Assembly: GCA_015060385.1 (NCBI GenBank)
Contig: SUYO01000006.1
Location: 1 to 64,000 of the forward strand
Direction of reading: 5' to 3'
DNA from: Bacteroidales bacterium
Lineage (GTDB): Bacteria; Bacteroidota; Bacteroidia; Bacteroidales; UBA932
DNA length: 64,000 nucleotides
Shown here: piece after piece, positions 1 to 64,000 of the stretch
Position numbering within the stretch: the first letter of the stretch is position 1
Layout of the letters: every line of letters begins with the position of its first letter
Made by a program: the position numbers and the translations under genes
Notes under the pieces: model-generated
Databases searched by the model: none
Told to the model about the DNA's origin: nothing
Seen by the model: only the letters and a program-made list of their open reading frames with translations

Positions 1-82
1 CTCTTCCCATTCCGAACAGAGAAGTTAAGCTCACCATCGCCGATGGTACTGCCCCACCAGGTGGGAGAGTAGGTAGCTGCCA
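1..82 (+). rRNA. rrf: 5S ribosomal RNA, 3' portion (truncated at window start)
   Basis: Sequence ccattccgaacagagaagttaagctc...gatggtactgcc...gtgggagagtaggt is the conserved 3' part of bacterial 5S rRNA. Confidence 0.95.
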
Positions 83-93
83 CTTTCTTCTAC

Positions 94-128
94 AAGCCTT
101 CGAGACTATGTCTCGGAGGCTTTTTTTT
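94..128 (+). terminator. Intrinsic terminator after 5S rRNA
   Basis: aagccttcgagac-tat-gtctcggaggctttttttt: GC stem followed by T-run. Confidence 0.9.
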
Positions 129-210
129 GTAAGTGTCATAGGTGGTCCTGCCCCGGTAGGCTTCGCCGACAGCCCCGAGGGGTCTGGGGTCTTCCCTCCG
201 CTCCGAATGG

Positions 211-542
211 TCCGTGATATACCCGGTTTTCCCGGACAGGTCAGCGAAATACAGCATTGTGTCCGTAAAATCAGCGGTTTTTCCGGACAGGTCAGTCAAA
301 TTGCATATGTTGTCCGTGAAATCGGCGGTTTTTCCGGATGGGTCAGCGAAATTCAGCATTGTGTCCGTGAAATCGGCGGTTTTCCCGGATGGGTCAGTCA
401 AATTGCATATGTTGTCCGTAAAATCAGCGGTTTTTCCGGATGGGTCAGTCAAATTCAGCATTGTGTCCGTGAAATCGGGGGTTTTCCCGGATGGGTCAGC
501 GAAATACAGCATTGTGTCCGTAAAATCAGCGGCTTTTCCGGA
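211..542. repeat. Array of seven 51-bp-phased TCCG/TCCGGA units (REP-like)
   Basis: TCCG boxes at 211, 262, 313, 364, 415, 466, 517 (exact 51-bp steps), each followed 20 bp later by (T/C)CCGGA. Two linker subtypes occur (...cagcattgtg and ...gcatatgttg). Confidence 0.95.
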
Positions 543-651
543 CAGGGGATCTGCTTCAGAGGGCGTTGCGTGACTGACACCCTCCTCCTGAACTGTTGAT
601 CTGGCAGGAAGTTTGAGATTTGCTGACACAAACTTTAAAACGAACAAAGAC

Positions 652-1086
652 ATGTTGTACAATTTCTTATTCCCCGGACATTTCAGAGGAAAGGGTGTGT
701 CCTTTTTCATTCTGATCCTCAGAGTCTTCTTCGGTATCATGTTCTTCACCCATGGACTTGACAAGATGATGAACTTTTCCGAACTCTCCGAAACTTATCC
801 GAGCGTACTCGGCTTCGGAAGCTATATGACTCTGATGGTAACGATCTTCTGCGAGTTCTGCTGCTCCCTGTTCCTGATTGCAGGTCTTCTTATACGTGTC
901 ATGGTGCTGCCTATGATCGTTGCGATGGCAGTAGCTTTCTTTGACGTACACGACGGTTTCCTTCCGGAAGGAGAGCTCGCGCTTATCTATATGGTAGTCT
1001 TCATTATCCTCTATATTGTAGGGCCGGGACGATATTCCCTCGATTATCTTATAGATACACGGGTAAACAAGGAGAAATCAATGTAA
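652..1086 (+). CDS. DoxX family membrane protein
   Basis: ORF with several TM segments; RVFFGIMFFTHGLDKM...EFCCSLFLIAGLLIRVMVLPMIVAM resembles DoxX. Start placed at MLYNFLFPG. Confidence 0.75.
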   Translation: MLYNFLFPGHFRGKGVSFFILILRVFFGIMFFTHGLDKMMNFSELSETYPSVLGFGSYMTLMVTIFCEFCCSLFLIAGLLIRVMVLPMIVAMAVAFFDVHDGFLPEGELALIYMVVFIILYIVGPGRYSLDYLIDTRVNKEKSM

Positions 1087-1090
1087 ATAG

Positions 1091-2683
<1,593 letters not shown>

Positions 2684-2684
2684 T

Positions 2685-2939
2685 ATGGCTGTATGTGACA
2701 TCATGACACTCAAGGTCCTTACGCCTGAGAAGACTCTTTTGGAAGCCGAGGTGAGCAAGGTGGCTCTTCCCGGTTCCAAGGGCCGTTTCATGGTGCTCAG
2801 AAACCACGCCCCGGTGATTTCTTCGCTGGAGGAGGGTGACATCGTCTACACTTCCGCAGGCGAGGAAGGCCGGATTCATGTGCTCGCCGGTTTCGTCGAG
2901 GTCAATGCGAATGTTGTAACCGTATGTGCCGAGGTATGA
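2685..2939 (+). CDS. atpC: F0F1 ATP synthase subunit epsilon (short form)
   Basis: LKVLTPEKTLLEAEVSKVALPGSKGRFMVLRNHAPVISSLEEGDI; follows atpD. Confidence 0.92.
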   Translation: MAVCDIMTLKVLTPEKTLLEAEVSKVALPGSKGRFMVLRNHAPVISSLEEGDIVYTSAGEEGRIHVLAGFVEVNANVVTVCAEV

Positions 2940-4111
2940 GAAGGCTGACCGTCATATTGGTGTCGCTGATCCTGTCCGTCCTGCCGCTGATTGCCGGTCA
3001 GGCCGGCAATGACGTGCATCACAGCAATGACGTGCATCAGGTCGGTGACGTACATCACGGCAATGGCGTGCTTCAAGGCAATGACGTGCATCAGGCAGGT
3101 GACGAGGGAAAGGTCGATGTCGCCGAGATGATTTTCGGGCACATTGGCGATTCATACGGCTGGCACATAACGGAGTGGAACGGCCGTCATGTCGTGATTC
3201 CGCTGCCGTGCATAGTCCGCAGCAGTACCGGATGGCATGTGTTCATGTCTTCGAAGATCGAACATGGACACGAGTACGAGGGCCTTTTCATCGCGCAGGA
3301 AGGCCGCTACGAGGACAAGATCGTCGAGAGGGGAGCGGATGGCGGACTGGTCCGTCCGTTCGATATATCCATAACGAAGAATGTGGCTTCCCTTATCTTC
3401 GGAAGCGCACTTCTGGTCATTCTGGTGCTTTCATGCGCCCGCTGGTACCGCCGGAATGATGCGATGGAAAAGGCTCCGGGAGGTTTTGCCGGACTGATGG
3501 AGATGATGATCATGATGGTCCATGACGACCTTATCAAGGATTCGATAGGACCGGGCTACAGGAAGTATGCACCATATCTTCTGACTGCCTTCTTCTTCAT
3601 CTTCCTGAACAATCTTCTGGGTATCGTTCCGTTCTTTCCGGGCGGTGCGAACCTTACGGGAAACATAGCGGTGACAGGTGTGCTTGCGATATGTACCTTC
3701 CTTGCGGTGAATCTTTTCGCTGACAGACATTACTGGAAGGAGATATTCTGGCCGGACGGTCCGATCTTCCTTAAATGTCCGATACCGATTCTTCAGGTCA
3801 TAGAGGTGCTGGGTATGTTTACAAAACCTTTCTCGTTGATGGTCAGGCTGTTCGCTAACATAATGGCCGGTCATGCGATGATACTCGGACTTGTGTCAGT
3901 GATTTTCGTGGCGGCGAAGATAGGACCGGTGATAGGAGGGTCGATGACGGCGATCACCATGGTATTCGGTGTGTTCATGGACTGTCTTGAACTGCTTGTG
4001 GCATTCATTCAGGCCTATGTGTTCACGATGCTTTCGGCCGTGTTCATAGGATTGTCGCGTCCGGGCGACCAGCATGAAGACACATCCTGCCATCCCGGAC
4101 ATAATGCTTGA
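2936..4111 (+). CDS. atpB: F0F1 ATP synthase subunit a
   Basis: Membrane protein with PFSLMVRLFANIMAGHAMILGL and LVAFIQAYVFTMLSAVFIGL; start overlaps atpC stop. Confidence 0.95.
   Translation: MRRLTVILVSLILSVLPLIAGQAGNDVHHSNDVHQVGDVHHGNGVLQGNDVHQAGDEGKVDVAEMIFGHIGDSYGWHITEWNGRHVVIPLPCIVRSSTGWHVFMSSKIEHGHEYEGLFIAQEGRYEDKIVERGADGGLVRPFDISITKNVASLIFGSALLVILVLSCARWYRRNDAMEKAPGGFAGLMEMMIMMVHDDLIKDSIGPGYRKYAPYLLTAFFFIFLNNLLGIVPFFPGGANLTGNIAVTGVLAICTFLAVNLFADRHYWKEIFWPDGPIFLKCPIPILQVIEVLGMFTKPFSLMVRLFANIMAGHAMILGLVSVIFVAAKIGPVIGGSMTAITMVFGVFMDCLELLVAFIQAYVFTMLSAVFIGLSRPGDQHEDTSCHPGHNA
3005..3094 (+). repeat. 18-bp tandem repeat inside atpB encoding (G/S)NDVH(H/Q)
   Basis: Five consecutive 18-bp units (ggcaatgacgtgcatcac variants) translate to GNDVHH SNDVHQ VGDVHH GNGVLQ GNDVHQ. 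Confidence 0.9.
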
Positions 4112-4137
4112 AAACAATAAACTAAAATCATAATACT

Positions 4138-4395
4138 ATGTTACTTTCAACTATTTTACTTCAGGCTGCAGGAGCAGCAGTATGGGGAAAGGCAGCCGGA
4201 GCCATCGGCGCCGGCATTGCAGCTCTTGCGGCTGCATGGGGTATCGGAAAGATCGGTTCATCTGCCATGGAGGCTATCTCGCGTCAGCCTGAGTCGGCCG
4301 GAAACATCCGTACTACCATGATCATCATCGGTGCCCTTGTGGAAGGTGCCTGCCTTTTTGCCATCCTTGCCTGCCTGCTGGCAGTAGTGATGTAG
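4138..4395 (+). CDS. atpE: F0F1 ATP synthase subunit c
   Basis: Gly/Ala-rich two-helix hairpin GAIGAGIAALAAAWGIGKIGSSAMEAISRQPE...ALVEGACLFAILACLL. Confidence 0.96.
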   Translation: MLLSTILLQAAGAAVWGKAAGAIGAGIAALAAAWGIGKIGSSAMEAISRQPESAGNIRTTMIIIGALVEGACLFAILACLLAVVM

Positions 4396-4402
4396 GTTTC
4401 CC

Positions 4403-4891
4403 ATGAATCTGATGCTGCCTGACAGTGGTCTTCTGTTCTGGATGACCATTATCTTTGCCATCGTCTTCCTTGTGCTTGCTAAGTTCGGCTTTCCGATTAT
4501 CACCGGAATGGTCGAGAAACGCACCAAGAGGATCGACGATGCGATAGATGCTGCACGTGAGGCTGAGGCGAAGCTCAGCGGACTGGCTCAGGAGCAGGAA
4601 AAGCTTATAGATCAGGCTCGTGCCGGGCATGACCGTATCCTCAAGGAGGCGGCCCTCGAGCGTGAGAAGATGATAGCTGCGGCTCAGGAGCAGGCCCGTG
4701 CGGAAGCAGGTAAGATAATGGAGGAGACCAGAGAGAAGATCAGGGAGGAAAAGGAAGCCGCCCTCAGGGATATCCGGAGGGAGGTTGCTGTCCTTTCGGT
4801 TGCAATCGCCGAGAAGGTCGTGCGTAAGGAACTTTCGTCCGATGCGGGACAGAAGGAGTTTGTAGACAGGATATTTGATGAGTTTTCATGA
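4403..4891 (+). CDS. atpF: F0F1 ATP synthase subunit b
   Basis: N-terminal TM plus long charged coiled coil; operon position. Confidence 0.95.
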   Translation: MNLMLPDSGLLFWMTIIFAIVFLVLAKFGFPIITGMVEKRTKRIDDAIDAAREAEAKLSGLAQEQEKLIDQARAGHDRILKEAALEREKMIAAAQEQARAEAGKIMEETREKIREEKEAALRDIRREVAVLSVAIAEKVVRKELSSDAGQKEFVDRIFDEFS

Positions 4892-5442
4892 ATGAGGGAG
4901 TCATAGCTGCGAGATATGCAAAGGCTCTGCTGAAGTATGTGGAGGAGTCAGGTGCCGGGGATAAGGTGTATTCCCAGGCCTGTGTCCTTGCGCTCCGGCT
5001 TATGGAGATACATCAGCTCAGGGACTTCATAGAGACCGGCATGGACCTTACTACGGACAGGAAGGAGGAACTTCTCAGGGCAGCGCTCGGGGAGGATCTT
5101 GCTCCGGAGCTTGTCGATTTTCTCCATCTGCTTGATGCCCGCAGAAGGATGCCGCTTTTCTCCAGGATGCTGTATTCATTTATAGCCCAGTATCGTGCGG
5201 AGCACAACATAAAGGTCGGCCGGGTGGTGACCGCATCGCCTGTGGAGGGGCTCAAGGAGAGGCTTGAAGCTCTTTTCCATGAGCGTACCGGAGCCGAGAT
5301 CCATGTTGTAGAGAAGATAAATCCCGGGATTCTGGGAGGATTCGTCTTTGAAATGGACGGTTACAGGCTGGATGCCAGTGTGGAAGCTTACTTCCGCCGC
5401 ATAAGGCGCCAGCTCATAGAAAAGAACAATAGAATTGTATGA
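4888..5442 (+). CDS. atpH: F0F1 ATP synthase subunit delta
   Basis: [15 protein letters not shown]...[33 protein letters not shown]. Confidence 0.94.
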
Positions 5443-7031
5443 TTATGTCAGATACGATAAGACCAAGCGAGATTTCCGAGGTGTTGCTTGACCAGCTCAA
5501 GGCGATCGGTGACGATCTCCGTTATGAAGAGGTGGGAAAGGTGCTTCAGGTAAGTGACGGTGTGGTACGTATATACGGCCTGCGCAATGCCGAAGCGGGA
5601 GAACTTCTCGAATTCGACAACGAGGTGATGGCTGTGGTCATGAACCTTGAGGAAGACAATGTGGGTGCAGTGCTTCTTGGACCTACGGACAGGATCAAGG
5701 AGGGCATGACAGTGCGAAGGACAGGCAGGATCGCTTCCCTGAATGTCGGGGATGCGATGCTGGGACGCGTGGTGAACCCTCTGGGCGAGCCTCTGGACGG
5801 CAAAGGGCCGGTAGGAGGCGAGCTTGTCGAGATGCCCCTTGAGCGCAAGGCTCCGGGAGTTATCTTCCGTCAGCCTGTGAACGAGCCTCTCCAGACAGGT
5901 CTGAAGGCCATCGATGCCATGATCCCGATAGGCCGAGGCCAGCGTGAGCTCATCATCGGCGACCGCCAGACCGGAAAGACGGCGATCGCCATCGATACCA
6001 TCATCAATCAGCGCGACGCCTATCTGAGGGGCGAGCCGGTCTATTGTATCTATGTGGCCATAGGTCAGAAAGGCTCGACGGTCGCTACGATCGTGAACAC
6101 CCTGAAGGAAAAGGGAGCCATGGACTATACCATAGTCGTGGCCGCGACCGCCGCGGACCCTGCAGCCCTTCAGTATTATGCCCCGTTTGCCGGTGCGGCG
6201 ATAGGCGAATTTTTCCGTGACACGGGAAGACATGCCCTCGTGGTGTACGACGACCTTTCGAAGCAGGCGGTGGCTTATCGTGAGGTTTCCCTGATCCTCC
6301 GTCGTCCGTCGGGACGCGAGGCATATCCGGGTGACATCTTCTACCTCCATTCGAGGCTTCTTGAAAGGGCGGCGAAGATCATTTCACAGCAGGAGGTCGC
6401 CGAGAAGATGAACGACCTTCCGGAATCATTGAAAGGCAAGGTAAAGGCCGGAGGCTCGCTGACGGCCCTGCCGATCATCGAGACTCAGGCCGGTGATGTG
6501 TCGGCATATATACCTACCAACGTGATTTCCATCACCGACGGTCAGATCTTCCTTGAGAGCGACCTTTTCAACCAGGGTTTCCGTCCGGCGGTCAATGTCG
6601 GTATATCGGTTTCCCGTGTGGGAGGAAGCGCTCAGATAAAGAGCATGAAGAAGGTTGCGGGAACCCTGAAGATCGACCAGGCCCAGTATCGTGAGCTGGA
6701 GTCCTTCTCCAAGTTCAGCAGCGACCTTGATCCTATCACTGCAATGGCTCTGGACAAGGGCCGCAAGAACAATGTACTGCTTGTGCAGCCTCAGTATTCC
6801 CCTATGCCGGTGGGAGAGCAGGTCGCCATACTATATTGCGGTACCAAGGGACTGCTGAGGGATCTTCCGATAGAGTCAGTGGAGGATTTCCAGACCACCT
6901 TCCTTATGAAGATGAGGGCTTTCCATGCCGAGGATGTGCTGGCACCTCTCTCCAAGGGCATCATCAATGACGAGATATCAGCAATAATAGAGAAAGAAGC
7001 GCAGTCTATTGTTAACGGTTTAAGGGCATAG
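5439..7031 (+). CDS. atpA: F0F1 ATP synthase subunit alpha
   Basis: [46 protein letters not shown]. Confidence 0.98.
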
Positions 7032-7050
7032 GTGGTTTTTAAAATATAAC

Positions 7051-7986
7051 ATGGCATCGTTGAGGGAAATAAAGAACAGGATTGCGTCTGTGAAGAGTAC
7101 GCTGAAGATCACTTCTGCAATGAAGATGGTCGCTTCAGCCAAGCTCCACAAGGCGCAGACTGCCATAGGAAACAAGATACCTTACGAGCAGAAGCTCCAT
7201 AGGATGCTTTCAGGAATGCTCCAGGACGACGATCTTCAGATGGCTCTTCAGAAGGAACTCGGTTTCGGAGCCGGAAGCAGGTCACCGATAGAGCTGCAGG
7301 ACACTCCGTTGGATTTCCTGCCTGAAAAGGAGTCGGTTTCCCGCGTTGCCGTAGTCGTGTTCTCTTCCAATTCGTCGCTTATCGGAGCCTTCAACGCCAA
7401 CGTCATAAAGAAGTTCAGCGAAACGATGAGAAGCCTCTCTGCAAACGGTTATTCCAGAGGGGACATAGATATATATACTGTGGGAAGAAAGGTAGCAGAG
7501 GCTGTCCGCAGGGACGGTCATGCTTCCTTCAAGGATCTTCCCGAGCTTTCCGACAAGCCTGACTATGCAAAGGCATCCTCGCTGGCCTCCGAACTGGTGG
7601 AAAGATTTGCAAACGGGGAAGTCGGACAGGTCGTGCTGATTTACAACCATTTCGCTTCGATGTCCTCCCAGCCTTCCGTAAGGGAGAACTATCTTCCGAT
7701 GGCCCTTCATGATTATAATGAAACTTCAGAACCGGTGGACTATATCCTCGAGCCTGATCCTCTGGCCCTTGTCAGGGAACTGCTGCCGCTGGTCCTTACC
7801 CTCAAGATATATACTGTAGCCCTTGATGCATCAGCAGCTGAACACGCTGCCAGGACCCTCGCGATGCAGGTCGCTTCGGACAATGCCAAGGATCTCATCT
7901 CGGAACTCACTCTCGCCTACAACAAGGGTCGCCAGCAGGAAATCACCGCCGAAATCCTCGACCTCGTCGGCGGCCTTCAGAACTAG
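7051..7986 (+). CDS. atpG: F0F1 ATP synthase subunit gamma
   Basis: MASLREIKNRIASVKSTLKITSAMKMVASAKLHKAQ...; AYNKGRQQEITAEILDLVGG. Confidence 0.97.
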   Translation: MASLREIKNRIASVKSTLKITSAMKMVASAKLHKAQTAIGNKIPYEQKLHRMLSGMLQDDDLQMALQKELGFGAGSRSPIELQDTPLDFLPEKESVSRVAVVVFSSNSSLIGAFNANVIKKFSETMRSLSANGYSRGDIDIYTVGRKVAEAVRRDGHASFKDLPELSDKPDYAKASSLASELVERFANGEVGQVVLIYNHFASMSSQPSVRENYLPMALHDYNETSEPVDYILEPDPLALVRELLPLVLTLKIYTVALDASAAEHAARTLAMQVASDNAKDLISELTLAYNKGRQQEITAEILDLVGGLQN

Positions 7987-8012
7987 ACAATTGCTCGGGA
8001 TCTTCCCAAGAC

Positions 8013-8056
8013 GTTGAGCGGGAAAATCGTGGTGGGACATGGAAAATCCGCTCAAC
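8013..8056. terminator. Inverted repeat between convergent atpG and PIN gene
   Basis: GTTGAGCGG ... CCGCTCAAC, 9-bp perfect arms. Confidence 0.5.
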
Positions 8057-8074
8057 GGGGGGCACAAAGATGTT

Positions 8075-8118
8075 GATGAGCGGAATTTCGGGCCTCAGAG
8101 CCCGATTTCCCGCTCATC
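8075..8118. terminator. Second, related inverted repeat
   Basis: GATGAGCGGaattTCGGGC-ctcaga-GCCCGAtttcCCGCTCATC; 16 of 19 positions paired. Confidence 0.6.
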
Positions 8119-8133
8119 GGCTTGGATACAAGA

Positions 8134-8589
8134 TTACCTGCTGCCATAACTGACGGATGGTTCGTTTAGAAGCTTGGGGTTTTCTATGCTTTCGATAATA
8201 TGAATCATTTCTGCCGGAGTGACTATAAACGGTTCTTTCGGAAAATGTTTTATATTACCGGTGACGAGGTATGAATCATCGACAGAAAGGGCGACTTCAT
8301 AAAATACCAGGTCTTTCGGGTCAGGCAAAGATGTGTAGGTATCAAGTCTTTCCGAGCTGATGCCGAATTCAGTGATGCTTCTTAATGCCTGGTTGATCAA
8401 TGACTCTGAGAATCCGAATTTAGGTCTGTGAAGTACTATGGAATATTCTTTAAGAATATCATTGTTATACACAGGAACAATGTCTCCGATAATGATCTTT
8501 CGCATTATCTGTACAGTTGCTGCGTCCTCATGTCGGGATAAGATAGCGGACACAATAACATTTGTGTCGATTACTGCGAAGATCTTCAT
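8134..8589 (-). CDS. PIN-domain toxin
   Basis: KIFAVIDTNVIVSAIL...LPDPKDLVFYEVALSVDDSYLVTGNIKHFP: PIN acidic residues; overlaps antitoxin by 4 bp. Confidence 0.85.
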   Translation of the reverse strand: MKIFAVIDTNVIVSAILSRHEDAATVQIMRKIIIGDIVPVYNNDILKEYSIVLHRPKFGFSESLINQALRSITEFGISSERLDTYTSLPDPKDLVFYEVALSVDDSYLVTGNIKHFPKEPFIVTPAEMIHIIESIENPKLLNEPSVSYGSR

Positions 8590-8885
8590 GATTGTTCTCC
8601 TCTTCGTGCAGATCTGATTTCTTCGTTGATTTCCTCAAGGGACATTCCTGACACCCCGTTTTGCTGCGCTTCCTTTCTAAGTTTCTCAAAAGCTTCCATG
8701 CTTTTTGCTCTGATTTCGGATTCTGTTTCCGCACGGAGTTCGAAAGGAATACGTCTTTCCCTGACAACAGCCTTCATGAATATTGTCATTGCAGCCGTAT
8801 TACTGAGCCCGAAACTGTCACAAAGCTCGTCAAAACTCTTTTTCAGATTCTCATCTACCCTGATTGATATTGTCGACTGTTTCAT
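8586..8885 (-). CDS. RelB/DinJ-type antitoxin
   Basis: MKQSTISIRVDENLKKSFDELCDSFGLSNTAAMTIFMKAVVRERRIPFEL: RHH antitoxin pattern. Start placed at ATG 8885, inside the longer ORF. Confidence 0.85.
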   Translation of the reverse strand: MKQSTISIRVDENLKKSFDELCDSFGLSNTAAMTIFMKAVVRERRIPFELRAETESEIRAKSMEAFEKLRKEAQQNGVSGMSLEEINEEIRSARRGEQS

Positions 8886-8895
8886 AGTTGTAATG

Positions 8896-8911
8896 CATTT
8901 GTCAACAAATG
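8896..8911. promoter_or_regulatory. Candidate antitoxin operator (proximal)
   Basis: CATTTGT-ca-ACAAATG inverted repeat about 10 bp upstream of the antitoxin start. Confidence 0.4.
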
Positions 8912-8947
8912 TAATGCAAATGTATTGAATATGCAATACTTTACTTA

Positions 8948-8978
8948 TGTTTAAGGTGCCAAATTGGCACCTTGAACA
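8948..8978. promoter_or_regulatory. Candidate antitoxin operator (distal palindrome)
   Basis: TGTTTAAGGTGCCA-A-ATTGGCACCTTGAACA: near-perfect 31-bp palindrome upstream of the TA operon. Confidence 0.55.
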
Positions 8979-9067
8979 TTCTTCTGAAGTATTATTACTC
9001 AGAATTCTCCAGACAGATAATATTTGAAAAAGAATATTCTGCGAAGCGAGCACCATCCGGAACTTTA

Positions 9068-9108
9068 GTTCAAAAGCACAAAAACATAGGGGTTTTGTGC
9101 TTTTGAAC
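9068..9108. terminator. Perfect 16-bp inverted repeat
   Basis: GTTCAAAAGCACAAAA-acatagggg-TTTTGTGCTTTTGAAC. Confidence 0.55.
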
Positions 9109-9120
9109 AGAAAAAGTGCG

Positions 9121-9158
9121 GTCAAAAGAACAAAAACGGCAGTTTTTGTGCTTTTGAC
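9121..9158. terminator. Second, related inverted repeat, downstream of ybaK-like gene
   Basis: GTCAAAAGAACAAAAAC-ggca-GTTTTTGTGCTTTTGAC (16 of 17 paired). Confidence 0.55.
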
Positions 9159-9176
9159 TTGGGAAATGCCAGGCAA

Positions 9177-9665
9177 TCAGCCTTTCGAGGCTACGTCCGC
9201 AAGGGTGCCTCCGACGAAACTGATCAGGTCGCCTGGGGAGATCTCTATCTGCAGACCCCGTACACCGGCGCTTACATAGATGGTTTCGAAATCCGATGCC
9301 GTAGAGTGGAAATATGTGGGGAACCTTTTCTTCATTCCTATCGGGGAGCAGCCTCCGCGGATGTATCCGGTGACTGCCAGCAGGTCCTTCATGGCTATCA
9401 TTTCTACCTTCTTGTTGCCGGAAGCCTTGGCGAGGGCCTTCAGGTCCACCTCCATGTCGCCTGGGACGACACAGACAAGGTGACCGCTCCTGTCACCATG
9501 CAGGACGAGGGTCTTGAAGACCCTGGCTATATCCTGTCCCAGACTGTCCGCCACATGCTGGGCTGCGAGGTCGTTTTCATCGAACTCGTATGGAATCAGC
9601 TTATATGCTATACCTGCCTTGTCCAGCAGGCGCGCTGCGTTTGTCTTTTCTGTCTTCTTTGCCAT
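9177..9665 (-). CDS. ybaK: YbaK/EbsC-family Cys-tRNA(Pro) deacylase
   Basis: KTNAARLLDKAGIAYKLIPYE...VFKTLVLHGDRSGHLVCVVPGDMEVDLKALAKASG...GYIRGGCSPIGMKK. Confidence 0.92.
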   Translation of the reverse strand: MAKKTEKTNAARLLDKAGIAYKLIPYEFDENDLAAQHVADSLGQDIARVFKTLVLHGDRSGHLVCVVPGDMEVDLKALAKASGNKKVEMIAMKDLLAVTGYIRGGCSPIGMKKRFPTYFHSTASDFETIYVSAGVRGLQIEISPGDLISFVGGTLADVASKG

Positions 9666-9756
9666 ATGGTCTGCAAAAATAATAAAAGTATCCGTATAAG
9701 GACGATTTGCACAGTTGTTGTCATAGGAAGTGCCGGTTAGTTATTAGAAAAGTGTT

Positions 9757-10317
9757 ATGAAACGTCTTATTTCATTGGCATTGGCGGCGATGTCGCTCCC
9801 GATGCTCTCCCAGGCCCAGCCTTCCGGCAGCAGTCTGCCTTCAGGCAAGCCGGAGTACAACAATTCCACAATTTCAGACTTTGACCTGAGCAGGTATCTC
9901 GGTACCTGGTATGAGATCGCCCGTTTTGACCACAGCTTCGAAAGAGGTATGGATAACGTCGTGGCTGAGTATCTTCTGCGCGAGGACGGTATGATAGATG
10001 TGACAAATACGGGATGGAAGAACGGAAAGTACAGGATCGCAGAGGGCAAGGCAAAACAGCCGGACCCTTCCAAGGATCCGGCCCATCTTGAAGTGTCCTT
10101 CTTCCTGTTCTTCTACAGCGATTACAATGTGATGATGATCGATGACGGCTATAAGGTCGCGCTGGTCGGAAGCAAGAGCCCGAAATATCTGTGGATACTC
10201 TCCCGTACTCCGGAAGTTTCCGATTCCGTGATGGATGAGGTGCTTGAGGAAGCCTCTGGACGAGGCTATGACATCGACAAGCTCATCTGGGTCGACCAGT
10301 CTGCCAATATGGAATAG
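9757..10317 (+). CDS. Lipocalin family protein (Blc-like)
   Basis: FDLSRYLGTWYEIARFDHSFERGMDNVVAEYLLREDG...YLWILSRTPEVSDSVMDEVLEEASGRGYD. Confidence 0.88.
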   Translation: MKRLISLALAAMSLPMLSQAQPSGSSLPSGKPEYNNSTISDFDLSRYLGTWYEIARFDHSFERGMDNVVAEYLLREDGMIDVTNTGWKNGKYRIAEGKAKQPDPSKDPAHLEVSFFLFFYSDYNVMMIDDGYKVALVGSKSPKYLWILSRTPEVSDSVMDEVLEEASGRGYDIDKLIWVDQSANME

Positions 10318-10318
10318 T

Positions 10319-11440
10319 CTAGAGACGGGTGATTCCGTTTCTGCGGTCGAGCTGGTCGAGGGCGAAGGCATAGGCTCCGATGGCTATGGCCTTTCCCGCT
10401 CCCATCTTCGAGACGGTGACTCCGATTCTCTTCTGAGGGTCGAAGTCCACCTCGATCTCGCTGCCGTAGATCTTCATCTTCTGCTGCTCTCCCTTTACGA
10501 AGTCAGCGAACTCCTCTTCATTGTCGAGGTCGTATACCTTCATCGGTATGCGGCCGAGCTCCTTGCCGTCGAGGGTATGGATCTTCGATCTCATGACCTC
10601 GAGGATGGCCGGCTTTATGTACCTGGCCGCTCCAGTCATGCCTCCTCCGAGGACTATGAGTCCGTCTGTGATGTTTGCTGCCGGAAGCATGACCTCGCCG
10701 GTAAGCTCTCCCATTTCCGCGAAAGCCTGTACGGCGGCTTCGCGGGAACCTTCCATACGTCCTTCAGCTATCTCGAAGATATCCTTAGGTTCAAGTTCCC
10801 TTTCGTCTGAAGACAGTTCCTTGTAGACACGCTTGACGGCTCTGATGGATACACCTTCCTCCACGATTATGTCCGGACGCTTGGCATGAGGGAAATAACA
10901 GGTCTCCACACATGAGTTGTCTCCACGGTTCAGCATGCCGTTAACTATCATTCCCACTCCGAATCCGTCTCCGAACACATAGCCGAGCAGGTTGCGGTAG
11001 CGCTTGCTGCTTCCGGCAAGCTCGAGCCTTTCGTTGATGTCAGGAAGGACGCCTCCGAGGGCTTCGCCATATGCAAAGAGGTCTCCGTCGTTGTTTATGT
11101 ATACAGGTATGCCGAATTTCTTTCTCAGATACGGACCGAGAGCGACTCCGCCGCGGAATGAAGGGAAATTGAGCAGGTATCCGTATATGATTCCGTTAGG
11201 ATAGTCAGCGGGTCCGGGGAAGGCGAAACTTATAGCTGCAGGCTGTCTGTCAAGCTGGTCCCTTACCATCCTGAACCCCTTTACCATGGTCTGAAGACAG
11301 AGGTCAAGGTCGTGGGCGTTTGCATCAAGTGTGATGGGATCTACTATGAATTCTCCTCCCTGCATTGCTCCGAATACCATTACGGCGCTGTTCGCGTCAA
11401 GGGTCATGACGATTCTGGAGTCTGTTCTGAAATTGGCCAT
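10319..11440 (-). CDS. ROK family sugar kinase/regulator-like protein
   Basis: FPGPADYPNGIIYGYLLNFPSFRGGVALGPYLRKKFGIPVYINNDGDLFAYGEALGG; GLIVLGGGMTGAARYIKP. Confidence 0.8.
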   Translation of the reverse strand: MANFRTDSRIVMTLDANSAVMVFGAMQGGEFIVDPITLDANAHDLDLCLQTMVKGFRMVRDQLDRQPAAISFAFPGPADYPNGIIYGYLLNFPSFRGGVALGPYLRKKFGIPVYINNDGDLFAYGEALGGVLPDINERLELAGSSKRYRNLLGYVFGDGFGVGMIVNGMLNRGDNSCVETCYFPHAKRPDIIVEEGVSIRAVKRVYKELSSDERELEPKDIFEIAEGRMEGSREAAVQAFAEMGELTGEVMLPAANITDGLIVLGGGMTGAARYIKPAILEVMRSKIHTLDGKELGRIPMKVYDLDNEEEFADFVKGEQQKMKIYGSEIEVDFDPQKRIGVTVSKMGAGKAIAIGAYAFALDQLDRRNGITRL

Positions 11441-11514
11441 TGTATGTCTTTTTCTGGTTTTTATGACGTCAAATGCAAATATAATCATTAAATTTACACA
11501 AAAATAGCAGTTGC

Positions 11515-12387
11515 ATGACAATTTTATCGAACGGAGAACTGACCGTCAGGGTCAGTGAGCATGGTGCCGAGTTACAGAGTATAAGAAAGGGTGATGTGGA
11601 ATATCTGTGGCAGGGAGATCCTGCATACTGGGGAAGGCGTTCTCCGGTGCTTTTCCCTATAGTAGGAAGTGTATGGGAAGGCAGGTACAGGGCTGAAGGA
11701 AAGGAATTCAGACTCGGCCAGCATGGCTTTGCCCGTGACATGGATTTCACCCTCGTGAGTTCGACTGAAACCCAGGCGCGTTACAGACTGGAGTTCTCCG
11801 ATGAGACTCTGGCGAAATATCCTTATCCGTTCGTCCTTGAGATCGCTTACCGCCTTCGCGGAAACGCCATCGATGTCATCTGGGAGGTGGAGAATCCTTC
11901 CGAGGGAGACATCTGGTTCCAGATCGGTGCCCATCCTGCATTCTTCTATCCTGACTATGATCCAGAAAAGTCGGGAAGGGGCTCGTTTACCTTCGACAGG
12001 ACAGAGGGGCTCGAATGCATTCGCATAAAGGAAAAGGGATGTGTGGATGTTGAGACAAAATGGCCTCTGGACATGCCGGACGGCCGTCTCAAGCTGGAAA
12101 GGGACACCTTTGACGCGATAGATACGATCATGCTTCAGGATTCGCAGATAAGACGCGTGGATATGTTCAGGGAGGACGGGACCCCATGGCTTTCGCTTTC
12201 GTTCGAGGCACCGGTGGTCGGAATCTGGTCGCCTCCGGGAAAGAATGCGCCGTTCATCTGCATCGAACCTTGGTACGGACGTTGCGACTGTGCCGGATAT
12301 GAGGGAGAATACAGGGACAAGGACTGGATGAACAGACTGACTCCTGGAGAAAAGTTCAGGAGCATATATACGATAGAGATTGCATAA
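11515..12387 (+). CDS. Aldose 1-epimerase family protein
   Basis: TVRVSEHGAELQSIRKGDVEYLWQGDPAYWGRRSPVLFPIVG...IGAHPAFFYP...FICIEPWYGRCD. Confidence 0.88.
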   Translation: MTILSNGELTVRVSEHGAELQSIRKGDVEYLWQGDPAYWGRRSPVLFPIVGSVWEGRYRAEGKEFRLGQHGFARDMDFTLVSSTETQARYRLEFSDETLAKYPYPFVLEIAYRLRGNAIDVIWEVENPSEGDIWFQIGAHPAFFYPDYDPEKSGRGSFTFDRTEGLECIRIKEKGCVDVETKWPLDMPDGRLKLERDTFDAIDTIMLQDSQIRRVDMFREDGTPWLSLSFEAPVVGIWSPPGKNAPFICIEPWYGRCDCAGYEGEYRDKDWMNRLTPGEKFRSIYTIEIA

Positions 12388-12452
12388 TCACTACAAATAG
12401 TGATTGAACGGAAAGATATTAATCCTTACCTTTGCTCCCCTGCAGATTATAT

Positions 12453-14876
12453 ATGAAACTATCGGAACTCAAGACAGGTGAACGTGGCGTGATCGTGAAG
12501 GTAAACGGTCACGGCGGCTTCCGTAAGAGGATAATCGAGATGGGCTTTGTAAGGGGAAGCAAGGTAAAGGTAATACTGAATGCTCCTCTGAGGGACCCTA
12601 TCGAATATGAGATAATAGGTTACAAGATATCTCTCCGCAGGGAAGAGGCGGCAAAGATAGAGGTGATAAGCGAGACCGAGGCAAAGGAGATGCTCTCGGA
12701 GCGCAAGTCGCTTCCTGCCATCGAGTCCGATGAGGTGTGGATGGACAAGGAAATCAGTTCCCTTGTCGAGGAGCGCCGCAAGATGATAAAGGTCGCTCTG
12801 GTAGGAAACCCGAACTGCGGCAAGACATCCCTGTTCAATGTCGCTTCGGGAAGCCATGAACATGTCGGAAACTACAGCGGTGTGACGGTCGATGCCAAGG
12901 AAGGAAGGTTCGAATACGGAGGATACCATTTCCGTCTTGTGGACCTCCCGGGTACATATTCGCTCTCGGCATACAGCCCCGAGGAACTTTATGTCAGGAA
13001 AAACCTTATCGAGGAGGTTCCCGATGTGGTCGTGAATGTCGTTGATGCCTCAAACCTCCAGCGCAACCTATACCTCACCACCCAGCTTATCGACATGAAC
13101 CTCCGTGTCGTGATGGCCCTGAACATGTACGACGAGCTTCAGGCAAAAGGCGACCGTCTTGACATCAGGCAGCTCGGATGGCTTCTCGGTATGCCGGTCG
13201 TGCCTACCGTGAGCCGTACCGGTCAGGGCATAGAGGAACTTTTCGATACGGTCATTCAGATCTACGAGAAGAGCGACCCGAACCTTGCGCGACATATCCA
13301 TATCAATCATGGAGAGGAACTCGAGCGGAGCATAAACCGCGTCAAGGACCTCATATCCCACACCGAAGACATCCGTTCGAAATATTCTACCCGCTATCTT
13401 GCGATCAAGTATCTTGAGAACGACAAGGAGATAGAAGGGGTGGTGGAGTCCCTTTCCAACAGGGATGAGATAATCTCCGCAAGGTTCGAGGAGAACTCCA
13501 GGATCAGGGGACTCTTCGGTTCCGGACTTGAGTCCGCCATGGTCGACGCGAAATATGCCTTCGTCCAGGGTGCTCTCGCTGAAACATACGTGCCGTCTTC
13601 CAAGAAGAGGAAATGGCACACCATCACAGACAGGATCGATGCCGTCGTGACAAACAGATGGCTCGCCTTCCCGATATTCATCTTCCTTCTTTATGTGGTC
13701 TTCGACACGACCTTTGTCGCCGGCGAATATCCGATGCGGTGGATTGAATGGGTCGTGGAGCAGTTCGGCGCATTTGTGGCTTCGACGATGGCGGACGGAT
13801 GGCTGAAGGATCTTGTGGTCGACGGTATCATCGGTGGAGTCGGAAGCGTGCTGGTCTTCCTTCCGAACATCCTGATCCTGTATCTGTTCATCTCCCTTCT
13901 GGAAGATTCTGGATACATGGCGCGTGCAGCCTTCATCATGGACCGTCTCATGCATAAGATCGGTCTTCACGGCAAGTCGTTCATACCTATGGTGATGGGC
14001 TTCGGCTGCAATGTGCCGGCGATCATGGCCACAAGGACCATCGAGAGCCGCAAGAGCCGCCTCATCACGATGCTTATCATCCCGCTTATGTCCTGTGCAG
14101 GACGAATGCCCGTCTATGTGCTTATAGCCGGTGCCTTCTTCCCTCGCCATGCCGGGCTGGTGCTGCTGGGCCTTTATGCGCTCGGAATCATCCTGGCAGT
14201 CGTCGCAGCCAAGGTGATGAGCATGTTCTTCAAGGATGACGACCTTCCTTTCGTGATGGAACTTCCTCCGTACCGTATACCTACCGCAAAATCGATCTTC
14301 AGGCATACATGGGAGAAGGGACGTCAGTACCTCCAGAAGATGAGCGGAATAATCCTGATATGCTCGATGGTCATATGGTTCCTTGGATATTTCCCTAACC
14401 ACGATGCCTACAACTCGGTCAGGGAGCAGCAGGAACACTCTTTCATCGGCTATGTCGGCAAGGCGATGGAGCCTGTGCTCGAGCCTCTGGGCTTTGACTG
14501 GAGGATGGGAGTGGGAATCGTTGCAGGAGTCGGTGCCAAGGAACTTGTAGTCAGTACCCTAGGCGTGATGTATGCCGACGAGGAACCTGTTGCGGCCGCA
14601 GGCGCAACGGGAGACGAGGAGGCTGCTTCGGGCTACGAGGAAGGCACTGCGGCGGAGACCCGTCTGCAGAAGGCTCTGGTAAGGTCCGTGACTCCGGCTG
14701 CAGCTCTGGCCTATATGGTCTTCATCCTGCTGTATTTCCCTTGTGTGGCTACATTCGTGGCCATAAAGAATGAGGGTGGAGGATGGAAATGGGCCATAAT
14801 TACTGCGGTCTATACCATACTTCTTGCCTGGGTGGCGGCCTTCATCACCTTCCATCTTGCTTCCCTCTTCATTTAG
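12453..14876 (+). CDS. feoB: FeoA-FeoB fusion ferrous iron transporter
   Basis: N-terminal FeoA domain, then G protein GNPNCGKTSLFN and FeoB membrane domain (MVMGFGCNVPAIMATRTIESRKSRLITMLIIPLMSCAGRMPVY). Confidence 0.95.
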   Translation: MKLSELKTGERGVIVKVNGHGGFRKRIIEMGFVRGSKVKVILNAPLRDPIEYEIIGYKISLRREEAAKIEVISETEAKEMLSERKSLPAIESDEVWMDKEISSLVEERRKMIKVALVGNPNCGKTSLFNVASGSHEHVGNYSGVTVDAKEGRFEYGGYHFRLVDLPGTYSLSAYSPEELYVRKNLIEEVPDVVVNVVDASNLQRNLYLTTQLIDMNLRVVMALNMYDELQAKGDRLDIRQLGWLLGMPVVPTVSRTGQGIEELFDTVIQIYEKSDPNLARHIHINHGEELERSINRVKDLISHTEDIRSKYSTRYLAIKYLENDKEIEGVVESLSNRDEIISARFEENSRIRGLFGSGLESAMVDAKYAFVQGALAETYVPSSKKRKWHTITDRIDAVVTNRWLAFPIFIFLLYVVFDTTFVAGEYPMRWIEWVVEQFGAFVASTMADGWLKDLVVDGIIGGVGSVLVFLPNILILYLFISLLEDSGYMARAAFIMDRLMHKIGLHGKSFIPMVMGFGCNVPAIMATRTIESRKSRLITMLIIPLMSCAGRMPVYVLIAGAFFPRHAGLVLLGLYALGIILAVVAAKVMSMFFKDDDLPFVMELPPYRIPTAKSIFRHTWEKGRQYLQKMSGIILICSMVIWFLGYFPNHDAYNSVREQQEHSFIGYVGKAMEPVLEPLGFDWRMGVGIVAGVGAKELVVSTLGVMYADEEPVAAAGATGDEEAASGYEEGTAAETRLQKALVRSVTPAAALAYMVFILLYFPCVATFVAIKNEGGGWKWAIITAVYTILLAWVAAFITFHLASLFI

Positions 14877-14904
14877 CGTAACTGTGACGTGACTAAGCGG
14901 AAAA

Positions 14905-16215
14905 TCAGGAGTATCTGCGGGGAAAACGGAAGATAATTGCCATTACAGCGAACAGTCCCATGACAAAAGGGTAGTAGAGATAGCCTGCGATGGATATTGA
15001 AGATGCTCCGGAGAGGCCTGCAGCCATCAGAAGCTGGGCTCCATAAGGTATCATGCCCTGGATCAGGCATGAGAAGGTGTCCAGAATGCTGGCGGTCTTG
15101 CGAGGGTCGAGACCGAAGCGTTCGGTGATGTCCTTGGCGATGCCTCCGGCAGTTATGATGGCAATTGTGTTGTTGGCTGTGCAGAGGTTTGCCAGCGCTA
15201 CAAGTCCGGCTATGCTGAATTCGGCACCTCTCTTTCCGTGGATCTTGCGGGTCATCCCGTTTACGATGAAGTCCAGTCCTCCGTTCGTCCTGATCAGCTC
15301 CAGCATGCCTCCTGCAAGCATCGTGACGATTATCAGGTCACCCATTCCGCTGATTCCTTCTCCGATAGCTGAGAGGAAGGCGGGCCAGCCCATGCTTCCT
15401 CTGATCAGGCCTATGATGAAGTTCACTCCCAGACCTGTAGCAAGCACGGCCGTCACATTCATTCCCGAAAGTGCAAGGGCTATCACCAGAATGTAGGGTA
15501 CAAGCAGGATCCAGTCGATGGCTCCTGCATCCGGAGTCACGGATACGGAAGTTCCCATGACTATGTAGAGTATCGCCACCAGTATGGCTGCAGGTCCCAC
15601 GATGCGTATGTTTGCCTTGAACTTGTCTGTCATGGAGCAGCCCTGGGTCCTTGTGGCAGCTATCGTCGTATCGGAGATGAATGAAAGATTGTCTCCGAAG
15701 AAGGCTCCTCCTACTATTATGGCGGTGATGAAGGGAGTGCTGGTGAATGTGCCGGCAGTTCCGCCTGCTGCGAGCTCCTCAGCTATGCCTGCTGCAACCG
15801 GAACAAGGGCTACTATGGTGCCTACGCTTGTGCCGATGGACATGGAAATGAAACAGGCGGCGAGGAAGAGTCCGGCATAGAGAAGCCTGCCGGGAAGTAT
15901 CCTCAGGGCAAGATTGACTGTGGCCTCTATCGCACCGATCTCCTTGGCGGTAGCTGCGAAGGCTCCGGCAAGGATGAATATCCATATCATCAGAAGCACA
16001 TTCCTGTTGCCCGCTCCTTCCGAGAAGGTCGCTATCCTCTTTTCAAGGCTTTTGCCTCGGCATATGAGGATGCCGTAGACAGAGGCGATGAGAAAGGCTG
16101 CCGAGATAGGTATGGCATAGAAGTCTCCGACTGCAACCGAAGATATCAGATATATGCATAGGAAAACGAACAAGGGGCTGAGGGCCAGCCATCCGTTCAT
16201 GGGTCTGCTGTTCAT
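14905..16215 (-). CDS. NhaC-family Na+/H+ antiporter
   Basis: FISMSIGTSVGTIVALVPVAAGIAEE, GGAFFGDNLSFISDTTIAATRTQGCSM. Confidence 0.85.
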   Translation of the reverse strand: MNSRPMNGWLALSPLFVFLCIYLISSVAVGDFYAIPISAAFLIASVYGILICRGKSLEKRIATFSEGAGNRNVLLMIWIFILAGAFAATAKEIGAIEATVNLALRILPGRLLYAGLFLAACFISMSIGTSVGTIVALVPVAAGIAEELAAGGTAGTFTSTPFITAIIVGGAFFGDNLSFISDTTIAATRTQGCSMTDKFKANIRIVGPAAILVAILYIVMGTSVSVTPDAGAIDWILLVPYILVIALALSGMNVTAVLATGLGVNFIIGLIRGSMGWPAFLSAIGEGISGMGDLIIVTMLAGGMLELIRTNGGLDFIVNGMTRKIHGKRGAEFSIAGLVALANLCTANNTIAIITAGGIAKDITERFGLDPRKTASILDTFSCLIQGMIPYGAQLLMAAGLSGASSISIAGYLYYPFVMGLFAVMAIIFRFPRRYS

Positions 16216-16269
16216 TGAAAACTTTTTTACGGGTGCAAAGATACATAAATTTGGCTTATCTTTGCAGGG

Positions 16270-16974
16270 ATGAAACGCAAGGAAATATTGCAGGCGCCGA
16301 TGGGGGAGACAAAGGTCCTTCTCCATACCTGCTGCGCCCCGTGCTCATCAGCAATCATCGAAGCCCTGCTTCAGAACGGAATCACCCCTGTGATCTATTA
16401 CTGCAATCCGAACATATTCCCGAGAGAGGAATATGAGATCCGCAAGAACGAGTGTACCAGGTATGCCGAGTCCCTCGGGCTGGAGATAGTCGATGCCGAC
16501 TATGACCATGAAAACTGGCTCGAGGCGGTAAGAGGTCTTGAAAAGGAACCCGAAAGGGGAGGACGATGCCTGAAATGCTTCAAGCTCCGCCTTCTCCGTA
16601 CTGCAGAATATGCCCGTCAGAGGGGAATCAGGGTGATCACTACCACCCTTGCATCTTCGCGCTGGAAATCGCTTGACCAGATAAACGAAGCAGGCCTCTG
16701 GGCCTGCAGCAATATCTCATCCGGAAATACTGCTGTTTCCCCGGATAAGGTATCAGAAATCAGCAACATATCCGGAAACAACGAGAAAAATCCGGACAAC
16801 ACTGTCGTATGGTGGGACCGTAACTGGAGAAAAGGCGGGCTCCAGGAGCGCCGCCTTCAGATAATCAGGGAATACGGTTTCTACAACCAGCTGTACTGCG
16901 GCTGTGAATTCAGTGCCTTGACGACTACCTCGCATCCGGACCTGACTTCTTCCGGAATCTCGCAGGAATCATAG
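16270..16974 (+). CDS. queH: Epoxyqueuosine reductase QueH, carrying an internal repeat-encoded segment
   Basis: LLHTCCAPCSS, YCNPNIFPREEYEIRKNE, WRKGGLQERRLQIIREYGFYNQLYCGCEFS. Confidence 0.9.
   Translation: MKRKEILQAPMGETKVLLHTCCAPCSSAIIEALLQNGITPVIYYCNPNIFPREEYEIRKNECTRYAESLGLEIVDADYDHENWLEAVRGLEKEPERGGRCLKCFKLRLLRTAEYARQRGIRVITTTLASSRWKSLDQINEAGLWACSNISSGNTAVSPDKVSEISNISGNNEKNPDNTVVWWDRNWRKGGLQERRLQIIREYGFYNQLYCGCEFSALTTTSHPDLTSSGISQES
16720..16796. repeat. Two 51-bp-phased TCCGGA units inside queH
   Basis: Boxes at 16720/16740 and 16771/16791: 20-bp internal and 51-bp unit spacing, as in the other arrays. Confidence 0.93.
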
Positions 16975-17327
16975 ACCGATACCTCTGCAGCATCATTCTT
17001 GGACGTCAGGGTAAGCTTGCCGTCCTTGACCTCCGCGTCGTAGGATGCCGCCCAGTCTTCGCCGTCATTGTATCTTCCGGTGAGAATGTCTTCCTCGACA
17101 TTCCATGTGCCGCGGTACAGACGGTATGCTCCTGAGCCGATCTTCTGATAAAGTTCGAAGGTCATGTCTTCGGCGAAGCTCAGGTAGATGTCGCCGTCCA
17201 CAGAGATTGAAGAGCAGTGCCAGCTGCCGAGAATCAGCTTGTCAAGCGGTTCCTTCTTTCCTCCGTTGTCCCTGTTGCATGAAACAAGAAGAAGTGCTGC
17301 AGCAATGATGTATAGTATTCTTTTCAT
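16881..17327 (-). CDS. Lipocalin-like putative lipoprotein
   Basis: MKRILYIIAAALLLVSCN lipobox; ILGSWHCSSISVDGDIYLSFAEDMTFELYQK...YRGTWNVEEDILTGRYNDGE. Confidence 0.75.
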   Translation of the reverse strand: MKRILYIIAAALLLVSCNRDNGGKKEPLDKLILGSWHCSSISVDGDIYLSFAEDMTFELYQKIGSGAYRLYRGTWNVEEDILTGRYNDGEDWAASYDAEVKDGKLTLTSKNDAAEVSVYDSCEIPEEVRSGCEVVVKALNSQPQYSWL

Positions 17328-17373
17328 GTTCTTTGAATTTGGATCCCCGGTCTGGCCGGGGAATATGTTTGGT

Positions 17374-19485
17374 TTAGAGCCAGCCTCCGTTTGATGTTGC
17401 AAATGGTCTTGATGCGATGGAGAGTTCACGCGAGTAGCCCATGTCCCCTATTCCATCTTCCCTTTCAGGGTCCTTTCCGACCTTGCCGCTGAGTGTGATC
17501 TTGCCGGAGCCTATCTTCGAACATTCTATCTCCAGCTTTCCGTTTCTGATGACAGGGTCTGAAACAAGTCCGAGCGAAGTCCTTGCCTCCTCATCCACTC
17601 TGACTGTATAATCGTCAAGAGGATTGCAGTAGCGGCTGATGTCTAAGCTCATCTTCTTTCCTGCCTGGGCGAGGAGCGTCGGTGTACCTTCTATAGCCAT
17701 CAGGAACCTCCATGCGTCCACTGCTCCTGTTCCCATCCTGCCCTTGAATCTGTCCATGTCGATGTCAGTACCCTGTGCGGTAGAGAAAGGAGAGTAGAAC
17801 TTGTGGATGCCTCCTTTGTTGAACTGGTCAAGGTCTGTAACCGAGGTGAGAAGCAGGGAAGTAAGCTCCTCTCTGGTGAATTTCTTTCCCAGCTTCTTTG
17901 CATATGAAAGTCCGAGAGCTATGACTCCGGATACGTGAGGACAGGCCATCGATGTACCCTGCATGTAGACATAGTTCTTGTTTTCCATTCCGTTCGTGTT
18001 CTGGATTCCCGGGTATGGGTTCTTCTGGGAATTCACTCCGGTAGAGAGGATCATTCCGGAGTAATCGTTCATCACTCCTCCCCATTCTCCTCCCGGAGCG
18101 GAAATCTTGCAGCCGGGACCGTAGTTGGTGTAGCCTGCAGGCTGGAAGTCCATTCCGAAAGCAGTTACCGAAAGCACATAGGAGTAGGCGCCCGGATAGC
18201 TTGAATAAGCGGTCTGGTGGTTTCCTGAAGCAAACACGGCAATGTTGCCTTCAAGAGATTCGTGATTGCTGTTGGCCGGGTCAAGGAAGTACTGCAGGGC
18301 AAGATTCTCGAGTCGGGCGCTGCCGTTGCCGAGGTCCTTGTTGCCGTTGATGTAGTCCTGGTCCGAGGTGATCGGCAGATAGTTTCCGTATGAACACTGC
18401 GCTATGCATGCGCCGTTGTCGGCAGCATAGATATATGCCATGGCGGTCTGGGCGTCGGTCGCATTCTTCGCCTCCGATCCCGTTCCCTGGAAGATCTGGC
18501 AGGACATGAGTCTTACTCCGTCATTGTTTCCCGATCCTCCGGCTATCGAGCTGATGCCCTTGCCGTTTCCGTTAGTCGCTCCCACGATTCCTGCCACATG
18601 GGTTCCGTGGCCTATGCCCGAAAGATAGTCGAGCTTCTTTCCCTTGACGGCCTCGGCCTTGGCGCTGCCGCCCAACACTCCCTCGACGAGGTCCTGGTTT
18701 ATCTTTATGCACTGTACGAAGTTGAATCCGTAGATGTCGTCGATGAAGCCGTTGCCGTCATCGTCGACATCGTCGCTTCCGTTCAGTTCCTTTTCATTGA
18801 CCCAGACCGCATCCTTCAGGTCCTCATGCCTGTGGTTCACCGCACAGTCGAAGACGGCCACTACCACGCTCGGATCGCCGGCGGTAAGTTTCCATGCGTT
18901 ACGGACAGAGACGTCGGCTCCCGCTACGGAACCTGTCAGCTCTCCTGTGTTGACAAGGTTCCACTGGTGGCTGCTGTACGGATCGTCGAAGCCTGGTTCT
19001 TCCTGAGGAACCGGGCTGGTCCTTGTCTGAGGTGTCGGGATGAATCCGACAGCCTGCTCTGCCCTTACCGGCTGGAGATAGGTGTTGTACTGCAAGGATG
19101 TCACCGAAGGGCTGGAAGCCATCTTTGCGGCAACCTGCTTCAATGGCCTGCTCTCGTCAAAAGAGATCGTGTACCACTGATGGAGTCCGTATTTTCTCGC
19201 AACCTCCATGTTCTTAGGCCGTATCATGAGGGCTGGAGATATGGATTCGGCTCCCGAGAGTCCGAGGATCTCCCTTGTGACCGCCTCGTCGTTCTTCTCC
19301 AGAAGGGAGCTTGTCTTCTCATCGAAACGTACCAGAAGCGTTCCCGGCTGGGCCTGGTCTTCAGAACCTCCTGTCAGCTTGTCCATAAGGACTGTCTGTT
19401 CAGAGCCCGGGATGTTGTCAATTTCTTTTGTACATGAGATACCGGCAACTGCCAGAGCCAGTATCGGAAGTAACTTCATTTTCAT
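17374..19485 (-). CDS. S8 family serine peptidase (subtilisin-like lipoprotein)
   Basis: Catalytic motifs VVAVFDCAVNHRHEDL, GIGHGTHVAGIVGATNG, MQGTSMACPHVSGVIAL; lipobox at N-terminus. Confidence 0.92.
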   Translation of the reverse strand: MKMKLLPILALAVAGISCTKEIDNIPGSEQTVLMDKLTGGSEDQAQPGTLLVRFDEKTSSLLEKNDEAVTREILGLSGAESISPALMIRPKNMEVARKYGLHQWYTISFDESRPLKQVAAKMASSPSVTSLQYNTYLQPVRAEQAVGFIPTPQTRTSPVPQEEPGFDDPYSSHQWNLVNTGELTGSVAGADVSVRNAWKLTAGDPSVVVAVFDCAVNHRHEDLKDAVWVNEKELNGSDDVDDDGNGFIDDIYGFNFVQCIKINQDLVEGVLGGSAKAEAVKGKKLDYLSGIGHGTHVAGIVGATNGNGKGISSIAGGSGNNDGVRLMSCQIFQGTGSEAKNATDAQTAMAYIYAADNGACIAQCSYGNYLPITSDQDYINGNKDLGNGSARLENLALQYFLDPANSNHESLEGNIAVFASGNHQTAYSSYPGAYSYVLSVTAFGMDFQPAGYTNYGPGCKISAPGGEWGGVMNDYSGMILSTGVNSQKNPYPGIQNTNGMENKNYVYMQGTSMACPHVSGVIALGLSYAKKLGKKFTREELTSLLLTSVTDLDQFNKGGIHKFYSPFSTAQGTDIDMDRFKGRMGTGAVDAWRFLMAIEGTPTLLAQAGKKMSLDISRYCNPLDDYTVRVDEEARTSLGLVSDPVIRNGKLEIECSKIGSGKITLSGKVGKDPEREDGIGDMGYSRELSIASRPFATSNGGWL

Positions 19486-19495
19486 ATGGTGTGCT

Positions 19496-22027
19496 TTATT
19501 TTTCTGTTCTGATTGTAACCGTCGCCTTCCTGACTCCCTTTCCGCTCACTTCCACAGTAATGTCTCCAGGCTCGTTTCCGCTCTGGACAAGAACCGTGAG
19601 CTGACCGCTGAAAAGGTGCATCTGAGGCTTCTGGAACGATTCAAGACATGTAGGATCTCCGTTGGCTATAGCCTTGAACGATCCCGCTCCGCTTACCTTG
19701 ACCTGTACGAGCCTGCTGTCTGCAGGTACAGGATTGCCGTCCTTGTCCGTGAGACTTACGTTGAGGTAACAGAGGTCCTCTCCGTCTGCCTTGAGCACGT
19801 TGCGGTCAGGGGTGAGCTTTATTGCAGCCGCCTTTCCTGCAGTGCGTACGGTCTTTTCGGCAGCTGCCTTTCCGTCTTCGTCATAGGTCACGACACGGAT
19901 CTCTCCAGGCTGATATACGACATCCTTCCACATCAGACGGAATCTTTCCATCGCCTTCTCGCCTAGGCAAGGCACCTGACCGTCAGCCTTGGCAAAGGTA
20001 CGTATTCCCTGGGATATTCCGTTGACAAAAAGTTCAGCCGATGGGTATGAAGTATAGACGAATACCGGGGTCACCTCTCCCTCGCGTCCCTTCCAGTTCC
20101 AATGCGGAAGTACATGGAGGGTCTCGTCGGTCCTGTTCCACCGGCTTCTGTAAAGGTAGTACCTGTCCTTCGGAATGGAGGCAAGGTCGATGATTCCGAA
20201 TACGGAAGAGTGGTTCGGCCATGCGTCGGTGTCGTATGGCGAAGGCTCTCCGAGGTAGTCGAATCCGGTCCATACGAACTGGCCCATGCACCACGGGTAA
20301 TCTTCGTCTGCGGCAAAGTCGTTGTCCGGAATGTTGGACCACCAGCAGAATTCCGTGTCATATGATGACGACTGATGGTCATCATGCATGATGGCGGCGC
20401 CGATGCCGGCAGGGAAGTGGTAGACCCCGCGCGAACTGACCGTCGACGCGGTCTCGCTTCCGAGGATGAGCTTCTGAGGCAGAAGCTCATATGCAGGGGT
20501 GTATCTGTCGACCTTGTAATTGAATCCCACGATATCGAGCTGTTCTGCAAATCCGTTGAGAACCACGGAGTTGTATTGGTCCATTCCGCAGGTTACAGGA
20601 CGGGTGGGATCTTCCTGATGGCAAAGTCCCTGGAGCCATGCGGCCACCTCCACACCTTCCTCCTTCCACTGGGAAGGCACCTCGTTTCCGATGCTCCACA
20701 TCACGACGGATGCATTGTTGCGGAAGTGGTGGAGCATGTTCATCATGTCCCTTTCTGCCCATATGCGTCCGTCGCCGCTGTCTTCGTTGAACCAGCGGTG
20801 GTAGCCGTTCTCACATTTGGCGATGTCCCACTCGTCGAAATTCTCGCACATGACCATGAATCCCATCTCGTCACAGAGTTCGATAAGTTCCTCGGCAGGC
20901 ATGTTGTGCGAGGTGCGGATGGCGTCGCACCCCATGTCCTTGAGCATTGTAAGCTGGCGGCGGATGGCGGCCTTGCTGACCGCGGCTCCCAGAGGGCCGA
21001 GGTCATGGTGGAGGCAGACGCCGCGGAACTTTCGTACCTGTCCGTTGAGGAGGAAACCCTCGTCCGGACGTACCTCGATGGTTCTGAAACCGAACCTTGT
21101 GGACACCTTGTCCCTGAGGTCCTTTCCGTGCCTTATGCTTATCTCAGGTCTTTCCATCTCCCATGCCGTGTCTACGGAGCCTCCTGTATATACTTCTGTC
21201 TCAGCAAAATACAGTACTGGTTCCTCCGGAGACCAAAGCCTGGGCTCTTCTACGGTGACATTCTGTTCCACCTCTCCCTTATGGATCTGCCTTGTGTCAG
21301 TGCTTTCAGCGACTGTCCTTCCGGTCGCATCGACAATGCGGGTCGTGAGGGTCACGACTTCACCTTCTGCCGTTCCTTCGACCTTTGTCCTTACCCTTAC
21401 GACAGCATGGTCCTTACCGACGTAAGGAGTCGTCACGTATGTTCCCCATACGGGTACATGGACTTCGGGAAGGGTGATGTACCTTACCTTGCGGTAGAGG
21501 CCGGCACCCGGGTACCACCTCGACGACTGCGGCCTGTTCTCGAGAAGAACGGTGATTTCGTTGTCCCCGGCCTTGACACAGCCGGTCACGTCGCACCAGA
21601 ATGAATTGTATCCATATGGCCAGAAACATACCTTTTCTCCGTTCACGAGTACCTGGGCCTCGCTCATCGCGCCGTCGAAATACAGGATGTGCCTGCGTCC
21701 GTCGAGTTCGTCAGCCTTTATTTCGAGGGTACGGCGGTATGTGCCCTTGCCCATGTACGGAAGACCTCCGGTACGGCCGGTCTTTTCCGTGGCGACATCC
21801 TCGCCGTTCTGTACCACCGCAACGGTCTGGAGGTCGTTTGCCTTGTCAAACGGACCGTAGATTGCCCAGTCGTGAGGTACCGAAACCTTTTCCCAGCCCT
21901 CTGAAGCCTGGATTTCATGTCCCTTGCGGAATTCCCAATCCTTGAGGATGGCTTCTGTGCGCTGAGCCTGTGCATAGGCAGCGACAGCTGCAAATGACAG
22001 CAATAGTGTTATTATGGTTCTTCTCAT
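19496..22027 (-). CDS. Glycoside hydrolase family 2 (beta-galactosidase type)
   Basis: FRGVCLHHDLGPLGAAVSKAAIRRQL, IRTSHNMPAEELIELCDEMGFMVMCENFDEW, WSIGNEVPSQW, GQFVWTGFDYLGEPSPY. Confidence 0.93.
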   Translation of the reverse strand: MRRTIITLLLSFAAVAAYAQAQRTEAILKDWEFRKGHEIQASEGWEKVSVPHDWAIYGPFDKANDLQTVAVVQNGEDVATEKTGRTGGLPYMGKGTYRRTLEIKADELDGRRHILYFDGAMSEAQVLVNGEKVCFWPYGYNSFWCDVTGCVKAGDNEITVLLENRPQSSRWYPGAGLYRKVRYITLPEVHVPVWGTYVTTPYVGKDHAVVRVRTKVEGTAEGEVVTLTTRIVDATGRTVAESTDTRQIHKGEVEQNVTVEEPRLWSPEEPVLYFAETEVYTGGSVDTAWEMERPEISIRHGKDLRDKVSTRFGFRTIEVRPDEGFLLNGQVRKFRGVCLHHDLGPLGAAVSKAAIRRQLTMLKDMGCDAIRTSHNMPAEELIELCDEMGFMVMCENFDEWDIAKCENGYHRWFNEDSGDGRIWAERDMMNMLHHFRNNASVVMWSIGNEVPSQWKEEGVEVAAWLQGLCHQEDPTRPVTCGMDQYNSVVLNGFAEQLDIVGFNYKVDRYTPAYELLPQKLILGSETASTVSSRGVYHFPAGIGAAIMHDDHQSSSYDTEFCWWSNIPDNDFAADEDYPWCMGQFVWTGFDYLGEPSPYDTDAWPNHSSVFGIIDLASIPKDRYYLYRSRWNRTDETLHVLPHWNWKGREGEVTPVFVYTSYPSAELFVNGISQGIRTFAKADGQVPCLGEKAMERFRLMWKDVVYQPGEIRVVTYDEDGKAAAEKTVRTAGKAAAIKLTPDRNVLKADGEDLCYLNVSLTDKDGNPVPADSRLVQVKVSGAGSFKAIANGDPTCLESFQKPQMHLFSGQLTVLVQSGNEPGDITVEVSGKGVRKATVTIRTEK

Positions 22028-22030
22028 ATC

Positions 22031-23125
22031 CTAGTCTTTGAATGTATCCAGAACTGAAGTCGGACGACCGTTCCGGAAGGCTCCCATGTCGTACGGCTTC
22101 CATGAAAGTTCTTCATAGTGGTCAGGTTTCCAACTTCCGTCGGTCTGAGGCTCCCAGTAGAAGACTCCGGCACATCTGTCCAGTTTCTTTGCTTCAGTGA
22201 GGAATTCGGCCAGTGCCTTGGCAGCTTCCGTCTCGTTCTGCAGCGTCTTCACTCCGGTCTCCACTATCATGACGTTGCGTCCGAAGGCCCTTCCAAGAGA
22301 GGTGATGTGGTTGAGTGCCAGGCTGTTGACGGTTTTCCAGTCCTTGTCAGGTTCTGACTGGGGATAATGAGACAGACCTATCATGTCATATCTGCCTCCT
22401 GCTTCACTGAACTTTGTGAACCACCATGCAAGGTCTTCCCAGGCGTTGTTCTGGTGGACCAGTACGGCTGCGTCAGGGAATACTGCCTTTGCTGCATCAT
22501 ATCCGGCGTTGCTGAGCGCCACGTAATTTGCCCAGCCGTCCTTCAGGTCGCCGCTGCTTGTCCATAGCTGTCCCTCCTTCCAGAGCATTCCGTTGCGGGT
22601 TTCGTTTCCGATCTGTATCCATCTTGGGCTGATGCCTTCCTTCCACAGGGCATCGAGGACTGCCGTCGTGTGGTCCGAGATAGCCTTCATGAGATCCTGC
22701 ATGGAGAGATTCTTCCATGCAGCAGGCTTGGTCTGTCTTGAAGGGTCTGCAAAGAAGTCGCTGTAGTGGAAATCTATCATCAGGTCCATTCCGGCATCCT
22801 TGGCACGTCTGGCCTTGATGACGACATCTTCCATATCGGAATACTTGCCGTATGCGTTTTCGGGGTTAACCCAGACCCTCAGGCGTATGGCGTTCATTCC
22901 GAGTTCCTTCATCAGAAGGAAACAGTCGGTCTCTTCGCCCTTGGTGTTGAAGAACCTGACTCCGTCGGCTTCCATTTCCGTCACCCAGCTTATATCCGCT
23001 CCCTTCGCGAAGGTCGCTTCGGAGATCTCCGGAACAGGGTCCTTGCCCTCCTGACCGTCGATGTCTGAACAGGACGATATGATGAAAGCTGCTGTGATGC
23101 AGGTAAGTGCATATAGAAGTTTCAT
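22031..23125 (-). CDS. GH53 arabinogalactan endo-beta-1,4-galactanase
   Basis: KGADISWVTEMEADGVRFFNTKGEETDCF, LGMNAIRLRVWVNPE, DFHYSDFFADPSRQTKPAAW, IQIGNETRNGMLW. Confidence 0.93.
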   Translation of the reverse strand: MKLLYALTCITAAFIISSCSDIDGQEGKDPVPEISEATFAKGADISWVTEMEADGVRFFNTKGEETDCFLLMKELGMNAIRLRVWVNPENAYGKYSDMEDVVIKARRAKDAGMDLMIDFHYSDFFADPSRQTKPAAWKNLSMQDLMKAISDHTTAVLDALWKEGISPRWIQIGNETRNGMLWKEGQLWTSSGDLKDGWANYVALSNAGYDAAKAVFPDAAVLVHQNNAWEDLAWWFTKFSEAGGRYDMIGLSHYPQSEPDKDWKTVNSLALNHITSLGRAFGRNVMIVETGVKTLQNETEAAKALAEFLTEAKKLDRCAGVFYWEPQTDGSWKPDHYEELSWKPYDMGAFRNGRPTSVLDTFKD

Positions 23126-23129
23126 TTCT

Positions 23130-23165
23130 TCCGTATTTTTACATAAACATGCAAAAATACGGAAT
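23130..23165 (-). terminator. Inverted repeat between recO and GH53 gene
   Basis: TTCCGTATTTTT-acataaacatgc-AAAAATACGGAA, 12-bp perfect stem 3' of recO. Confidence 0.6.
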
Positions 23166-23173
23166 TTTAGGGA

Positions 23174-23827
23174 CTACGCAAACAATTCCCTCAGGACCTT
23201 GAGGGAGTTTATGTTGAGGGATGATTCCGTATGGAACTCTATGTATCGGAGTATGTCTTCTGCGATTTCATTCCTCACTGAGCCCGACAGGGGAATGAGC
23301 ATGGACTGGGCGAAGTCTTCCTTCATGAACCTTTCCACGACGGGGTAGTGCTGTCCCGTGAAGGGTGTGAGGTCTCTGGATTCGGGGCTGAATCCCAGGG
23401 CGATTGCGAATTCCAGGAGGAAACGTATGTGGAAGTTGCTGAAGTCGCTCCGGATCGCGTCCAGCAGCAGGATGTTCCTTTCGCACCATTCGTAGAGTCC
23501 CTCCTCGTTCGCACCGTCCTTTATCGTCCTGTACAGGACTTCGCTCAGGAACATCGTCATGGAGTTCTTGAACATGTTTCCCCTGATGCCGGCAAGATGG
23601 TGCTTGAGGGAAAGATTGCGGGCGGTGTAGAGACTGGATCTGGAGGATTCCTGTATGTCCGCTTCGAGGATCGAAAGCGGCTGGAAGAGGGTCATCACGG
23701 ATTTCTTTCCTGCACTGCGCACAAGAAACCCTCGTCGTCCGTATTCCTTGCTCAAGGTATGGACTACGAGCGAGTTTTCACCGACTTTAGTGGTGTGGAG
23801 TACTATAAGTTCTGTGACTTTAACCAT
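23174..23827 (-). CDS. recO: DNA repair protein RecO
   Basis: ELIVLHTTKVGENSLVVHTLSKEYGRRGFLVRSAGKKS N-terminal OB-like region; size and context. Confidence 0.85.
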   Translation of the reverse strand: MVKVTELIVLHTTKVGENSLVVHTLSKEYGRRGFLVRSAGKKSVMTLFQPLSILEADIQESSRSSLYTARNLSLKHHLAGIRGNMFKNSMTMFLSEVLYRTIKDGANEEGLYEWCERNILLLDAIRSDFSNFHIRFLLEFAIALGFSPESRDLTPFTGQHYPVVERFMKEDFAQSMLIPLSGSVRNEIAEDILRYIEFHTESSLNINSLKVLRELFA

Positions 23828-24435
23828 TCTGCCATAGCGCGGAGAGCCTTTCCTCTGTGGGAAATCTCATTCTTCTGCTCTTCGGTGATGTCGGCCAGGG
23901 TCATGCCGGGATATTCGTCGGCGATGAAGATAGGATCGTATCCGAATCCTCCTTTTCCCGATTTCTCTCTGGCGATCACACCTTCGAGATTACCCTCGAA
24001 CAAATGCTTTTCTCCGTTGATTATCAGTGTGATGACGCTCTTGAACCTTGCTCTTCTTGAGACTTTCTTAGTCTCCAGACCTACACCGGATGCCATGCTT
24101 GCCTCACCTTCAAGACGCTGAAGCTCGTAAAGGACCTTGTCCATGTTCCTGTTGAAGTCCTTGTCGTCACCTGCATATCTTGCAGTGTAGACTCCTGGTG
24201 CGCCGCCTAGGGCGTCCACCTCAAGTCCCGTATCGTCTGCAAAGCAGTTGCATCCGATCCTGTCATATAGATATTGAGCCTTCTGTACAGAGTTGGCTCT
24301 CAATGTCTTGCCTGTTTCCGGAATATCTTCTGTGATTCCCACCTGCGCGAGAGAAACGAGCTCAAAGCCCTCGCCGAGAATTTCAGATGCTTCACGCAGT
24401 TTGCCGCTGTTGCCCGTTGCAAATGTCAATTTCAT
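23803..24435 (-). CDS. rdgB: XTP/dITP diphosphatase (RdgB/HAM1)
   Basis: MKLTFATGNSGKLREASEIL, CFADDTGLEVDALGGAPGVYTARYAG, GKGGFGYDPIFIADEYPGMTLADITEEQKNEISHRGKAL. Confidence 0.95.
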   Translation of the reverse strand: MKLTFATGNSGKLREASEILGEGFELVSLAQVGITEDIPETGKTLRANSVQKAQYLYDRIGCNCFADDTGLEVDALGGAPGVYTARYAGDDKDFNRNMDKVLYELQRLEGEASMASGVGLETKKVSRRARFKSVITLIINGEKHLFEGNLEGVIAREKSGKGGFGYDPIFIADEYPGMTLADITEEQKNEISHRGKALRAMAEWLKSQNL

Positions 24436-24541
24436 AAAACTGCTTTCATTACTGTTTAAACCGCTGCAAAGGTATAAAATAATTTCGTATTTTTGTGGCA
24501 CATATTGTGCGGGTGACCGAACCTGCAAATTTCAATCCGAC

Positions 24542-26167
24542 ATGAACAGAAGAAATGTAATCATCATTGCCATGGTTTCGGCCATGTGCCTTTTTTCATT
24601 GACCAGACTTTCCGCACAGTCCCAGAGCTTCAAGCTCGGACAGTGGACTGAAATCCATAATTCGATAATCAAGGAGCTTAACCGTTCCTATGTGGATACC
24701 CTTCCTATAGACAGGATCATGAGGGTTGCTGTGGATGCCATGCTTGAGAACCTTGATCCCTATACCGTATATATACCGGAGGAGGAGAACGAAGACCTTC
24801 AGATGATGATGTCCAACACTTATGGCGGCATCGGTGCGATCATCCACAAGAAGAAGGATGAGAATGTTGTGATCAACGAGCCATATGCAGGTTCTCCTGC
24901 CCACAAGTACGGTCTTGTCTGCGGAGACGAGATCATCGCGATCGACGGATTCCCGACAAAGGGACTCGAGACCAAGGAAAGCAGCGACAGGATGAAGGGA
25001 AAGCCGGGAACCACAGTGGTGTTTACCGTGAAGAAGGTAAGGACGGGAGATACACTCGACCTTGCTATAGTGAGGGAGAGGATACATCTTCCTGATGTGG
25101 AATATGCAGGAATGATCGATGATACGACAGGATACATCCTCCAGACCGGATTTACTGAAAATGTTTCCGCAGACGTGCGTGAGAAGTTCCTGGATCTGAA
25201 GAAGCAGGGCATGAAGAGGTTTGTGCTTGACCTGCGTGGAAACGGAGGAGGACTTATGAGCGAGGCTGTGAACATCGTTTCGCTTTTTGTTCCTAAGGGT
25301 TCGCTTGTAGTGTCTTCAAAGGGAAATACACAGGAGTCCTACAGGGAGTATCGTACTGAATCGGAGCCGATCGACAGTCAGATGCCGATAATAGTGATGA
25401 TAGATTCCGGCTCTGCTTCAGCTTCGGAGATCATTGCAGGAGCGCTCCAGGATATGGACCGCGCTACGATCATGGGAAAGAGAAGCTACGGAAAGGGACT
25501 TGTGCAGTCCATCCGTCCTACCGCTTACAACGGTCAGATCAAGGTTACTACGGCCAAGTATTATACTCCGAGCGGACGATGCGTCCAGGCAATCGATTAC
25601 TCTAACCGTAACGAGGATGGAAGCGTGGGCCATATTCCTGATTCCTTGACCCGCGAGTTCAGGACTGCTTCAGGAAGGATAGTGCGTGACGGCGGTGGAA
25701 TCACCCCCGATGTGGATGTTCCCGTAAAGAATTACAGCAGACTGGTCTACTCTCTTGTGCTTGGAGGCGTGATCGACCAGTATGCGATCGACTATGCCCG
25801 CAGGCATGACAGCATCCCTGCAGTGGATGATTTCCATTTCAGCGACGAGGATTTTGAAGATTTCATCAGGTTCGCAAAGACCCAGGATTTCGACTACAGG
25901 AGCAGTGCCAGGACACTTTACGACCAGATGAAGAGGGAACTGGAGTCTGACGGACTTGCGGAAACCATGAAACCTGAGCTTGAAGCGATGGAAAAGGCTC
26001 TGGAGATGGACAAGGAAAGGTTCATCCGTCTGAAGAAGGATGAGATCGTACCTTTCATCGAAGAGGAGCTCGCTACACGCTACTGGTTCCAGGAGGCCGG
26101 CATCAAGATACGTCTGCGTTATGATGACCAGCTTAAGCAGGCCCTTGCCTCGCCTATGGCCTTTTAA
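24542..26167 (+). CDS. S41 family C-terminal processing peptidase
   Basis: PDZ plus VLDLRGNGGGLMSEAVNIVSLFV, IDSGSASASEIIAGALQDMDRATIMGKRSYGKGLVQ. Confidence 0.93.
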   Translation: MNRRNVIIIAMVSAMCLFSLTRLSAQSQSFKLGQWTEIHNSIIKELNRSYVDTLPIDRIMRVAVDAMLENLDPYTVYIPEEENEDLQMMMSNTYGGIGAIIHKKKDENVVINEPYAGSPAHKYGLVCGDEIIAIDGFPTKGLETKESSDRMKGKPGTTVVFTVKKVRTGDTLDLAIVRERIHLPDVEYAGMIDDTTGYILQTGFTENVSADVREKFLDLKKQGMKRFVLDLRGNGGGLMSEAVNIVSLFVPKGSLVVSSKGNTQESYREYRTESEPIDSQMPIIVMIDSGSASASEIIAGALQDMDRATIMGKRSYGKGLVQSIRPTAYNGQIKVTTAKYYTPSGRCVQAIDYSNRNEDGSVGHIPDSLTREFRTASGRIVRDGGGITPDVDVPVKNYSRLVYSLVLGGVIDQYAIDYARRHDSIPAVDDFHFSDEDFEDFIRFAKTQDFDYRSSARTLYDQMKRELESDGLAETMKPELEAMEKALEMDKERFIRLKKDEIVPFIEEELATRYWFQEAGIKIRLRYDDQLKQALASPMAF

Positions 26168-26186
26168 CCCCGTCGGGTTGTCCGGA

Positions 26187-26255
26187 TTTTGTCATTCTGA
26201 ACCCCTTTTGTCATTGTGAACCTCTTTTGTCATTCTGAACGAAGTGAAGAATCTC
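26187..26255. repeat. TTTTGTCATTCTGAAC x3 (19-bp period) followed by GAAGTGAAGAATCTC
   Basis: Copies start at 26187, 26206, 26225. The last continues as gaacgaagtgaagaatctc, resembling the common interspersed GTCATTCTGAGCGAAGCGAAGAATCTC element. Confidence 0.8.
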
Positions 26256-26870
26256 ACAGCATTATTTGACTTTGACGGCGTGATCGCCGATACCGAGTCC
26301 CAGTACACAGTGTTCTGGGACAGGATGGGACTTGAATATCTTGGCCAGGAGGATTTCGGCCGCAGGATCAAGGGCCAGACCCTTGTACAGATCTTTGACG
26401 GACATTTTTCTTCGGTGAAGGACAGGTACGATGAGATCGTGGCCCGTCTTGACGAATATGAGGCAGCGATGTCATATGACTTCATGCCAGGTGTAGAGGA
26501 CTTTCTCAGGAAACTCAAGGCAGACGGAGTCCGTACGGCCATAGTTACAAGCTCGAACAAACCAAAGATGGCCCAGGTCTACAAGGCCCATCCGGAGCTT
26601 CCCGACCTTGTCGATGCAGTGCTTACCAGCGAGGATTTCACAAGGTCCAAGCCGGACCCCGAGTGTTTCCTCAAGGGCATGGAGCTGCTCGGCGGCAGAC
26701 CGGAAGAAACGGTGGTATTTGAAGATTCCTTCCATGGACTGACTGCCGGAAGGGCTTCCGGGGCCCGTGTGGTAGGACTTGCCACAACAAATAAGAGAGA
26801 GGCGATTGCCCCTCTCTGCGATCTTGTCATCGATGACTTCATCGGCTTTACCCTAGATAGGATCTTATAG
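26244..26870 (+). CDS. HAD family phosphatase (beta-phosphoglucomutase-like); GTG start
   Basis: ALFDFDGVIADTESQY, AIVTSSNKPKM, TSEDFTRSKPDPECFLKGMELLG, VVFEDSFHGLTAGRASGARVVGL. Confidence 0.9.
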   Translation: MKNLTALFDFDGVIADTESQYTVFWDRMGLEYLGQEDFGRRIKGQTLVQIFDGHFSSVKDRYDEIVARLDEYEAAMSYDFMPGVEDFLRKLKADGVRTAIVTSSNKPKMAQVYKAHPELPDLVDAVLTSEDFTRSKPDPECFLKGMELLGGRPEETVVFEDSFHGLTAGRASGARVVGLATTNKREAIAPLCDLVIDDFIGFTLDRIL

Positions 26871-27129
26871 CTTCGACGTAGTCTGCAAAGGCTTGCAGCC
26901 CTGTGGGAGATATCCTGCACAGGGTCTGCGGCTTCTTTCCCTTGAATCCCTTTTCGATGGTAATGTACCCGGCTTCCGAGAGCTTGTCCAGCTGGACGCT
27001 AAGGTTACCGGCAGTTGCACCTGTCGCTTCACGCAGGTATACAAAGTCCGCCTCTTCGAGATTGACGAGAACAGACATAACTGCAAGGCGCAGTTCAGAA
27101 TGGAGTAACGGGTCCAGTTTCTTGAACAT
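26848..27129 (-). CDS. Winged-helix transcriptional regulator
   Basis: LDPLLHSELRLAVMSVLVNLEEADFVYLREATGATAGNLSVQLDKLSEAGYITIEKGFKGKKPQTLCRISPTG. Confidence 0.88.
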   Translation of the reverse strand: MFKKLDPLLHSELRLAVMSVLVNLEEADFVYLREATGATAGNLSVQLDKLSEAGYITIEKGFKGKKPQTLCRISPTGLQAFADYVEAIRSYLG

Positions 27130-27140
27130 AGCTAATGGTA

Positions 27141-27719
27141 TTATTCGGCCTTTTTATTCATCATCACACCTGGAATGATCAGGTTCAGGACGGCACCAGC
27201 GGCAAAGAACATCGGAGTGATCCAGCTCTGGACAAAGAACATAGCTATGGTACATCCCAGACCTGTCAGGAATCCTCCGGCAGTGATGAATCTGTTTTTC
27301 AGTACGAGGCCTGTAATGGCAGCGGAGAATCCCAGAAGCACGGCGGTGATGTAACCTGTAAGATGTGGTGCTGTAAATGCAAATACGACGCATAGGACTG
27401 TGGCGAAGATTCCGTATGTGATCCATATCTGACCTATGCTTCTGCTGAGGAAGCTTTTGCCTCCGTTTCTGCATCTGTCTTTCTGGAGTATTGAGGATAT
27501 CGGCCATCCTGTGGCGGGTATTCCAAACCATAGGAAGTTCCAGCTTGCATTTCCTGTCTTCCAGAGCATTATGAAGACTGCTATTGCGAATATCAGCACT
27601 ATAGTACCCCAGATGATCATGGGATATCCGGCGTTCTTTTCAAAATCCCTGCGGCTCTTCTCGATTGCATCGTTGATGATCTGAAGGCTTTTTTCAGGAG
27701 TCATTTCATGTGTTTCCAT
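27141..27719 (-). CDS. Hypothetical membrane protein, operon with the wHTH regulator
   Basis: Four to five predicted TM helices; 11-bp gap to regulator gene. Confidence 0.75.
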   Translation of the reverse strand: METHEMTPEKSLQIINDAIEKSRRDFEKNAGYPMIIWGTIVLIFAIAVFIMLWKTGNASWNFLWFGIPATGWPISSILQKDRCRNGGKSFLSRSIGQIWITYGIFATVLCVVFAFTAPHLTGYITAVLLGFSAAITGLVLKNRFITAGGFLTGLGCTIAMFFVQSWITPMFFAAGAVLNLIIPGVMMNKKAE

Positions 27720-28038
27720 GTAAAAACTTTGTTTATCAGTTCAACTTTTCGGATCCTGTCCTTACCCTTCCGGACGGATAAGGGCAGTCTCCTCCCTGTG
27801 ATCACGATGCAAATATAAACAAGTTTATAATATAAACCAAATTTAAACGCGCAATCTCATCATAAAATTTATTTTGGCACATAAAAATAAATTTTAGTCA
27901 AAAAGAAACAGAAAAATCTGAACAATCTTTTTTATTATCGTGCAATGTTTTGAGGAGTCTGACGTAGCTTTACTGTACCTCTGGTCATAAGATTTGGAGG
28001 TTTAAATTTTTATACCCATATTTGTAAACAGTAAAGAA

Positions 28039-28272
28039 ATGCCGACATTATTTACGATTTTTGGATTAAGGTTTTATTTTTATTCCGATGAACACCTTCC
28101 GATTCACGTTCATATCAGAAACTCAGACGGAAGAGCAAAGATTCAGGTAGAGCCTGAAGTTGTATTGATAGAAAACAATGGTATAAAGCCTAATGATATC
28201 AAGAAGGCTTTATTTTTGGTGAGACTATATAAGAAACAGATAACAGAATCCTGGTATGAGTATTTCCGCTAA
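28039..28272 (+). CDS. DUF4160 domain protein
   Basis: MPTLFTIFGLRFYFYSDEHLPIHVHIRNSDGRAKIQVEPEV...L is the DUF4160 pattern. Confidence 0.88.
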   Translation: MPTLFTIFGLRFYFYSDEHLPIHVHIRNSDGRAKIQVEPEVVLIENNGIKPNDIKKALFLVRLYKKQITESWYEYFR

Positions 28273-28702
28273 GCATGATGAAAAGATTCTCAAAGTATGG
28301 TTTGAGAATGAACGTATTTATATTCATACAGATAAAGGGAAAACTTTGTCATTGGCATTGGAAGTGTTTCCGATTCTGAAGGATGCAACACCTCAGCAAC
28401 GTGATGCTGTTGTCATTGAACCGTGGGGTGATGCCATGAGATGGGAAGAGATAGACGAGGACATCCACATCTCCACCTTTTATGAAGATCTGAAGCCGAA
28501 CCATGATAATGATGTCGCCGCCTTGTTCAATCAGTTTCCACAATTGAATGTTTCGGAGGTGGCAAGACTGATAGGAATCCATAAGAGTCTGCTCGCTCAA
28601 TATATCTATGGAGTAAAGACTCCGAGCAAGGACCGTATGAAAAAGATCAAGTCCGTGCTCCATCAGCTCGGACTTGATCTTGCAAAAGCAACCGCTTCGT
28701 AA
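28256..28702 (+). CDS. DUF2442 plus C-terminal HTH protein
   Basis: WFENERIYIHTDKGKTLSLALEVFPILKDATPQQRD...; C-terminal NVSEVARLIGIHKSLLAQYIYGVKTPS HTH. Overlaps the DUF4160 ORF by 17 bp. Confidence 0.85.
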   Translation: MSISAKHDEKILKVWFENERIYIHTDKGKTLSLALEVFPILKDATPQQRDAVVIEPWGDAMRWEEIDEDIHISTFYEDLKPNHDNDVAALFNQFPQLNVSEVARLIGIHKSLLAQYIYGVKTPSKDRMKKIKSVLHQLGLDLAKATAS

Positions 28703-28762
28703 TTCCATCCTGCGTGGAATGATATTAAGTAACCAAGGTTCTTGTCTGCAGATCAGATGTTT

Positions 28763-28885
28763 GGTGGCCGAACTGTCGGAAAAGTGACAGGTCAGCCACG
28801 GGGTTGAGATGTAATGTGGTGATATTCAGCTGGTTACAGAAAGCAGTGGTGGCCGAACTGTCGTTTAGAAAGCAGTTCGGCCACC
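28763..28885. mobile_element. Possible MITE or IS remnant bounded by GGTGGCCGAACTG inverted repeats
   Basis: GGTGGCCGAACTGTCG at 28763 and 28848 (direct), CAGTTCGGCCACC at 28873-28885 (inverted). The inner pair forms a 13-bp perfect hairpin. Confidence 0.4.
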
Positions 28886-28961
28886 AATATCGTTCTATTC
28901 CAGCCAAGAGCCTGCCTGACAGGCGTCCGGCCGGATATCCTTCCGGCGATGTAACTGGAAT

Positions 28962-30311
28962 CTAGTCTTCCTTCCAGATGTAGACCTTGTCGCTGCGGCG
29001 AAGGCGGGACTCTTCGATGGCCTTGCAGGCAACTTCGCTGCATCCGTCGCCGCAGAGGCTGAGTGCCTCTTCGCGGGCGCCGGGAACCACCTTGCTCCAG
29101 TCGATGGCGATGGAGCAGTATGTGCCCTTGACGGCTTCCTGTACGGGCTTAAGGTCTACCCTGATCTCAGGAACAGCATATTCCACGCATCCCGAGGTAG
29201 GACCTATGATGAGGATCTTGTCCCCCACGCTCAGCGAGTATGACTCTACAAGTATCTCGGCGACGCCGAGCTTGCCGAACCAGTTGGTGATCTTTCCGCA
29301 GTAGACCTTCTTTCGGGTCGAGGTGCTGCCGTAGACGTCGCACCATTCTCCCAGGCGGGCTCCCTGATAGTAGCCGTCCCAGAATCCCCTGTTGAACACT
29401 TCCGAAAGCTCCTTCTTGAACGATGCCCCCAGCTCCGGCGTGTACGTGCCGTCACAGACTGCGTCTGCGGCACGACGGTAACATGAAGATACCCTCTTCA
29501 CATATTCTGCCGAACGGGCGCGTCCCTCGATCTTGAAGACTGTCACCCCCGCATCGATGATCTTGTCCATGAACTCGATGGTACAGAGGTCCTTAGGAGA
29601 CATTATGTATTTGTTGTCGATCTCAAGCTGCATGCCGGTCTCCCTGTCCTCGACCTTGTAGGCGCGGCGGCACAGCTGGTAGCATGAGCCTCGGTTCGCA
29701 GATGCTCCGTATTCATGGAGACTCAGGTAACATTTGCCGGAAATGGCCATGCAGAGCGCTCCGTGGGCGAACATCTCGATCTCTACAAGACGTCCCGATG
29801 GTCCGCAGATATGGTCACGGTCGATGACAGCCTTGATTTCCTTGACCTGTCCCAGGTTGAGCTCGCGGGCCAGCACGATGACATCCGCGAACTGGGCATA
29901 GAACCTCAGCGCTTCGGCGTTCGAGATGCTGAGCTGGGTCGAGATATGTACTTCGACTCCTATCTGGCGGGCATAGATTATAGCCGCCATGTCAGAGGCT
30001 ATGACTGCAGTGATGCCTGCTGCCTTGGCTGTGTCAAGGGTACGCCTCATGTCCTCAAGATCCTCTCCGAAGAGGGCGATATTGAGGGTGAGGTAGGTCT
30101 TGACCCCGTACTGCGAGCATATGCGTACTATTTCAGGGATGTCGGTCATCTTGAAGTTGTTGGCCGAGTGCGAACGCATGTTCAGCTTCTCGACACCGAA
30201 ATATACCGAATCCGCTCCTCCCTGGATGGCTGCGTGCAGGCACTCGAAGTTGCCTGCCGGAGCCATTATCTCGAGGCGCTGGCGCGCCGTTGTATTCGTA
30301 ATGGTACTCAT
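28962..30311 (-). CDS. U32 family peptidase / tRNA hydroxylation protein (TrhP-like)
   Basis: LEIMAPAGNFECLHAAIQGGADSVYFGVEKLNMR..., HGALCMAISGKCYLSLHEYGASANRGSCYQLCRRAY. Confidence 0.92.
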   Translation of the reverse strand: MSTITNTTARQRLEIMAPAGNFECLHAAIQGGADSVYFGVEKLNMRSHSANNFKMTDIPEIVRICSQYGVKTYLTLNIALFGEDLEDMRRTLDTAKAAGITAVIASDMAAIIYARQIGVEVHISTQLSISNAEALRFYAQFADVIVLARELNLGQVKEIKAVIDRDHICGPSGRLVEIEMFAHGALCMAISGKCYLSLHEYGASANRGSCYQLCRRAYKVEDRETGMQLEIDNKYIMSPKDLCTIEFMDKIIDAGVTVFKIEGRARSAEYVKRVSSCYRRAADAVCDGTYTPELGASFKKELSEVFNRGFWDGYYQGARLGEWCDVYGSTSTRKKVYCGKITNWFGKLGVAEILVESYSLSVGDKILIIGPTSGCVEYAVPEIRVDLKPVQEAVKGTYCSIAIDWSKVVPGAREEALSLCGDGCSEVACKAIEESRLRRSDKVYIWKED

Positions 30312-31288
30312 TATTTCCTTCTTCCTAAAAGCATGTCAGCATATCTGTGCAGCATTTCCGACCTGACCTTGCCGAGGTTGAGCCTGCCGACTGATTCCAT
30401 CGCCTGGGAGTGGAGCCTCTGTATTTCCTGAATAGCCTCTTCTCCTATACCGAGCTCTCCGTAGACAGCCTTGACTGCTGCAATCTTGGCAGCCTTTTCA
30501 TCATCAGTCGAAATAGGCATGGCAAGGGCTTCAGCCAGCCTTTCCGTACCGGCCTTTTCTATGGCGCGGGTAAGTAGCCAGCTCTTCTTGTTGTTAACGA
30601 TGTCTCCTCCGATGGCTTTTCCGAACACGGCAGGATCTCCGTATGTGTCAAGCCAGTCGTCAGCTATCTGGAATGCAAGTCCGAGGTCGTATCCAAACCT
30701 GTAGAGAAGATCGGCTTCCTGTGCGGAAGCTCCCGCTATGAGTGCACCCATCTTCGCCGAACAGGCGATCAGGACGGCTGTCTTCAGTCCGATCATCTTC
30801 ATGTAGTCGTCCATCGGTACGCTTTCAAGGTTTTCGAAGTCCATATCGTACTGCTGGCCTTCGCACACCTGTGCGGCTGTGTCGGAGAAAAGGGCCAGGA
30901 CTGCCGGCAGTGCGGATGCCGGGGCCTTGGCGATCATCCTGTAGCTTTCGATGGACATTACGTCTCCCGAAAGGATGGCGGTGTTCTCGTTCCATTTCTT
31001 ATGGATCGTAGGTACGCCGCGACGGACGTCGGCATTGTCCATTATGTCGTCATGGATCAGAGTGAAGCTGTGGAAGACCTCGATGGCCGCCGTCGGCGAA
31101 AGGATCTCTTCCGAGAATGAATCCTTGAACAGGGAATACGCTATGAGGCAGAGTCTCGGGCGGATTCTCTTTCCGCCGATTTCGATCATATATCTCAACG
31201 GGTCATAAAGACCGGCAGGTTCCTGAGTGAACTTCAGGTCTTCGAACATAGCCTTGAGGGTGGCTTCGATATGCTTTTCCTGTATCAT
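30311..31288 (-). CDS. Polyprenyl synthetase family protein
   Basis: GGKRIRPRLCLIAYSLF, FHSFTLIHDDIMDNADVRRGVPTIH, GLAFQIADDWLDTYGDP. Confidence 0.94.
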   Translation of the reverse strand: MIQEKHIEATLKAMFEDLKFTQEPAGLYDPLRYMIEIGGKRIRPRLCLIAYSLFKDSFSEEILSPTAAIEVFHSFTLIHDDIMDNADVRRGVPTIHKKWNENTAILSGDVMSIESYRMIAKAPASALPAVLALFSDTAAQVCEGQQYDMDFENLESVPMDDYMKMIGLKTAVLIACSAKMGALIAGASAQEADLLYRFGYDLGLAFQIADDWLDTYGDPAVFGKAIGGDIVNNKKSWLLTRAIEKAGTERLAEALAMPISTDDEKAAKIAAVKAVYGELGIGEEAIQEIQRLHSQAMESVGRLNLGKVRSEMLHRYADMLLGRRK

Positions 31289-31403
31289 AAAAATAAGTGC
31301 TTGACAGTATCAGGCAAAGGTAATGATTATTTCATTATATTTTTAATTGTATTCCATTTAACTTATTGGGCAAAAGTTTGTCCAATAAAAGATGAAACAG
31401 TAA

Positions 31404-32297
<894 letters not shown>

Positions 32298-32325
32298 ACA
32301 CACCACTGAATTTATTATTAATATC

Positions 32326-32691
32326 ATGAAAAAGTTAATTTTTGCGATTACAATCGCCAGCGCAATGCTTTTCTTCGGCACTTGCGACCTCAAGGCACAG
32401 GATTTCGGACAGATGCCAAGCCCGGAGCAGATGGCTCAGATGCAGGCTGACCAGATGAAGGATGTAGTCAAGCTCACTGATGCACAGTATCCTAAGGTTC
32501 TTGAAATCTTCAAGGACCAGACAAAGAAGATGATGGATATGATGGGAGGCGGAATGCCTGATCAGGAGAAGATGGCTGCACTCTTCAAAGAGCAGGATGA
32601 CAAGCTTAAGAAAGTCCTGACTGAAGACCAGCACAAGAAGTGGACTGAACACATGCAGCAGATGATGCAGAATTTTGGCGGAGGTTTCTAG
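32326..32691 (+). CDS. Small secreted Met/Gln-rich protein (Spy/CpxP-like architecture)
   Basis: Signal peptide; MPSPEQMAQMQADQMKDVVKLTDAQYPKVLEIFKDQTKKMMDMMGGGMPDQEKMAALFKEQDDKLKKVLTEDQHKKW. Confidence 0.7.
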   Translation: MKKLIFAITIASAMLFFGTCDLKAQDFGQMPSPEQMAQMQADQMKDVVKLTDAQYPKVLEIFKDQTKKMMDMMGGGMPDQEKMAALFKEQDDKLKKVLTEDQHKKWTEHMQQMMQNFGGGF

Positions 32692-32709
32692 ACTTTCCTC
32701 TTTACATGA

Positions 32710-32735
32710 ACAACGGGACCGCAAGGTCCCGTTGT
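32710..32735 (+). terminator. Rho-independent-like hairpin
   Basis: ACAACGGGACC-gcaa-GGTCCCGTTGT, 11-bp perfect stem. Confidence 0.75.
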
Positions 32736-32798
32736 CCGTATATAATTTCGTTTCTTTATTGTATCTTTGCACGGCAATATCTGATATCCGTTGAAGCA

Positions 32799-33743
32799 AT
32801 GATAAAAGGAGAAGCTACGGTTGTAAAACATACGGGAAGCCACTATATGCTGTCCCTTCTTCCGGAGTGGGACCTGTTTCCGGCTGTGCTCAGGGGCAAG
32901 ATCCGTCTCAAGGGCTCTTCCGCCACAAATCCTGTGGCGGTAGGGGATGTCGTTACCTTCGAGGCGGAAGGCGATGTTACGTTGGAGAATCCGGCTGTGA
33001 TAACCTCAGTAAAGCCCCGCAGGAACTATATCATCAGAAAGTCGACGAATCTTTCCCGGCAGTCCCATATAATCGCTGCCAATCTTGACAGGGCATTCAT
33101 AATAGCCACGATCGACTATCCGGAGGTCAAGCTCCCTTTCCTGGACCGCATACTTGTGACATGCGAGGTATACAATGTACCTGTCACTATAGTCCTCAAC
33201 AAGGTAGACCTTTACCGTGAGTCCCACAAGGAAATGCTCGAAGCCTTCCATGAAATCTATGAAGGTGCCGGATATCGGGTGATGGAGGTCTCGGCCCTGA
33301 CAGGGGAGGGGATAGAAGAGCTGCGCGAGGCGTGCAGGGGGCATGTATCCCTCTTTTCAGGAGTTTCGGGAGTAGGAAAGTCGTCGCTGATCAAGGCCCT
33401 CGACCCTTCCCTGGATCCCAGGGTGGGAGAGATATCGGAGGCCCATACCCAGGGAAAGCATACGACTACCTTCTATGAAATGTATAGTCTCTCGTCAGGT
33501 GGCTTCATCGTCGATACTCCGGGTCTGCGCGGCTTCGGTCTCGTCGACCTGAAGAAGGAGGAGATCGCCCTTTATTTCCCGGAGATGCTCAAGGCATCGG
33601 AAAACTGCCGCTTCACTCCATGTACCCATACCCATGAGCCGGGTTGTGCTGTGAAGGAGGCGGTCGAGGCGGGGGATATCAGTTATGACCGCTATTCTTC
33701 GTATCTTGGAATGCTGGATGAAGAGGGGAAGTACCGGTTATGA
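32799..33743 (+). CDS. rsgA: Ribosome small subunit-dependent GTPase A
   Basis: LNKVDLY, SGVSGVGKSSLIKALDP, HTTTFYEMYSLSSGGFIVDTPGLRGFGL, CRFTPCTHTHEPGCAV. Confidence 0.95.
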   Translation: MIKGEATVVKHTGSHYMLSLLPEWDLFPAVLRGKIRLKGSSATNPVAVGDVVTFEAEGDVTLENPAVITSVKPRRNYIIRKSTNLSRQSHIIAANLDRAFIIATIDYPEVKLPFLDRILVTCEVYNVPVTIVLNKVDLYRESHKEMLEAFHEIYEGAGYRVMEVSALTGEGIEELREACRGHVSLFSGVSGVGKSSLIKALDPSLDPRVGEISEAHTQGKHTTTFYEMYSLSSGGFIVDTPGLRGFGLVDLKKEEIALYFPEMLKASENCRFTPCTHTHEPGCAVKEAVEAGDISYDRYSSYLGMLDEEGKYRL

Positions 33744-35128
33744 AAAGCATCAACAAGGACATACTGAAGCTAGCTGTTCCGAGCATACTCGCAAACATCA
33801 CCGTACCGATAGTGGGTATGGTGGATATAGCGGTGGCAGGCCATCTTGACACAAGCGCGGCAGTAATGATCGGAGGAATCGCGATCGGCACCATGCTCTT
33901 CGACCTTCTTTACTGGAACTTCGGCTTCCTGCGCGTCGGCACCGGAGGTCTGGCCGCCCAGGCCTACGGAAGGGGAGACCGCAAGGAATGCGCGAAGATA
34001 TTCACCCGTGCGACAGGAATCGCCTTATCCTGTGCCCTGCTGCTGATTGCCATACAGTGGATTTTCGTCAAGGCTGCCTTTCTTGTCGTGGACTGTACCC
34101 CGGAGGTGAGGGAACTGGCTTCGCGATATTTCTTCATCCGCATATGGGCAGCTCCGGCAACGCTGAGCCTGATGGCCTTCAAGGGCTGGTTCATAGGTAT
34201 GCAGGACAGCGTGAGCCCTATGGTCACTGACCTTGTCGTGAACGGGATGAATGTGCTGATGAGCATCGTGCTGGCGCTCGGATTTACAGTCGGAGGATGG
34301 CATTATGAGGGAATGGGCTTCTCCGGAATCGCTGCCGGAACTGTCGTAGCCCAGTATTCGGGACTTCTGACGGCTGTTCTGCTCCTCATGTTCAGATACA
34401 GAAAGAACACCATGTCTGCCCTGCACAGGTCCGACCTTAGGGATGTGTTCAAAGGCAGCGAGACAAGGCGCTTCTTCGTGATGAACGCGGATCTTTTCGT
34501 GCGTTCCCTCTGTTTCATAGCCATATACATAGGATTTACCGTGATATCCGCAAGGTATGGAGACGTGCTTCTGGCGGTAAGTTCCATCCTTATGAAGATC
34601 CTTATGATATTCTCATATTTCACCGACGGCTTCGCCTATGCCGGTGAGGCCCTGACGGGCCGGTACATCGGTGCGAAGGACGGACGGATGGTTCGGCAGA
34701 CGGTCAGGTGGACCTTTGCATGGAGCATGGGAATCGCGGTGATATTCATGGGAATATACCATTTCGCCGGCGTCCCTCTGCTGAAGATGATGACTTCGGA
34801 CCAGGCTGTGGTTGCGGCGGCCGAGGCTTATCTGCCGTGGCTTCTGCTGATGCCGGTGATGGGATGCGCGGCCTTCACATGGGACGGAATATATATAGGT
34901 GCGACGGCATCCAAGGCCATCCGTAATTCGATGCTTTGGGCGGTTGTCGGCTTCTTTGCCGTGTGGCTTGCGGGAAAGGCCTTCCCGGATGTGCCGGCAG
35001 AAACGGCTGTACATATTCTGATGGGTGCGTATTTTGCCCACCTGCTTGCCAGGACCGTGTACCTGACGGTCAGATATAAAACTGTAGTACTGAGGGAGAA
35101 TGCCACGTCGCTTCGCTCCTCACATTGA
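33740..35128 (+). CDS. MATE family efflux transporter
   Basis: LKLAVPSILANITVPIVGMVDIAVAGHLD, GTGGLAAQAYGRGD, ~12 TM. Confidence 0.92.
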   Translation: MKSINKDILKLAVPSILANITVPIVGMVDIAVAGHLDTSAAVMIGGIAIGTMLFDLLYWNFGFLRVGTGGLAAQAYGRGDRKECAKIFTRATGIALSCALLLIAIQWIFVKAAFLVVDCTPEVRELASRYFFIRIWAAPATLSLMAFKGWFIGMQDSVSPMVTDLVVNGMNVLMSIVLALGFTVGGWHYEGMGFSGIAAGTVVAQYSGLLTAVLLLMFRYRKNTMSALHRSDLRDVFKGSETRRFFVMNADLFVRSLCFIAIYIGFTVISARYGDVLLAVSSILMKILMIFSYFTDGFAYAGEALTGRYIGAKDGRMVRQTVRWTFAWSMGIAVIFMGIYHFAGVPLLKMMTSDQAVVAAAEAYLPWLLLMPVMGCAAFTWDGIYIGATASKAIRNSMLWAVVGFFAVWLAGKAFPDVPAETAVHILMGAYFAHLLARTVYLTVRYKTVVLRENATSLRSSH

Positions 35129-35130
35129 CA
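35096..35130. repeat. Interspersed element forming the 3' end of the MATE gene
   Basis: gagaatgccacgtcgcttcgctcctcacattgaca; reverse complement TGTCAATGTGAGGAGCGAAGCGACGTGGCATTCTC resembles the widespread GCGAGGAGCGAAGCGACGTGGCAATCTC element. Confidence 0.7.
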
Positions 35131-35135
35131 TAGAT

Positions 35136-36500
35136 ATGGGATTATTTTCATTTTTCAGGATAAGCAAGCCTTCACAGGAGAAGGTGGCTCCAGAGAAGGA
35201 AGCCGATACATACAGGACCTTGCGTAACAGGACATTCTGGGGCGCTACTGTGGCATACAGCCTTTACTATGTGTGCCGTATGAGCCTCAGTGTTGTCAAG
35301 CAGCCTCTGATTGACGAGGGCATCCTCACTGCGGGAGAACTTGGAGTCATCGGTTCGGCCCTTCTTTTCGTATATGCGGTCGGCAAGTTTCTGAACGGAT
35401 TCATAGCGGATTACTGCAACATAAAGCGCTTCATGGCGACCGGCCTCTTCATGTCGGCGCTGGTGAACCTTCTGCTGGGAGTGCTGGGAGTGTTCCATGA
35501 CTACATGCCTCTTTCCACTGCAGTGATATTCTTCTCATTCGCCGTATTATGGGGAGTCAACGGATGGATGCAGTCGATGGGATCTCCTCCAGGAGTCATC
35601 TGCCTTTCGAGGTGGTTCCCTAAGTCCAAGCGAGGCACATACTACAGCATCTTCAGTTCCACTCCTTATATCGGAGAATTCCTTTCGTTCGTGATCACCG
35701 GTCTCATCGTGGGGGCGCTCGGATGGAAGGCCGGATTCATTGTGGCGGCCATCGCCGGCCTCATAGGGTCCCTGATCATCCTCTGGATGGTGTCGGACAC
35801 TCCTGAAAGCAAGGGCCTTCCTTCGGTACAGAAGCTCTCGGGCGAGGACCTCACCAGAAACGATACCCTGCCGACAAGGGATCTTCAGAAATATGTGCTG
35901 AGACATCCGGGTATATGGATAATCGCGATTTCCAGTGCCTTCATATACATAACCAAGTACGCGATAACCGGCTGGGGAGTGCTGTTCCTGCAGAAGGAGA
36001 AGGGCTTTGCCATCGAGGAGGCTACTCAGATAATCGGTTTCTATGCCTTCTCCGGAATGGTCGGAACCGTGCTTGCAGGATGGCTTTCAGACAAGGTGTT
36101 CAAGAGTGACAGGGTGAAGCCTACCGTCCTTGCAGGTGCGCTGAGCTTCGTTTCCCTTGCCTTGTTCCTCTTTACAGAGACAGGCTACATGATGAACGTG
36201 CTTTATGTCTCGGTCTTCAGTCTGTCCATAGGCGTGCTATACTGCATAGTTGCAGGTCTGATGGCAATCGACATAGTGCCGAGAAAGGCGACAGGTGCGG
36301 CATTGGGAGTCGTGGGAATATCCAGCTATGTGGCTGCAGGACTTCAGGACATAACCAGCGGCTATCTTATACAATTCAACACCACCCGGATGGATGGTGT
36401 CGATATCTATGATTTCGGACCGGTATCGTGGTTCTGGCTTGCTGCAGCGCTGATTTCCTTCATCCTTCCTGTATTGAACTGGAAGAAGATGAAGCACTGA
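35136..36500 (+). CDS. MFS transporter, GlpT/UhpT-like
   Basis: SLYYVCRMSLSVVKQPLIDEG, GKFLNGFIADYCN, GWMQSMGSPPGVICLSRWFPKSKRGTYYSIFSS. Confidence 0.9.
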   Translation: MGLFSFFRISKPSQEKVAPEKEADTYRTLRNRTFWGATVAYSLYYVCRMSLSVVKQPLIDEGILTAGELGVIGSALLFVYAVGKFLNGFIADYCNIKRFMATGLFMSALVNLLLGVLGVFHDYMPLSTAVIFFSFAVLWGVNGWMQSMGSPPGVICLSRWFPKSKRGTYYSIFSSTPYIGEFLSFVITGLIVGALGWKAGFIVAAIAGLIGSLIILWMVSDTPESKGLPSVQKLSGEDLTRNDTLPTRDLQKYVLRHPGIWIIAISSAFIYITKYAITGWGVLFLQKEKGFAIEEATQIIGFYAFSGMVGTVLAGWLSDKVFKSDRVKPTVLAGALSFVSLALFLFTETGYMMNVLYVSVFSLSIGVLYCIVAGLMAIDIVPRKATGAALGVVGISSYVAAGLQDITSGYLIQFNTTRMDGVDIYDFGPVSWFWLAAALISFILPVLNWKKMKH

Positions 36501-36506
36501 CCCGCC

Positions 36507-37268
36507 CTATCTTTCAAGCCACTTCAGGAAGTCGTCCACACGGGAGCGGCTTACCGTCATCTCGAAGGAGGCCTCCGGTCTGGAGATGATCTTCAGACGG
36601 CTTCCCATCTGCTTGACTATGCTGTCGATGGCTTTCATGGATATGATGCAACCTCTGGAAATCCTGAAGAATTTTTCAGGGTCAAGGTCTTCGCCGATCA
36701 CATCCAGTGAAGAGTCCACTATATATTTCTCTCCATCGAAGGTCACCAGCCAGTTGGTCTTTTCTTCAGAGTATACATAGGCTATGTTATCTGTCAGAAG
36801 AGGCACGATCCTGTCGTTGAACCTGACTATGTACCTTTCCTTGTATTCCTTCTTCGGAGCGTTGCTGCCGATGGCATTGAGAAGAGCCTCGACATCGACC
36901 TGGCCTCCGCTCATGCGGCAACGCGCCACAGCTCTCTTGAGGGCAGGGACATCCACAGGCTTGAGAAGATAATCAATGCTTCCGGTTTCAAAAGCCTTGA
37001 TGGCATAGCTGTCGTAGGCTGTCGTCATTATGACCTTGGCCTTGACTGCCGTCTGACGGAATATCTCGAAACATTCTCCGTCGGAAAGCTCCACATCCAT
37101 GAAGATTACATCTACGGAATTCATCGGGTCATCCAGCCATCTGACCGTACCTTTGACGGAGGTAGTGGTTCCGACTATCTCCATGTCGGGGAAGTTCTGT
37201 GTCAGGGTTCTGATAAGGCTCTTCTGAGCCATGATCTCGTCTTCAACTATCAGGACTTTCATTGCCAT
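36507..37268 (-). CDS. LytTR-family response regulator
   Basis: Receiver VLIVEDEIMAQKSLIRTL...VIFMDVELSDGECFEIFR...MTTAYDSYAIKAFETGSIDYLLKPVD, then LytTR domain RYIVRFNDRIVPLLTDNIAYVYSEEKTNWLVTFDGEKYIVDSSLDVIGEDLDPEKFFRISRGCIIS. Confidence 0.95.
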   Translation of the reverse strand: MAMKVLIVEDEIMAQKSLIRTLTQNFPDMEIVGTTTSVKGTVRWLDDPMNSVDVIFMDVELSDGECFEIFRQTAVKAKVIMTTAYDSYAIKAFETGSIDYLLKPVDVPALKRAVARCRMSGGQVDVEALLNAIGSNAPKKEYKERYIVRFNDRIVPLLTDNIAYVYSEEKTNWLVTFDGEKYIVDSSLDVIGEDLDPEKFFRISRGCIISMKAIDSIVKQMGSRLKIISRPEASFEMTVSRSRVDDFLKWLER

Positions 37269-37272
37269 AATC

Positions 37273-38631
37273 TTATAATAATGGTAGGGTTACACAATAT
37301 TCATCTTCAGTCCGGACTATTTCTATGGACTTTCCGGAAAGGTCCATGTACAATTGTCTGATGTACTGCTGTCCGAGTCCTGTGGAAGGACTCTTCGTCA
37401 CTTTCGGTATCACGTTGTTGCATACGTGGACGTATCCGTCTTTAACCGTTACCTTTATCGTCAGAGGTCTTTCAGGGCTGACGGAGTTGTGTTTGGTGGC
37501 ATTCTCTATGAGAAGCTGGATGGAACAAGGTGGCACAAAACGGGCCATCGCCTCCTCCGGTACATCTATCTCAGCTTCAAATCCTTCCGGGAAACGCACT
37601 CTCAGAAGGTCTATGTAACGTTGTACGAAATCTATTTCATCTCTCAGTTGGACAATCTCCTCATCTTCGCTCTTGAGCATGTATCTGTATATTCCCGCAA
37701 GCTTGTGAGTGTAGGTGCTTGCCTGTTCGGTCTTTTCCTCACATATGAGACAGTCGAGGATGTTGAGGGAGTTGAACAGGAAATGAGGATTCACCTGTCT
37801 CTTGAGCTTGAGATACCTGTACTGGGCCATGTTCGCCTTCTCCCTTTCCGTCTGCATCTCATGGCGGACCGTGATCGTGTAGTTTATTATGTAGACCAGA
37901 CAGTACATGGTCACCTGGGCTATCAGGGCTATCAGGAAGATCAGCATGAAACTTTCCTCGTTTATTCCGACAAGGAAGGTCTCAAGAAGGGCCGCAAGCA
38001 TCATGAAGGCAGAGTACAGCAGTACAGTCCTGACCTTAGAAGATGACTTTCTCCTTGTGGCGAATGACCTGATGAACATGATGTTGACACAGGCCAGTAT
38101 GATAAGGGCGAATGAATTGGTCATTACCCTGCGGATAATGTCCAGCATGACGTCCTGCGCCAGCGGGGACCTTGAGAGAAAAAAGACTATGATCAGTCTC
38201 AGGATGAATATTCCGGAAGCGACGAGCAGCACCCATTTCAGGTATGGGGCGGACGTGGTCTTTTCCTTTTTTCCCTCCTTTTGACCGAAGATGTTGGTGA
38301 TAGCGACTATGCACCAGCCCAGAATCTCGGTCGTGATGGCTGTCGATATGCCGTGTACCGCATAGGTGGAATGTATGAACGATTCAAGAACGGTGGCACC
38401 AAGGGTACCGATGAGAAAGCCGAGGATGTTCGTCACTATGATTATGGCGGCGGTAAATTCGATCTTCTGACCCTGTCTCATGCAGATGATGAGGGAAAGG
38501 GCCATGGTAAGGACGGTCAGCAGCAGCTCGTCGTCTATTCCTGCGGACCGGCAGCTCAAGGCTACGACTGCATGAAGCAGGGCGAATATATGTATGATCC
38601 AACCTAAACCAATGGATTTCATAAGTTTCAA
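37273..38631 (-). CDS. LytS/YehU-type sensor histidine kinase
   Basis: Multiple TM helices, then YRYLKLKRQVNPHFLFNSLNILDCLICEEKTEQASTYTHKLAGIYRYMLKSEDEEIVQLRDEIDFVQRYIDLLRVRFPEGFEAEI. Confidence 0.94.
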   Translation of the reverse strand: MKLMKSIGLGWIIHIFALLHAVVALSCRSAGIDDELLLTVLTMALSLIICMRQGQKIEFTAAIIIVTNILGFLIGTLGATVLESFIHSTYAVHGISTAITTEILGWCIVAITNIFGQKEGKKEKTTSAPYLKWVLLVASGIFILRLIIVFFLSRSPLAQDVMLDIIRRVMTNSFALIILACVNIMFIRSFATRRKSSSKVRTVLLYSAFMMLAALLETFLVGINEESFMLIFLIALIAQVTMYCLVYIINYTITVRHEMQTEREKANMAQYRYLKLKRQVNPHFLFNSLNILDCLICEEKTEQASTYTHKLAGIYRYMLKSEDEEIVQLRDEIDFVQRYIDLLRVRFPEGFEAEIDVPEEAMARFVPPCSIQLLIENATKHNSVSPERPLTIKVTVKDGYVHVCNNVIPKVTKSPSTGLGQQYIRQLYMDLSGKSIEIVRTEDEYCVTLPLL

Positions 38632-38690
38632 TCGTAAACAAAATTCGCCTCGAAGTTAACGATTTTGTTGAAATTTTCCAATTTTGCCTT

Positions 38691-38742
38691 TTGGTTCGTC
38701 CTAAAAATTGGACCGTTCGTCTGTAAGTTCGCGCAGTTCGTC
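38691..38742. promoter_or_regulatory. Three GTTCGTC direct repeats at 21-bp spacing (candidate LytTR operator)
   Basis: GTTCGTC at 38694, 38715 and 38736. The middle copy (ACCGTTCGT) fits the LytTR half-site consensus [TA][AC][CA]GTTN[AG][TG]. Confidence 0.7.
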
Positions 38743-38827
38743 GACCATATTAATAAGGTGTGAAAGTTAATGTTTAATTTCGTGGACTTATAAAATTTTG
38801 AAAAACGTAACCAAATCAAGCATTAAA

Positions 38828-40132
38828 ATGCAAAAAGCGAAACTTACATTCTGGCAGATGTGGAATATCAGCTTCGGATTTTTCGGAGTCCAGATCGCAT
38901 ATTCCCTTCAGAACGCCAACATCAGCCGTATCTTTGCGACTTTGGGAGCTGATCCTCATGATCTGAGCTTCTTCTGGATCCTTCCGCCACTCATGGGCCT
39001 TCTCGTGCAGCCCCTCGTAGGCAAGTACAGCGACAGGACATGGACGCGTCTCGGAAGACGTATCCCTTATCTTTTCCTTGGATCGATCATAGCTATCCTC
39101 GTGATGTGCATGCTTCCTAACGCAGGAAACTTCGGTCTTGCCGTAAGCGGAGCAATGGTGTTCGGACTCATATCGCTAATGCTTCTCGATACATCGATCA
39201 ATGTAGCGATGCAGCCTTTCAAGATGCTTGTAGGTGACATGGTGAACGAGGAGCAGAAAGGACAGGCCTACTCCATCCAGAGCTTCCTCTGCAATGCCGG
39301 AAGTCTCGTAGGATATGTGTTCCCGTTCATCTTCGCATGGCTTGGAATCGCCAACACGGCTCCTGAGGGACAGGTTCCTGATACTGTGAAGTATGCCTTC
39401 TACATCGGTTCGGCAATCCTCATCCTCTGTGTCCTCTTCACAACTTTCAAGGTGAAGGAGATGCCTCCGAAGGAATATGCCGAGTTCCACGGAATCGACC
39501 TTGAGAAAAAGGCTGCCGAGGGCAAGGGACCGGGAATGTTCGAGCTTCTCAAGAAGGCTCCAAGCACATTCTGGACAGTAGGACTTGTACAGTTCTTCTG
39601 CTGGGCTGCCTTCCTTTATATGTGGACATACACCAACGGAGCCATCGCCGATACTGTCTGGGGCACTACAGATGTAGCTTCAGAGGGTTATCAGGCTGCA
39701 GGAAACTGGGTCGGCATCCTCTTCGCCGTGCAGGCTATCGGATCAGTGCTCTGGGCTCTCATGATCCCTAAGTTCAGGAACATCAAGACAGCTTATGTAG
39801 TCAGCCTCCTCATCGGAGCTGTCGGCTTCGCTTCAGTGTTCTTCATCCATGACCAGTACCTCCTCTTCATCTCATTCCTTCTTATAGGAGTGGCATGGGC
39901 TGCCATGCTGGCCGTTCCTTTCACGCTTCTTACAAACTCGCTTTCAGGTGACCATATCGGAACATACCTCGGTCTGTTCAACGGTACCATCTGCCTTCCG
40001 CAGATCGCTGCCGCTGCCTGCGGAGGCTTTGTGCTGAAGCTTGTCGGAGGAGCTCAGGTGAGCATGTTCCTTGTTGCCGGAGTGCTTCTGGTCCTCGGTG
40101 CGGTCGCAGTACGTTTCGTGAAGACAAGATAA
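38828..40132 (+). CDS. SLC45-type MFS sugar transporter
   Basis: FWQMWNISFGFFGVQIAYSLQNANISRIFATLGADPHDLSFFWILPPLMGLLVQPLVGKYSDRTWTRLGRRIPYLFLGS. Confidence 0.9.
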   Translation: MQKAKLTFWQMWNISFGFFGVQIAYSLQNANISRIFATLGADPHDLSFFWILPPLMGLLVQPLVGKYSDRTWTRLGRRIPYLFLGSIIAILVMCMLPNAGNFGLAVSGAMVFGLISLMLLDTSINVAMQPFKMLVGDMVNEEQKGQAYSIQSFLCNAGSLVGYVFPFIFAWLGIANTAPEGQVPDTVKYAFYIGSAILILCVLFTTFKVKEMPPKEYAEFHGIDLEKKAAEGKGPGMFELLKKAPSTFWTVGLVQFFCWAAFLYMWTYTNGAIADTVWGTTDVASEGYQAAGNWVGILFAVQAIGSVLWALMIPKFRNIKTAYVVSLLIGAVGFASVFFIHDQYLLFISFLLIGVAWAAMLAVPFTLLTNSLSGDHIGTYLGLFNGTICLPQIAAAACGGFVLKLVGGAQVSMFLVAGVLLVLGAVAVRFVKTR

Positions 40133-40191
40133 TTCAGAAAACTGAAATTATATATTAATTCAATAAACAATCTACTAACCAAAAAATCTTT

Positions 40192-43100
40192 ATGAATAAG
40201 ATCAAGACACTTTGCGCATCCCTCGTGCTTTCATGCATTATGGCTGCGTCTGTATTCGCCCAGGGCGGATACGAGGTGAAGGGAGTAGTTGTTGACGCAA
40301 TCGGTCCTGTAATCGGTGCAACAGTCATCGAACAGGGTACCACAAACGGTACATCCACCGGTCTCGACGGCGACTATGTCCTTAAGGTTTCTAGCGCTGA
40401 CGCAGTTGTAGAGATCAGCTGCATCGGTTATGCTACACAGACATTCACGGCTTCCCAGATGTCGGCTACAGTAACTCTCGGAGAGGACACTGAGTTCCTT
40501 GATGAGGTTGTCGTAATCGGTTATGGTACAGTCAAGAAGGAAGATATGACAGGATCCATCACAGCCATCAAGAGCGAAGAACTCAACCGTGGTGCGATGG
40601 TAAACACACAGGACATGCTCAAGGGTAAGGTCCCTGGTCTTCACATCATCCCTGGTGACGGTGGTCCTGGTTCAGGATCTACAATCCGTATCCGTGGTGC
40701 CGCTTCACTCAACGCTTCGAATGACCCTCTCATCGTAATCGATGGAGTTCCGATCGCAAGCGACGGTGGTTTCGGTATGTCAAACCCTCTCGATATGATC
40801 AACCCTAACGACATCGAGTCATTCACTGTCCTCAAGGACGCATCTTCAGCTGCGATCTACGGTTCACGTGCATCAAACGGTGTCATCATGATCACGACAA
40901 AGAAGGGTAAGGGCAACAAGCCTCAGGTGTCTTACAGCGGTAGCGTGAGCGTACAGCAGAATTCAAGCAAGCTCCCTACCATGTCACCTGCAGAGTTCCG
41001 CAGCTTCATCAAGGATTCTTACGGAATCTACTGGGAAGGCGACCAGCTCGTAGGCGACCTTTCTACTCCTGCAGGCAAGACCATCGGAGCAAGACTCAGC
41101 AAGGACGGCAACTATGACTATCAGGACATCATCTTCCGTACAGCTCTTACTCACGACCACAACGTGAGCCTCAACGGAAACGTGAACGACCGCATGCCTT
41201 ACCGTGCATCTATCGGTTACACTGACCAGTCAGGTACTCTCGTAGGTTCAACTTATGACAAGGGTACAGCTGACCTCAGCCTCTCGCCTAACTTCCTCGA
41301 CAAGCACCTCACTCTCAACCTCAATGCAAAGGGCGTATACACATATTCAAACTATGCTGACAGCGGTGTAGTAGGCAACGCAGCCTTCTTCAACCCTACT
41401 CAGGACCCTTACTTCCGCAATGAGGACGGTACAATCGACTACGATACATGTAACGGTTACTTCAACTACGGTACAGGCCGTGGCGAGAACTTCGCTCCTA
41501 ACACCCTCCTCGGTGTAGGTCCTATGTCACAGCTTTACGACCGCATCAGCTACGGAAAGTCACGCCGTTTCATCGGTAGTGCAGGTGTTGATTACAAGAT
41601 CCATGGTCTTGAGTCACTCAAGCTCGTGGCTACAGCTTCAATCGACTGGTCTGACTACAACAACAAGAACGGTGTGAACGTAGGTTCATATCAGGCATGG
41701 TCTGACACAGAGAACCGCGGTATCGGTCAGTACTCAAAGGAGTGGCAGACACGCCGCAGTACAGCTCTCGAGGCTTACGCAAACTACAATGAGACCTGGG
41801 GCATCCACAACCTCGACCTCATGGCAGGTTACTCTTGGCAGCACTTCTATGGTGCAAACCAGACAATCTCTTACTTCAACGAGACTGACGAGGTGAAGCT
41901 CAAGGAGGGTGAGACAATTGACGGACGTTATCCGAAGTGGCAGTGGGAGAGCTATCTCGTGTCATTCTACGGACGTATCAACTACTCTATCGCTTCAAGA
42001 TATCTCTTCACATTCTCTCTCCGTAACGACGGTTCTTCACGCTTCTCTCCTGCAACACGCTGGGGTCTCTTCCCATCAGGAGCGTTCGCTTGGAACATCA
42101 AGGAGGAAGGCTTCCTCAAGGATGCAAAGGCTGTGTCACAGCTCAAGTTCCGTCTCTCTGCAGGTATGACCGGTCAGCAGGACGGTATCGGCGAGTACGC
42201 TCACCTTGCACGTTACGGCCTCTCTACCGACGTTTACCACCAGCAGTACATGGGTAACGCAGGATGGCAGTTCATGTGGACTCCAGCCGCTTATGACCCT
42301 AACATCAAGTGGGAGACTACAACTACTTACAACGTAGGTTTCGACTTCGGTTTCGCAGGTGACAGAATCACCGGTAACATCGACGCTTACCTCCGTAACA
42401 CTGACGACCTTCTCAACAACGTGCTGACTCCTATGGGATCGAACTTCGGTAACCAGGTGCTCACAAACGTAGGTTCAATGCAGAACAAGGGTATCGAGTT
42501 CGCACTCAACGTCGTTCCTGTAGAGACAAAGGACTGGCATCTTTCAATCGGTGTGAACGGTACATTCCAGGATACAAAGATCACCAAGCTCAACGCTACT
42601 GACCAGGATGGCTACTACATCCAGACATCAGGTATCTCACACGGTACAGGTTCTTATGTAGGTCGTCACCAGGTTGGTTATGCTCCATATTCATACTGGG
42701 TGTTCCAGCAGGTTTATGATGCAGCCGGAATGCCTGTTCAGAACGCATTCGTAGACCGCAACGAGGACGGCGTTATCAACAACGATGACAAGTATTGTGC
42801 AGGTGATGCAAATCCTGACTTCTACTACGGTCTCAACCTCAAGCTCTCTTACAGGAATTGGGACTTCGGATTCAACGGTCACGGTTCATTCGGATACAAG
42901 GTATTCAACGACTTCGCATCAAACAACTCTACAGCTTACTTTGATGTGAACGCAGGTAACCTCCCTAACTTCGCTACTGCAGTGAAGAGGACAGGCTTCA
43001 CCCAGATCAGCGGTGACTACCAGTTCTTCTCTGACTTCTATCTCGAGGATGCATCTTTCTTCCGTATGGATGACATCAACCTCGGATACACATTCAAGGA

Positions 43101-43269
43101 GATCGGCAACTGGGGCGGCAACATCCGCGTTGCAGCTTCATGCCAGAACGTATTCGTGATCAGCAATTACTCTGGTATCGACCCTGAGGTCAACAGCACT
43201 GACGGTGTCGACAGATCATTCTGGCCAAGACCACGTACTTACTCAGTTCGTCTTAACATCAACTTCTAA
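40192..43269 (+). CDS. susC: SusC-family TonB-dependent receptor (copy 1)
   Basis: Carboxypeptidase-like N-domain, DEVVVIGYGTVKKEDMTGSI plug, IRGAASLNASNDPLIVIDGVPI, C-terminal beta barrel WPRPRTYSVRLNINF. Confidence 0.96.
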   Translation: MNKIKTLCASLVLSCIMAASVFAQGGYEVKGVVVDAIGPVIGATVIEQGTTNGTSTGLDGDYVLKVSSADAVVEISCIGYATQTFTASQMSATVTLGEDTEFLDEVVVIGYGTVKKEDMTGSITAIKSEELNRGAMVNTQDMLKGKVPGLHIIPGDGGPGSGSTIRIRGAASLNASNDPLIVIDGVPIASDGGFGMSNPLDMINPNDIESFTVLKDASSAAIYGSRASNGVIMITTKKGKGNKPQVSYSGSVSVQQNSSKLPTMSPAEFRSFIKDSYGIYWEGDQLVGDLSTPAGKTIGARLSKDGNYDYQDIIFRTALTHDHNVSLNGNVNDRMPYRASIGYTDQSGTLVGSTYDKGTADLSLSPNFLDKHLTLNLNAKGVYTYSNYADSGVVGNAAFFNPTQDPYFRNEDGTIDYDTCNGYFNYGTGRGENFAPNTLLGVGPMSQLYDRISYGKSRRFIGSAGVDYKIHGLESLKLVATASIDWSDYNNKNGVNVGSYQAWSDTENRGIGQYSKEWQTRRSTALEAYANYNETWGIHNLDLMAGYSWQHFYGANQTISYFNETDEVKLKEGETIDGRYPKWQWESYLVSFYGRINYSIASRYLFTFSLRNDGSSRFSPATRWGLFPSGAFAWNIKEEGFLKDAKAVSQLKFRLSAGMTGQQDGIGEYAHLARYGLSTDVYHQQYMGNAGWQFMWTPAAYDPNIKWETTTTYNVGFDFGFAGDRITGNIDAYLRNTDDLLNNVLTPMGSNFGNQVLTNVGSMQNKGIEFALNVVPVETKDWHLSIGVNGTFQDTKITKLNATDQDGYYIQTSGISHGTGSYVGRHQVGYAPYSYWVFQQVYDAAGMPVQNAFVDRNEDGVINNDDKYCAGDANPDFYYGLNLKLSYRNWDFGFNGHGSFGYKVFNDFASNNSTAYFDVNAGNLPNFATAVKRTGFTQISGDYQFFSDFYLEDASFFRMDDINLGYTFKEIGNWGGNIRVAASCQNVFVISNYSGIDPEVNSTDGVDRSFWPRPRTYSVRLNINF

Positions 43270-43280
43270 TGAGGAGAGAA

Positions 43281-44915
43281 ATGAAAATGAATATAAAGAA
43301 CATATTTTCCGCAGTTGCAGCTGCTGCTATGCTCACAGCCTGCGTCGGAGACCTCAACACCATTCCGTTGAATCCGACCGACGTGACTTCAGAGACCGCT
43401 TACGGTGCTGATGAGGAAGGCTATGTGCAGGGTCTTGCAAAGATCTACTTCCAGCTGACATCAAACAACACTCAGGACCTTCAGGTCGCTGACGGTGGTG
43501 CATCGGAGTTCATCCGTGCTTTCTGGTCTACTCAGGAGGTTACAGCTGACGGCGCTAAGTGCGCATGGGGCGACGCTTGGGTAAACGACCTCAACAACAA
43601 CACATGGAAGGGTGACGTCCTCAATGACGCTGTATATGCAGTGTATGTACGTACTCTCCAGGGTATCACCTACGTGAACGAGTATCTTCGTCAGACTTCT
43701 GACGACAACCTTTCTTCAAGGGGTGTAAGCTCAGAGGTTGCGCAGAAGATCCAGTCATTCCGCGCTGAGGCACGTTTCCTCCGTGCATATTTCTACTGGG
43801 CTGCTCTCGATACATTCGGAATGGTACCGTTCTCTACTGAGGATTCTCCTTTCGGCGGCGGATACAACCCTCCTCAGAAGTCTCGTACAGAAGTGTTCAA
43901 CTTCGTGGTAGAGGAGCTCAAGGCTCTTGCTGCATCTGACAGTGCAATGCCTGCAGCTCAGTCAAACTACCCACGTGCCGACAAGGGTTCGGCTCTCGGT
44001 CTCCTCGCACGTGTATACCTCAATGCTGAGGTTTATACAGGTACTGCAATGTGGGCTGAGGCTAAGGCTACATGTGAGGAAATCTACAAGCTCGGTTACA
44101 AGCTTGCTCCTACACACGCTGAGCTTTTCCGTGGCGACAACGGTGAGAATCCTGATGCAGTCGGCGAGTTCCTCTTCGCTGCTTCTTACGATGCAGAGAG
44201 CAACCAGTCATACGGTGGAACAACATATCTGACACTTTCTACCCTTTCAGGTGATGACGGTGCCATCAACATCACAGGTATCAACGGTGGTTGGGCAGGT
44301 AACCGTGTTCCTTACGAGTATGTACAGAAGTTCTTTACCGATGTGAAGAACCCTGACTACGGAACAGGTGCATATGAATTCAAGGACAAGCGTGCCGGCT
44401 ACTTCTACATCAAGGGCCGTACAGAGTCTATGCAGGACAACCTCAACACCTTCCTCAACGGATGGTCATGCATCAAGTTCAACAACGTTCCTCACGATAC
44501 AGATCCTGTAGATTACTCTGCAACAGCTGCTACAAAGAACTTCAGCGACATCGACTGGCCTCTCATCCGTCTCGGTGAGATCCACCTTATCTACGCTGAG
44601 GCTTGTATGCATGCAGGTGGAGACGCTTCAGTACAGCTCAACGCTCTTGCAAGCCGCGCAGGTGTTTCTGCTCCTTCTACAGTAGACCAGGACTACCTCA
44701 TGGCAGAGCGTGCACGTGAGCTCATGTGGGAAGGTCATCGTCGTACCGACCTCATCCGCTACAACAAGTGGATCAGCGGTTACAACTGGACATACAAGGG
44801 CGGTAACTTCGGTGGTCAGGACCTTCCTGCACACTTCGGCGTCTTCCCTGTTCCTTCTACCGAGCTTTCTACAAACCTTGATCTCGAGCAGAACGAAGGT
44901 TATGCAAGACCATAA
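43281..44915 (+). CDS. susD: SusD-family starch-binding lipoprotein (copy 1)
   Basis: Lipobox LTACVGD; FRAEARFLRAYFYWAALDTFGMVPF; RARELMWEGHRRTDLIRYNKW. Confidence 0.95.
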   Translation: MKMNIKNIFSAVAAAAMLTACVGDLNTIPLNPTDVTSETAYGADEEGYVQGLAKIYFQLTSNNTQDLQVADGGASEFIRAFWSTQEVTADGAKCAWGDAWVNDLNNNTWKGDVLNDAVYAVYVRTLQGITYVNEYLRQTSDDNLSSRGVSSEVAQKIQSFRAEARFLRAYFYWAALDTFGMVPFSTEDSPFGGGYNPPQKSRTEVFNFVVEELKALAASDSAMPAAQSNYPRADKGSALGLLARVYLNAEVYTGTAMWAEAKATCEEIYKLGYKLAPTHAELFRGDNGENPDAVGEFLFAASYDAESNQSYGGTTYLTLSTLSGDDGAINITGINGGWAGNRVPYEYVQKFFTDVKNPDYGTGAYEFKDKRAGYFYIKGRTESMQDNLNTFLNGWSCIKFNNVPHDTDPVDYSATAATKNFSDIDWPLIRLGEIHLIYAEACMHAGGDASVQLNALASRAGVSAPSTVDQDYLMAERARELMWEGHRRTDLIRYNKWISGYNWTYKGGNFGGQDLPAHFGVFPVPSTELSTNLDLEQNEGYARP

Positions 44916-44928
44916 AACAGTTTAGAAT

Positions 44929-47148
44929 ATGAGAATCACAAAATATTTTCTTTCAATGGCCGCTGCGATCGGAATGATCGCAGGCTGCCAGAAGCCGGAA
45001 ATGGTTCAGATGTCTCCGATCGAGGATGTTGTCGCTCCTGTACTTTCAGAAGTGGCTGCAATCGAGATCACATCTGAAAACATGGGCCTTGAGTCTGCTA
45101 CCTTCACATGGACAGCAGCTGATTACGGTGTGAAGACCCAGGTCAACTATGCGATCGAGGTTTCATCTGCCAGCCACGCTGAAAAGGTGGTTGTGACTTC
45201 AGGTATCAACGATACAAAGGCTACAGTGCCTTACGAGGCTCTCAATGCCATCTTCCTTTATGACCTCGAGCTTGCTTCAGGCGTTGCAGAGGACGTTCAG
45301 TTCGTTGTAAGTGCAAAGGTAGGTGAGTCTCCAAAGGTTTACTCGGCTCCTGTGACAGTTACAGTTTCAGCAACTGCTGCAGAGAAGGTATATCCAAGCC
45401 TGACTGTTGCCGGTAGCTACGCATATAACAACTGGACTCCGGGTAAGGGTCAGTTCGTGTTCGACTTTGACGGAGCTGACGAGAAGTATAGCGGTATCAT
45501 CGACTTCGGTGAAGATGTGTCTGCCCTCAACTTCAAGTTCGTAGGTTCTAAGTGGGGTGAGAACGAGTTCTCTGTACCTTCAGGTGAGGCTCAGGCTGCT
45601 GAGGCTGCAGAGCTTCCTCTCGTTGCCGGCGGTGGAGACAACATCTCGGCTTATACAACTCACAGGTACTATAGCTTTACACTCGACAAGAAGGCTCCTA
45701 AGGTTATCAAGAACTTCTCATTCAACTCTCTCGGTGTGATCGGTGATGCAACTCCTACAGGTTGGGATTCTGATACAGATATGGCATTCAACGCTGCAAA
45801 GCAGAGATTCTATGTCGACCTCACACTCGTTGACGGTACAATCAAGTTCCGCGCAAATGACGCTTGGGATGTCAACTGGGGTGGTGCTGACGGCGTTCTC
45901 GCTTCAGGTGCTGACAATATCCCTGTAACAGCAGGTAACTATCGTATCTATGTAAACCTCAACAACCCTGCAGAGCCTGTTTACGAGCTCAGCGCGAAGA
46001 TGTACGGTCAGCCTGAGGATACAGGTGCAACCGAGCCGGAGGAGCCTGTAGAACCAGAGGAGCCTGCAGCAAAGGGCTGGGGCCTCGTAGGTGAGTACAA
46101 CAGCTGGGGTGAACAGCCAGATGTAATGCTTGCTTCTGACGGTACTTACCTTGCAGCTAAGGGCGTTGAACTTTCTGGTCAGGTGAAGTTCCGTAAGGAC
46201 GGTGCCTGGGATGTGAACTTCGGTGCTCCTGGCGATGTAGAGCCTGTTGAAATCACAGTGAACACTGAGCTTGAACTCGTAGCCGGCGGTAAGAACTTCA
46301 CTATCGCTGAGGGTACTTATGACGTATATCTCGATGAGGCAAACGCTAAGGCATGGTTCATCAATGACGGTTCATACCCTGGCGGTGGAGCAGCTCCAGA
46401 AGCTTCAGAGTGGGGAATCGTCGGCCAGGTTAACGGCTGGGCAGCTCCGGATATTACCATGTACAAGACTGAAACTGAAGGTCTCTTTGTCTCATACAAC
46501 GTAGCTATGCCTGACGGTGGTTTCAAGATCCGTGCAAACGGTGAGTGGAACGATGCGGCAAACTATGGTTTCGAGACAGCAGGTACAGCAGAGGTGGATC
46601 ATGTATATGCGCTGATCTGTGGTGGTGGTTCAAAGGATATCACTCTCGCAGCCGGTACATATGACATCTGGTTCGATCTTACAAATTCAAAGGTTTACAT
46701 CATGACTCCAGGCAAGTCTATTACTGAAGCTGAAGGTGGTGAAGTTGAAGTGCAGAAGCTTGATTACACAAACTGCCAGATGGAACTTGTAGGATCAGGT
46801 GTTGCAGAGCAGGAGGGTTCATCTGCTGATACTGCTTGGAGCTGGGGTAATGTACTCCTTGCTTCAAACGAAGGCAAGCCTGCCAAGGACGGAGATGTTT
46901 ATACCTGGACTTGGAGTGGTGTCGCACTTACAGCAGATGGTTGGAAGATCCGCACCCTCAATGCTGCTGCATCAGGTGATGTTCCAAACTTCGATCTTGG
47001 TGATGGTGCTGTTGACAAGACTGCATCTCCAAATGCCCAGGCAAGCGAAGACGGCAATATTTACATGACTGCCGGTAACTATGATATCACTCTCGTGATC
47101 GATGCTGCTGCAGACACAAAAACTGTGACAGTTGTAGCGGCTGAATAA
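44929..47148 (+). CDS. susE: SusE/SusF-type multimodular starch-binding lipoprotein
   Basis: Lipobox IAGCQKP; SusE N-terminal Ig-like domain; repeated modules WGLVGEYNSWGEQPDVML..., WGIVGQVNGWAAPDIT..., acidic linker EPEEPVEPEEP. Confidence 0.88.
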   Translation: MRITKYFLSMAAAIGMIAGCQKPEMVQMSPIEDVVAPVLSEVAAIEITSENMGLESATFTWTAADYGVKTQVNYAIEVSSASHAEKVVVTSGINDTKATVPYEALNAIFLYDLELASGVAEDVQFVVSAKVGESPKVYSAPVTVTVSATAAEKVYPSLTVAGSYAYNNWTPGKGQFVFDFDGADEKYSGIIDFGEDVSALNFKFVGSKWGENEFSVPSGEAQAAEAAELPLVAGGGDNISAYTTHRYYSFTLDKKAPKVIKNFSFNSLGVIGDATPTGWDSDTDMAFNAAKQRFYVDLTLVDGTIKFRANDAWDVNWGGADGVLASGADNIPVTAGNYRIYVNLNNPAEPVYELSAKMYGQPEDTGATEPEEPVEPEEPAAKGWGLVGEYNSWGEQPDVMLASDGTYLAAKGVELSGQVKFRKDGAWDVNFGAPGDVEPVEITVNTELELVAGGKNFTIAEGTYDVYLDEANAKAWFINDGSYPGGGAAPEASEWGIVGQVNGWAAPDITMYKTETEGLFVSYNVAMPDGGFKIRANGEWNDAANYGFETAGTAEVDHVYALICGGGSKDITLAAGTYDIWFDLTNSKVYIMTPGKSITEAEGGEVEVQKLDYTNCQMELVGSGVAEQEGSSADTAWSWGNVLLASNEGKPAKDGDVYTWTWSGVALTADGWKIRTLNAAASGDVPNFDLGDGAVDKTASPNAQASEDGNIYMTAGNYDITLVIDAAADTKTVTVVAAE

Positions 47149-47154
47149 TATTTG

Positions 47155-47184
47155 GAGTGACCGTCCGAAGGCGGTCACTCTTTT
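47155..47184 (+). terminator. Hairpin after susE
   Basis: GAGTGACCG-tccgaagg-CGGTCACTC-tttt. Confidence 0.75.
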
Positions 47185-47188
47185 CCAT

Positions 47189-47218
47189 AGTCAGCGGCCC
47201 CTGACCGGACCGCTGACT
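47189..47218. terminator. Second hairpin between susE and GH13 gene
   Basis: AGTCAGCGG ... CCGCTGACT, 9-bp stem. Confidence 0.5.
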
Positions 47219-47240
47219 TCCAATTGTAAAATCATATAAA

Positions 47241-50093
47241 ATGAAAAGGATCCTTTTTACGCTTCTTGCCATGACTGCATTCCTTGCGGTCGGATGTCAG
47301 GAGCCTTTACCGGAGTTCAATGTTACTCCTGCAATTCTCGAGTTTGACGGCAATGCCGGAACCCAGACTGTTTCTGTGACTGCAGGTGACACTTGGGTTG
47401 TCAAGATCAGTGAAGATGCCGGCTGGCTCACCAGCTCGAAGACCTTCGGCAAGTCTTCCGCAAATGTGGACATAACGGTGACAGCCAACGGATCTGTGCC
47501 ACGTTCTACAGAACTTCAGTTCGCCTGCGACGGACAGATCGTCAAGGTTACCGTAAATCAGGCTGCCGGTGATGCACAGGGAACTGTGGAGAAGGGAGAA
47601 TACTATCCTGATCCAGCATCAGGCATCGAGGTGGATCCGGTATGTCCTGATGCCGACAAGCCATGTACGATCATATTCAAGCCTGCGGCAGGCAATCCTC
47701 TGTACGGCTATTCCGGCGAACTTTACGGTCATTTCGGCGTAGTGGTAGAAGGTGAGTGGGCGTTTGTTCCGAGCGATTGGGGAGTGGCCGATGAGAAGGT
47801 GCATTTCAAGAAGGTTGCCGACAATCATTGGGAATTGAAGATGGAACCGTCCGTGCGTGAATATTTCCAGAGCGGTGAGACTCCTGTAACCAGGATTGCC
47901 CTCATCGTCAGGACCGAGGACGGAAACACCAAGAGCCACGATGCCGACCAGTTCTGTTCTGTGATTGACAACAAATATCAGGCAGAGGAATTCAATCCTG
48001 AAGTCGTGACCAAGAAGATGCCTGAGGGAGTTCAGCACGGCATCAACTATAACGAAGACAACTCTGTGACTTTCGTGCTGTATGACCAGGATAAGTCGAA
48101 GCAGCGCCACAAGTATTGCTATATCGTAGGTGACTGGAACGGATGGGAACGCAAGGATGAGGGTGCTATGTTCTGGGATGGCTCACAGGGCTGCTGGTGG
48201 ATAACCCTTGACGGCTTTGAAACAGATAAGGAGTACCGTTTCCAGTATCGCCTCGGCACTTCCGGTGGTGGAGACATTTATGTCAGCGACCCTTATACAG
48301 AAATCGTATATGACGAGTGGAACGATCAGTATATAGACGGTGTTCCTGCCTTCCCTGAAGGAGCGAGGGCCCTTGTGTCTGCCTTCCAGATAGACAGGCC
48401 TTCATACAGCTGGAAGAACTCCGATTTCAAGGTAGAGGACAGGAATGACCTTGTCATCTATGAGATGCTCTTCCGTGACTTCACGACCTCACAGGACATT
48501 GCAGGTGCGATGGAGCAGCTTGACTATATCGAGGACCTTGGCGTGACTGCTGTCCAGCTCATGCCTATCCAGGAATTTGACGGAAACCTCAGCTGGGGAT
48601 ACAACCCTAACCACTGGTTTGCCCTCGACAAGTATTACGGAACACGCGAGCAGTACAAGGAGTTCATCGACGAATGTCATGGAAGGGGCATCGCAGTCAT
48701 CGTGGATGTGGTTTACAACCATGCTACAGGTTCCCATCCATGGGCCAAGATGTGGTGGAGCGGCAGTGCGACTGCCGAGAACAATCCGTTCTTCAATGTC
48801 GTAGCGATGCACGAGTTCAATGTCTATCACGACATGAACCACGAGAACGAGATGGTCAAGGAGCATGTAAAGAGAAGCCTCGAGTACCTCCTTACCGAAT
48901 ATGACGTGGACGGATTCCGTTTCGACCTTACAAAGGGATTCACTCAGAACAACACCCTTGGTGATGTCGGAGCATGGGGAAGGAAGGATGAATCACGAAT
49001 AGCTATCCTGAAGGGTTATGCAGACCATATCTGGTCGGTGAATGAGGATGCTGTCGTGATATTCGAGCATCTGTCTGACTGGGATGAGGAGAAGATTCTT
49101 GCCGAGCACGGAATGCAGCTCTGGAGGAATGTGAACCACGAGTACCGTACGGCTGTGACCGGAGGTACGGGTGATTTCACCAACATGTATTCGACAGCTC
49201 CTTTCGGCGGCTTTGTAGGATATATGGAAAGCCATGACGAGGAACGTCTCTGCTACGGTGCCGGCGAGGATGCATCTGCGATTACCTGGGGTGTGATCGG
49301 TCTCGGAGATGACTGGAACAATGACAAGAAGATGTCTGCAGACGGGGTCTTCTATGTAGCAAAGAACGTCAAGGTAGTGGAGGGTGACCGTTTCAAGATC
49401 CGCAAGGCTGGGGAATGGAATGATTCATACAACTACGGAGCTTCTACCGACAAGTACAAGCTCACCGTAGGAAAGGGTTATGTTATGACCAACGGAAGCG
49501 GATCAAAGGATATGTATGTGCCTGCTGCAGGAACATATGACATCTACTTCTGTCCTGCCGTGGAGACTGTCTGGATGATGGCTGCAGGCGAGAGACCGGA
49601 GGAGCCGGAGATTTCAGGAGGGGAGAGCGAGAGTGCCCATGCAGTTACAATGCGCCGTGCGGGTGCCTCTGCAGCATTCTTCCTCACCGTTCCGGGCCCT
49701 AAGATGATCTGGCAGTTCGGTGAGATCGGATATGACTACTCTATCGAGCATAACGGACGCACAGGTGAGAAGCCTGTGGTTACAGCCGAATATATGGCGG
49801 ATCCTGCACGCAAGGCCCTTTATGACACTTATGCGATGCTTCTTAAGTTCCGCCGCGAGAATCCTCGTTTCTTCGACAAGGACGCTAAGTTCGAGTGGAC
49901 ACCTAAGGGAGCCGTAAAGACCATCACATGTACAGTTGACGGAAAGACTTTCCATGTCGTAGGAAACTTCGGCAAGACAAATGCTGCTTATAACGTGCCT
50001 TCAGGTTCATGGACCGACTATATCAACGGCGGTTCAGTTGCAGGAAGCGTAACTCTCAAGCAGGGTGAATTCAAACTTCTGACAAACTTTTAA
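47241..50093 (+). CDS. GH13 alpha-amylase lipoprotein with BACON-like N-domain and SusE-like insert in catalytic domain
   Basis: Lipobox LAVGCQEP; VTPAILEFDGNAGTQTVSVTAGDTWVVKISEDAGWL (BACON-like); GH13 motifs VIVDVVYNHATG, DGFRFDLTKGF, FEHLSDWDEE, YMESHDEERL. Confidence 0.93.
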   Translation: MKRILFTLLAMTAFLAVGCQEPLPEFNVTPAILEFDGNAGTQTVSVTAGDTWVVKISEDAGWLTSSKTFGKSSANVDITVTANGSVPRSTELQFACDGQIVKVTVNQAAGDAQGTVEKGEYYPDPASGIEVDPVCPDADKPCTIIFKPAAGNPLYGYSGELYGHFGVVVEGEWAFVPSDWGVADEKVHFKKVADNHWELKMEPSVREYFQSGETPVTRIALIVRTEDGNTKSHDADQFCSVIDNKYQAEEFNPEVVTKKMPEGVQHGINYNEDNSVTFVLYDQDKSKQRHKYCYIVGDWNGWERKDEGAMFWDGSQGCWWITLDGFETDKEYRFQYRLGTSGGGDIYVSDPYTEIVYDEWNDQYIDGVPAFPEGARALVSAFQIDRPSYSWKNSDFKVEDRNDLVIYEMLFRDFTTSQDIAGAMEQLDYIEDLGVTAVQLMPIQEFDGNLSWGYNPNHWFALDKYYGTREQYKEFIDECHGRGIAVIVDVVYNHATGSHPWAKMWWSGSATAENNPFFNVVAMHEFNVYHDMNHENEMVKEHVKRSLEYLLTEYDVDGFRFDLTKGFTQNNTLGDVGAWGRKDESRIAILKGYADHIWSVNEDAVVIFEHLSDWDEEKILAEHGMQLWRNVNHEYRTAVTGGTGDFTNMYSTAPFGGFVGYMESHDEERLCYGAGEDASAITWGVIGLGDDWNNDKKMSADGVFYVAKNVKVVEGDRFKIRKAGEWNDSYNYGASTDKYKLTVGKGYVMTNGSGSKDMYVPAAGTYDIYFCPAVETVWMMAAGERPEEPEISGGESESAHAVTMRRAGASAAFFLTVPGPKMIWQFGEIGYDYSIEHNGRTGEKPVVTAEYMADPARKALYDTYAMLLKFRRENPRFFDKDAKFEWTPKGAVKTITCTVDGKTFHVVGNFGKTNAAYNVPSGSWTDYINGGSVAGSVTLKQGEFKLLTNF

Positions 50094-50100
50094 ACTATAT

Positions 50101-52503
50101 ATGAAACTTAATTTAAGCATCGAATACAGGACAAACTGGGGCGAAGAGATCGTCCTTTGTCTTGGCGGAAAACGTTATCCTCTCTCTTATGTCGCGGAGG
50201 GAATATGGACGGGTGAAGTTGCCCGTTTCAATCCGGAGAAGGCTTCCGAATACACTTATGAGGTCATGCGCGATGGCGTGACCATCCGCAAGGAGTGGAA
50301 GAAGCACATCCTTGCCCTTCCGGCGGATACCAAGGTGAAGGTCGTGAACATCTACGACAGATGGAACGACCGTCCTGCGGATTCTCCTTTCTACTCGTCG
50401 GCATTCACCGACGCTATCTTCGGCAGAAAGGCAGCGAAGAACGCTGCGGCTCCGAAGGTAGCCAATGTAGTGCTCCAGGTGTCGGTACCATCCCTTCGTC
50501 CGAACGAGGTGCTGGCCATCGCCGGCAGCGGAAAGGCGATGAAGGAATGGACAAAGGTCATACCTTTCGATGAGAGCAATTTCCCTGTATGGACACTGCC
50601 GCTCAATGTTACCGAGCCGTTCTCATACAAGATTCTCGTGGCTGACAGGAAGACCCTTGCGCCGATCGCATGGGAGGACGGGGAGAACAGATGGTTCCTC
50701 AATGTTCCGGAAAAAGGCGAGATGACTGTAGAGGCTGATGCCCAGGTACGTTTCAGCGGCCGTGACTGGAAGGGTGCAGGTACTGCAATCCCTGTGTTCG
50801 CCCTCCGCACCGAGGATGACTTCGGAGTGGGTGAGTTCTACGATCTCAAGAAGATGGTCGACTGGGCGGCTGCAACCGGACAGAGCATCCTCCAGCTTCT
50901 CCCTATCAACGATACCACAATGCTCCACACATGGGAGGATTCGTATCCATACAATCCGAACTCTACATTTGCCCTCCACCCTCAGTTCCTGCATCTTCCT
51001 GCAGTGGGCGTGAAGGTCGATGAGGACTACAAGGCTCTTCAGGCTGAGCTCAATTCTCTTGCCCAGATAGATTACGAAAGGGTCAACAACCTCAAGATCG
51101 AGCTCCTCTATCAGGCTTACGGCAAGACCTTCAAGAAACTTTCGGCTACAGCAAGGTATCAGGAGTTCGTCGAGAAGAACGGCTTCTGGCTCCTTCCTTA
51201 CGCTGCCTTCTGTGTACTCCGTGACCAGAACAGGACTCCGGACTTCACACAGTGGAAGGGTTATGCAAAATACAATAAGAAGAAGATCGCAGCCTTCTGC
51301 GAGGAGAACCGCAAGGACATCGACTTCTGGTGCTTCGTGCAGTACCACCTCGATCTCCAGCTTTCGGAGGTATGTGCATATGCACACTCGAAGGGAGTCA
51401 TCTTCAAGGGAGACCTTCCTATCGGAATCAGCCGTACCAGCGTGGACGCATGGCTCTATCCTGAGCTCTTCCACATGGATTCACAGGCAGGAGCACCACC
51501 TGATGCCTTCTCTGCAGACGGTCAGAACTGGGGCTTCCCGACATATAACTGGGAGAAGATGGCAGAAGACGATTTCGCATGGTGGAAGTCCCGCCTTGCG
51601 AAGATGTCGGAATATTTCGATGCCTTCCGTATCGACCATATCCTCGGATTCTTCCGCATATGGGAGATCCCTATGTGGACCAGGAGCGGTCTGAACGGAT
51701 ACTTCAACCCTGCCCTTCCTTTCCCTGCACATGAACTTCAGGGCCAGGGCTTCGATGTGAACGACTTCGACCTCTTCCTGCAGGATCCTCGTCAGGAGTG
51801 TCACTACCATCCGAAGATCGGTGCCCGTGACACACATTCATACCGTTGCCTCGACGCATACCGCCGTGCGGCCTTCGACCGTCTCTACGACGACTTCTTC
51901 TATCGCCGCAACAACGAGTTCTGGAAGGACAAGGCCATGATGAAGCTCCCTGCCCTGCTCGACTCGACAGGAATGCTTGCCTGCGGAGAGGACCTTGGAA
52001 TGATCCCGGCTACCGTGCCTCAGGTTATGTCAGACCTCAGGATCCTTTCCCTCGAGATCCAGCGCATGCCTAAGTCCATACATGACAACTTTGCAAATCC
52101 TGCATGGTATCCTTACCTTTCGGTATGTACCACTTCGACCCACGACATGAACCCTATCCGTGCATGGTGGGAGGAGGACCGTCAGGTTACCGAACAGTTC
52201 TGGCATGAGATGCTCGGAGGACAGGGAGATGCCCCTTACTACTGCGAGCCGTGGATCTGCCGCCAGATCCTCGACCAGCACCTCTGGTCTCCGGCTATGC
52301 TGACTGTGCTTCCGCTTCAGGACTGGCTCTCGATGGACCCTGCGCTCCGTCGCCAGAACCCTAACGACGAGAGGATCAATGTACCTGCAAACTCACGCCA
52401 TTACTGGCGCTACCGTATGCACCTTACAGTTGAGAAGCTCGCTTCATCCGCAGAGTTCAACGAAACCCTCAGCGGCATGATCGCGGCTTCCGGCCGAAAG
52501 TAG
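50101..52503 (+). CDS. malQ: 4-alpha-glucanotransferase (GH77) with N-terminal CBM20-like modules
   Basis: FALRTEDDFGVGEFYDLKKMVDWAAATGQSILQLLPINDTT, FRIDHILGFFRIWEIP, LACGEDLGMIPATVPQVM, CTTSTHDMNPIRAWWEED. Confidence 0.95.
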   Translation: MKLNLSIEYRTNWGEEIVLCLGGKRYPLSYVAEGIWTGEVARFNPEKASEYTYEVMRDGVTIRKEWKKHILALPADTKVKVVNIYDRWNDRPADSPFYSSAFTDAIFGRKAAKNAAAPKVANVVLQVSVPSLRPNEVLAIAGSGKAMKEWTKVIPFDESNFPVWTLPLNVTEPFSYKILVADRKTLAPIAWEDGENRWFLNVPEKGEMTVEADAQVRFSGRDWKGAGTAIPVFALRTEDDFGVGEFYDLKKMVDWAAATGQSILQLLPINDTTMLHTWEDSYPYNPNSTFALHPQFLHLPAVGVKVDEDYKALQAELNSLAQIDYERVNNLKIELLYQAYGKTFKKLSATARYQEFVEKNGFWLLPYAAFCVLRDQNRTPDFTQWKGYAKYNKKKIAAFCEENRKDIDFWCFVQYHLDLQLSEVCAYAHSKGVIFKGDLPIGISRTSVDAWLYPELFHMDSQAGAPPDAFSADGQNWGFPTYNWEKMAEDDFAWWKSRLAKMSEYFDAFRIDHILGFFRIWEIPMWTRSGLNGYFNPALPFPAHELQGQGFDVNDFDLFLQDPRQECHYHPKIGARDTHSYRCLDAYRRAAFDRLYDDFFYRRNNEFWKDKAMMKLPALLDSTGMLACGEDLGMIPATVPQVMSDLRILSLEIQRMPKSIHDNFANPAWYPYLSVCTTSTHDMNPIRAWWEEDRQVTEQFWHEMLGGQGDAPYYCEPWICRQILDQHLWSPAMLTVLPLQDWLSMDPALRRQNPNDERINVPANSRHYWRYRMHLTVEKLASSAEFNETLSGMIAASGRK

Positions 52504-52515
52504 GTGGAATCATGA

Positions 52516-52568
52516 AAAGCATCAGCGGGTGGGCGGAACACGGCGTTCCGCCCACCCGCTGATGCTTT
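52516..52568 (+). terminator. Very long perfect hairpin downstream of malQ
   Basis: AAAGCATCAGCGGGTGGGCGGAAC-acggc-GTTCCGCCCACCCGCTGATGCTTT: 24-bp perfect stem. Confidence 0.85.
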
Positions 52569-52575
52569 CGGCATA

Positions 52576-52708
52576 CTTGTCCGGAAACCCCTGCTCAAAT
52601 CCGGACAAGTCAACCTTTTGCGCATGTTTGTCCGGAAAAACACAGTTTTTTCCGGACAACATGCCTGAATTTGCACTCACGTCCGGATTTCGGGCACTAT
52701 ATCCGGAC
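52576..52708. repeat. Three 51-bp-phased TCCGGA units abutting the RAYT 3' end
   Basis: TCCGGA at 52580/52600, 52631/52651, 52682/52702. Outer arms TTGTCCGGAAA...TTTCCGGACAA; the middle unit has 13-bp perfect arms. Confidence 0.95.
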
Positions 52709-52710
52709 AG

Positions 52711-53643
52711 TCAGCCTATAAACATTTCATTCAACAGAGAAACATCCAGTTTCAACAGCCGTCTGAGCTGCTGGTTGCTTGCATTGTACTTGAAATGCAG
52801 TTCTTTGGCAATCCTTATCCTTTGGTCAGGAGAAAGGGCTGACAATTGTCTTACATTGAATTCCTCTGCAGAATATCTTGAGGCAACAGCATAGAGCTCA
52901 TCATCAGTGAGGAACACGGTGTCTTTCAGCCTGGATGCAATCTCACTGAATGCTTCGACATTTTTAGTAAGAGAGTTGAAGTAACTTCGGGGATCGTTGA
53001 AGAGACTCTCGCCGAGACTTACATCGCAGAACGATGGGATATATGCTCTTTCACCGTGAAATTTCAGAGCCCCTAACCTTGAGATGTCTCTTACATGTGC
53101 ATATGCCCTTCTGCTGTCATATGTGAGGTCATTGAAGCTGACTGCGGGTATGGATTTCAACAAAGGGTTGAAGTAGGCAATGCCGCTGCCCCACGGATAA
53201 TTATATGGTGTATATGATGACTGTGATACATATGCATTCCTATGAGTGTATATGATTTCGTTTCTAAGTGCTCTAAGATCCTCTATCGGAATTATTTCGG
53301 CCGTGAAGCTCTCCCAGTCAATTATGCGCCCGGACCGTCTGAAGATCCGTTTCATCCTTCCCTTGAAGTCTTCAAACAGTCCCATACATGCTTCCTTCTG
53401 TCCGCAAAGTATCTTGTGGACATGGTTTGACATCAGTTCGAAGGCAACGATTCTGACGCCAGGCTTCCTGCATGCTGATACGGACAGCAGGTTCATGCCT
53501 AAGTCAAAGTCTGTCCCTGATGTGAAGATATTCTGCATCTTTGTCCCATCTGTGCACAGATGCCAGAATGGTCCTTCCTGTAAAAACAGGGCTTCGCATA
53601 TCCTTTCCTTCTCAGCGAAGGAAAGCGATTGATTGTATTTCAT
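52711..53643 (-). CDS. REP-associated tyrosine transposase (RAYT; Y1/HUH transposase with C-terminal HTH-like region)
   Basis: VAFELMSNHVHKILCG (HUH), EIIYTHRNAYVSQSSYTPYNYPWGSG (Y1 Tyr and RAYT-like YPW motif), C-terminal SPDQRIRIAKELHFKYNASNQQLRRLLKLDVSLL. Start placed at 53643 because upstream codons are repeat readthrough. Confidence 0.85.
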   Translation of the reverse strand: MKYNQSLSFAEKERICEALFLQEGPFWHLCTDGTKMQNIFTSGTDFDLGMNLLSVSACRKPGVRIVAFELMSNHVHKILCGQKEACMGLFEDFKGRMKRIFRRSGRIIDWESFTAEIIPIEDLRALRNEIIYTHRNAYVSQSSYTPYNYPWGSGIAYFNPLLKSIPAVSFNDLTYDSRRAYAHVRDISRLGALKFHGERAYIPSFCDVSLGESLFNDPRSYFNSLTKNVEAFSEIASRLKDTVFLTDDELYAVASRYSAEEFNVRQLSALSPDQRIRIAKELHFKYNASNQQLRRLLKLDVSLLNEMFIG

Positions 53644-53660
53644 ATTATAGTGGATTTTAG

Positions 53661-53737
53661 TCCGGGAATCAGTTTGTTTTTCCGGATATACGATAGAAAG
53701 TTGGAGTGTTGTCCGGATTTTAGTGGCTGTTTCCGGA
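53661..53737. repeat. Two 51-bp-phased units upstream of the RAYT start
   Basis: TCCGG(G/A) at 53661/53681 and 53712/53732. Confidence 0.92.
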
Positions 53738-53743
53738 TAGACT

Positions 53744-53983
53744 TCATACAGGCAACCTTTGAATGTCATGTTGGCTCCGGAACGGACGTCTTAGTTTCAG
53801 ACGGGTCCTGTCAAATCCATAAAGTCTTGCAAATAATTCAACTGCATCCCTGAGAGTCCATGCAGATGCAACTTCCATGTTTTCATCACTCAGATGATAG
53901 ACAGTATATGCAGTATGAGGCTCCATGGATTCCCGCTCGATCGTCTGCACTGTCTTAACGTTAAGATAAATATCCATGATCAT
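53744..53983 (-). CDS. Small hypothetical protein upstream of RAYT (79 aa)
   Basis: MEPHTAYTVYHLSDENMEVASAWTLRDAVELFARLYGFDRTRLKLRRPF has protein-like composition and is not antisense to another gene; same strand as RAYT. Confidence 0.45.
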   Translation of the reverse strand: MIMDIYLNVKTVQTIERESMEPHTAYTVYHLSDENMEVASAWTLRDAVELFARLYGFDRTRLKLRRPFRSQHDIQRLPV

Positions 53984-54087
53984 ATGTGTTAAGAATGTTC
54001 ATATGCCATTTGATCGTGGATGGCGAACCAGAAGAGTTCAATGACAGTTCAAATGTACCATTAAAAAATTAATTCCCAAGTCCTCCA

Positions 54088-54217
54088 GCCGTGAAATCAG
54101 TCAAATTTCCGGAGAAAAATACTTTTGAACCTATGTTGTCCGGAATCTGTCAGGAATTTCCGGACAAATGTGCTGAAAAGAGGGTTCTATCCGGTTAATG
54201 CTTATGTTTTCCGGACA
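54088..54217. repeat. Three 51-bp-phased units upstream of susC copy 2
   Basis: Boxes at 54088 (GCCG)/54108, 54139/54159, 54190/54210. Confidence 0.92.
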
Positions 54218-54289
54218 AGATGCTGCCATTGGTCCGAGGATTGCCTTGAAGTCCGTGCGATAATTTTGAATAATTATAAACGGACTTAT

Positions 54290-57200
54290 ATGAACAGGTT
54301 TTTAATCATATGCGTCGTCGCTGCACTTTCATGTGCGGGCGGCGCTGATGCATCCGCCCGGAAGGCACGGGTGACAAAGATAAGCAGCAGCCTGTATGCA
54401 GGCTATGAGGTGTCCGGTACTGTCATGGATGAACTCGGTCCCGTTATGGGTGCGGCAATAATAGAAACCGGCACATCGAACGGAACAGTAACCGACGAGG
54501 ACGGACATTTCTCACTGATTGTGGCCGGTCCTATGGCAGAGGTCGAAATAAGCTGCATCGGCTATGCTCCCCAAAGATTCGAGGCTGCTTCGGTTCCCCA
54601 TACCATAGTTCTTAAGGAGGACTCCGAATTCCTGGACGAAGTCGTGGTCATCGGTTACGGTACCGTCAAGAAGGATGACCTTACAGGATCGATTTCGGCA
54701 ATCAAGGCTGAAGACCTCAACAGAGGTGCCGTGGTCAATGCACAGGACATGCTCAAGGGCAAGGTCGCAGGTGTGCTGATCACTCCCGGCGACGGCGGAC
54801 CGGGCTCTGGTTCGCGCATAAGGATCAGAGGTTCGGCCTCGCTGAACGCCTCCAATGACCCGCTCATCGTGATCGACGGCGTGCCTGTGGCACAGGGCGC
54901 GGGAGGGGCGATGTCAAATCCCCTTGACCTGCTGAATCCCAACGATATAGATTCATTCACCGTCCTCAAGGATGCATCTGCAGCAGCCATCTACGGCTCA
55001 AGAGCTTCAAACGGAGTAATCCTTATCACTACCAGAAAGGGCATGGGAGGAAAGCCCAAGGTAAGCTACAGCGGCTCTTTCAGCCTCCAGAATCCGTCGA
55101 GGAAGGTTCCGGTCATGTCTCCTTCGGAAGTGATGGACTTCTATGCGGAGGTATTCCCTGCAGGCACTGCCACGGGCGACCGTATAAGGGAACTTGCCGG
55201 AAGTTCGCAGACCGACTGGCAGGACCTTGTGTTCCGCACGGCCTTCGCCACGGAGCATAACGTCAGCGTTCGCGGAAACATCGACAACCGCATGCCTTAC
55301 CGCGGTTCCGTAAGCTATTCCGGTCAGCAGGGTACCCTCAAGGAGTCCAGATATGACAGGGGAACCATAGACCTCAACGCCTCTCCCGATTTCCTTGACA
55401 AGCACCTTACCCTGGACCTCAGTGCAAAGGGGGTATATTCGTTTTCTGATTATTCCGACGGAGGAACGGTCGGAAAGGCAGCCTTCTTCAATCCGACTGC
55501 AGCTCCGTACTGGATCAACGCGGACGGAACCATTGACCTCTCCACTACCAACGGTTTCTGGAATTACGGCAACGGAAGAGGAAAGGACTTCAGTCCCAAC
55601 ACACTTGCCGGAGCCAGCCCTCTGTCCATGCTCTATGACAGCATCAGCAATGCCGGATCATACAGGTTCATAGGCAGGATAGGTGCGGACTACAAGGTTC
55701 ATGGCCTGGAAGCCTTGAGCTTCAATGTCAGTGCAAGCCTCGACATCACTCAGACAGACTCCTACAGCGGTGTGCGTCCAGGGTCGTTCCAGGCATATAC
55801 CGATACCGAGAACCTCGGTATCGGCCAGCATACAAAAGGCATAAGCATAAGCCGCAGCCAGGTGTTCGAAGCCTATGCGGACTACAATGAAACCTGGGGC
55901 ATCCACAACCTGGATGTCATGGCCGGATACTCATGGCAGAACAACTGGTGGGGCAGCAGGTATGTGGATTATTTCAATGAAACGAATGAAATCAAGCTCC
56001 TGCCTGGAGAGACAGCAGAGGGAAGGTATTCATGGTCCAAGGCTGAAAATTATCTGATATCATTCTACGGCCGCATCAACTATTCCATCGACTCAAGGTA
56101 CGTGTTCACCTTCACGGCACGCGGCGATGGTTCGAGCAAGTTCGCGAAGGCGCACCGATGGGGCTTCTTCCCATCCGGTGCCTTCGCCTGGAACATGAAG
56201 AAGGAAGGATTCATGGAGGAAGTCAGGAACGTCTCGACCTTGAAGCTCCGTCTTTCCATCGGCCTGACCGGCCAGCAGGACGGCATAGGAAACTACGTGC
56301 ACCTTGCGCGCTACAACATATCAAATGACCCGTACCACCTCTACTACATGGGCGCACCGGGCTTCATTGGCACATTGACCCCGCAGGCATATGATCCGCT
56401 CATAAGGTGGGAGACTACCCTGACATGGAACGCCGGTCTGGACTTCGGATTCTTCAATGACCGTCTCAGCGGAAGTATCGATGCATATGTGCGTGACACA
56501 CAGGATCTTCTGAATTCGGTCCAGATACCTATGGGCTCGAATTTCGGCAACAAGCTGATGACCAACATCGGTTCCATCCGCAACAGGGGACTGGAATTCT
56601 CAATCAGCGGAGTACCCGTGCAGAACTCTGACTGGAGCGTTCAGGCAGGAATCAACGGCACCTTCCAGAGTACGGTCTTCACCAAGCTGAATCCTACCGA
56701 AGACGATAACTACTACATCGAAACCGGCACCATATCCAAAGGCACCGGCGGCTATCTCTGCCGCCAGATGGTAGGATATGAACCGTACACATACTTCCTT
56801 TACAGACAGAAATATGCCCCTGACGGAAGGCCTCTTCAGAACGAGTTCGAGGATCTCGACGGCGACGGAGCCATCACGGAAGGAGACAGGTACATGACAG
56901 GAAAAAGCGCTTCTCCTAAGTTCTATTACGGTCTGAACCTCAAGGTAACCTACAGGAACTGGGATTTCGGACTCAACGGACATGGTTCGGCCGGCACATG
57001 GGTGTTCAATGATTTCGCATCGTCCAACTCTACAGCTTCGCTGGACCTTAATTCTGGAGCCCTGCCAAACCAGGCACGTCTTGTAAGGAAGACCGGCTTC
57101 ACAGCTCCGAACAGCGGACAGCAGTGGTATTCTGACCTTTTCCTTGAGAATGCCTCCTTCTTCCGTCTTGACGACATAAACTTCGGATATACCTTCAGAG

Positions 57201-57370
57201 GCGTTGCCCGCAGCGAGACAGATATCCGCATAGGAGCTTCCGTGCAGAATGTGTTCGTTCTCACCGGCTACAGCGGAATGGACCCTGAGGTGACCTCCGA
57301 GAATGGCATAGACAACACCATGTGGCCTCGTCCGCGTACATACTCATTCCGCGTAAACGTAAACTTCTAA
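54290..57370 (+). CDS. SusC-family TonB-dependent receptor (copy 2)
   Basis: DEVVVIGYGTVKKDDLTGSISAIKAEDLNRGAVVNAQDMLKGKVAG...; closely resembles copy 1. Start at ATG 54290; the 5' part of the longer ORF is repeat array. Confidence 0.95.
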   Translation: MNRFLIICVVAALSCAGGADASARKARVTKISSSLYAGYEVSGTVMDELGPVMGAAIIETGTSNGTVTDEDGHFSLIVAGPMAEVEISCIGYAPQRFEAASVPHTIVLKEDSEFLDEVVVIGYGTVKKDDLTGSISAIKAEDLNRGAVVNAQDMLKGKVAGVLITPGDGGPGSGSRIRIRGSASLNASNDPLIVIDGVPVAQGAGGAMSNPLDLLNPNDIDSFTVLKDASAAAIYGSRASNGVILITTRKGMGGKPKVSYSGSFSLQNPSRKVPVMSPSEVMDFYAEVFPAGTATGDRIRELAGSSQTDWQDLVFRTAFATEHNVSVRGNIDNRMPYRGSVSYSGQQGTLKESRYDRGTIDLNASPDFLDKHLTLDLSAKGVYSFSDYSDGGTVGKAAFFNPTAAPYWINADGTIDLSTTNGFWNYGNGRGKDFSPNTLAGASPLSMLYDSISNAGSYRFIGRIGADYKVHGLEALSFNVSASLDITQTDSYSGVRPGSFQAYTDTENLGIGQHTKGISISRSQVFEAYADYNETWGIHNLDVMAGYSWQNNWWGSRYVDYFNETNEIKLLPGETAEGRYSWSKAENYLISFYGRINYSIDSRYVFTFTARGDGSSKFAKAHRWGFFPSGAFAWNMKKEGFMEEVRNVSTLKLRLSIGLTGQQDGIGNYVHLARYNISNDPYHLYYMGAPGFIGTLTPQAYDPLIRWETTLTWNAGLDFGFFNDRLSGSIDAYVRDTQDLLNSVQIPMGSNFGNKLMTNIGSIRNRGLEFSISGVPVQNSDWSVQAGINGTFQSTVFTKLNPTEDDNYYIETGTISKGTGGYLCRQMVGYEPYTYFLYRQKYAPDGRPLQNEFEDLDGDGAITEGDRYMTGKSASPKFYYGLNLKVTYRNWDFGLNGHGSAGTWVFNDFASSNSTASLDLNSGALPNQARLVRKTGFTAPNSGQQWYSDLFLENASFFRLDDINFGYTFRGVARSETDIRIGASVQNVFVLTGYSGMDPEVTSENGIDNTMWPRPRTYSFRVNVNF

Positions 57371-57382
57371 AGGGACAATGAA

Positions 57383-59011
57383 ATGAAAAGGATAATATAT
57401 ATAATGACGGCCGCTGCAGCGATGACAGCCTGCGTGAACGACCTGGACACCCTTCCGCTGAATACGACAGACACCGTTGTCGACTACACATACGGAAACG
57501 AGGAACCCCCATACCTCCAGGGCCTTGCACGGCTGTATTCCCAGTTCGTGACCAACGATCTGACCGACCTTCAGCAGATGGACGGGGGAGCTTCGGAGAT
57601 CATCCGCGCCTTCTGGTCTGTCCAGGAGACTACTGCTGATGCAGCCAAGTGTTCCTGGGAAAACGACGCATGGGTCCGCGCGCTTAACACAAATACATGG
57701 AACGAAACCCAGAACGATGCCGTCTATGCGGTCTATGTACGTACCCTCCAGGGTATAGCCTTCGTCAACGAATATCTCCGTCAGACGACTCCGGAGAAAC
57801 TGAAGGACAGGGGCGTATCTGCTGACCTTTCGGCAAAGATCGACGGTTTCCGTGCAGAAGCCAGGTTCATCAGGGCCTACCTCTACTGGATGGCCCTGGA
57901 CTGTTTCGGCAGCGTGCCTTTCACGACCGAGAACTCCCCATTCGGAGGTACATACTTCCCTTCGCAGGCAAGCCGGGAGGACATCTATGACTTCTGCATC
58001 AGCGAACTTGAATATCTCCGCAGCGAGGAAAGTCCGATGATGCCGGCAAGAGCCATGTATCCGCGTGCCGACAAGGGTTCGGTATCCGGCCTTCTCGCCC
58101 GCATGTACCTGAATTCCAAGGTATATACCGGAGTCGAAAGGTGGTCCCAGGCCAAGGCTGTGTGCGAGGACATCTTCGCCATGGGCTACTCCCTCTGCCC
58201 GGACTATGCCGCCCTTTTCCGCGGCGACAACGGCGAGAACCCGCAGGCGCTTCAGGAAATGCTATGGTCCATAAGCTACAATGCCGAGAAGACGCAGTCG
58301 TACGGAGGCACATCCTATATCCTCAGCGCCACCCTCGCTTCGACCGACATCACGGACCAGTCGCGTCCGAACGGACAGCGCAACGGCTGGGCCGGCCTTC
58401 GTGTGCCGTACGAGTATGTGTCGAAATATTTCGACGTTTCCGGCCAGGATTATGAGACCGGTACATACGAAGTCGCCGACGCTCGCGGAAAGCTCTTCTA
58501 CATAAAGGGAAGATCCGAGTCCATGGAGGGCGCCCTCTACTCGTTCATGAACGGATGGTCGTGCCTGAAATTCAATAACATACCTTCCGGAGAGACCGAT
58601 CAGTCCTTCCTGCCTGTTTCGGCAGTGAAGGCCTTCTCGGACGTCGACTTCCCGATGGTGCGTCTCGCTGAGGTCTACCTGATATATGCCGAAGCATGCA
58701 TGAACCTCGGGGTTGCAGGAGAGGCCCTGCCGTACCTTGCCCGGCTGGCAGAGCGTGCAGGAGTCGAACCTCCGGCTGAAATCACTCAGGAATTCCTTGT
58801 GGCAGAGCGCGCAAGGGAACTCATGTGGGAGGCCCACAGGAGGACAGACCTGATAAGGTTCGGTCTGTATGATTCGGCAGATTACCTCTGGCCTTACAAA
58901 GGCGGAGACTCCTTTGCAGGACAGGCGTTCCCTTCCTACAAACTGATCTTCCCGATTCCTCCTACCGAGCTTGCCGCAAACGACCGCCTCGTCCAAAATC
59001 CGGGGTATTGA
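57383..59011 (+). CDS. SusD-family lipoprotein (copy 2)
   Basis: Lipobox MTACVND; FRAEARFIRAYLYWMALDCFGSVPF; RARELMWEAHRRTDLIRFGLY. Confidence 0.94.
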   Translation: MKRIIYIMTAAAAMTACVNDLDTLPLNTTDTVVDYTYGNEEPPYLQGLARLYSQFVTNDLTDLQQMDGGASEIIRAFWSVQETTADAAKCSWENDAWVRALNTNTWNETQNDAVYAVYVRTLQGIAFVNEYLRQTTPEKLKDRGVSADLSAKIDGFRAEARFIRAYLYWMALDCFGSVPFTTENSPFGGTYFPSQASREDIYDFCISELEYLRSEESPMMPARAMYPRADKGSVSGLLARMYLNSKVYTGVERWSQAKAVCEDIFAMGYSLCPDYAALFRGDNGENPQALQEMLWSISYNAEKTQSYGGTSYILSATLASTDITDQSRPNGQRNGWAGLRVPYEYVSKYFDVSGQDYETGTYEVADARGKLFYIKGRSESMEGALYSFMNGWSCLKFNNIPSGETDQSFLPVSAVKAFSDVDFPMVRLAEVYLIYAEACMNLGVAGEALPYLARLAERAGVEPPAEITQEFLVAERARELMWEAHRRTDLIRFGLYDSADYLWPYKGGDSFAGQAFPSYKLIFPIPPTELAANDRLVQNPGY

Positions 59012-59026
59012 TTCTCTATGACAATA

Positions 59027-59109
59027 TGTCCGGAAATCCCTATGGAAATCCGGACAAGTCGTTCTGAAACAGTAGTTTGTCCGGGAATCCAAATGGTTTT
59101 CCGGACAAA
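59027..59109. repeat. Two 51-bp-phased units downstream of susD copy 2
   Basis: TCCGG at 59029/59049 and 59080/59100; arms TTTGTCCGGGAA...TTTTCCGGACAAA. Confidence 0.93.
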
Positions 59110-59129
59110 CTCTTTATCTTTAAAAACAG

Positions 59130-59160
59130 CCCGTTCGTCATGATCTTCACGCCGTTCGTC
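59130..59160. promoter_or_regulatory. Two GTTCGTC direct repeats at 21-bp spacing (candidate LytTR operator)
   Basis: CCCGTTCGTC (core 59133) and GCCGTTCGTC (core 59154); same core and spacing as upstream of the SLC45 gene. Confidence 0.65.
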
Positions 59161-59181
59161 CGATATATTATAATATATCGG
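59160..59181. promoter_or_regulatory. Perfect 22-bp palindrome upstream of pullulanase gene
   Basis: CCGATATATTATAATATATCGG. Confidence 0.55.
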
Positions 59182-59238
59182 TGAATTTGATTAAATTCGT
59201 CAGATTTGTAAGTTTAAATGAAACAATACGATAAAAAC

Positions 59239-61194
59239 ATGAAGATATTTAACTTGATACTGATGGGAACATTAGTTGCCGCTTCGATGGTGTCATGCAA
59301 CACCGCAGGCGGAGATTTCGCAGTGCCCAAGACACAGCTTGAGGAGTGTGTCTACATGGGCGACAGGACAGAGTTTGCGGTATGGGCTCCGGATGCAGAG
59401 GCTGCACAGCTGAGACTTTACCATTCGGCTTCTGACGAGGCTGCCTTCAAGATCGTGAACATGAAGCTTGGAAAGGACGGTCTCTGGAAGGCTGTGGTGA
59501 AGGAGGATGTGAAAGGCACATTCTACACATTCCAGGTGCAGAAGGAAGGCAAGTGGCTCGAAGAGACTGCCGGCATCGCTGCAAAGGCTGTCGGAGTGAA
59601 CGGAACACGCGGTGCGGTCATCGACTGGACCGAGACCGATCCTGAAGGATGGGCAGAGGACAAGAGTCCTGAGATCAAGCCTTCCGACATCATCGTATAC
59701 GAGATGCACCACAGGGATTTCTCCATCCATGAGACATCCGGTGTGACCAACAAGGGAAAATACCTGGCTCTCACCGAGGAGGGAACAAAGAACCCTGACG
59801 GCCTGGCTACAGGTATCGACCACCTCAAGGAACTCGGAGTGACATATGTACAGCTCCTACCTTCGACCGACTTCATAACTGTCGACGAGACCAGGCTTGA
59901 AAACAACCAGTACAACTGGGGTTATGATCCTTACAACTACAATGCTGTCGAGGGCTCGTATTCTACAGATCCGTACAACCCTGTAACCCGTATCAGGGAG
60001 TTCAAGCAGATGGTTCAGGCCCTTCACAAGGCCGGCTTCAGGGTAATCCTTGACGTTGTCTACAACCACACCACTGATGCATCGAAGACAGGTTTCGAGC
60101 GCACGATGCCGGGCTATTTCTACCGCATGCGTGAGGACGGCTCGTTCTTCGACGGTTCAGGCTGCGGTAACGAGACAGCTTCCGAGCAGGAGATGTTCCG
60201 CAAATACATGGTCGAGTCTCTCGAATGGTGGATGAAGGAGTACCATATCGACGGTTTCCGTTTCGACCTCATGGCTATCCATGACATCGAGACCATGAAC
60301 CTCATCAGCGAGCGTCTGCACGCAATCGATCCGAATGTCGTGATCTACGGCGAGGGATGGGCCGCCCAGTCTCCTGCATATCCTGCAGAGGAGATCGCAC
60401 TCAAGGCGAACACATATATGCTTGACAGGATCGGAGCATTCAGCGACAACATCCGCGACGCCGTACGCGGACCTCTCGGATGCGAGAATGCCGGATTCAT
60501 GGACGGCGTTGCCGGAAACAAGGAGAACATCGAGTTCGGTATCGCCGGCGGAGTGGAGCACCCTCAGGTAAGCGTGGAGAGATGGACCAACAGCCCTCTC
60601 CAGCATGTCAGCTATGTGAGCTGCCACGACGACCACTGTCTGCGCGACCGTCTCGAGGAGGCTACGAAGGCTTCCGAGAAGGAGCGCCTGAGAATGGTGA
60701 AGCTTGCCCAGACAGCAGTCTACACATCCCAGGGAATTCCTTTCATCTTCAACGGTGAGGAACTCTACCGCCACAAGCAGGGCGTGAAGAACAGCTACAA
60801 CCAGCCTGACTCGATCAACGCGATCGACTGGACATACAAGACGAAGTACAACGATCTCGTGAAGTATTATGCGGAGCTTGCGGCAATCCGTCACGAACAC
60901 CCTGGCTTCTGCCTCGGAGATGCGGAGCTCGTGCGCGAGAAGCTTCAGTTCATCGAGGTCGACGATCCGTGCGTGGTCGCATTCCGTATCAGCGGTCTTG
61001 AGGGAATCGACTCTGCGAAGTCGCTTACAGTGGTTCTCAACGGATCGAAGAAGAACGTGAAGATCGAGATTCCTCAGGGAAACTATGTCGTTCTTGCAGA
61101 GAACGGCTATGCTGACGCAGACGGTTTCGGAGCTTACGCAGGAGACTGGTGCGCAGCAGCAGCAACTTCCGCTACTATCCTTGCTGAATATTAA
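59239..61194 (+). CDS. Type I pullulanase (CBM48-GH13) lipoprotein
   Basis: Lipobox; FAVWAPDAEAAQLRLYHSA (CBM48), YNWGYDPYNYNAVEGSYSTDP, VILDVVYNHTTD, DGFRFDLMAIHD. Confidence 0.92.
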   Translation: MKIFNLILMGTLVAASMVSCNTAGGDFAVPKTQLEECVYMGDRTEFAVWAPDAEAAQLRLYHSASDEAAFKIVNMKLGKDGLWKAVVKEDVKGTFYTFQVQKEGKWLEETAGIAAKAVGVNGTRGAVIDWTETDPEGWAEDKSPEIKPSDIIVYEMHHRDFSIHETSGVTNKGKYLALTEEGTKNPDGLATGIDHLKELGVTYVQLLPSTDFITVDETRLENNQYNWGYDPYNYNAVEGSYSTDPYNPVTRIREFKQMVQALHKAGFRVILDVVYNHTTDASKTGFERTMPGYFYRMREDGSFFDGSGCGNETASEQEMFRKYMVESLEWWMKEYHIDGFRFDLMAIHDIETMNLISERLHAIDPNVVIYGEGWAAQSPAYPAEEIALKANTYMLDRIGAFSDNIRDAVRGPLGCENAGFMDGVAGNKENIEFGIAGGVEHPQVSVERWTNSPLQHVSYVSCHDDHCLRDRLEEATKASEKERLRMVKLAQTAVYTSQGIPFIFNGEELYRHKQGVKNSYNQPDSINAIDWTYKTKYNDLVKYYAELAAIRHEHPGFCLGDAELVREKLQFIEVDDPCVVAFRISGLEGIDSAKSLTVVLNGSKKNVKIEIPQGNYVVLAENGYADADGFGAYAGDWCAAAATSATILAEY

Positions 61195-61206
61195 TAATAT
61201 CAACAT

Positions 61207-62430
61207 ATGAAGAAGGTAATATTTGCAATCTGTGCTGCCCTCGTGGCTCTTTCGTGTTCGCAGCCGAAGGCTCCTGAGCAGCAGCCTCTTGAAAATTCAG
61301 TGGTGTACGAGATGAACGTGCGCCAGTACACACCTGAAGGCACATTCGCTGCCGCTCAGCAGGAACTTCCGCGTCTGGCAGAGATGGGTGTGGACATCGT
61401 ATGGCTCATGCCGATCTATCCTATCGGAGTAGAGGGCCGCAAGGGAACTCTCGGTTCATACTATGCGGTAAGGAACTACTGCGACATCAACCCTGAGTTC
61501 GGAACCCTCGAAGACTTCGACAACTTTGTTGCAGAGGCGCACAGGCTCGGTCTCCGCGTCATCATAGACTGGGTTGCCAACCACACCTCGCCTGATGCGG
61601 TGTGGGTTACAGGCAAGCCTGCAGAGTGGTACGAGCGCGATGCCGAAGGCAATACTACATTTACAGCCGACTGGTCGGACACTGCCAACCTCAATTATGA
61701 GAACCCTGAGGTATGGAAGGGAATGCAGGATGCCCTCCGTTTCTGGATGGAGCGTGGCATCGACGGTTTCCGCTGCGACATGGCCTGCGAGGTTCCGCTC
61801 GAGTTCTGGCAGGAGGCCATAGCCGGACTCCGTGCAGATTATCCGCACATGTACTGGCTTGCAGAAGGCGAGGAACCAAAGCTCCACTCTCTTTCCGACT
61901 TCAATGCCTCATACTCATGGGAGCTCCACCATATGATGAACTCCATCGCCCGTGGCGAGCAGGGCATCGAGGACCTCCTCTCGTACATAGAGAAGGATGC
62001 AGAAAGACATCCTGAGGATGTGTGCCGTCTCATGTTCACATCAAACCACGATGAGAACTCATGGGCAGGTACCGAGTTCGAGAGAATGGGCGACGCCGCA
62101 AAGGTAATGGCAGTGCTTACATTCACTCTTCCTGGCGGCCAGCCTCTGATCTACACAGGCCAGGAGATGGGCTGGAACAAGAGGTTCGAGTTCTTCGAGA
62201 AGGATCATATTCCTGCATGGGAGAAGAACGAGTACTTCGACTTCTACAAGGAACTCTGCGAGATCCGTCATGCAAACCCTGCACTTGCTGCAGGCGGCAA
62301 GGGCGGCAGGTTCGAGGTCGTTTCGGCTGAAGACGGCGTACTCGTGTTCACACGCACACTTCCTGAGAACAAGGTTACAGTAAAGGTTGAACTTAAAGCT
62401 CCTTGGGGCTGGGAAATTACAGCTGAATGA
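61207..62430 (+). CDS. GH13 alpha-amylase family lipoprotein
   Basis: Lipobox LVALSCSQP; VDIVWLMPIYPIG, VIIDWVANHTSPD, DGFRCDMACEVP, MFTSNHDENSW. Confidence 0.92.
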   Translation: MKKVIFAICAALVALSCSQPKAPEQQPLENSVVYEMNVRQYTPEGTFAAAQQELPRLAEMGVDIVWLMPIYPIGVEGRKGTLGSYYAVRNYCDINPEFGTLEDFDNFVAEAHRLGLRVIIDWVANHTSPDAVWVTGKPAEWYERDAEGNTTFTADWSDTANLNYENPEVWKGMQDALRFWMERGIDGFRCDMACEVPLEFWQEAIAGLRADYPHMYWLAEGEEPKLHSLSDFNASYSWELHHMMNSIARGEQGIEDLLSYIEKDAERHPEDVCRLMFTSNHDENSWAGTEFERMGDAAKVMAVLTFTLPGGQPLIYTGQEMGWNKRFEFFEKDHIPAWEKNEYFDFYKELCEIRHANPALAAGGKGGRFEVVSAEDGVLVFTRTLPENKVTVKVELKAPWGWEITAE

Positions 62431-64000
62431 TCATGAAGAGAATAGTCATAGCATTGGCGGCGCTTGCCCTCGCAGCATGCTCGGGCAAGCCGGCGTTCGA
62501 CCCTGCTGCAGTGGCTGACGCCACTGCGCAGCAGGTCACAAGAGTAGAGCCGCTTTCATGGTGGACAGGCATGAAGATGCCTCTCCAGCTCATGGTGCAG
62601 GGAGAGAATATCTCCGCTTACGATGTCGCTGTTGAAGGCGGCAAGGGAGTAGAAGTCGAGAAGGTCAGCAAGGCTGACAGCCCGAACTACCTTTTCGTTG
62701 ACGTGAAGATCGCTGCAGATGCAGCTCCCGGTATATATTATATAGTGTTCTCGAAGGACGGGGAATCTTTCAAGTATCCATACGAGATAGCTGCCCGCAG
62801 GGAAGGCTCTGCAGAGCGTACCAGCTTCACTACGGCCGACATGATCTACCTCATCATGCCTGACCGTTTCGCGAACGGTGACCCTTCGAACGACTCTGTA
62901 GAGGGCATGCCTGACAAGGCTGACCGCAGCAAGCCGTTCGGCCGTCACGGCGGTGACATCCAGGGTATCATCGACCACCTCGACTATATCAGCGAACTCG
63001 GTGCGACAGCCATCTGGTGTACCCCTCTGATAGAGGACAACCTCGAGAAGACCACATACCACGGCTATGCATGTACCGACTACTACCATATCGACGCGCG
63101 CTTCGGTGACAACGACCTCTTCAGGGAGTATGTACAGAAGGCGCATGAGAAGGACCTCAAGATAATCATGGACATCGTTCCTAACCACTCAGGTTCAGGC
63201 CACTGGTGGATGGAGGATGTTCCTTTCAAGGACTGGTACCATGTGTTCGATACATATACAGGATCGAACATCGTGTTCTCTACCAACATGGACCCTAACG
63301 CTTCGACCCAGGACCTCTATATTCAGGAAAGCGGCTGGTTCGATACCTCTATGGTCGACATGAACCTTGACAATCCGTTCATGCTCAGGTATTTCCAGCA
63401 GTGGGCGATCTGGTGGATCGAGTGGGCTGACCTCGACGGCTTCCGTGTGGACACATATCCTTACAACGAGAAGGGTCCGATGTCAGAGTGGTGCGCTGCA
63501 GTGATGAACGAGTATCCGAACTTCAATATCGTGGGAGAGTGCTGGACGGCTTCGATCCCTCAGCTCGCATACTGGCAGGGCGGCAACGCGAACAAGGACG
63601 GCTTCGACTCGAACCTCAAGTCCATCATGGACTTCCCGCTTCACGATGCCCTCCGTGCAGGTCTCAACGAGGACAACCCCGGCTGGGGAGAGGGTATCCT
63701 CCGCGTATACGACATCCTTTCGCATGACTTCGTGTACCATGATCTCTCGAACATGATGATCTTCCCAGGAAACCATGATACTGCGCGTCTGGGTGACGCT
63801 CTGCGTAAGAATCCGAACCGTGTGAAGATAGCCATGGCCCTGATGGCCACGATGCGCGGATATCCGCAGATCTTCGCCGGTGACGAGCTCATGTTCGTTT
63901 CCAACAACCTCAAGGACGCGGGTGACCACGGCGGACTCCGCGTGGACTTCCCTGGCGGATGGGAAGGTGACGAAATGAACCTCTTTACTGCCGAAGGCCG
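62427..64000 (+). CDS. GH13 neopullulanase/cyclomaltodextrinase-like lipoprotein (SusA-like), truncated by window end
   Basis: MIMKRIVIALAALALAACSGKP lipobox; N-terminal cyclomaltodextrinase-type domain; LIMPDRFANGD, GYACTDYYHIDARFGDNDLFREYV, IIMDIVPNHSG, DGFRVDTYPYNE. Confidence 0.9.
   Translation, partial: MIMKRIVIALAALALAACSGKPAFDPAAVADATAQQVTRVEPLSWWTGMKMPLQLMVQGENISAYDVAVEGGKGVEVEKVSKADSPNYLFVDVKIAADAAPGIYYIVFSKDGESFKYPYEIAARREGSAERTSFTTADMIYLIMPDRFANGDPSNDSVEGMPDKADRSKPFGRHGGDIQGIIDHLDYISELGATAIWCTPLIEDNLEKTTYHGYACTDYYHIDARFGDNDLFREYVQKAHEKDLKIIMDIVPNHSGSGHWWMEDVPFKDWYHVFDTYTGSNIVFSTNMDPNASTQDLYIQESGWFDTSMVDMNLDNPFMLRYFQQWAIWWIEWADLDGFRVDTYPYNEKGPMSEWCAAVMNEYPNFNIVGECWTASIPQLAYWQGGNANKDGFDSNLKSIMDFPLHDALRAGLNEDNPGWGEGILRVYDILSHDFVYHDLSNMMIFPGNHDTARLGDALRKNPNRVKIAMALMATMRGYPQIFAGDELMFVSNNLKDAGDHGGLRVDFPGGWEGDEMNLFTAEG

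Follow-up and report, generated by a model that had tools for sequence, protein, structure and literature searches.

Two units of a dispersed family of hairpin repeats lie in frame within queH, a gene of the window (the whole stretch of 64,000 nucleotides that was analysed), and the queH genes of three related species carry two or three such units. The history that best accounts for this, with a probability of roughly 0.8, is that a two-unit hairpin array of the family was inserted into queH and was kept in a tolerant loop, where it would form a neutral, flexible linker in an enzyme that stays active, the units probably being mobilised by a RAYT-like transposase. The REP-like array would have entered the gene at the start of a surface loop, and would have been retained because neither the array nor any of its 51-bp steps disturbs the reading frame and because the QueH loop tolerates extra residues. 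The RAYT-like HUH transposase encoded elsewhere in the window would move, or would once have moved, the units as single-stranded hairpins, and the number of units in queH may later have changed by slippage, recombination or new insertion.

Table 1. Positions of queH, of the repeat units and of the candidate transposase gene in the window
Feature	Position	Strand	Evidence
Variant-unit array (TCCGTR...TCCGGA), 51-bp period, after the 5S rRNA end	211..542		TRF period 51, 6.3 copies
queH, epoxyqueuosine reductase QueH, 234 aa	16270..16974	+	PF02677 E=2.4e-59; AF2 model vs 7LC5
Expanded QueH loop, helix 135-150 to W-NWRKGG motif, +27 aa vs common 11-aa loop	16714..16812	+	Alignment, model
Repeat unit 1, in frame, encodes SGNTAVSPD; boxes TCCGGA 16720, CCCGGA 16740	16720..16745	+	Profile 18.0 bits
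Repeat unit 2, in frame, encodes SGNNEKNPD; boxes TCCGGA 16771, 16791	16771..16796	+	Profile 12.4 bits; DNA hairpin z = -3.66
Three repeat units, 51-bp period, one side of RAYT gene	52580..52707
RAYT-like HUH (Y1) transposase gene, candidate partner of the repeats	52714..53643	-	PF01797 E=0.026; 4ER8 fold match
Two repeat units, 51-bp period, opposite side of RAYT gene	53661..53737
Two intergenic repeat units	54139..54215
Two intergenic repeat units	59029..59105

Repeat units within queH

The family profile, the conserved Cys motifs and the fold all identify the queH product as a QueH protein. Its AlphaFold model (mean pLDDT 83) resembles QueH of T. maritima (7LC5; E=1.8e-12, TM 0.89 on the target) in a fold comparison, and in the alignment the HTCCAPC, RCLKCF and YCGC motifs are kept, the invariant Cys/His/Trp motifs are intact and no stop interrupts the frame. 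QueA and TGT are present in the genome, and no QueG, the alternative enzyme, was found in it, the assembly being 75% complete. From its sequence, the queH product looks functional. The 3' part of the gene shares 94 bp (16881-16974) with the 3' end of a lipoprotein-like ORF that converges on it, and the C-terminus encoded there (ALTTTSHPDLTSSGISQES) differs from the ..EFSMRKD of relatives. A pair of TCCGGA words in the same region (16935/16951) was rejected as a repeat unit, with a spacing of 16 bp and a score of 4.9 bits that falls within the shuffle range.

The preliminary description of this DNA had proposed a pair of REP-like units inserted in frame in queH, with boxes at 16720, 16740, 16771 and 16791. 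The boxes are found at these positions, spaced by 20 bp within a unit and with a period of 51 bp between units. Scored with a profile that avoids circularity by being built from 14 units outside queH, both units (18.0 and 12.4 bits) exceed the maximum of 9.4 bits reached over 1000 codon shuffles of the gene, which bears out an in-frame pair belonging to a dispersed family. They encode SGNTAVSPDKVSEISNISGNNEKNPDN inside the loop. The repeats had been located correctly, although 'SGN' had been counted as a normal part of QueH, whereas unit 1 starts at the Ser-Gly of 'SSGN' (TCC GGA, 16720). A repeat search of positions 16600-16900 reported nothing, because the units have only short boxes in common. 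When mapped onto the predicted structure, a check that had been suggested, the insert forms a low-confidence surface-loop coil (pLDDT about 49-78) that runs from the helix at residues 135-150 to a strand near residue 180.

The loop is rich in Ser, Asn and Gly and CCGG words are common in the window, so that TCCGGA-like boxes might be thought to result from chance or from biased codon use in a low-complexity Ser/Gly/Asn loop, without any insertion of units. Beyond the result of the codon shuffles, this origin is already contradicted, and left with almost no probability, by the exact 20/51 spacing of the four boxes, by the recurrence of this arrangement in metH and between genes, and by a jump in loop length, relative to relatives, of the size of the units.

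The repeat family and its candidate transposase

The word TCCGGA occurs 63 times in the window against an expectation of 22.3 +/- 5.0, a count reached by none of 100 shuffles, and pairs of it are in excess at distances of 51, 20, 102, 71 and 31 bp. The family was searched in 784 kb including the window, or 44% of the assembly. Profile hits of at least 10 bits numbered 32, of which about 30 are convincing, distributed in 14 arrays whose neighbouring units are 51 bp, or a multiple thereof, apart. All but two of the 14 arrays lie outside conserved genes, and the 51-bp period also holds in intergenic arrays, where the reading frame does not matter. Two intergenic units fold as strong hairpins (z = -7 and -10), while the hairpins in coding sequence are weaker and have decayed, so that a single unit of the queH pair, and likewise of the metH pair, folds only weakly. 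Two matches in other loci were set aside as chance, one in L047 (13884), within a long ORF that is unrelated and differently flanked, and one in L048 (13353). The window also harbors short tandem repeats of 19 bp (TTTTGTCATTCTGAACCCC) and 18 bp, at 26187-26240 and 3004-3097, respectively.

In the broad sense of a REPtron, REPs are imperfect palindromes of 20-40 nt present in many copies, mostly intergenic, with a flanking RAYT gene. The family has all these features, including units on both sides of the RAYT-like gene. Classical REPs are further defined by a GTAG/GTGG or CGTC tetranucleotide at the foot of the hairpin; by inspection, none of the listed units carries such a tag, and the feet are mostly TTG, TAT or similar before TCCGGA. 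Since the tag is absent, the family, as its units read, is REP-like in the broad sense and stands outside the GTAG and CGTC superfamilies. The earlier label 'REP-like' holds to that extent, as a hairpin unit flanking a RAYT gene, but not in the classical sense.

The RAYT-like protein has the HUH and catalytic Tyr motifs and the Y1 fold expected of its family, with NHVH at residues 73-76 and a downstream Tyr132; H74, H76 and Y132 are invariant in 15 of 15 aligned RAYT-like sequences. Its match to PF01797 is weak (E=0.026) and below the Pfam cut-off, and NF047646 (REP_Tyr_transpos) matches seven of the 15 family members, the window protein not being among them. In its model (pLDDT 88.6), the best structural match is 4ER8 (probability 1.00, E=2.8e-3, TM 0.53 on the target), which is an E. 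coli RAYT bound to a REP hairpin, followed in the match list by IS200/IS605 transposases. Relatives of the protein are found in 52 of the 61 genomes of the genus, and in two other genomes orthologues with 56% identity are flanked by 51-bp arrays of related boxes. More generally, the strongest repeat lag in the flanks of RAYT-like loci (L085-L114) is 50-52 bp or double that value in 22 of 30 cases, compared with 16 of 298 control stretches. The sequences of the boxes differ among these loci while the lag is constant in the 22, and therefore the geometry of the repeats appears tied to the transposase family. A conserved repeat geometry would thereby be linked to one family of transposases across a large set of uncultured gut bacteria. 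Because the units flank the RAYT gene, and given the known behaviour of RAYTs, we infer that this protein moves them.

Distances of 20, 31 and 51 bp are close to two, three and five helical turns, most arrays are intergenic and some adjoin gene ends. The units might accordingly be DNA or RNA sites of the host, either for proteins binding on one face of the helix at 20/31/51 bp or as mRNA hairpins, that spread by recombination and not by RAYT. This is unlikely in view of the units that flank the RAYT gene and of the excess of 50-52 bp repeats, with different boxes, at RAYT-like loci over controls. Mobilisation by the RAYT remains the preferred reading, and similar pairs are described in Bacteroidetes, where RAYT/TnpA-REP subclasses 2.4 and 2.6 comprise HUH-Y1 proteins with an NH[LIV]H motif and, on their flanks, hairpin repeats that also occur at other places in the genome (PMC6006769). 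The repeats of subclass 2.6 are reported there as 'atypical secondary structures', and REPs of subclass 2.4 are found in frame inside the transposase gene. The window protein shares with these subclasses the HUH-Y1 type, the NH[LIV]H motif and the flanking hairpin repeats with genomic copies, but it has about 310 aa instead of about 180-190, its Tyr motif is YTHRNA instead of Y...NP, and it scores below the Pfam cut-off; 51-bp arrays and queH insertions do not figure in the account given there of subclasses 2.4 and 2.6 (PMC6006769).

The QueH loop among relatives

The window belongs to a Bacteroidales genome, whose nearest named relatives are Candidatus Cryptobacteroides and many uncultured MAGs from ruminants and caecum; the genus is assigned by way of these relatives. 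QueH was compared at 107 loci from two collections, some of which are present twice. Between 'EAG' and 'W..NWRKGG', the loop has 11 aa in 55 of the 107 loci and 38 aa in the window gene, in line with the earlier statement that QueH homologues have only a short loop at this place. The insertion had been predicted to measure 23-27 aa and to be absent from close relatives; the size is right, at 27 aa, and orthologues mostly have the 11-aa loop, but SG..PD loops occur in three other species. The loop of G021/RGIG7439 has 37 aa and two units, and those of RGIG1649 and RGIG8943 have 60 and 66 aa, respectively, and three units each. In all four species the units encode SG.....PD with a step of about 17 residues, and these counts of 2, 2, 3 and 3 agree with the claim that a period of 51 bp, or 17 codons, is frame-neutral. 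As the same type of loop is common to the three other species, the insert of the window gene is, on this comparison, neither unique nor recent. The net gains of 81 bp in the window queH and of 78 bp in G021 fit the length of a two-hairpin array, 77 bp when measured across its outermost boxes, which supports insertion of such an array. The junction ..[IV]SSG[NK] is common to three species, which are not grouped on a single-gene tree with many weak forks.

Loop lengths among relatives range from 10 to 95 aa, with unrelated sequences, and many of the long loops differ wholly from the SG..PD units. Comparing the loops of orthologues had been proposed as a check; most are indeed of 11 aa, but length alone is not diagnostic, as many long loops consist of other repeats. 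The L140 type of loop corresponds to a dispersed stretch of 140 bp, with 10 matches in its own genome and five in G026, and the loop of L041 contains two copies of one stretch that has a further short match elsewhere in the L041 genome. From these sequences, the QueH loop is a genus-wide hotspot that has been filled repeatedly by other, unrelated dispersed repeats. Loops of 80 aa (L140) and 15 aa (L141) belong to sisters in the tree, and those of L136 (63 aa) and L129 (22 aa) are separated by a core dS of only 0.17; the loop therefore gains and loses material fast.

Several observations concern individual loci. The element of about 140 bp is in frame in the QueH loops of L140, L143, L138 and L136, where it encodes RRISAAPL.SARCS.NIEA...SRLGV; in L140 and L143 it lies between long direct repeats, and copies are found in G085, G026, G086, G087, G007, G021 and G032. 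In L043, no stop separates QueH from a following dihydropteroate synthase-like sequence (MGIVNLTPDSF), and the resulting frame of 475 aa looks like a QueH-FolP fusion. In L038, QueH breaks off within the loop discussed here and continues into a tyrosine-recombinase-like (XerC-like) sequence, by fusion or by an assembly join.

Retention of the insert in several species separated by a core dS above 1, its position next to the conserved W-NWRKGG motif and the frequency of long loops in one clade might suggest that it has been taken into use, with selection keeping a loop that binds tRNA or a partner or that tunes QueH. Against G021, however, dN/dS is 0.061 in the core and 0.72 in the loop of the window gene, and against G021 and two other relatives it is 0.05-0.06 and 0.45-0.87, values that are rough because the core dS exceeds 1. 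By these estimates, strong purifying selection acts on the QueH core and the loop evolves nearly neutrally. The wide range of lengths with unrelated sequences, the low confidence of the model in the loop and the 11-aa loop of L133, a relative inside the same clade, also speak against a recruited function, which is quite improbable. At this one site, a single tRNA-modification enzyme thus exists in natural variants that carry 0, 2 or 3 units, or other repeats. Such a series allows one to test how selfish DNA becomes part of a protein, and whether a period divisible by three aids the survival of repeats inside genes.

In-frame palindromes in other systems and the metH linker

In-frame insertion of palindromes is already known from REPs and Rickettsia elements, and the queH case is a variant of it. 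REPs inside ORFs have been described as often being dimers or groups that encode 20-30 aa and are thought to be tolerated in loops or linkers, and in recB of Xanthomonas different REPs occupy about the same site in two species (PMC3733652, BMC Genomics 2013). The units of queH resemble these intragenic GTAG/CGTC REPs in being short palindromic repeats in frame inside ORFs; they differ in the absence of the tag, in the 51-bp tandem period and in the phylum, and, relative to the cases presented there, in that one enzyme loop is struck repeatedly by several unrelated families across a genus (PMC3733652). In Rickettsia, selfish palindromes have become peptides, read in frame, within housekeeping proteins that are unrelated to one another (Ogata et al., 2000, 2002, cited in PMC10969869). 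The passage from selfish palindrome to in-frame peptide is the same here, but the Rickettsia elements, as summarized in that source, are single and of about 150 bp, whereas the present units are 26-bp hairpins that recur at 51 bp, by multiples of 17 codons, and have a RAYT-like gene nearby (PMC10969869). A literature search, in which subscription journals were thinly covered, found neither queH described as a target nor 51-bp arrays reported for the genus.

A second in-frame case occurs in the same genome, on C27, in an open frame of 1296 aa that reads as MetH by its GGCCGTTP and NVGERTNV motifs. Two family units occupy the linker that separates its first domain from the second, in the SG..(T/P)D frame as in queH and with a 17-residue step. 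The length of this linker is 59 aa in both G000 and G021, against 36-42 aa in most relatives. A preference of the units for the SG..PD frame was considered and dropped; the two cases, queH and metH, prove nothing, and across the family each of the three frames is open about as often as the others (22, 23 and 18 of 32).

A broader model, which we consider possible and put forward tentatively, is that the repeat geometry of about 51 bp, equal to five helical turns or 17 codons, is dictated by the RAYT family whatever the box, that this codon-compatible period allows the arrays to enter proteins and to lengthen or shorten there in 17-residue steps, and that the QueH loop and the MetH linker are standing landing pads for unrelated repeat families. 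The MetH linker may be a second hotspot, because in two more distant relatives, L204 and L207, it is also long (50 and 85 aa, respectively) and of other sequence; one of these two linkers contains a CCCCCGG..CCGGGGG palindrome.

Follow-up and report, generated by a model that had tools for sequence, protein, structure and literature searches.

The repeat arrays and the gene they flank

The window, that is, the whole 64-kb stretch of DNA analysed here, carries on its minus strand a RAYT-like Y1/HUH gene (52711..53640) whose product of 309 aa has the HUH motif MSNHVH, a catalytic-type tyrosine in the motif I-x-Y-x-x-R-N and a C-terminal helical domain. The open reading frame as listed is longer (352 aa, start at 53769) and runs through the upstream repeat array; the start codon of relatives corresponds to its codon 44, and therefore the array at 53661/53712 sits just upstream of the gene, outside it. 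What are these repeats? Downstream of the gene lie three hairpin units (units and tracts are given here unstranded). The first (TTGTCCGGAAA..AATCCGGACAA, 52577..52608) folds as single-stranded DNA at -11.4 kcal/mol (z -6.7), the second (52628..52659) has a fold z of -5.3 and the third (52679..52710; z -4.1) abuts the stop codon of the RAYT-like gene. In the spacers between them the sequence has a central A/T tract, TTTT at 52616..52619 and AATTT at 52668..52672. The upstream array consists of a unit with a weaker fold (53658..53689, z -1.9) just before the gene's likely start and a second unit (53709..53740, z -3.8), with AAA at 53697..53699 as the central tract of the spacer. A third array begins with a degenerate unit (54085..54116), in which 7 of 22 arm positions differ, and continues with a hairpin unit at 54136..54167 (z -4.9), a central tract AAAA at 54176..54179 and a last unit, found by the box-pair scan described below, at 54187..54218, upstream of a SusC-like gene. 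Between a glucanotransferase-like gene and the downstream array there is also a GC-rich long inverted repeat (CAGCGGGTGGGCGGAAC..GTTCCGCCCACCCGCTG, 52520-52571), which is probably a terminator. An Rfam scan of the locus gave no family above cut-off and only weak chance matches, mostly on this hairpin (~52520-52571).

A sequence-only reading of the window had described arrays of three, two and three units on both sides of the gene and counted 19 units and 13 steps in all, every step being 51 bp. A rescan of the 64 kb with box pairs, in which only the 20-bp box distance was set and no distance between units was presumed, agrees on each point: 19 units, six arrays and 13 steps, each of 51 bp. Around the gene the units start at 52580, 52631 and 52682, at 53661 and 53712, and at 54088, 54139 and 54190. 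Two dispersed dimers of pitch 51 (16717..16799 and 59026..59108) have starts at 16720 and 16771 and at 59029 and 59080. The remaining array, of seven units with arms TCCGTRAA/TTYCCGGA, follows a partial 5S rRNA gene at the window start (208..545; starts at 211, 262, 313, 364, 415, 466 and 517). When box pairs with at most one mismatch are counted, 14 lie at 20 bp, 7 at 31 and 21 at 51, and every other spacing between 8 and 59 has 0-2. In terms of the hairpin unit, 20 and 31 bp are its two distances from arm to arm. The whole assembly (1.76 Mb, 75% complete) contains the exact N14 box pair 13 times and its reversed control not once; allowing one mismatch, the counts are 47 and 7. Nearly all dispersed copies in this genome are two units 51 bp apart.

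Units of the 5S array alternate in a 102-bp repeat, which makes this array in part a recent tandem duplication. The earlier claim that the spacing is not left over from such duplication is, with this correction, supported by the diverged spacers. A second 5S rRNA end in the same genome (L245, G000:C32 end) has a TCCG array of ten units. The 5S loci of other genomes of the genus have no 50-52 bp array, and therefore the 5S arrays are specific to the window lineage. Their use as tracers of arm replacement at one site was dropped, the other genomes of the genus having no array there.

The protein and its hosts

Is the product of this gene a RAYT? The HxH and the tyrosine are invariant in the family alignment (H73, H75, Y131 and N135 in 41 of 41 members), and Arg134 is kept in at least 90% of the aligned members. 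As judged from its sequence, the window protein combines the HUH motif with a single, putatively catalytic tyrosine, the combination by which a RAYT is recognised. Among the profile libraries, Pfam Y1_Tnp gives the window protein an E of 0.03, below cut-off, and the NCBIfam model of REP-associated tyrosine transposases (NF047646) matches 16 of 41 members (best E 7.6e-11) and not the window protein itself. Profile matches in the PDB are to IS200/IS605 transposases (E 8e-4), with homology over the core only. The AlphaFold model has a mean pLDDT of 94.6, and its best match among solved structures is 4ER8, a complex of the E. coli RAYT with its REP hairpin, at Z 11.5 across 152 residues; an IS200/IS605 transposase comes next at Z 7.0. 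Foldseek also ranks 4ER8 first, though with an E of only 6e-3. In the predicted structure the window protein thus has the RAYT fold, that of TnpAREP. Beyond the HUH core the model confidently predicts the C-terminal helical domain, which, compared alone with solved structures, has no significant match (all E above 2).

According to the named records, the family belongs to Candidatus Cryptobacteroides and other, related Bacteroidales; most of these assemblies come from the gut. A query with the single protein found homologues within its own genus; 24 other families of the order yielded none, and a profile search added shorter matches outside the genus. The window genome itself has several paralogues of the gene. 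Genome contigs were scanned with a profile built on a 12-row family alignment. Most of the genomes are draft metagenome assemblies, in which repeats may be collapsed, and unit counts are to be read as lower bounds.

One pitch, many arms

Per-locus consensuses show a general unit made of a gene-specific arm of ~8-10 bp, AAAA, a variable loop of ~8-10 nt, TTTT and the complementary arm. TCCGGA is the arm of the window gene; other genes have GTGTGC, GAACA, TTCC, GGCCA, GCACG and so on. The cognate element is therefore not the double TCCGGA that had been proposed: arms differ by gene, and the geometry is the conserved part. How far does the 51-bp step extend? The unbiased evidence for its value is a motif-free test, in which the commonest spacing of identical 6-mers within 1.2 kb of the gene was taken at 117 loci; at each locus 50-52 would come up by chance 3 times in 101. 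This spacing is 51 bp at 67 loci, 52 at 10, 102 at 8 and 50 at 4, and it falls at 50-52 in 81 of the 117; the peak at 51 thus reaches well beyond the window, as the sequence-only reading had expected. When capped, the 6-mer totals reach 899 at 51 and 118-256 at 49, 50, 52 and 53, where the value at 52 includes real 52-bp families. The family loci share ancestry, and the excess at 50-52 holds beyond doubt after allowing for relatedness. The repeated words differ from gene to gene while the spacing stays.

Units located with weight matrices lie, at distances below 130 bp, 51 bp apart 259 times, 52 bp 51 times and 50 bp 23 times; as the seeds were picked at lags near 50-52 or double, this supports constancy within a locus and not the value itself. 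The pitch is 50-52 in 39 of 39 protein clusters at 60% identity, the loci having been chosen for such a step. The claim of a fixed step is accordingly right within a gene family and too strict between families, where the step is 50, 51 or 52. Some loci gave false motifs (L105, L080, L149, L154, L169, L208 and others). Beside the genes of distant paralogues there are strong spacings of 48, 57 and 77 bp (L080, G012:C6; L063, G000:C22; L102, G029:C10), and the flanks of another more distant paralogue, L105 (G016:C4:197780-198610), hold ~44 motif matches in alternating 30/44-bp steps with a period of 74, so that rulers may differ in other branches of the family. Beside 28 related genes of organisms outside the genus there is no peak at 50-52.

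Could the pitch simply be inherited from one ancestral array through ordinary tandem duplications beside a transposase gene? Some arrays clearly did grow in this way, as the 102-bp alternation of the 5S array and the near-identical units of the long arrays at L067, L078 and L088 show, and the explanation would also fit the orientation of the arrays up- and downstream of the gene, which are mostly direct copies in 55 cases, inverted in 6 and tied in 12 (a single hairpin is self-palindromic and has no defined orientation). However, arms are wholly different between gene families while the pitch is kept, and spacers have a median identity of 55% within a locus and 29% between loci, yet in 87 usable loci 282 of 290 steps have the length that is commonest at their locus. 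Sequence so diverged should, if unconstrained, show gains and losses of bases too. Dispersed copies, moreover, have in common their arms (82% identity) and not their loops (35%) or spacers (39%). We consider tandem duplication an improbable source of the pitch.

Motifs follow their genes

Protein identity correlates with arm similarity (Mantel r 0.35, reached in 0 of 999 permutations). Counted by strand in 61 genomes, the TCCG motif has 52, 26 and 12 matches in the window genome and two others and 0-2 in the remaining 58, whereas its reversed control has at most one match in any genome. One of the two other TCCG-rich genomes, G032, has a member of the window gene's clade, L067, whose arms are TCCGG. 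In the other, G021, no gene of the clade was found in an assembly that is 77% complete. A TCCG array lies near a contig start in this genome (G021:C52:495-724), and the matching gene may lie past the contig break. G026, which has a member of the clade (L066), carries arms TCCGT/TACGGA that the TCCG pattern does not fit. A second motif, that of L070, has 39 sites in its own genome (G004), two in one other genome of the genus and one in a genome of another family. Nineteen of its places in G004 were inspected, and at 17 the copies form dimers or a trimer; a single step measures 51 bp and the 17 others 52. A dimer in this genome is about 84 bp long. Arms are nearly invariant among these copies while loops and spacers differ, and 52 bp is also the pitch beside L070. 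Because the pitch of L070 is off by one bp from the rest and the G004 copies are all but one at 52, the dispersed copies here follow the pitch of the matching gene. Cognate palindromes on both sides of the gene and elsewhere in the genome are found in full for the window and for G004/L070, and on both sides of the gene at most loci. The co-occurrence of motif and gene proposed from the window is thus supported, with G021 as an exception: the motif is mainly in genomes with the matching gene, and at that gene's pitch. About 2.2 kb upstream of L085 (G024:C72), a second array (CCATCCGTAAAA..TTACGGAC) differs from the gene's own arms (GAGCACGAAAA), as if two families meet.

A very different explanation is that the hairpins are mainly transcription terminators or stems that protect mRNA after genes, unrelated to the transposase gene. 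Several arrays do begin 3-23 bp past the end of an open reading frame, and each unit is able to fold as a hairpin. But why would the arms then be specific to gene family and genome? No T run follows the stems, no Rfam family was found above cut-off, and neither the pitch nor the A/T tract of the spacer has a role in termination. This explanation is highly improbable.

The A/T tract between paired hairpins

Spacers were first described as unrelated. Largely so in sequence, they nevertheless have a central A/T tract in common. In the mean over 85 loci, A/T content peaks at -5, +6 and +/-25.5, counted from the centre of the hairpin, hence 11, 20 and 20 bp apart; eleven doubtful or mis-centred loci were left out by hand from these centred profiles. 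The maximum at +/-25.5 marks an A/T tract of 4-5 positions, placed exactly midway in the spacer that separates two units. The A/T fraction is 0.75 at the spacer centre and 0.39 at its edges (Wilcoxon p = 8e-15), and independently, for 15 dispersed or 5S-adjacent spacers of the window genome, 0.91 at the centre against 0.51 (p 6e-4). In 17 oriented spacers of another genome, positions 10-13 are A or T about equally, with almost no G/C, and one strand is purine-rich. Outside the outermost units the tract is weak, and for this reason it belongs to the pair and not to the single hairpin. A CRISPR-like array was also considered and rejected: arms vary by gene, spacers of ~20 bp have a common central A/T tract, and the copies are dispersed dimers.

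Is the pitch then set on double-stranded DNA? The arrays would in that case be lattices for the C-terminal domain of the RAYT or for a host DNA-bending protein, with all sites on one helix face and a function in chromosome organisation or gene regulation, not in mobility. The distances of 11, 20 and 20 bp between A/T maxima are what such a lattice might show. The centre tract accepts A or T alike and hardly any G/C, as readout through the minor groove or bending would; it is strong only between two units; and a confidently predicted helical domain past the HUH core is at hand. Still, this domain has no significant structural match (E above 2), the averaged A/T profile comes from related loci, and helical phase would leave room for +/-1 bp among the steps of one genome, a variation that is rare. 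We regard this reading as possible, if on the unlikely side. Helical phasing of arms and tracts, already suggested from the window, is plausible from the sequence profile; the A/T maxima fit one face, although a pitch exact to the bp is stricter than phasing needs.

Comparison with known systems

RAYT, REP and BIME are established, regular spacing of REPs in some BIMEs is known (PMC2817692), and E. coli TnpAREP cuts and joins single strands beside its REP (PMC8266576). With the RAYT/TnpAREP and REP/BIME systems of Proteobacteria (E. coli yafM; PMC2817692; PMC8266576) the present family shares the Y1/HUH fold, the one tyrosine, palindromes on both sides of the gene, dispersed palindrome copies, co-diversification of gene and palindrome, and regularly spaced REPs as in BIMEs. 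In contrast to them it has near-perfect palindromes, arrays on the two sides that are mostly direct copies, a pitch of 50-52 bp over many unrelated arms, an extra C-terminal helical domain and the midway A/T tract. It also has no GTAG-type foot: neither GTAG nor CGTC, the tetranucleotide tags of two REP superfamilies, stands at the palindrome's foot in the 44-unit consensus of the window genome or in the per-locus consensuses, and because the tag is absent these are not GTAG-tagged REPs.

REPIN families have constant internal distances (PMC3116915). The REPINs of Pseudomonas fluorescens SBW25 (PMC3116915) resemble the dimers described here in being doublets with a conserved inter-REP distance, a less conserved spacer and clusters that adjoin RAYT genes; their trait of a constant distance with a variable spacer is found in the G004 copies (52 bp, one exception). 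In SBW25, however, the distance depends on the family (71 or 110 bp), whereas nearly the same pitch serves all families here, and the inverted pair of a REPIN makes one long hairpin; here each half can fold as a hairpin of its own, and the self-palindromic arms would allow the long form as well. Bacteroidetes RAYTs with unusual flanking structures were noted earlier, in a paper whose main text is without the words tandem, spacing and array (PMC6006769). These RAYTs of group 5 / subclass 2.6 (PMC6006769) are likewise Y1 proteins with unusual flanking secondary structures copied elsewhere in the genome; their motif is YIH[QN]NP, while the present family has Y-x-x-R-N without the proline and ~305 aa. 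IS200/IS605 elements (IS608, ISDra2) are alike in the HUH fold, in the recognition of hairpins near the ends and in fixed distances from hairpin to cut site; unlike them, the protein here is longer and homologous over the core only, and no insertion-sequence ends were seen. Searches of the open-licence literature on RAYT with Bacteroidetes, on REPIN and on Cryptobacteroides turned up no account of a 50-52 bp pitch. The gene and the kind of palindrome are known, then; a pitch common to many unrelated recognition sequences, together with the paired A/T tract, is new.

A model for the fixed pitch

The explanation that we favour, and hold to be probable, is a RAYT-REP system with a fixed pitch that radiated in Candidatus Cryptobacteroides and relatives and whose dispersed copies are mostly dimers. 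The anatomy, the pitch and the match of the motif to gene and genome are direct observations, and the RAYT fold is seen in the predicted structure. The original proposal of a Bacteroidales RAYT with REP-like arrays is supported by the fold, the co-diversification of gene and arms, the genome-specific motifs and the 51-bp peak of the family. Each gene copy is bordered by its own REP-like hairpins, with specific arms, an AAAA/TTTT inner end of the stem and a loop. Dispersed dimers consist of two such hairpins at a pitch of 50, 51 or 52, constant per gene family, with the A/T tract midway, and longer arrays repeat the step. The protein presumably recognises the arms, and its substrate may be the dimer or one repeat step. 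By analogy with E. coli TnpAREP, the protein probably cuts and rejoins single strands next to the hairpins, with arrays growing by whole steps.

What keeps the step? Since loops and spacers changed and the length did not, the length must be constrained or regenerated. The constant pitch points to a molecular ruler set by the protein, as far as sequence can tell: the protein would need two hairpins at one exact distance, and the step would be kept while loops and spacers drift. Alternatively, a cut at a fixed distance from each hairpin could preserve the step at every rejoining. A host factor, for example a nucleoid protein, could equally be the setter of the pitch. Whether the copies are mobilised and what the ruler consists of are the conjectural parts of the model. 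The loops and spacers of the dispersed copies are largely unrelated, so these copies are old or were made alike by something besides copying. In a bolder and rather doubtful reading, the RAYT-like protein would form an ordered assembly on double-stranded DNA with a repeat length of one 51 (50-52) bp step, reading the arms and the midway A/T tract; the arrays would be docking rails, and recognition would evolve freely while the ruler stays fixed.

Meaning for RAYT-REP biology

RAYT-REP pairs have been studied from few proteobacterial cases, with a spacing that seemed specific to each family. A single group of bacteria now supplies dozens of natural pairs of gene and motif, whose recognition sequence has changed repeatedly at an unchanged spacing. 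These pairs separate two questions that have been tangled: what does the protein read, and what length is measured? They also pose an evolutionary puzzle, namely how all the arms of a genome can change in concert when its loops and spacers do not, and they are a ready panel for the study of specificity switches, of array growth and of whether or not the REP dimer is the mobile unit.
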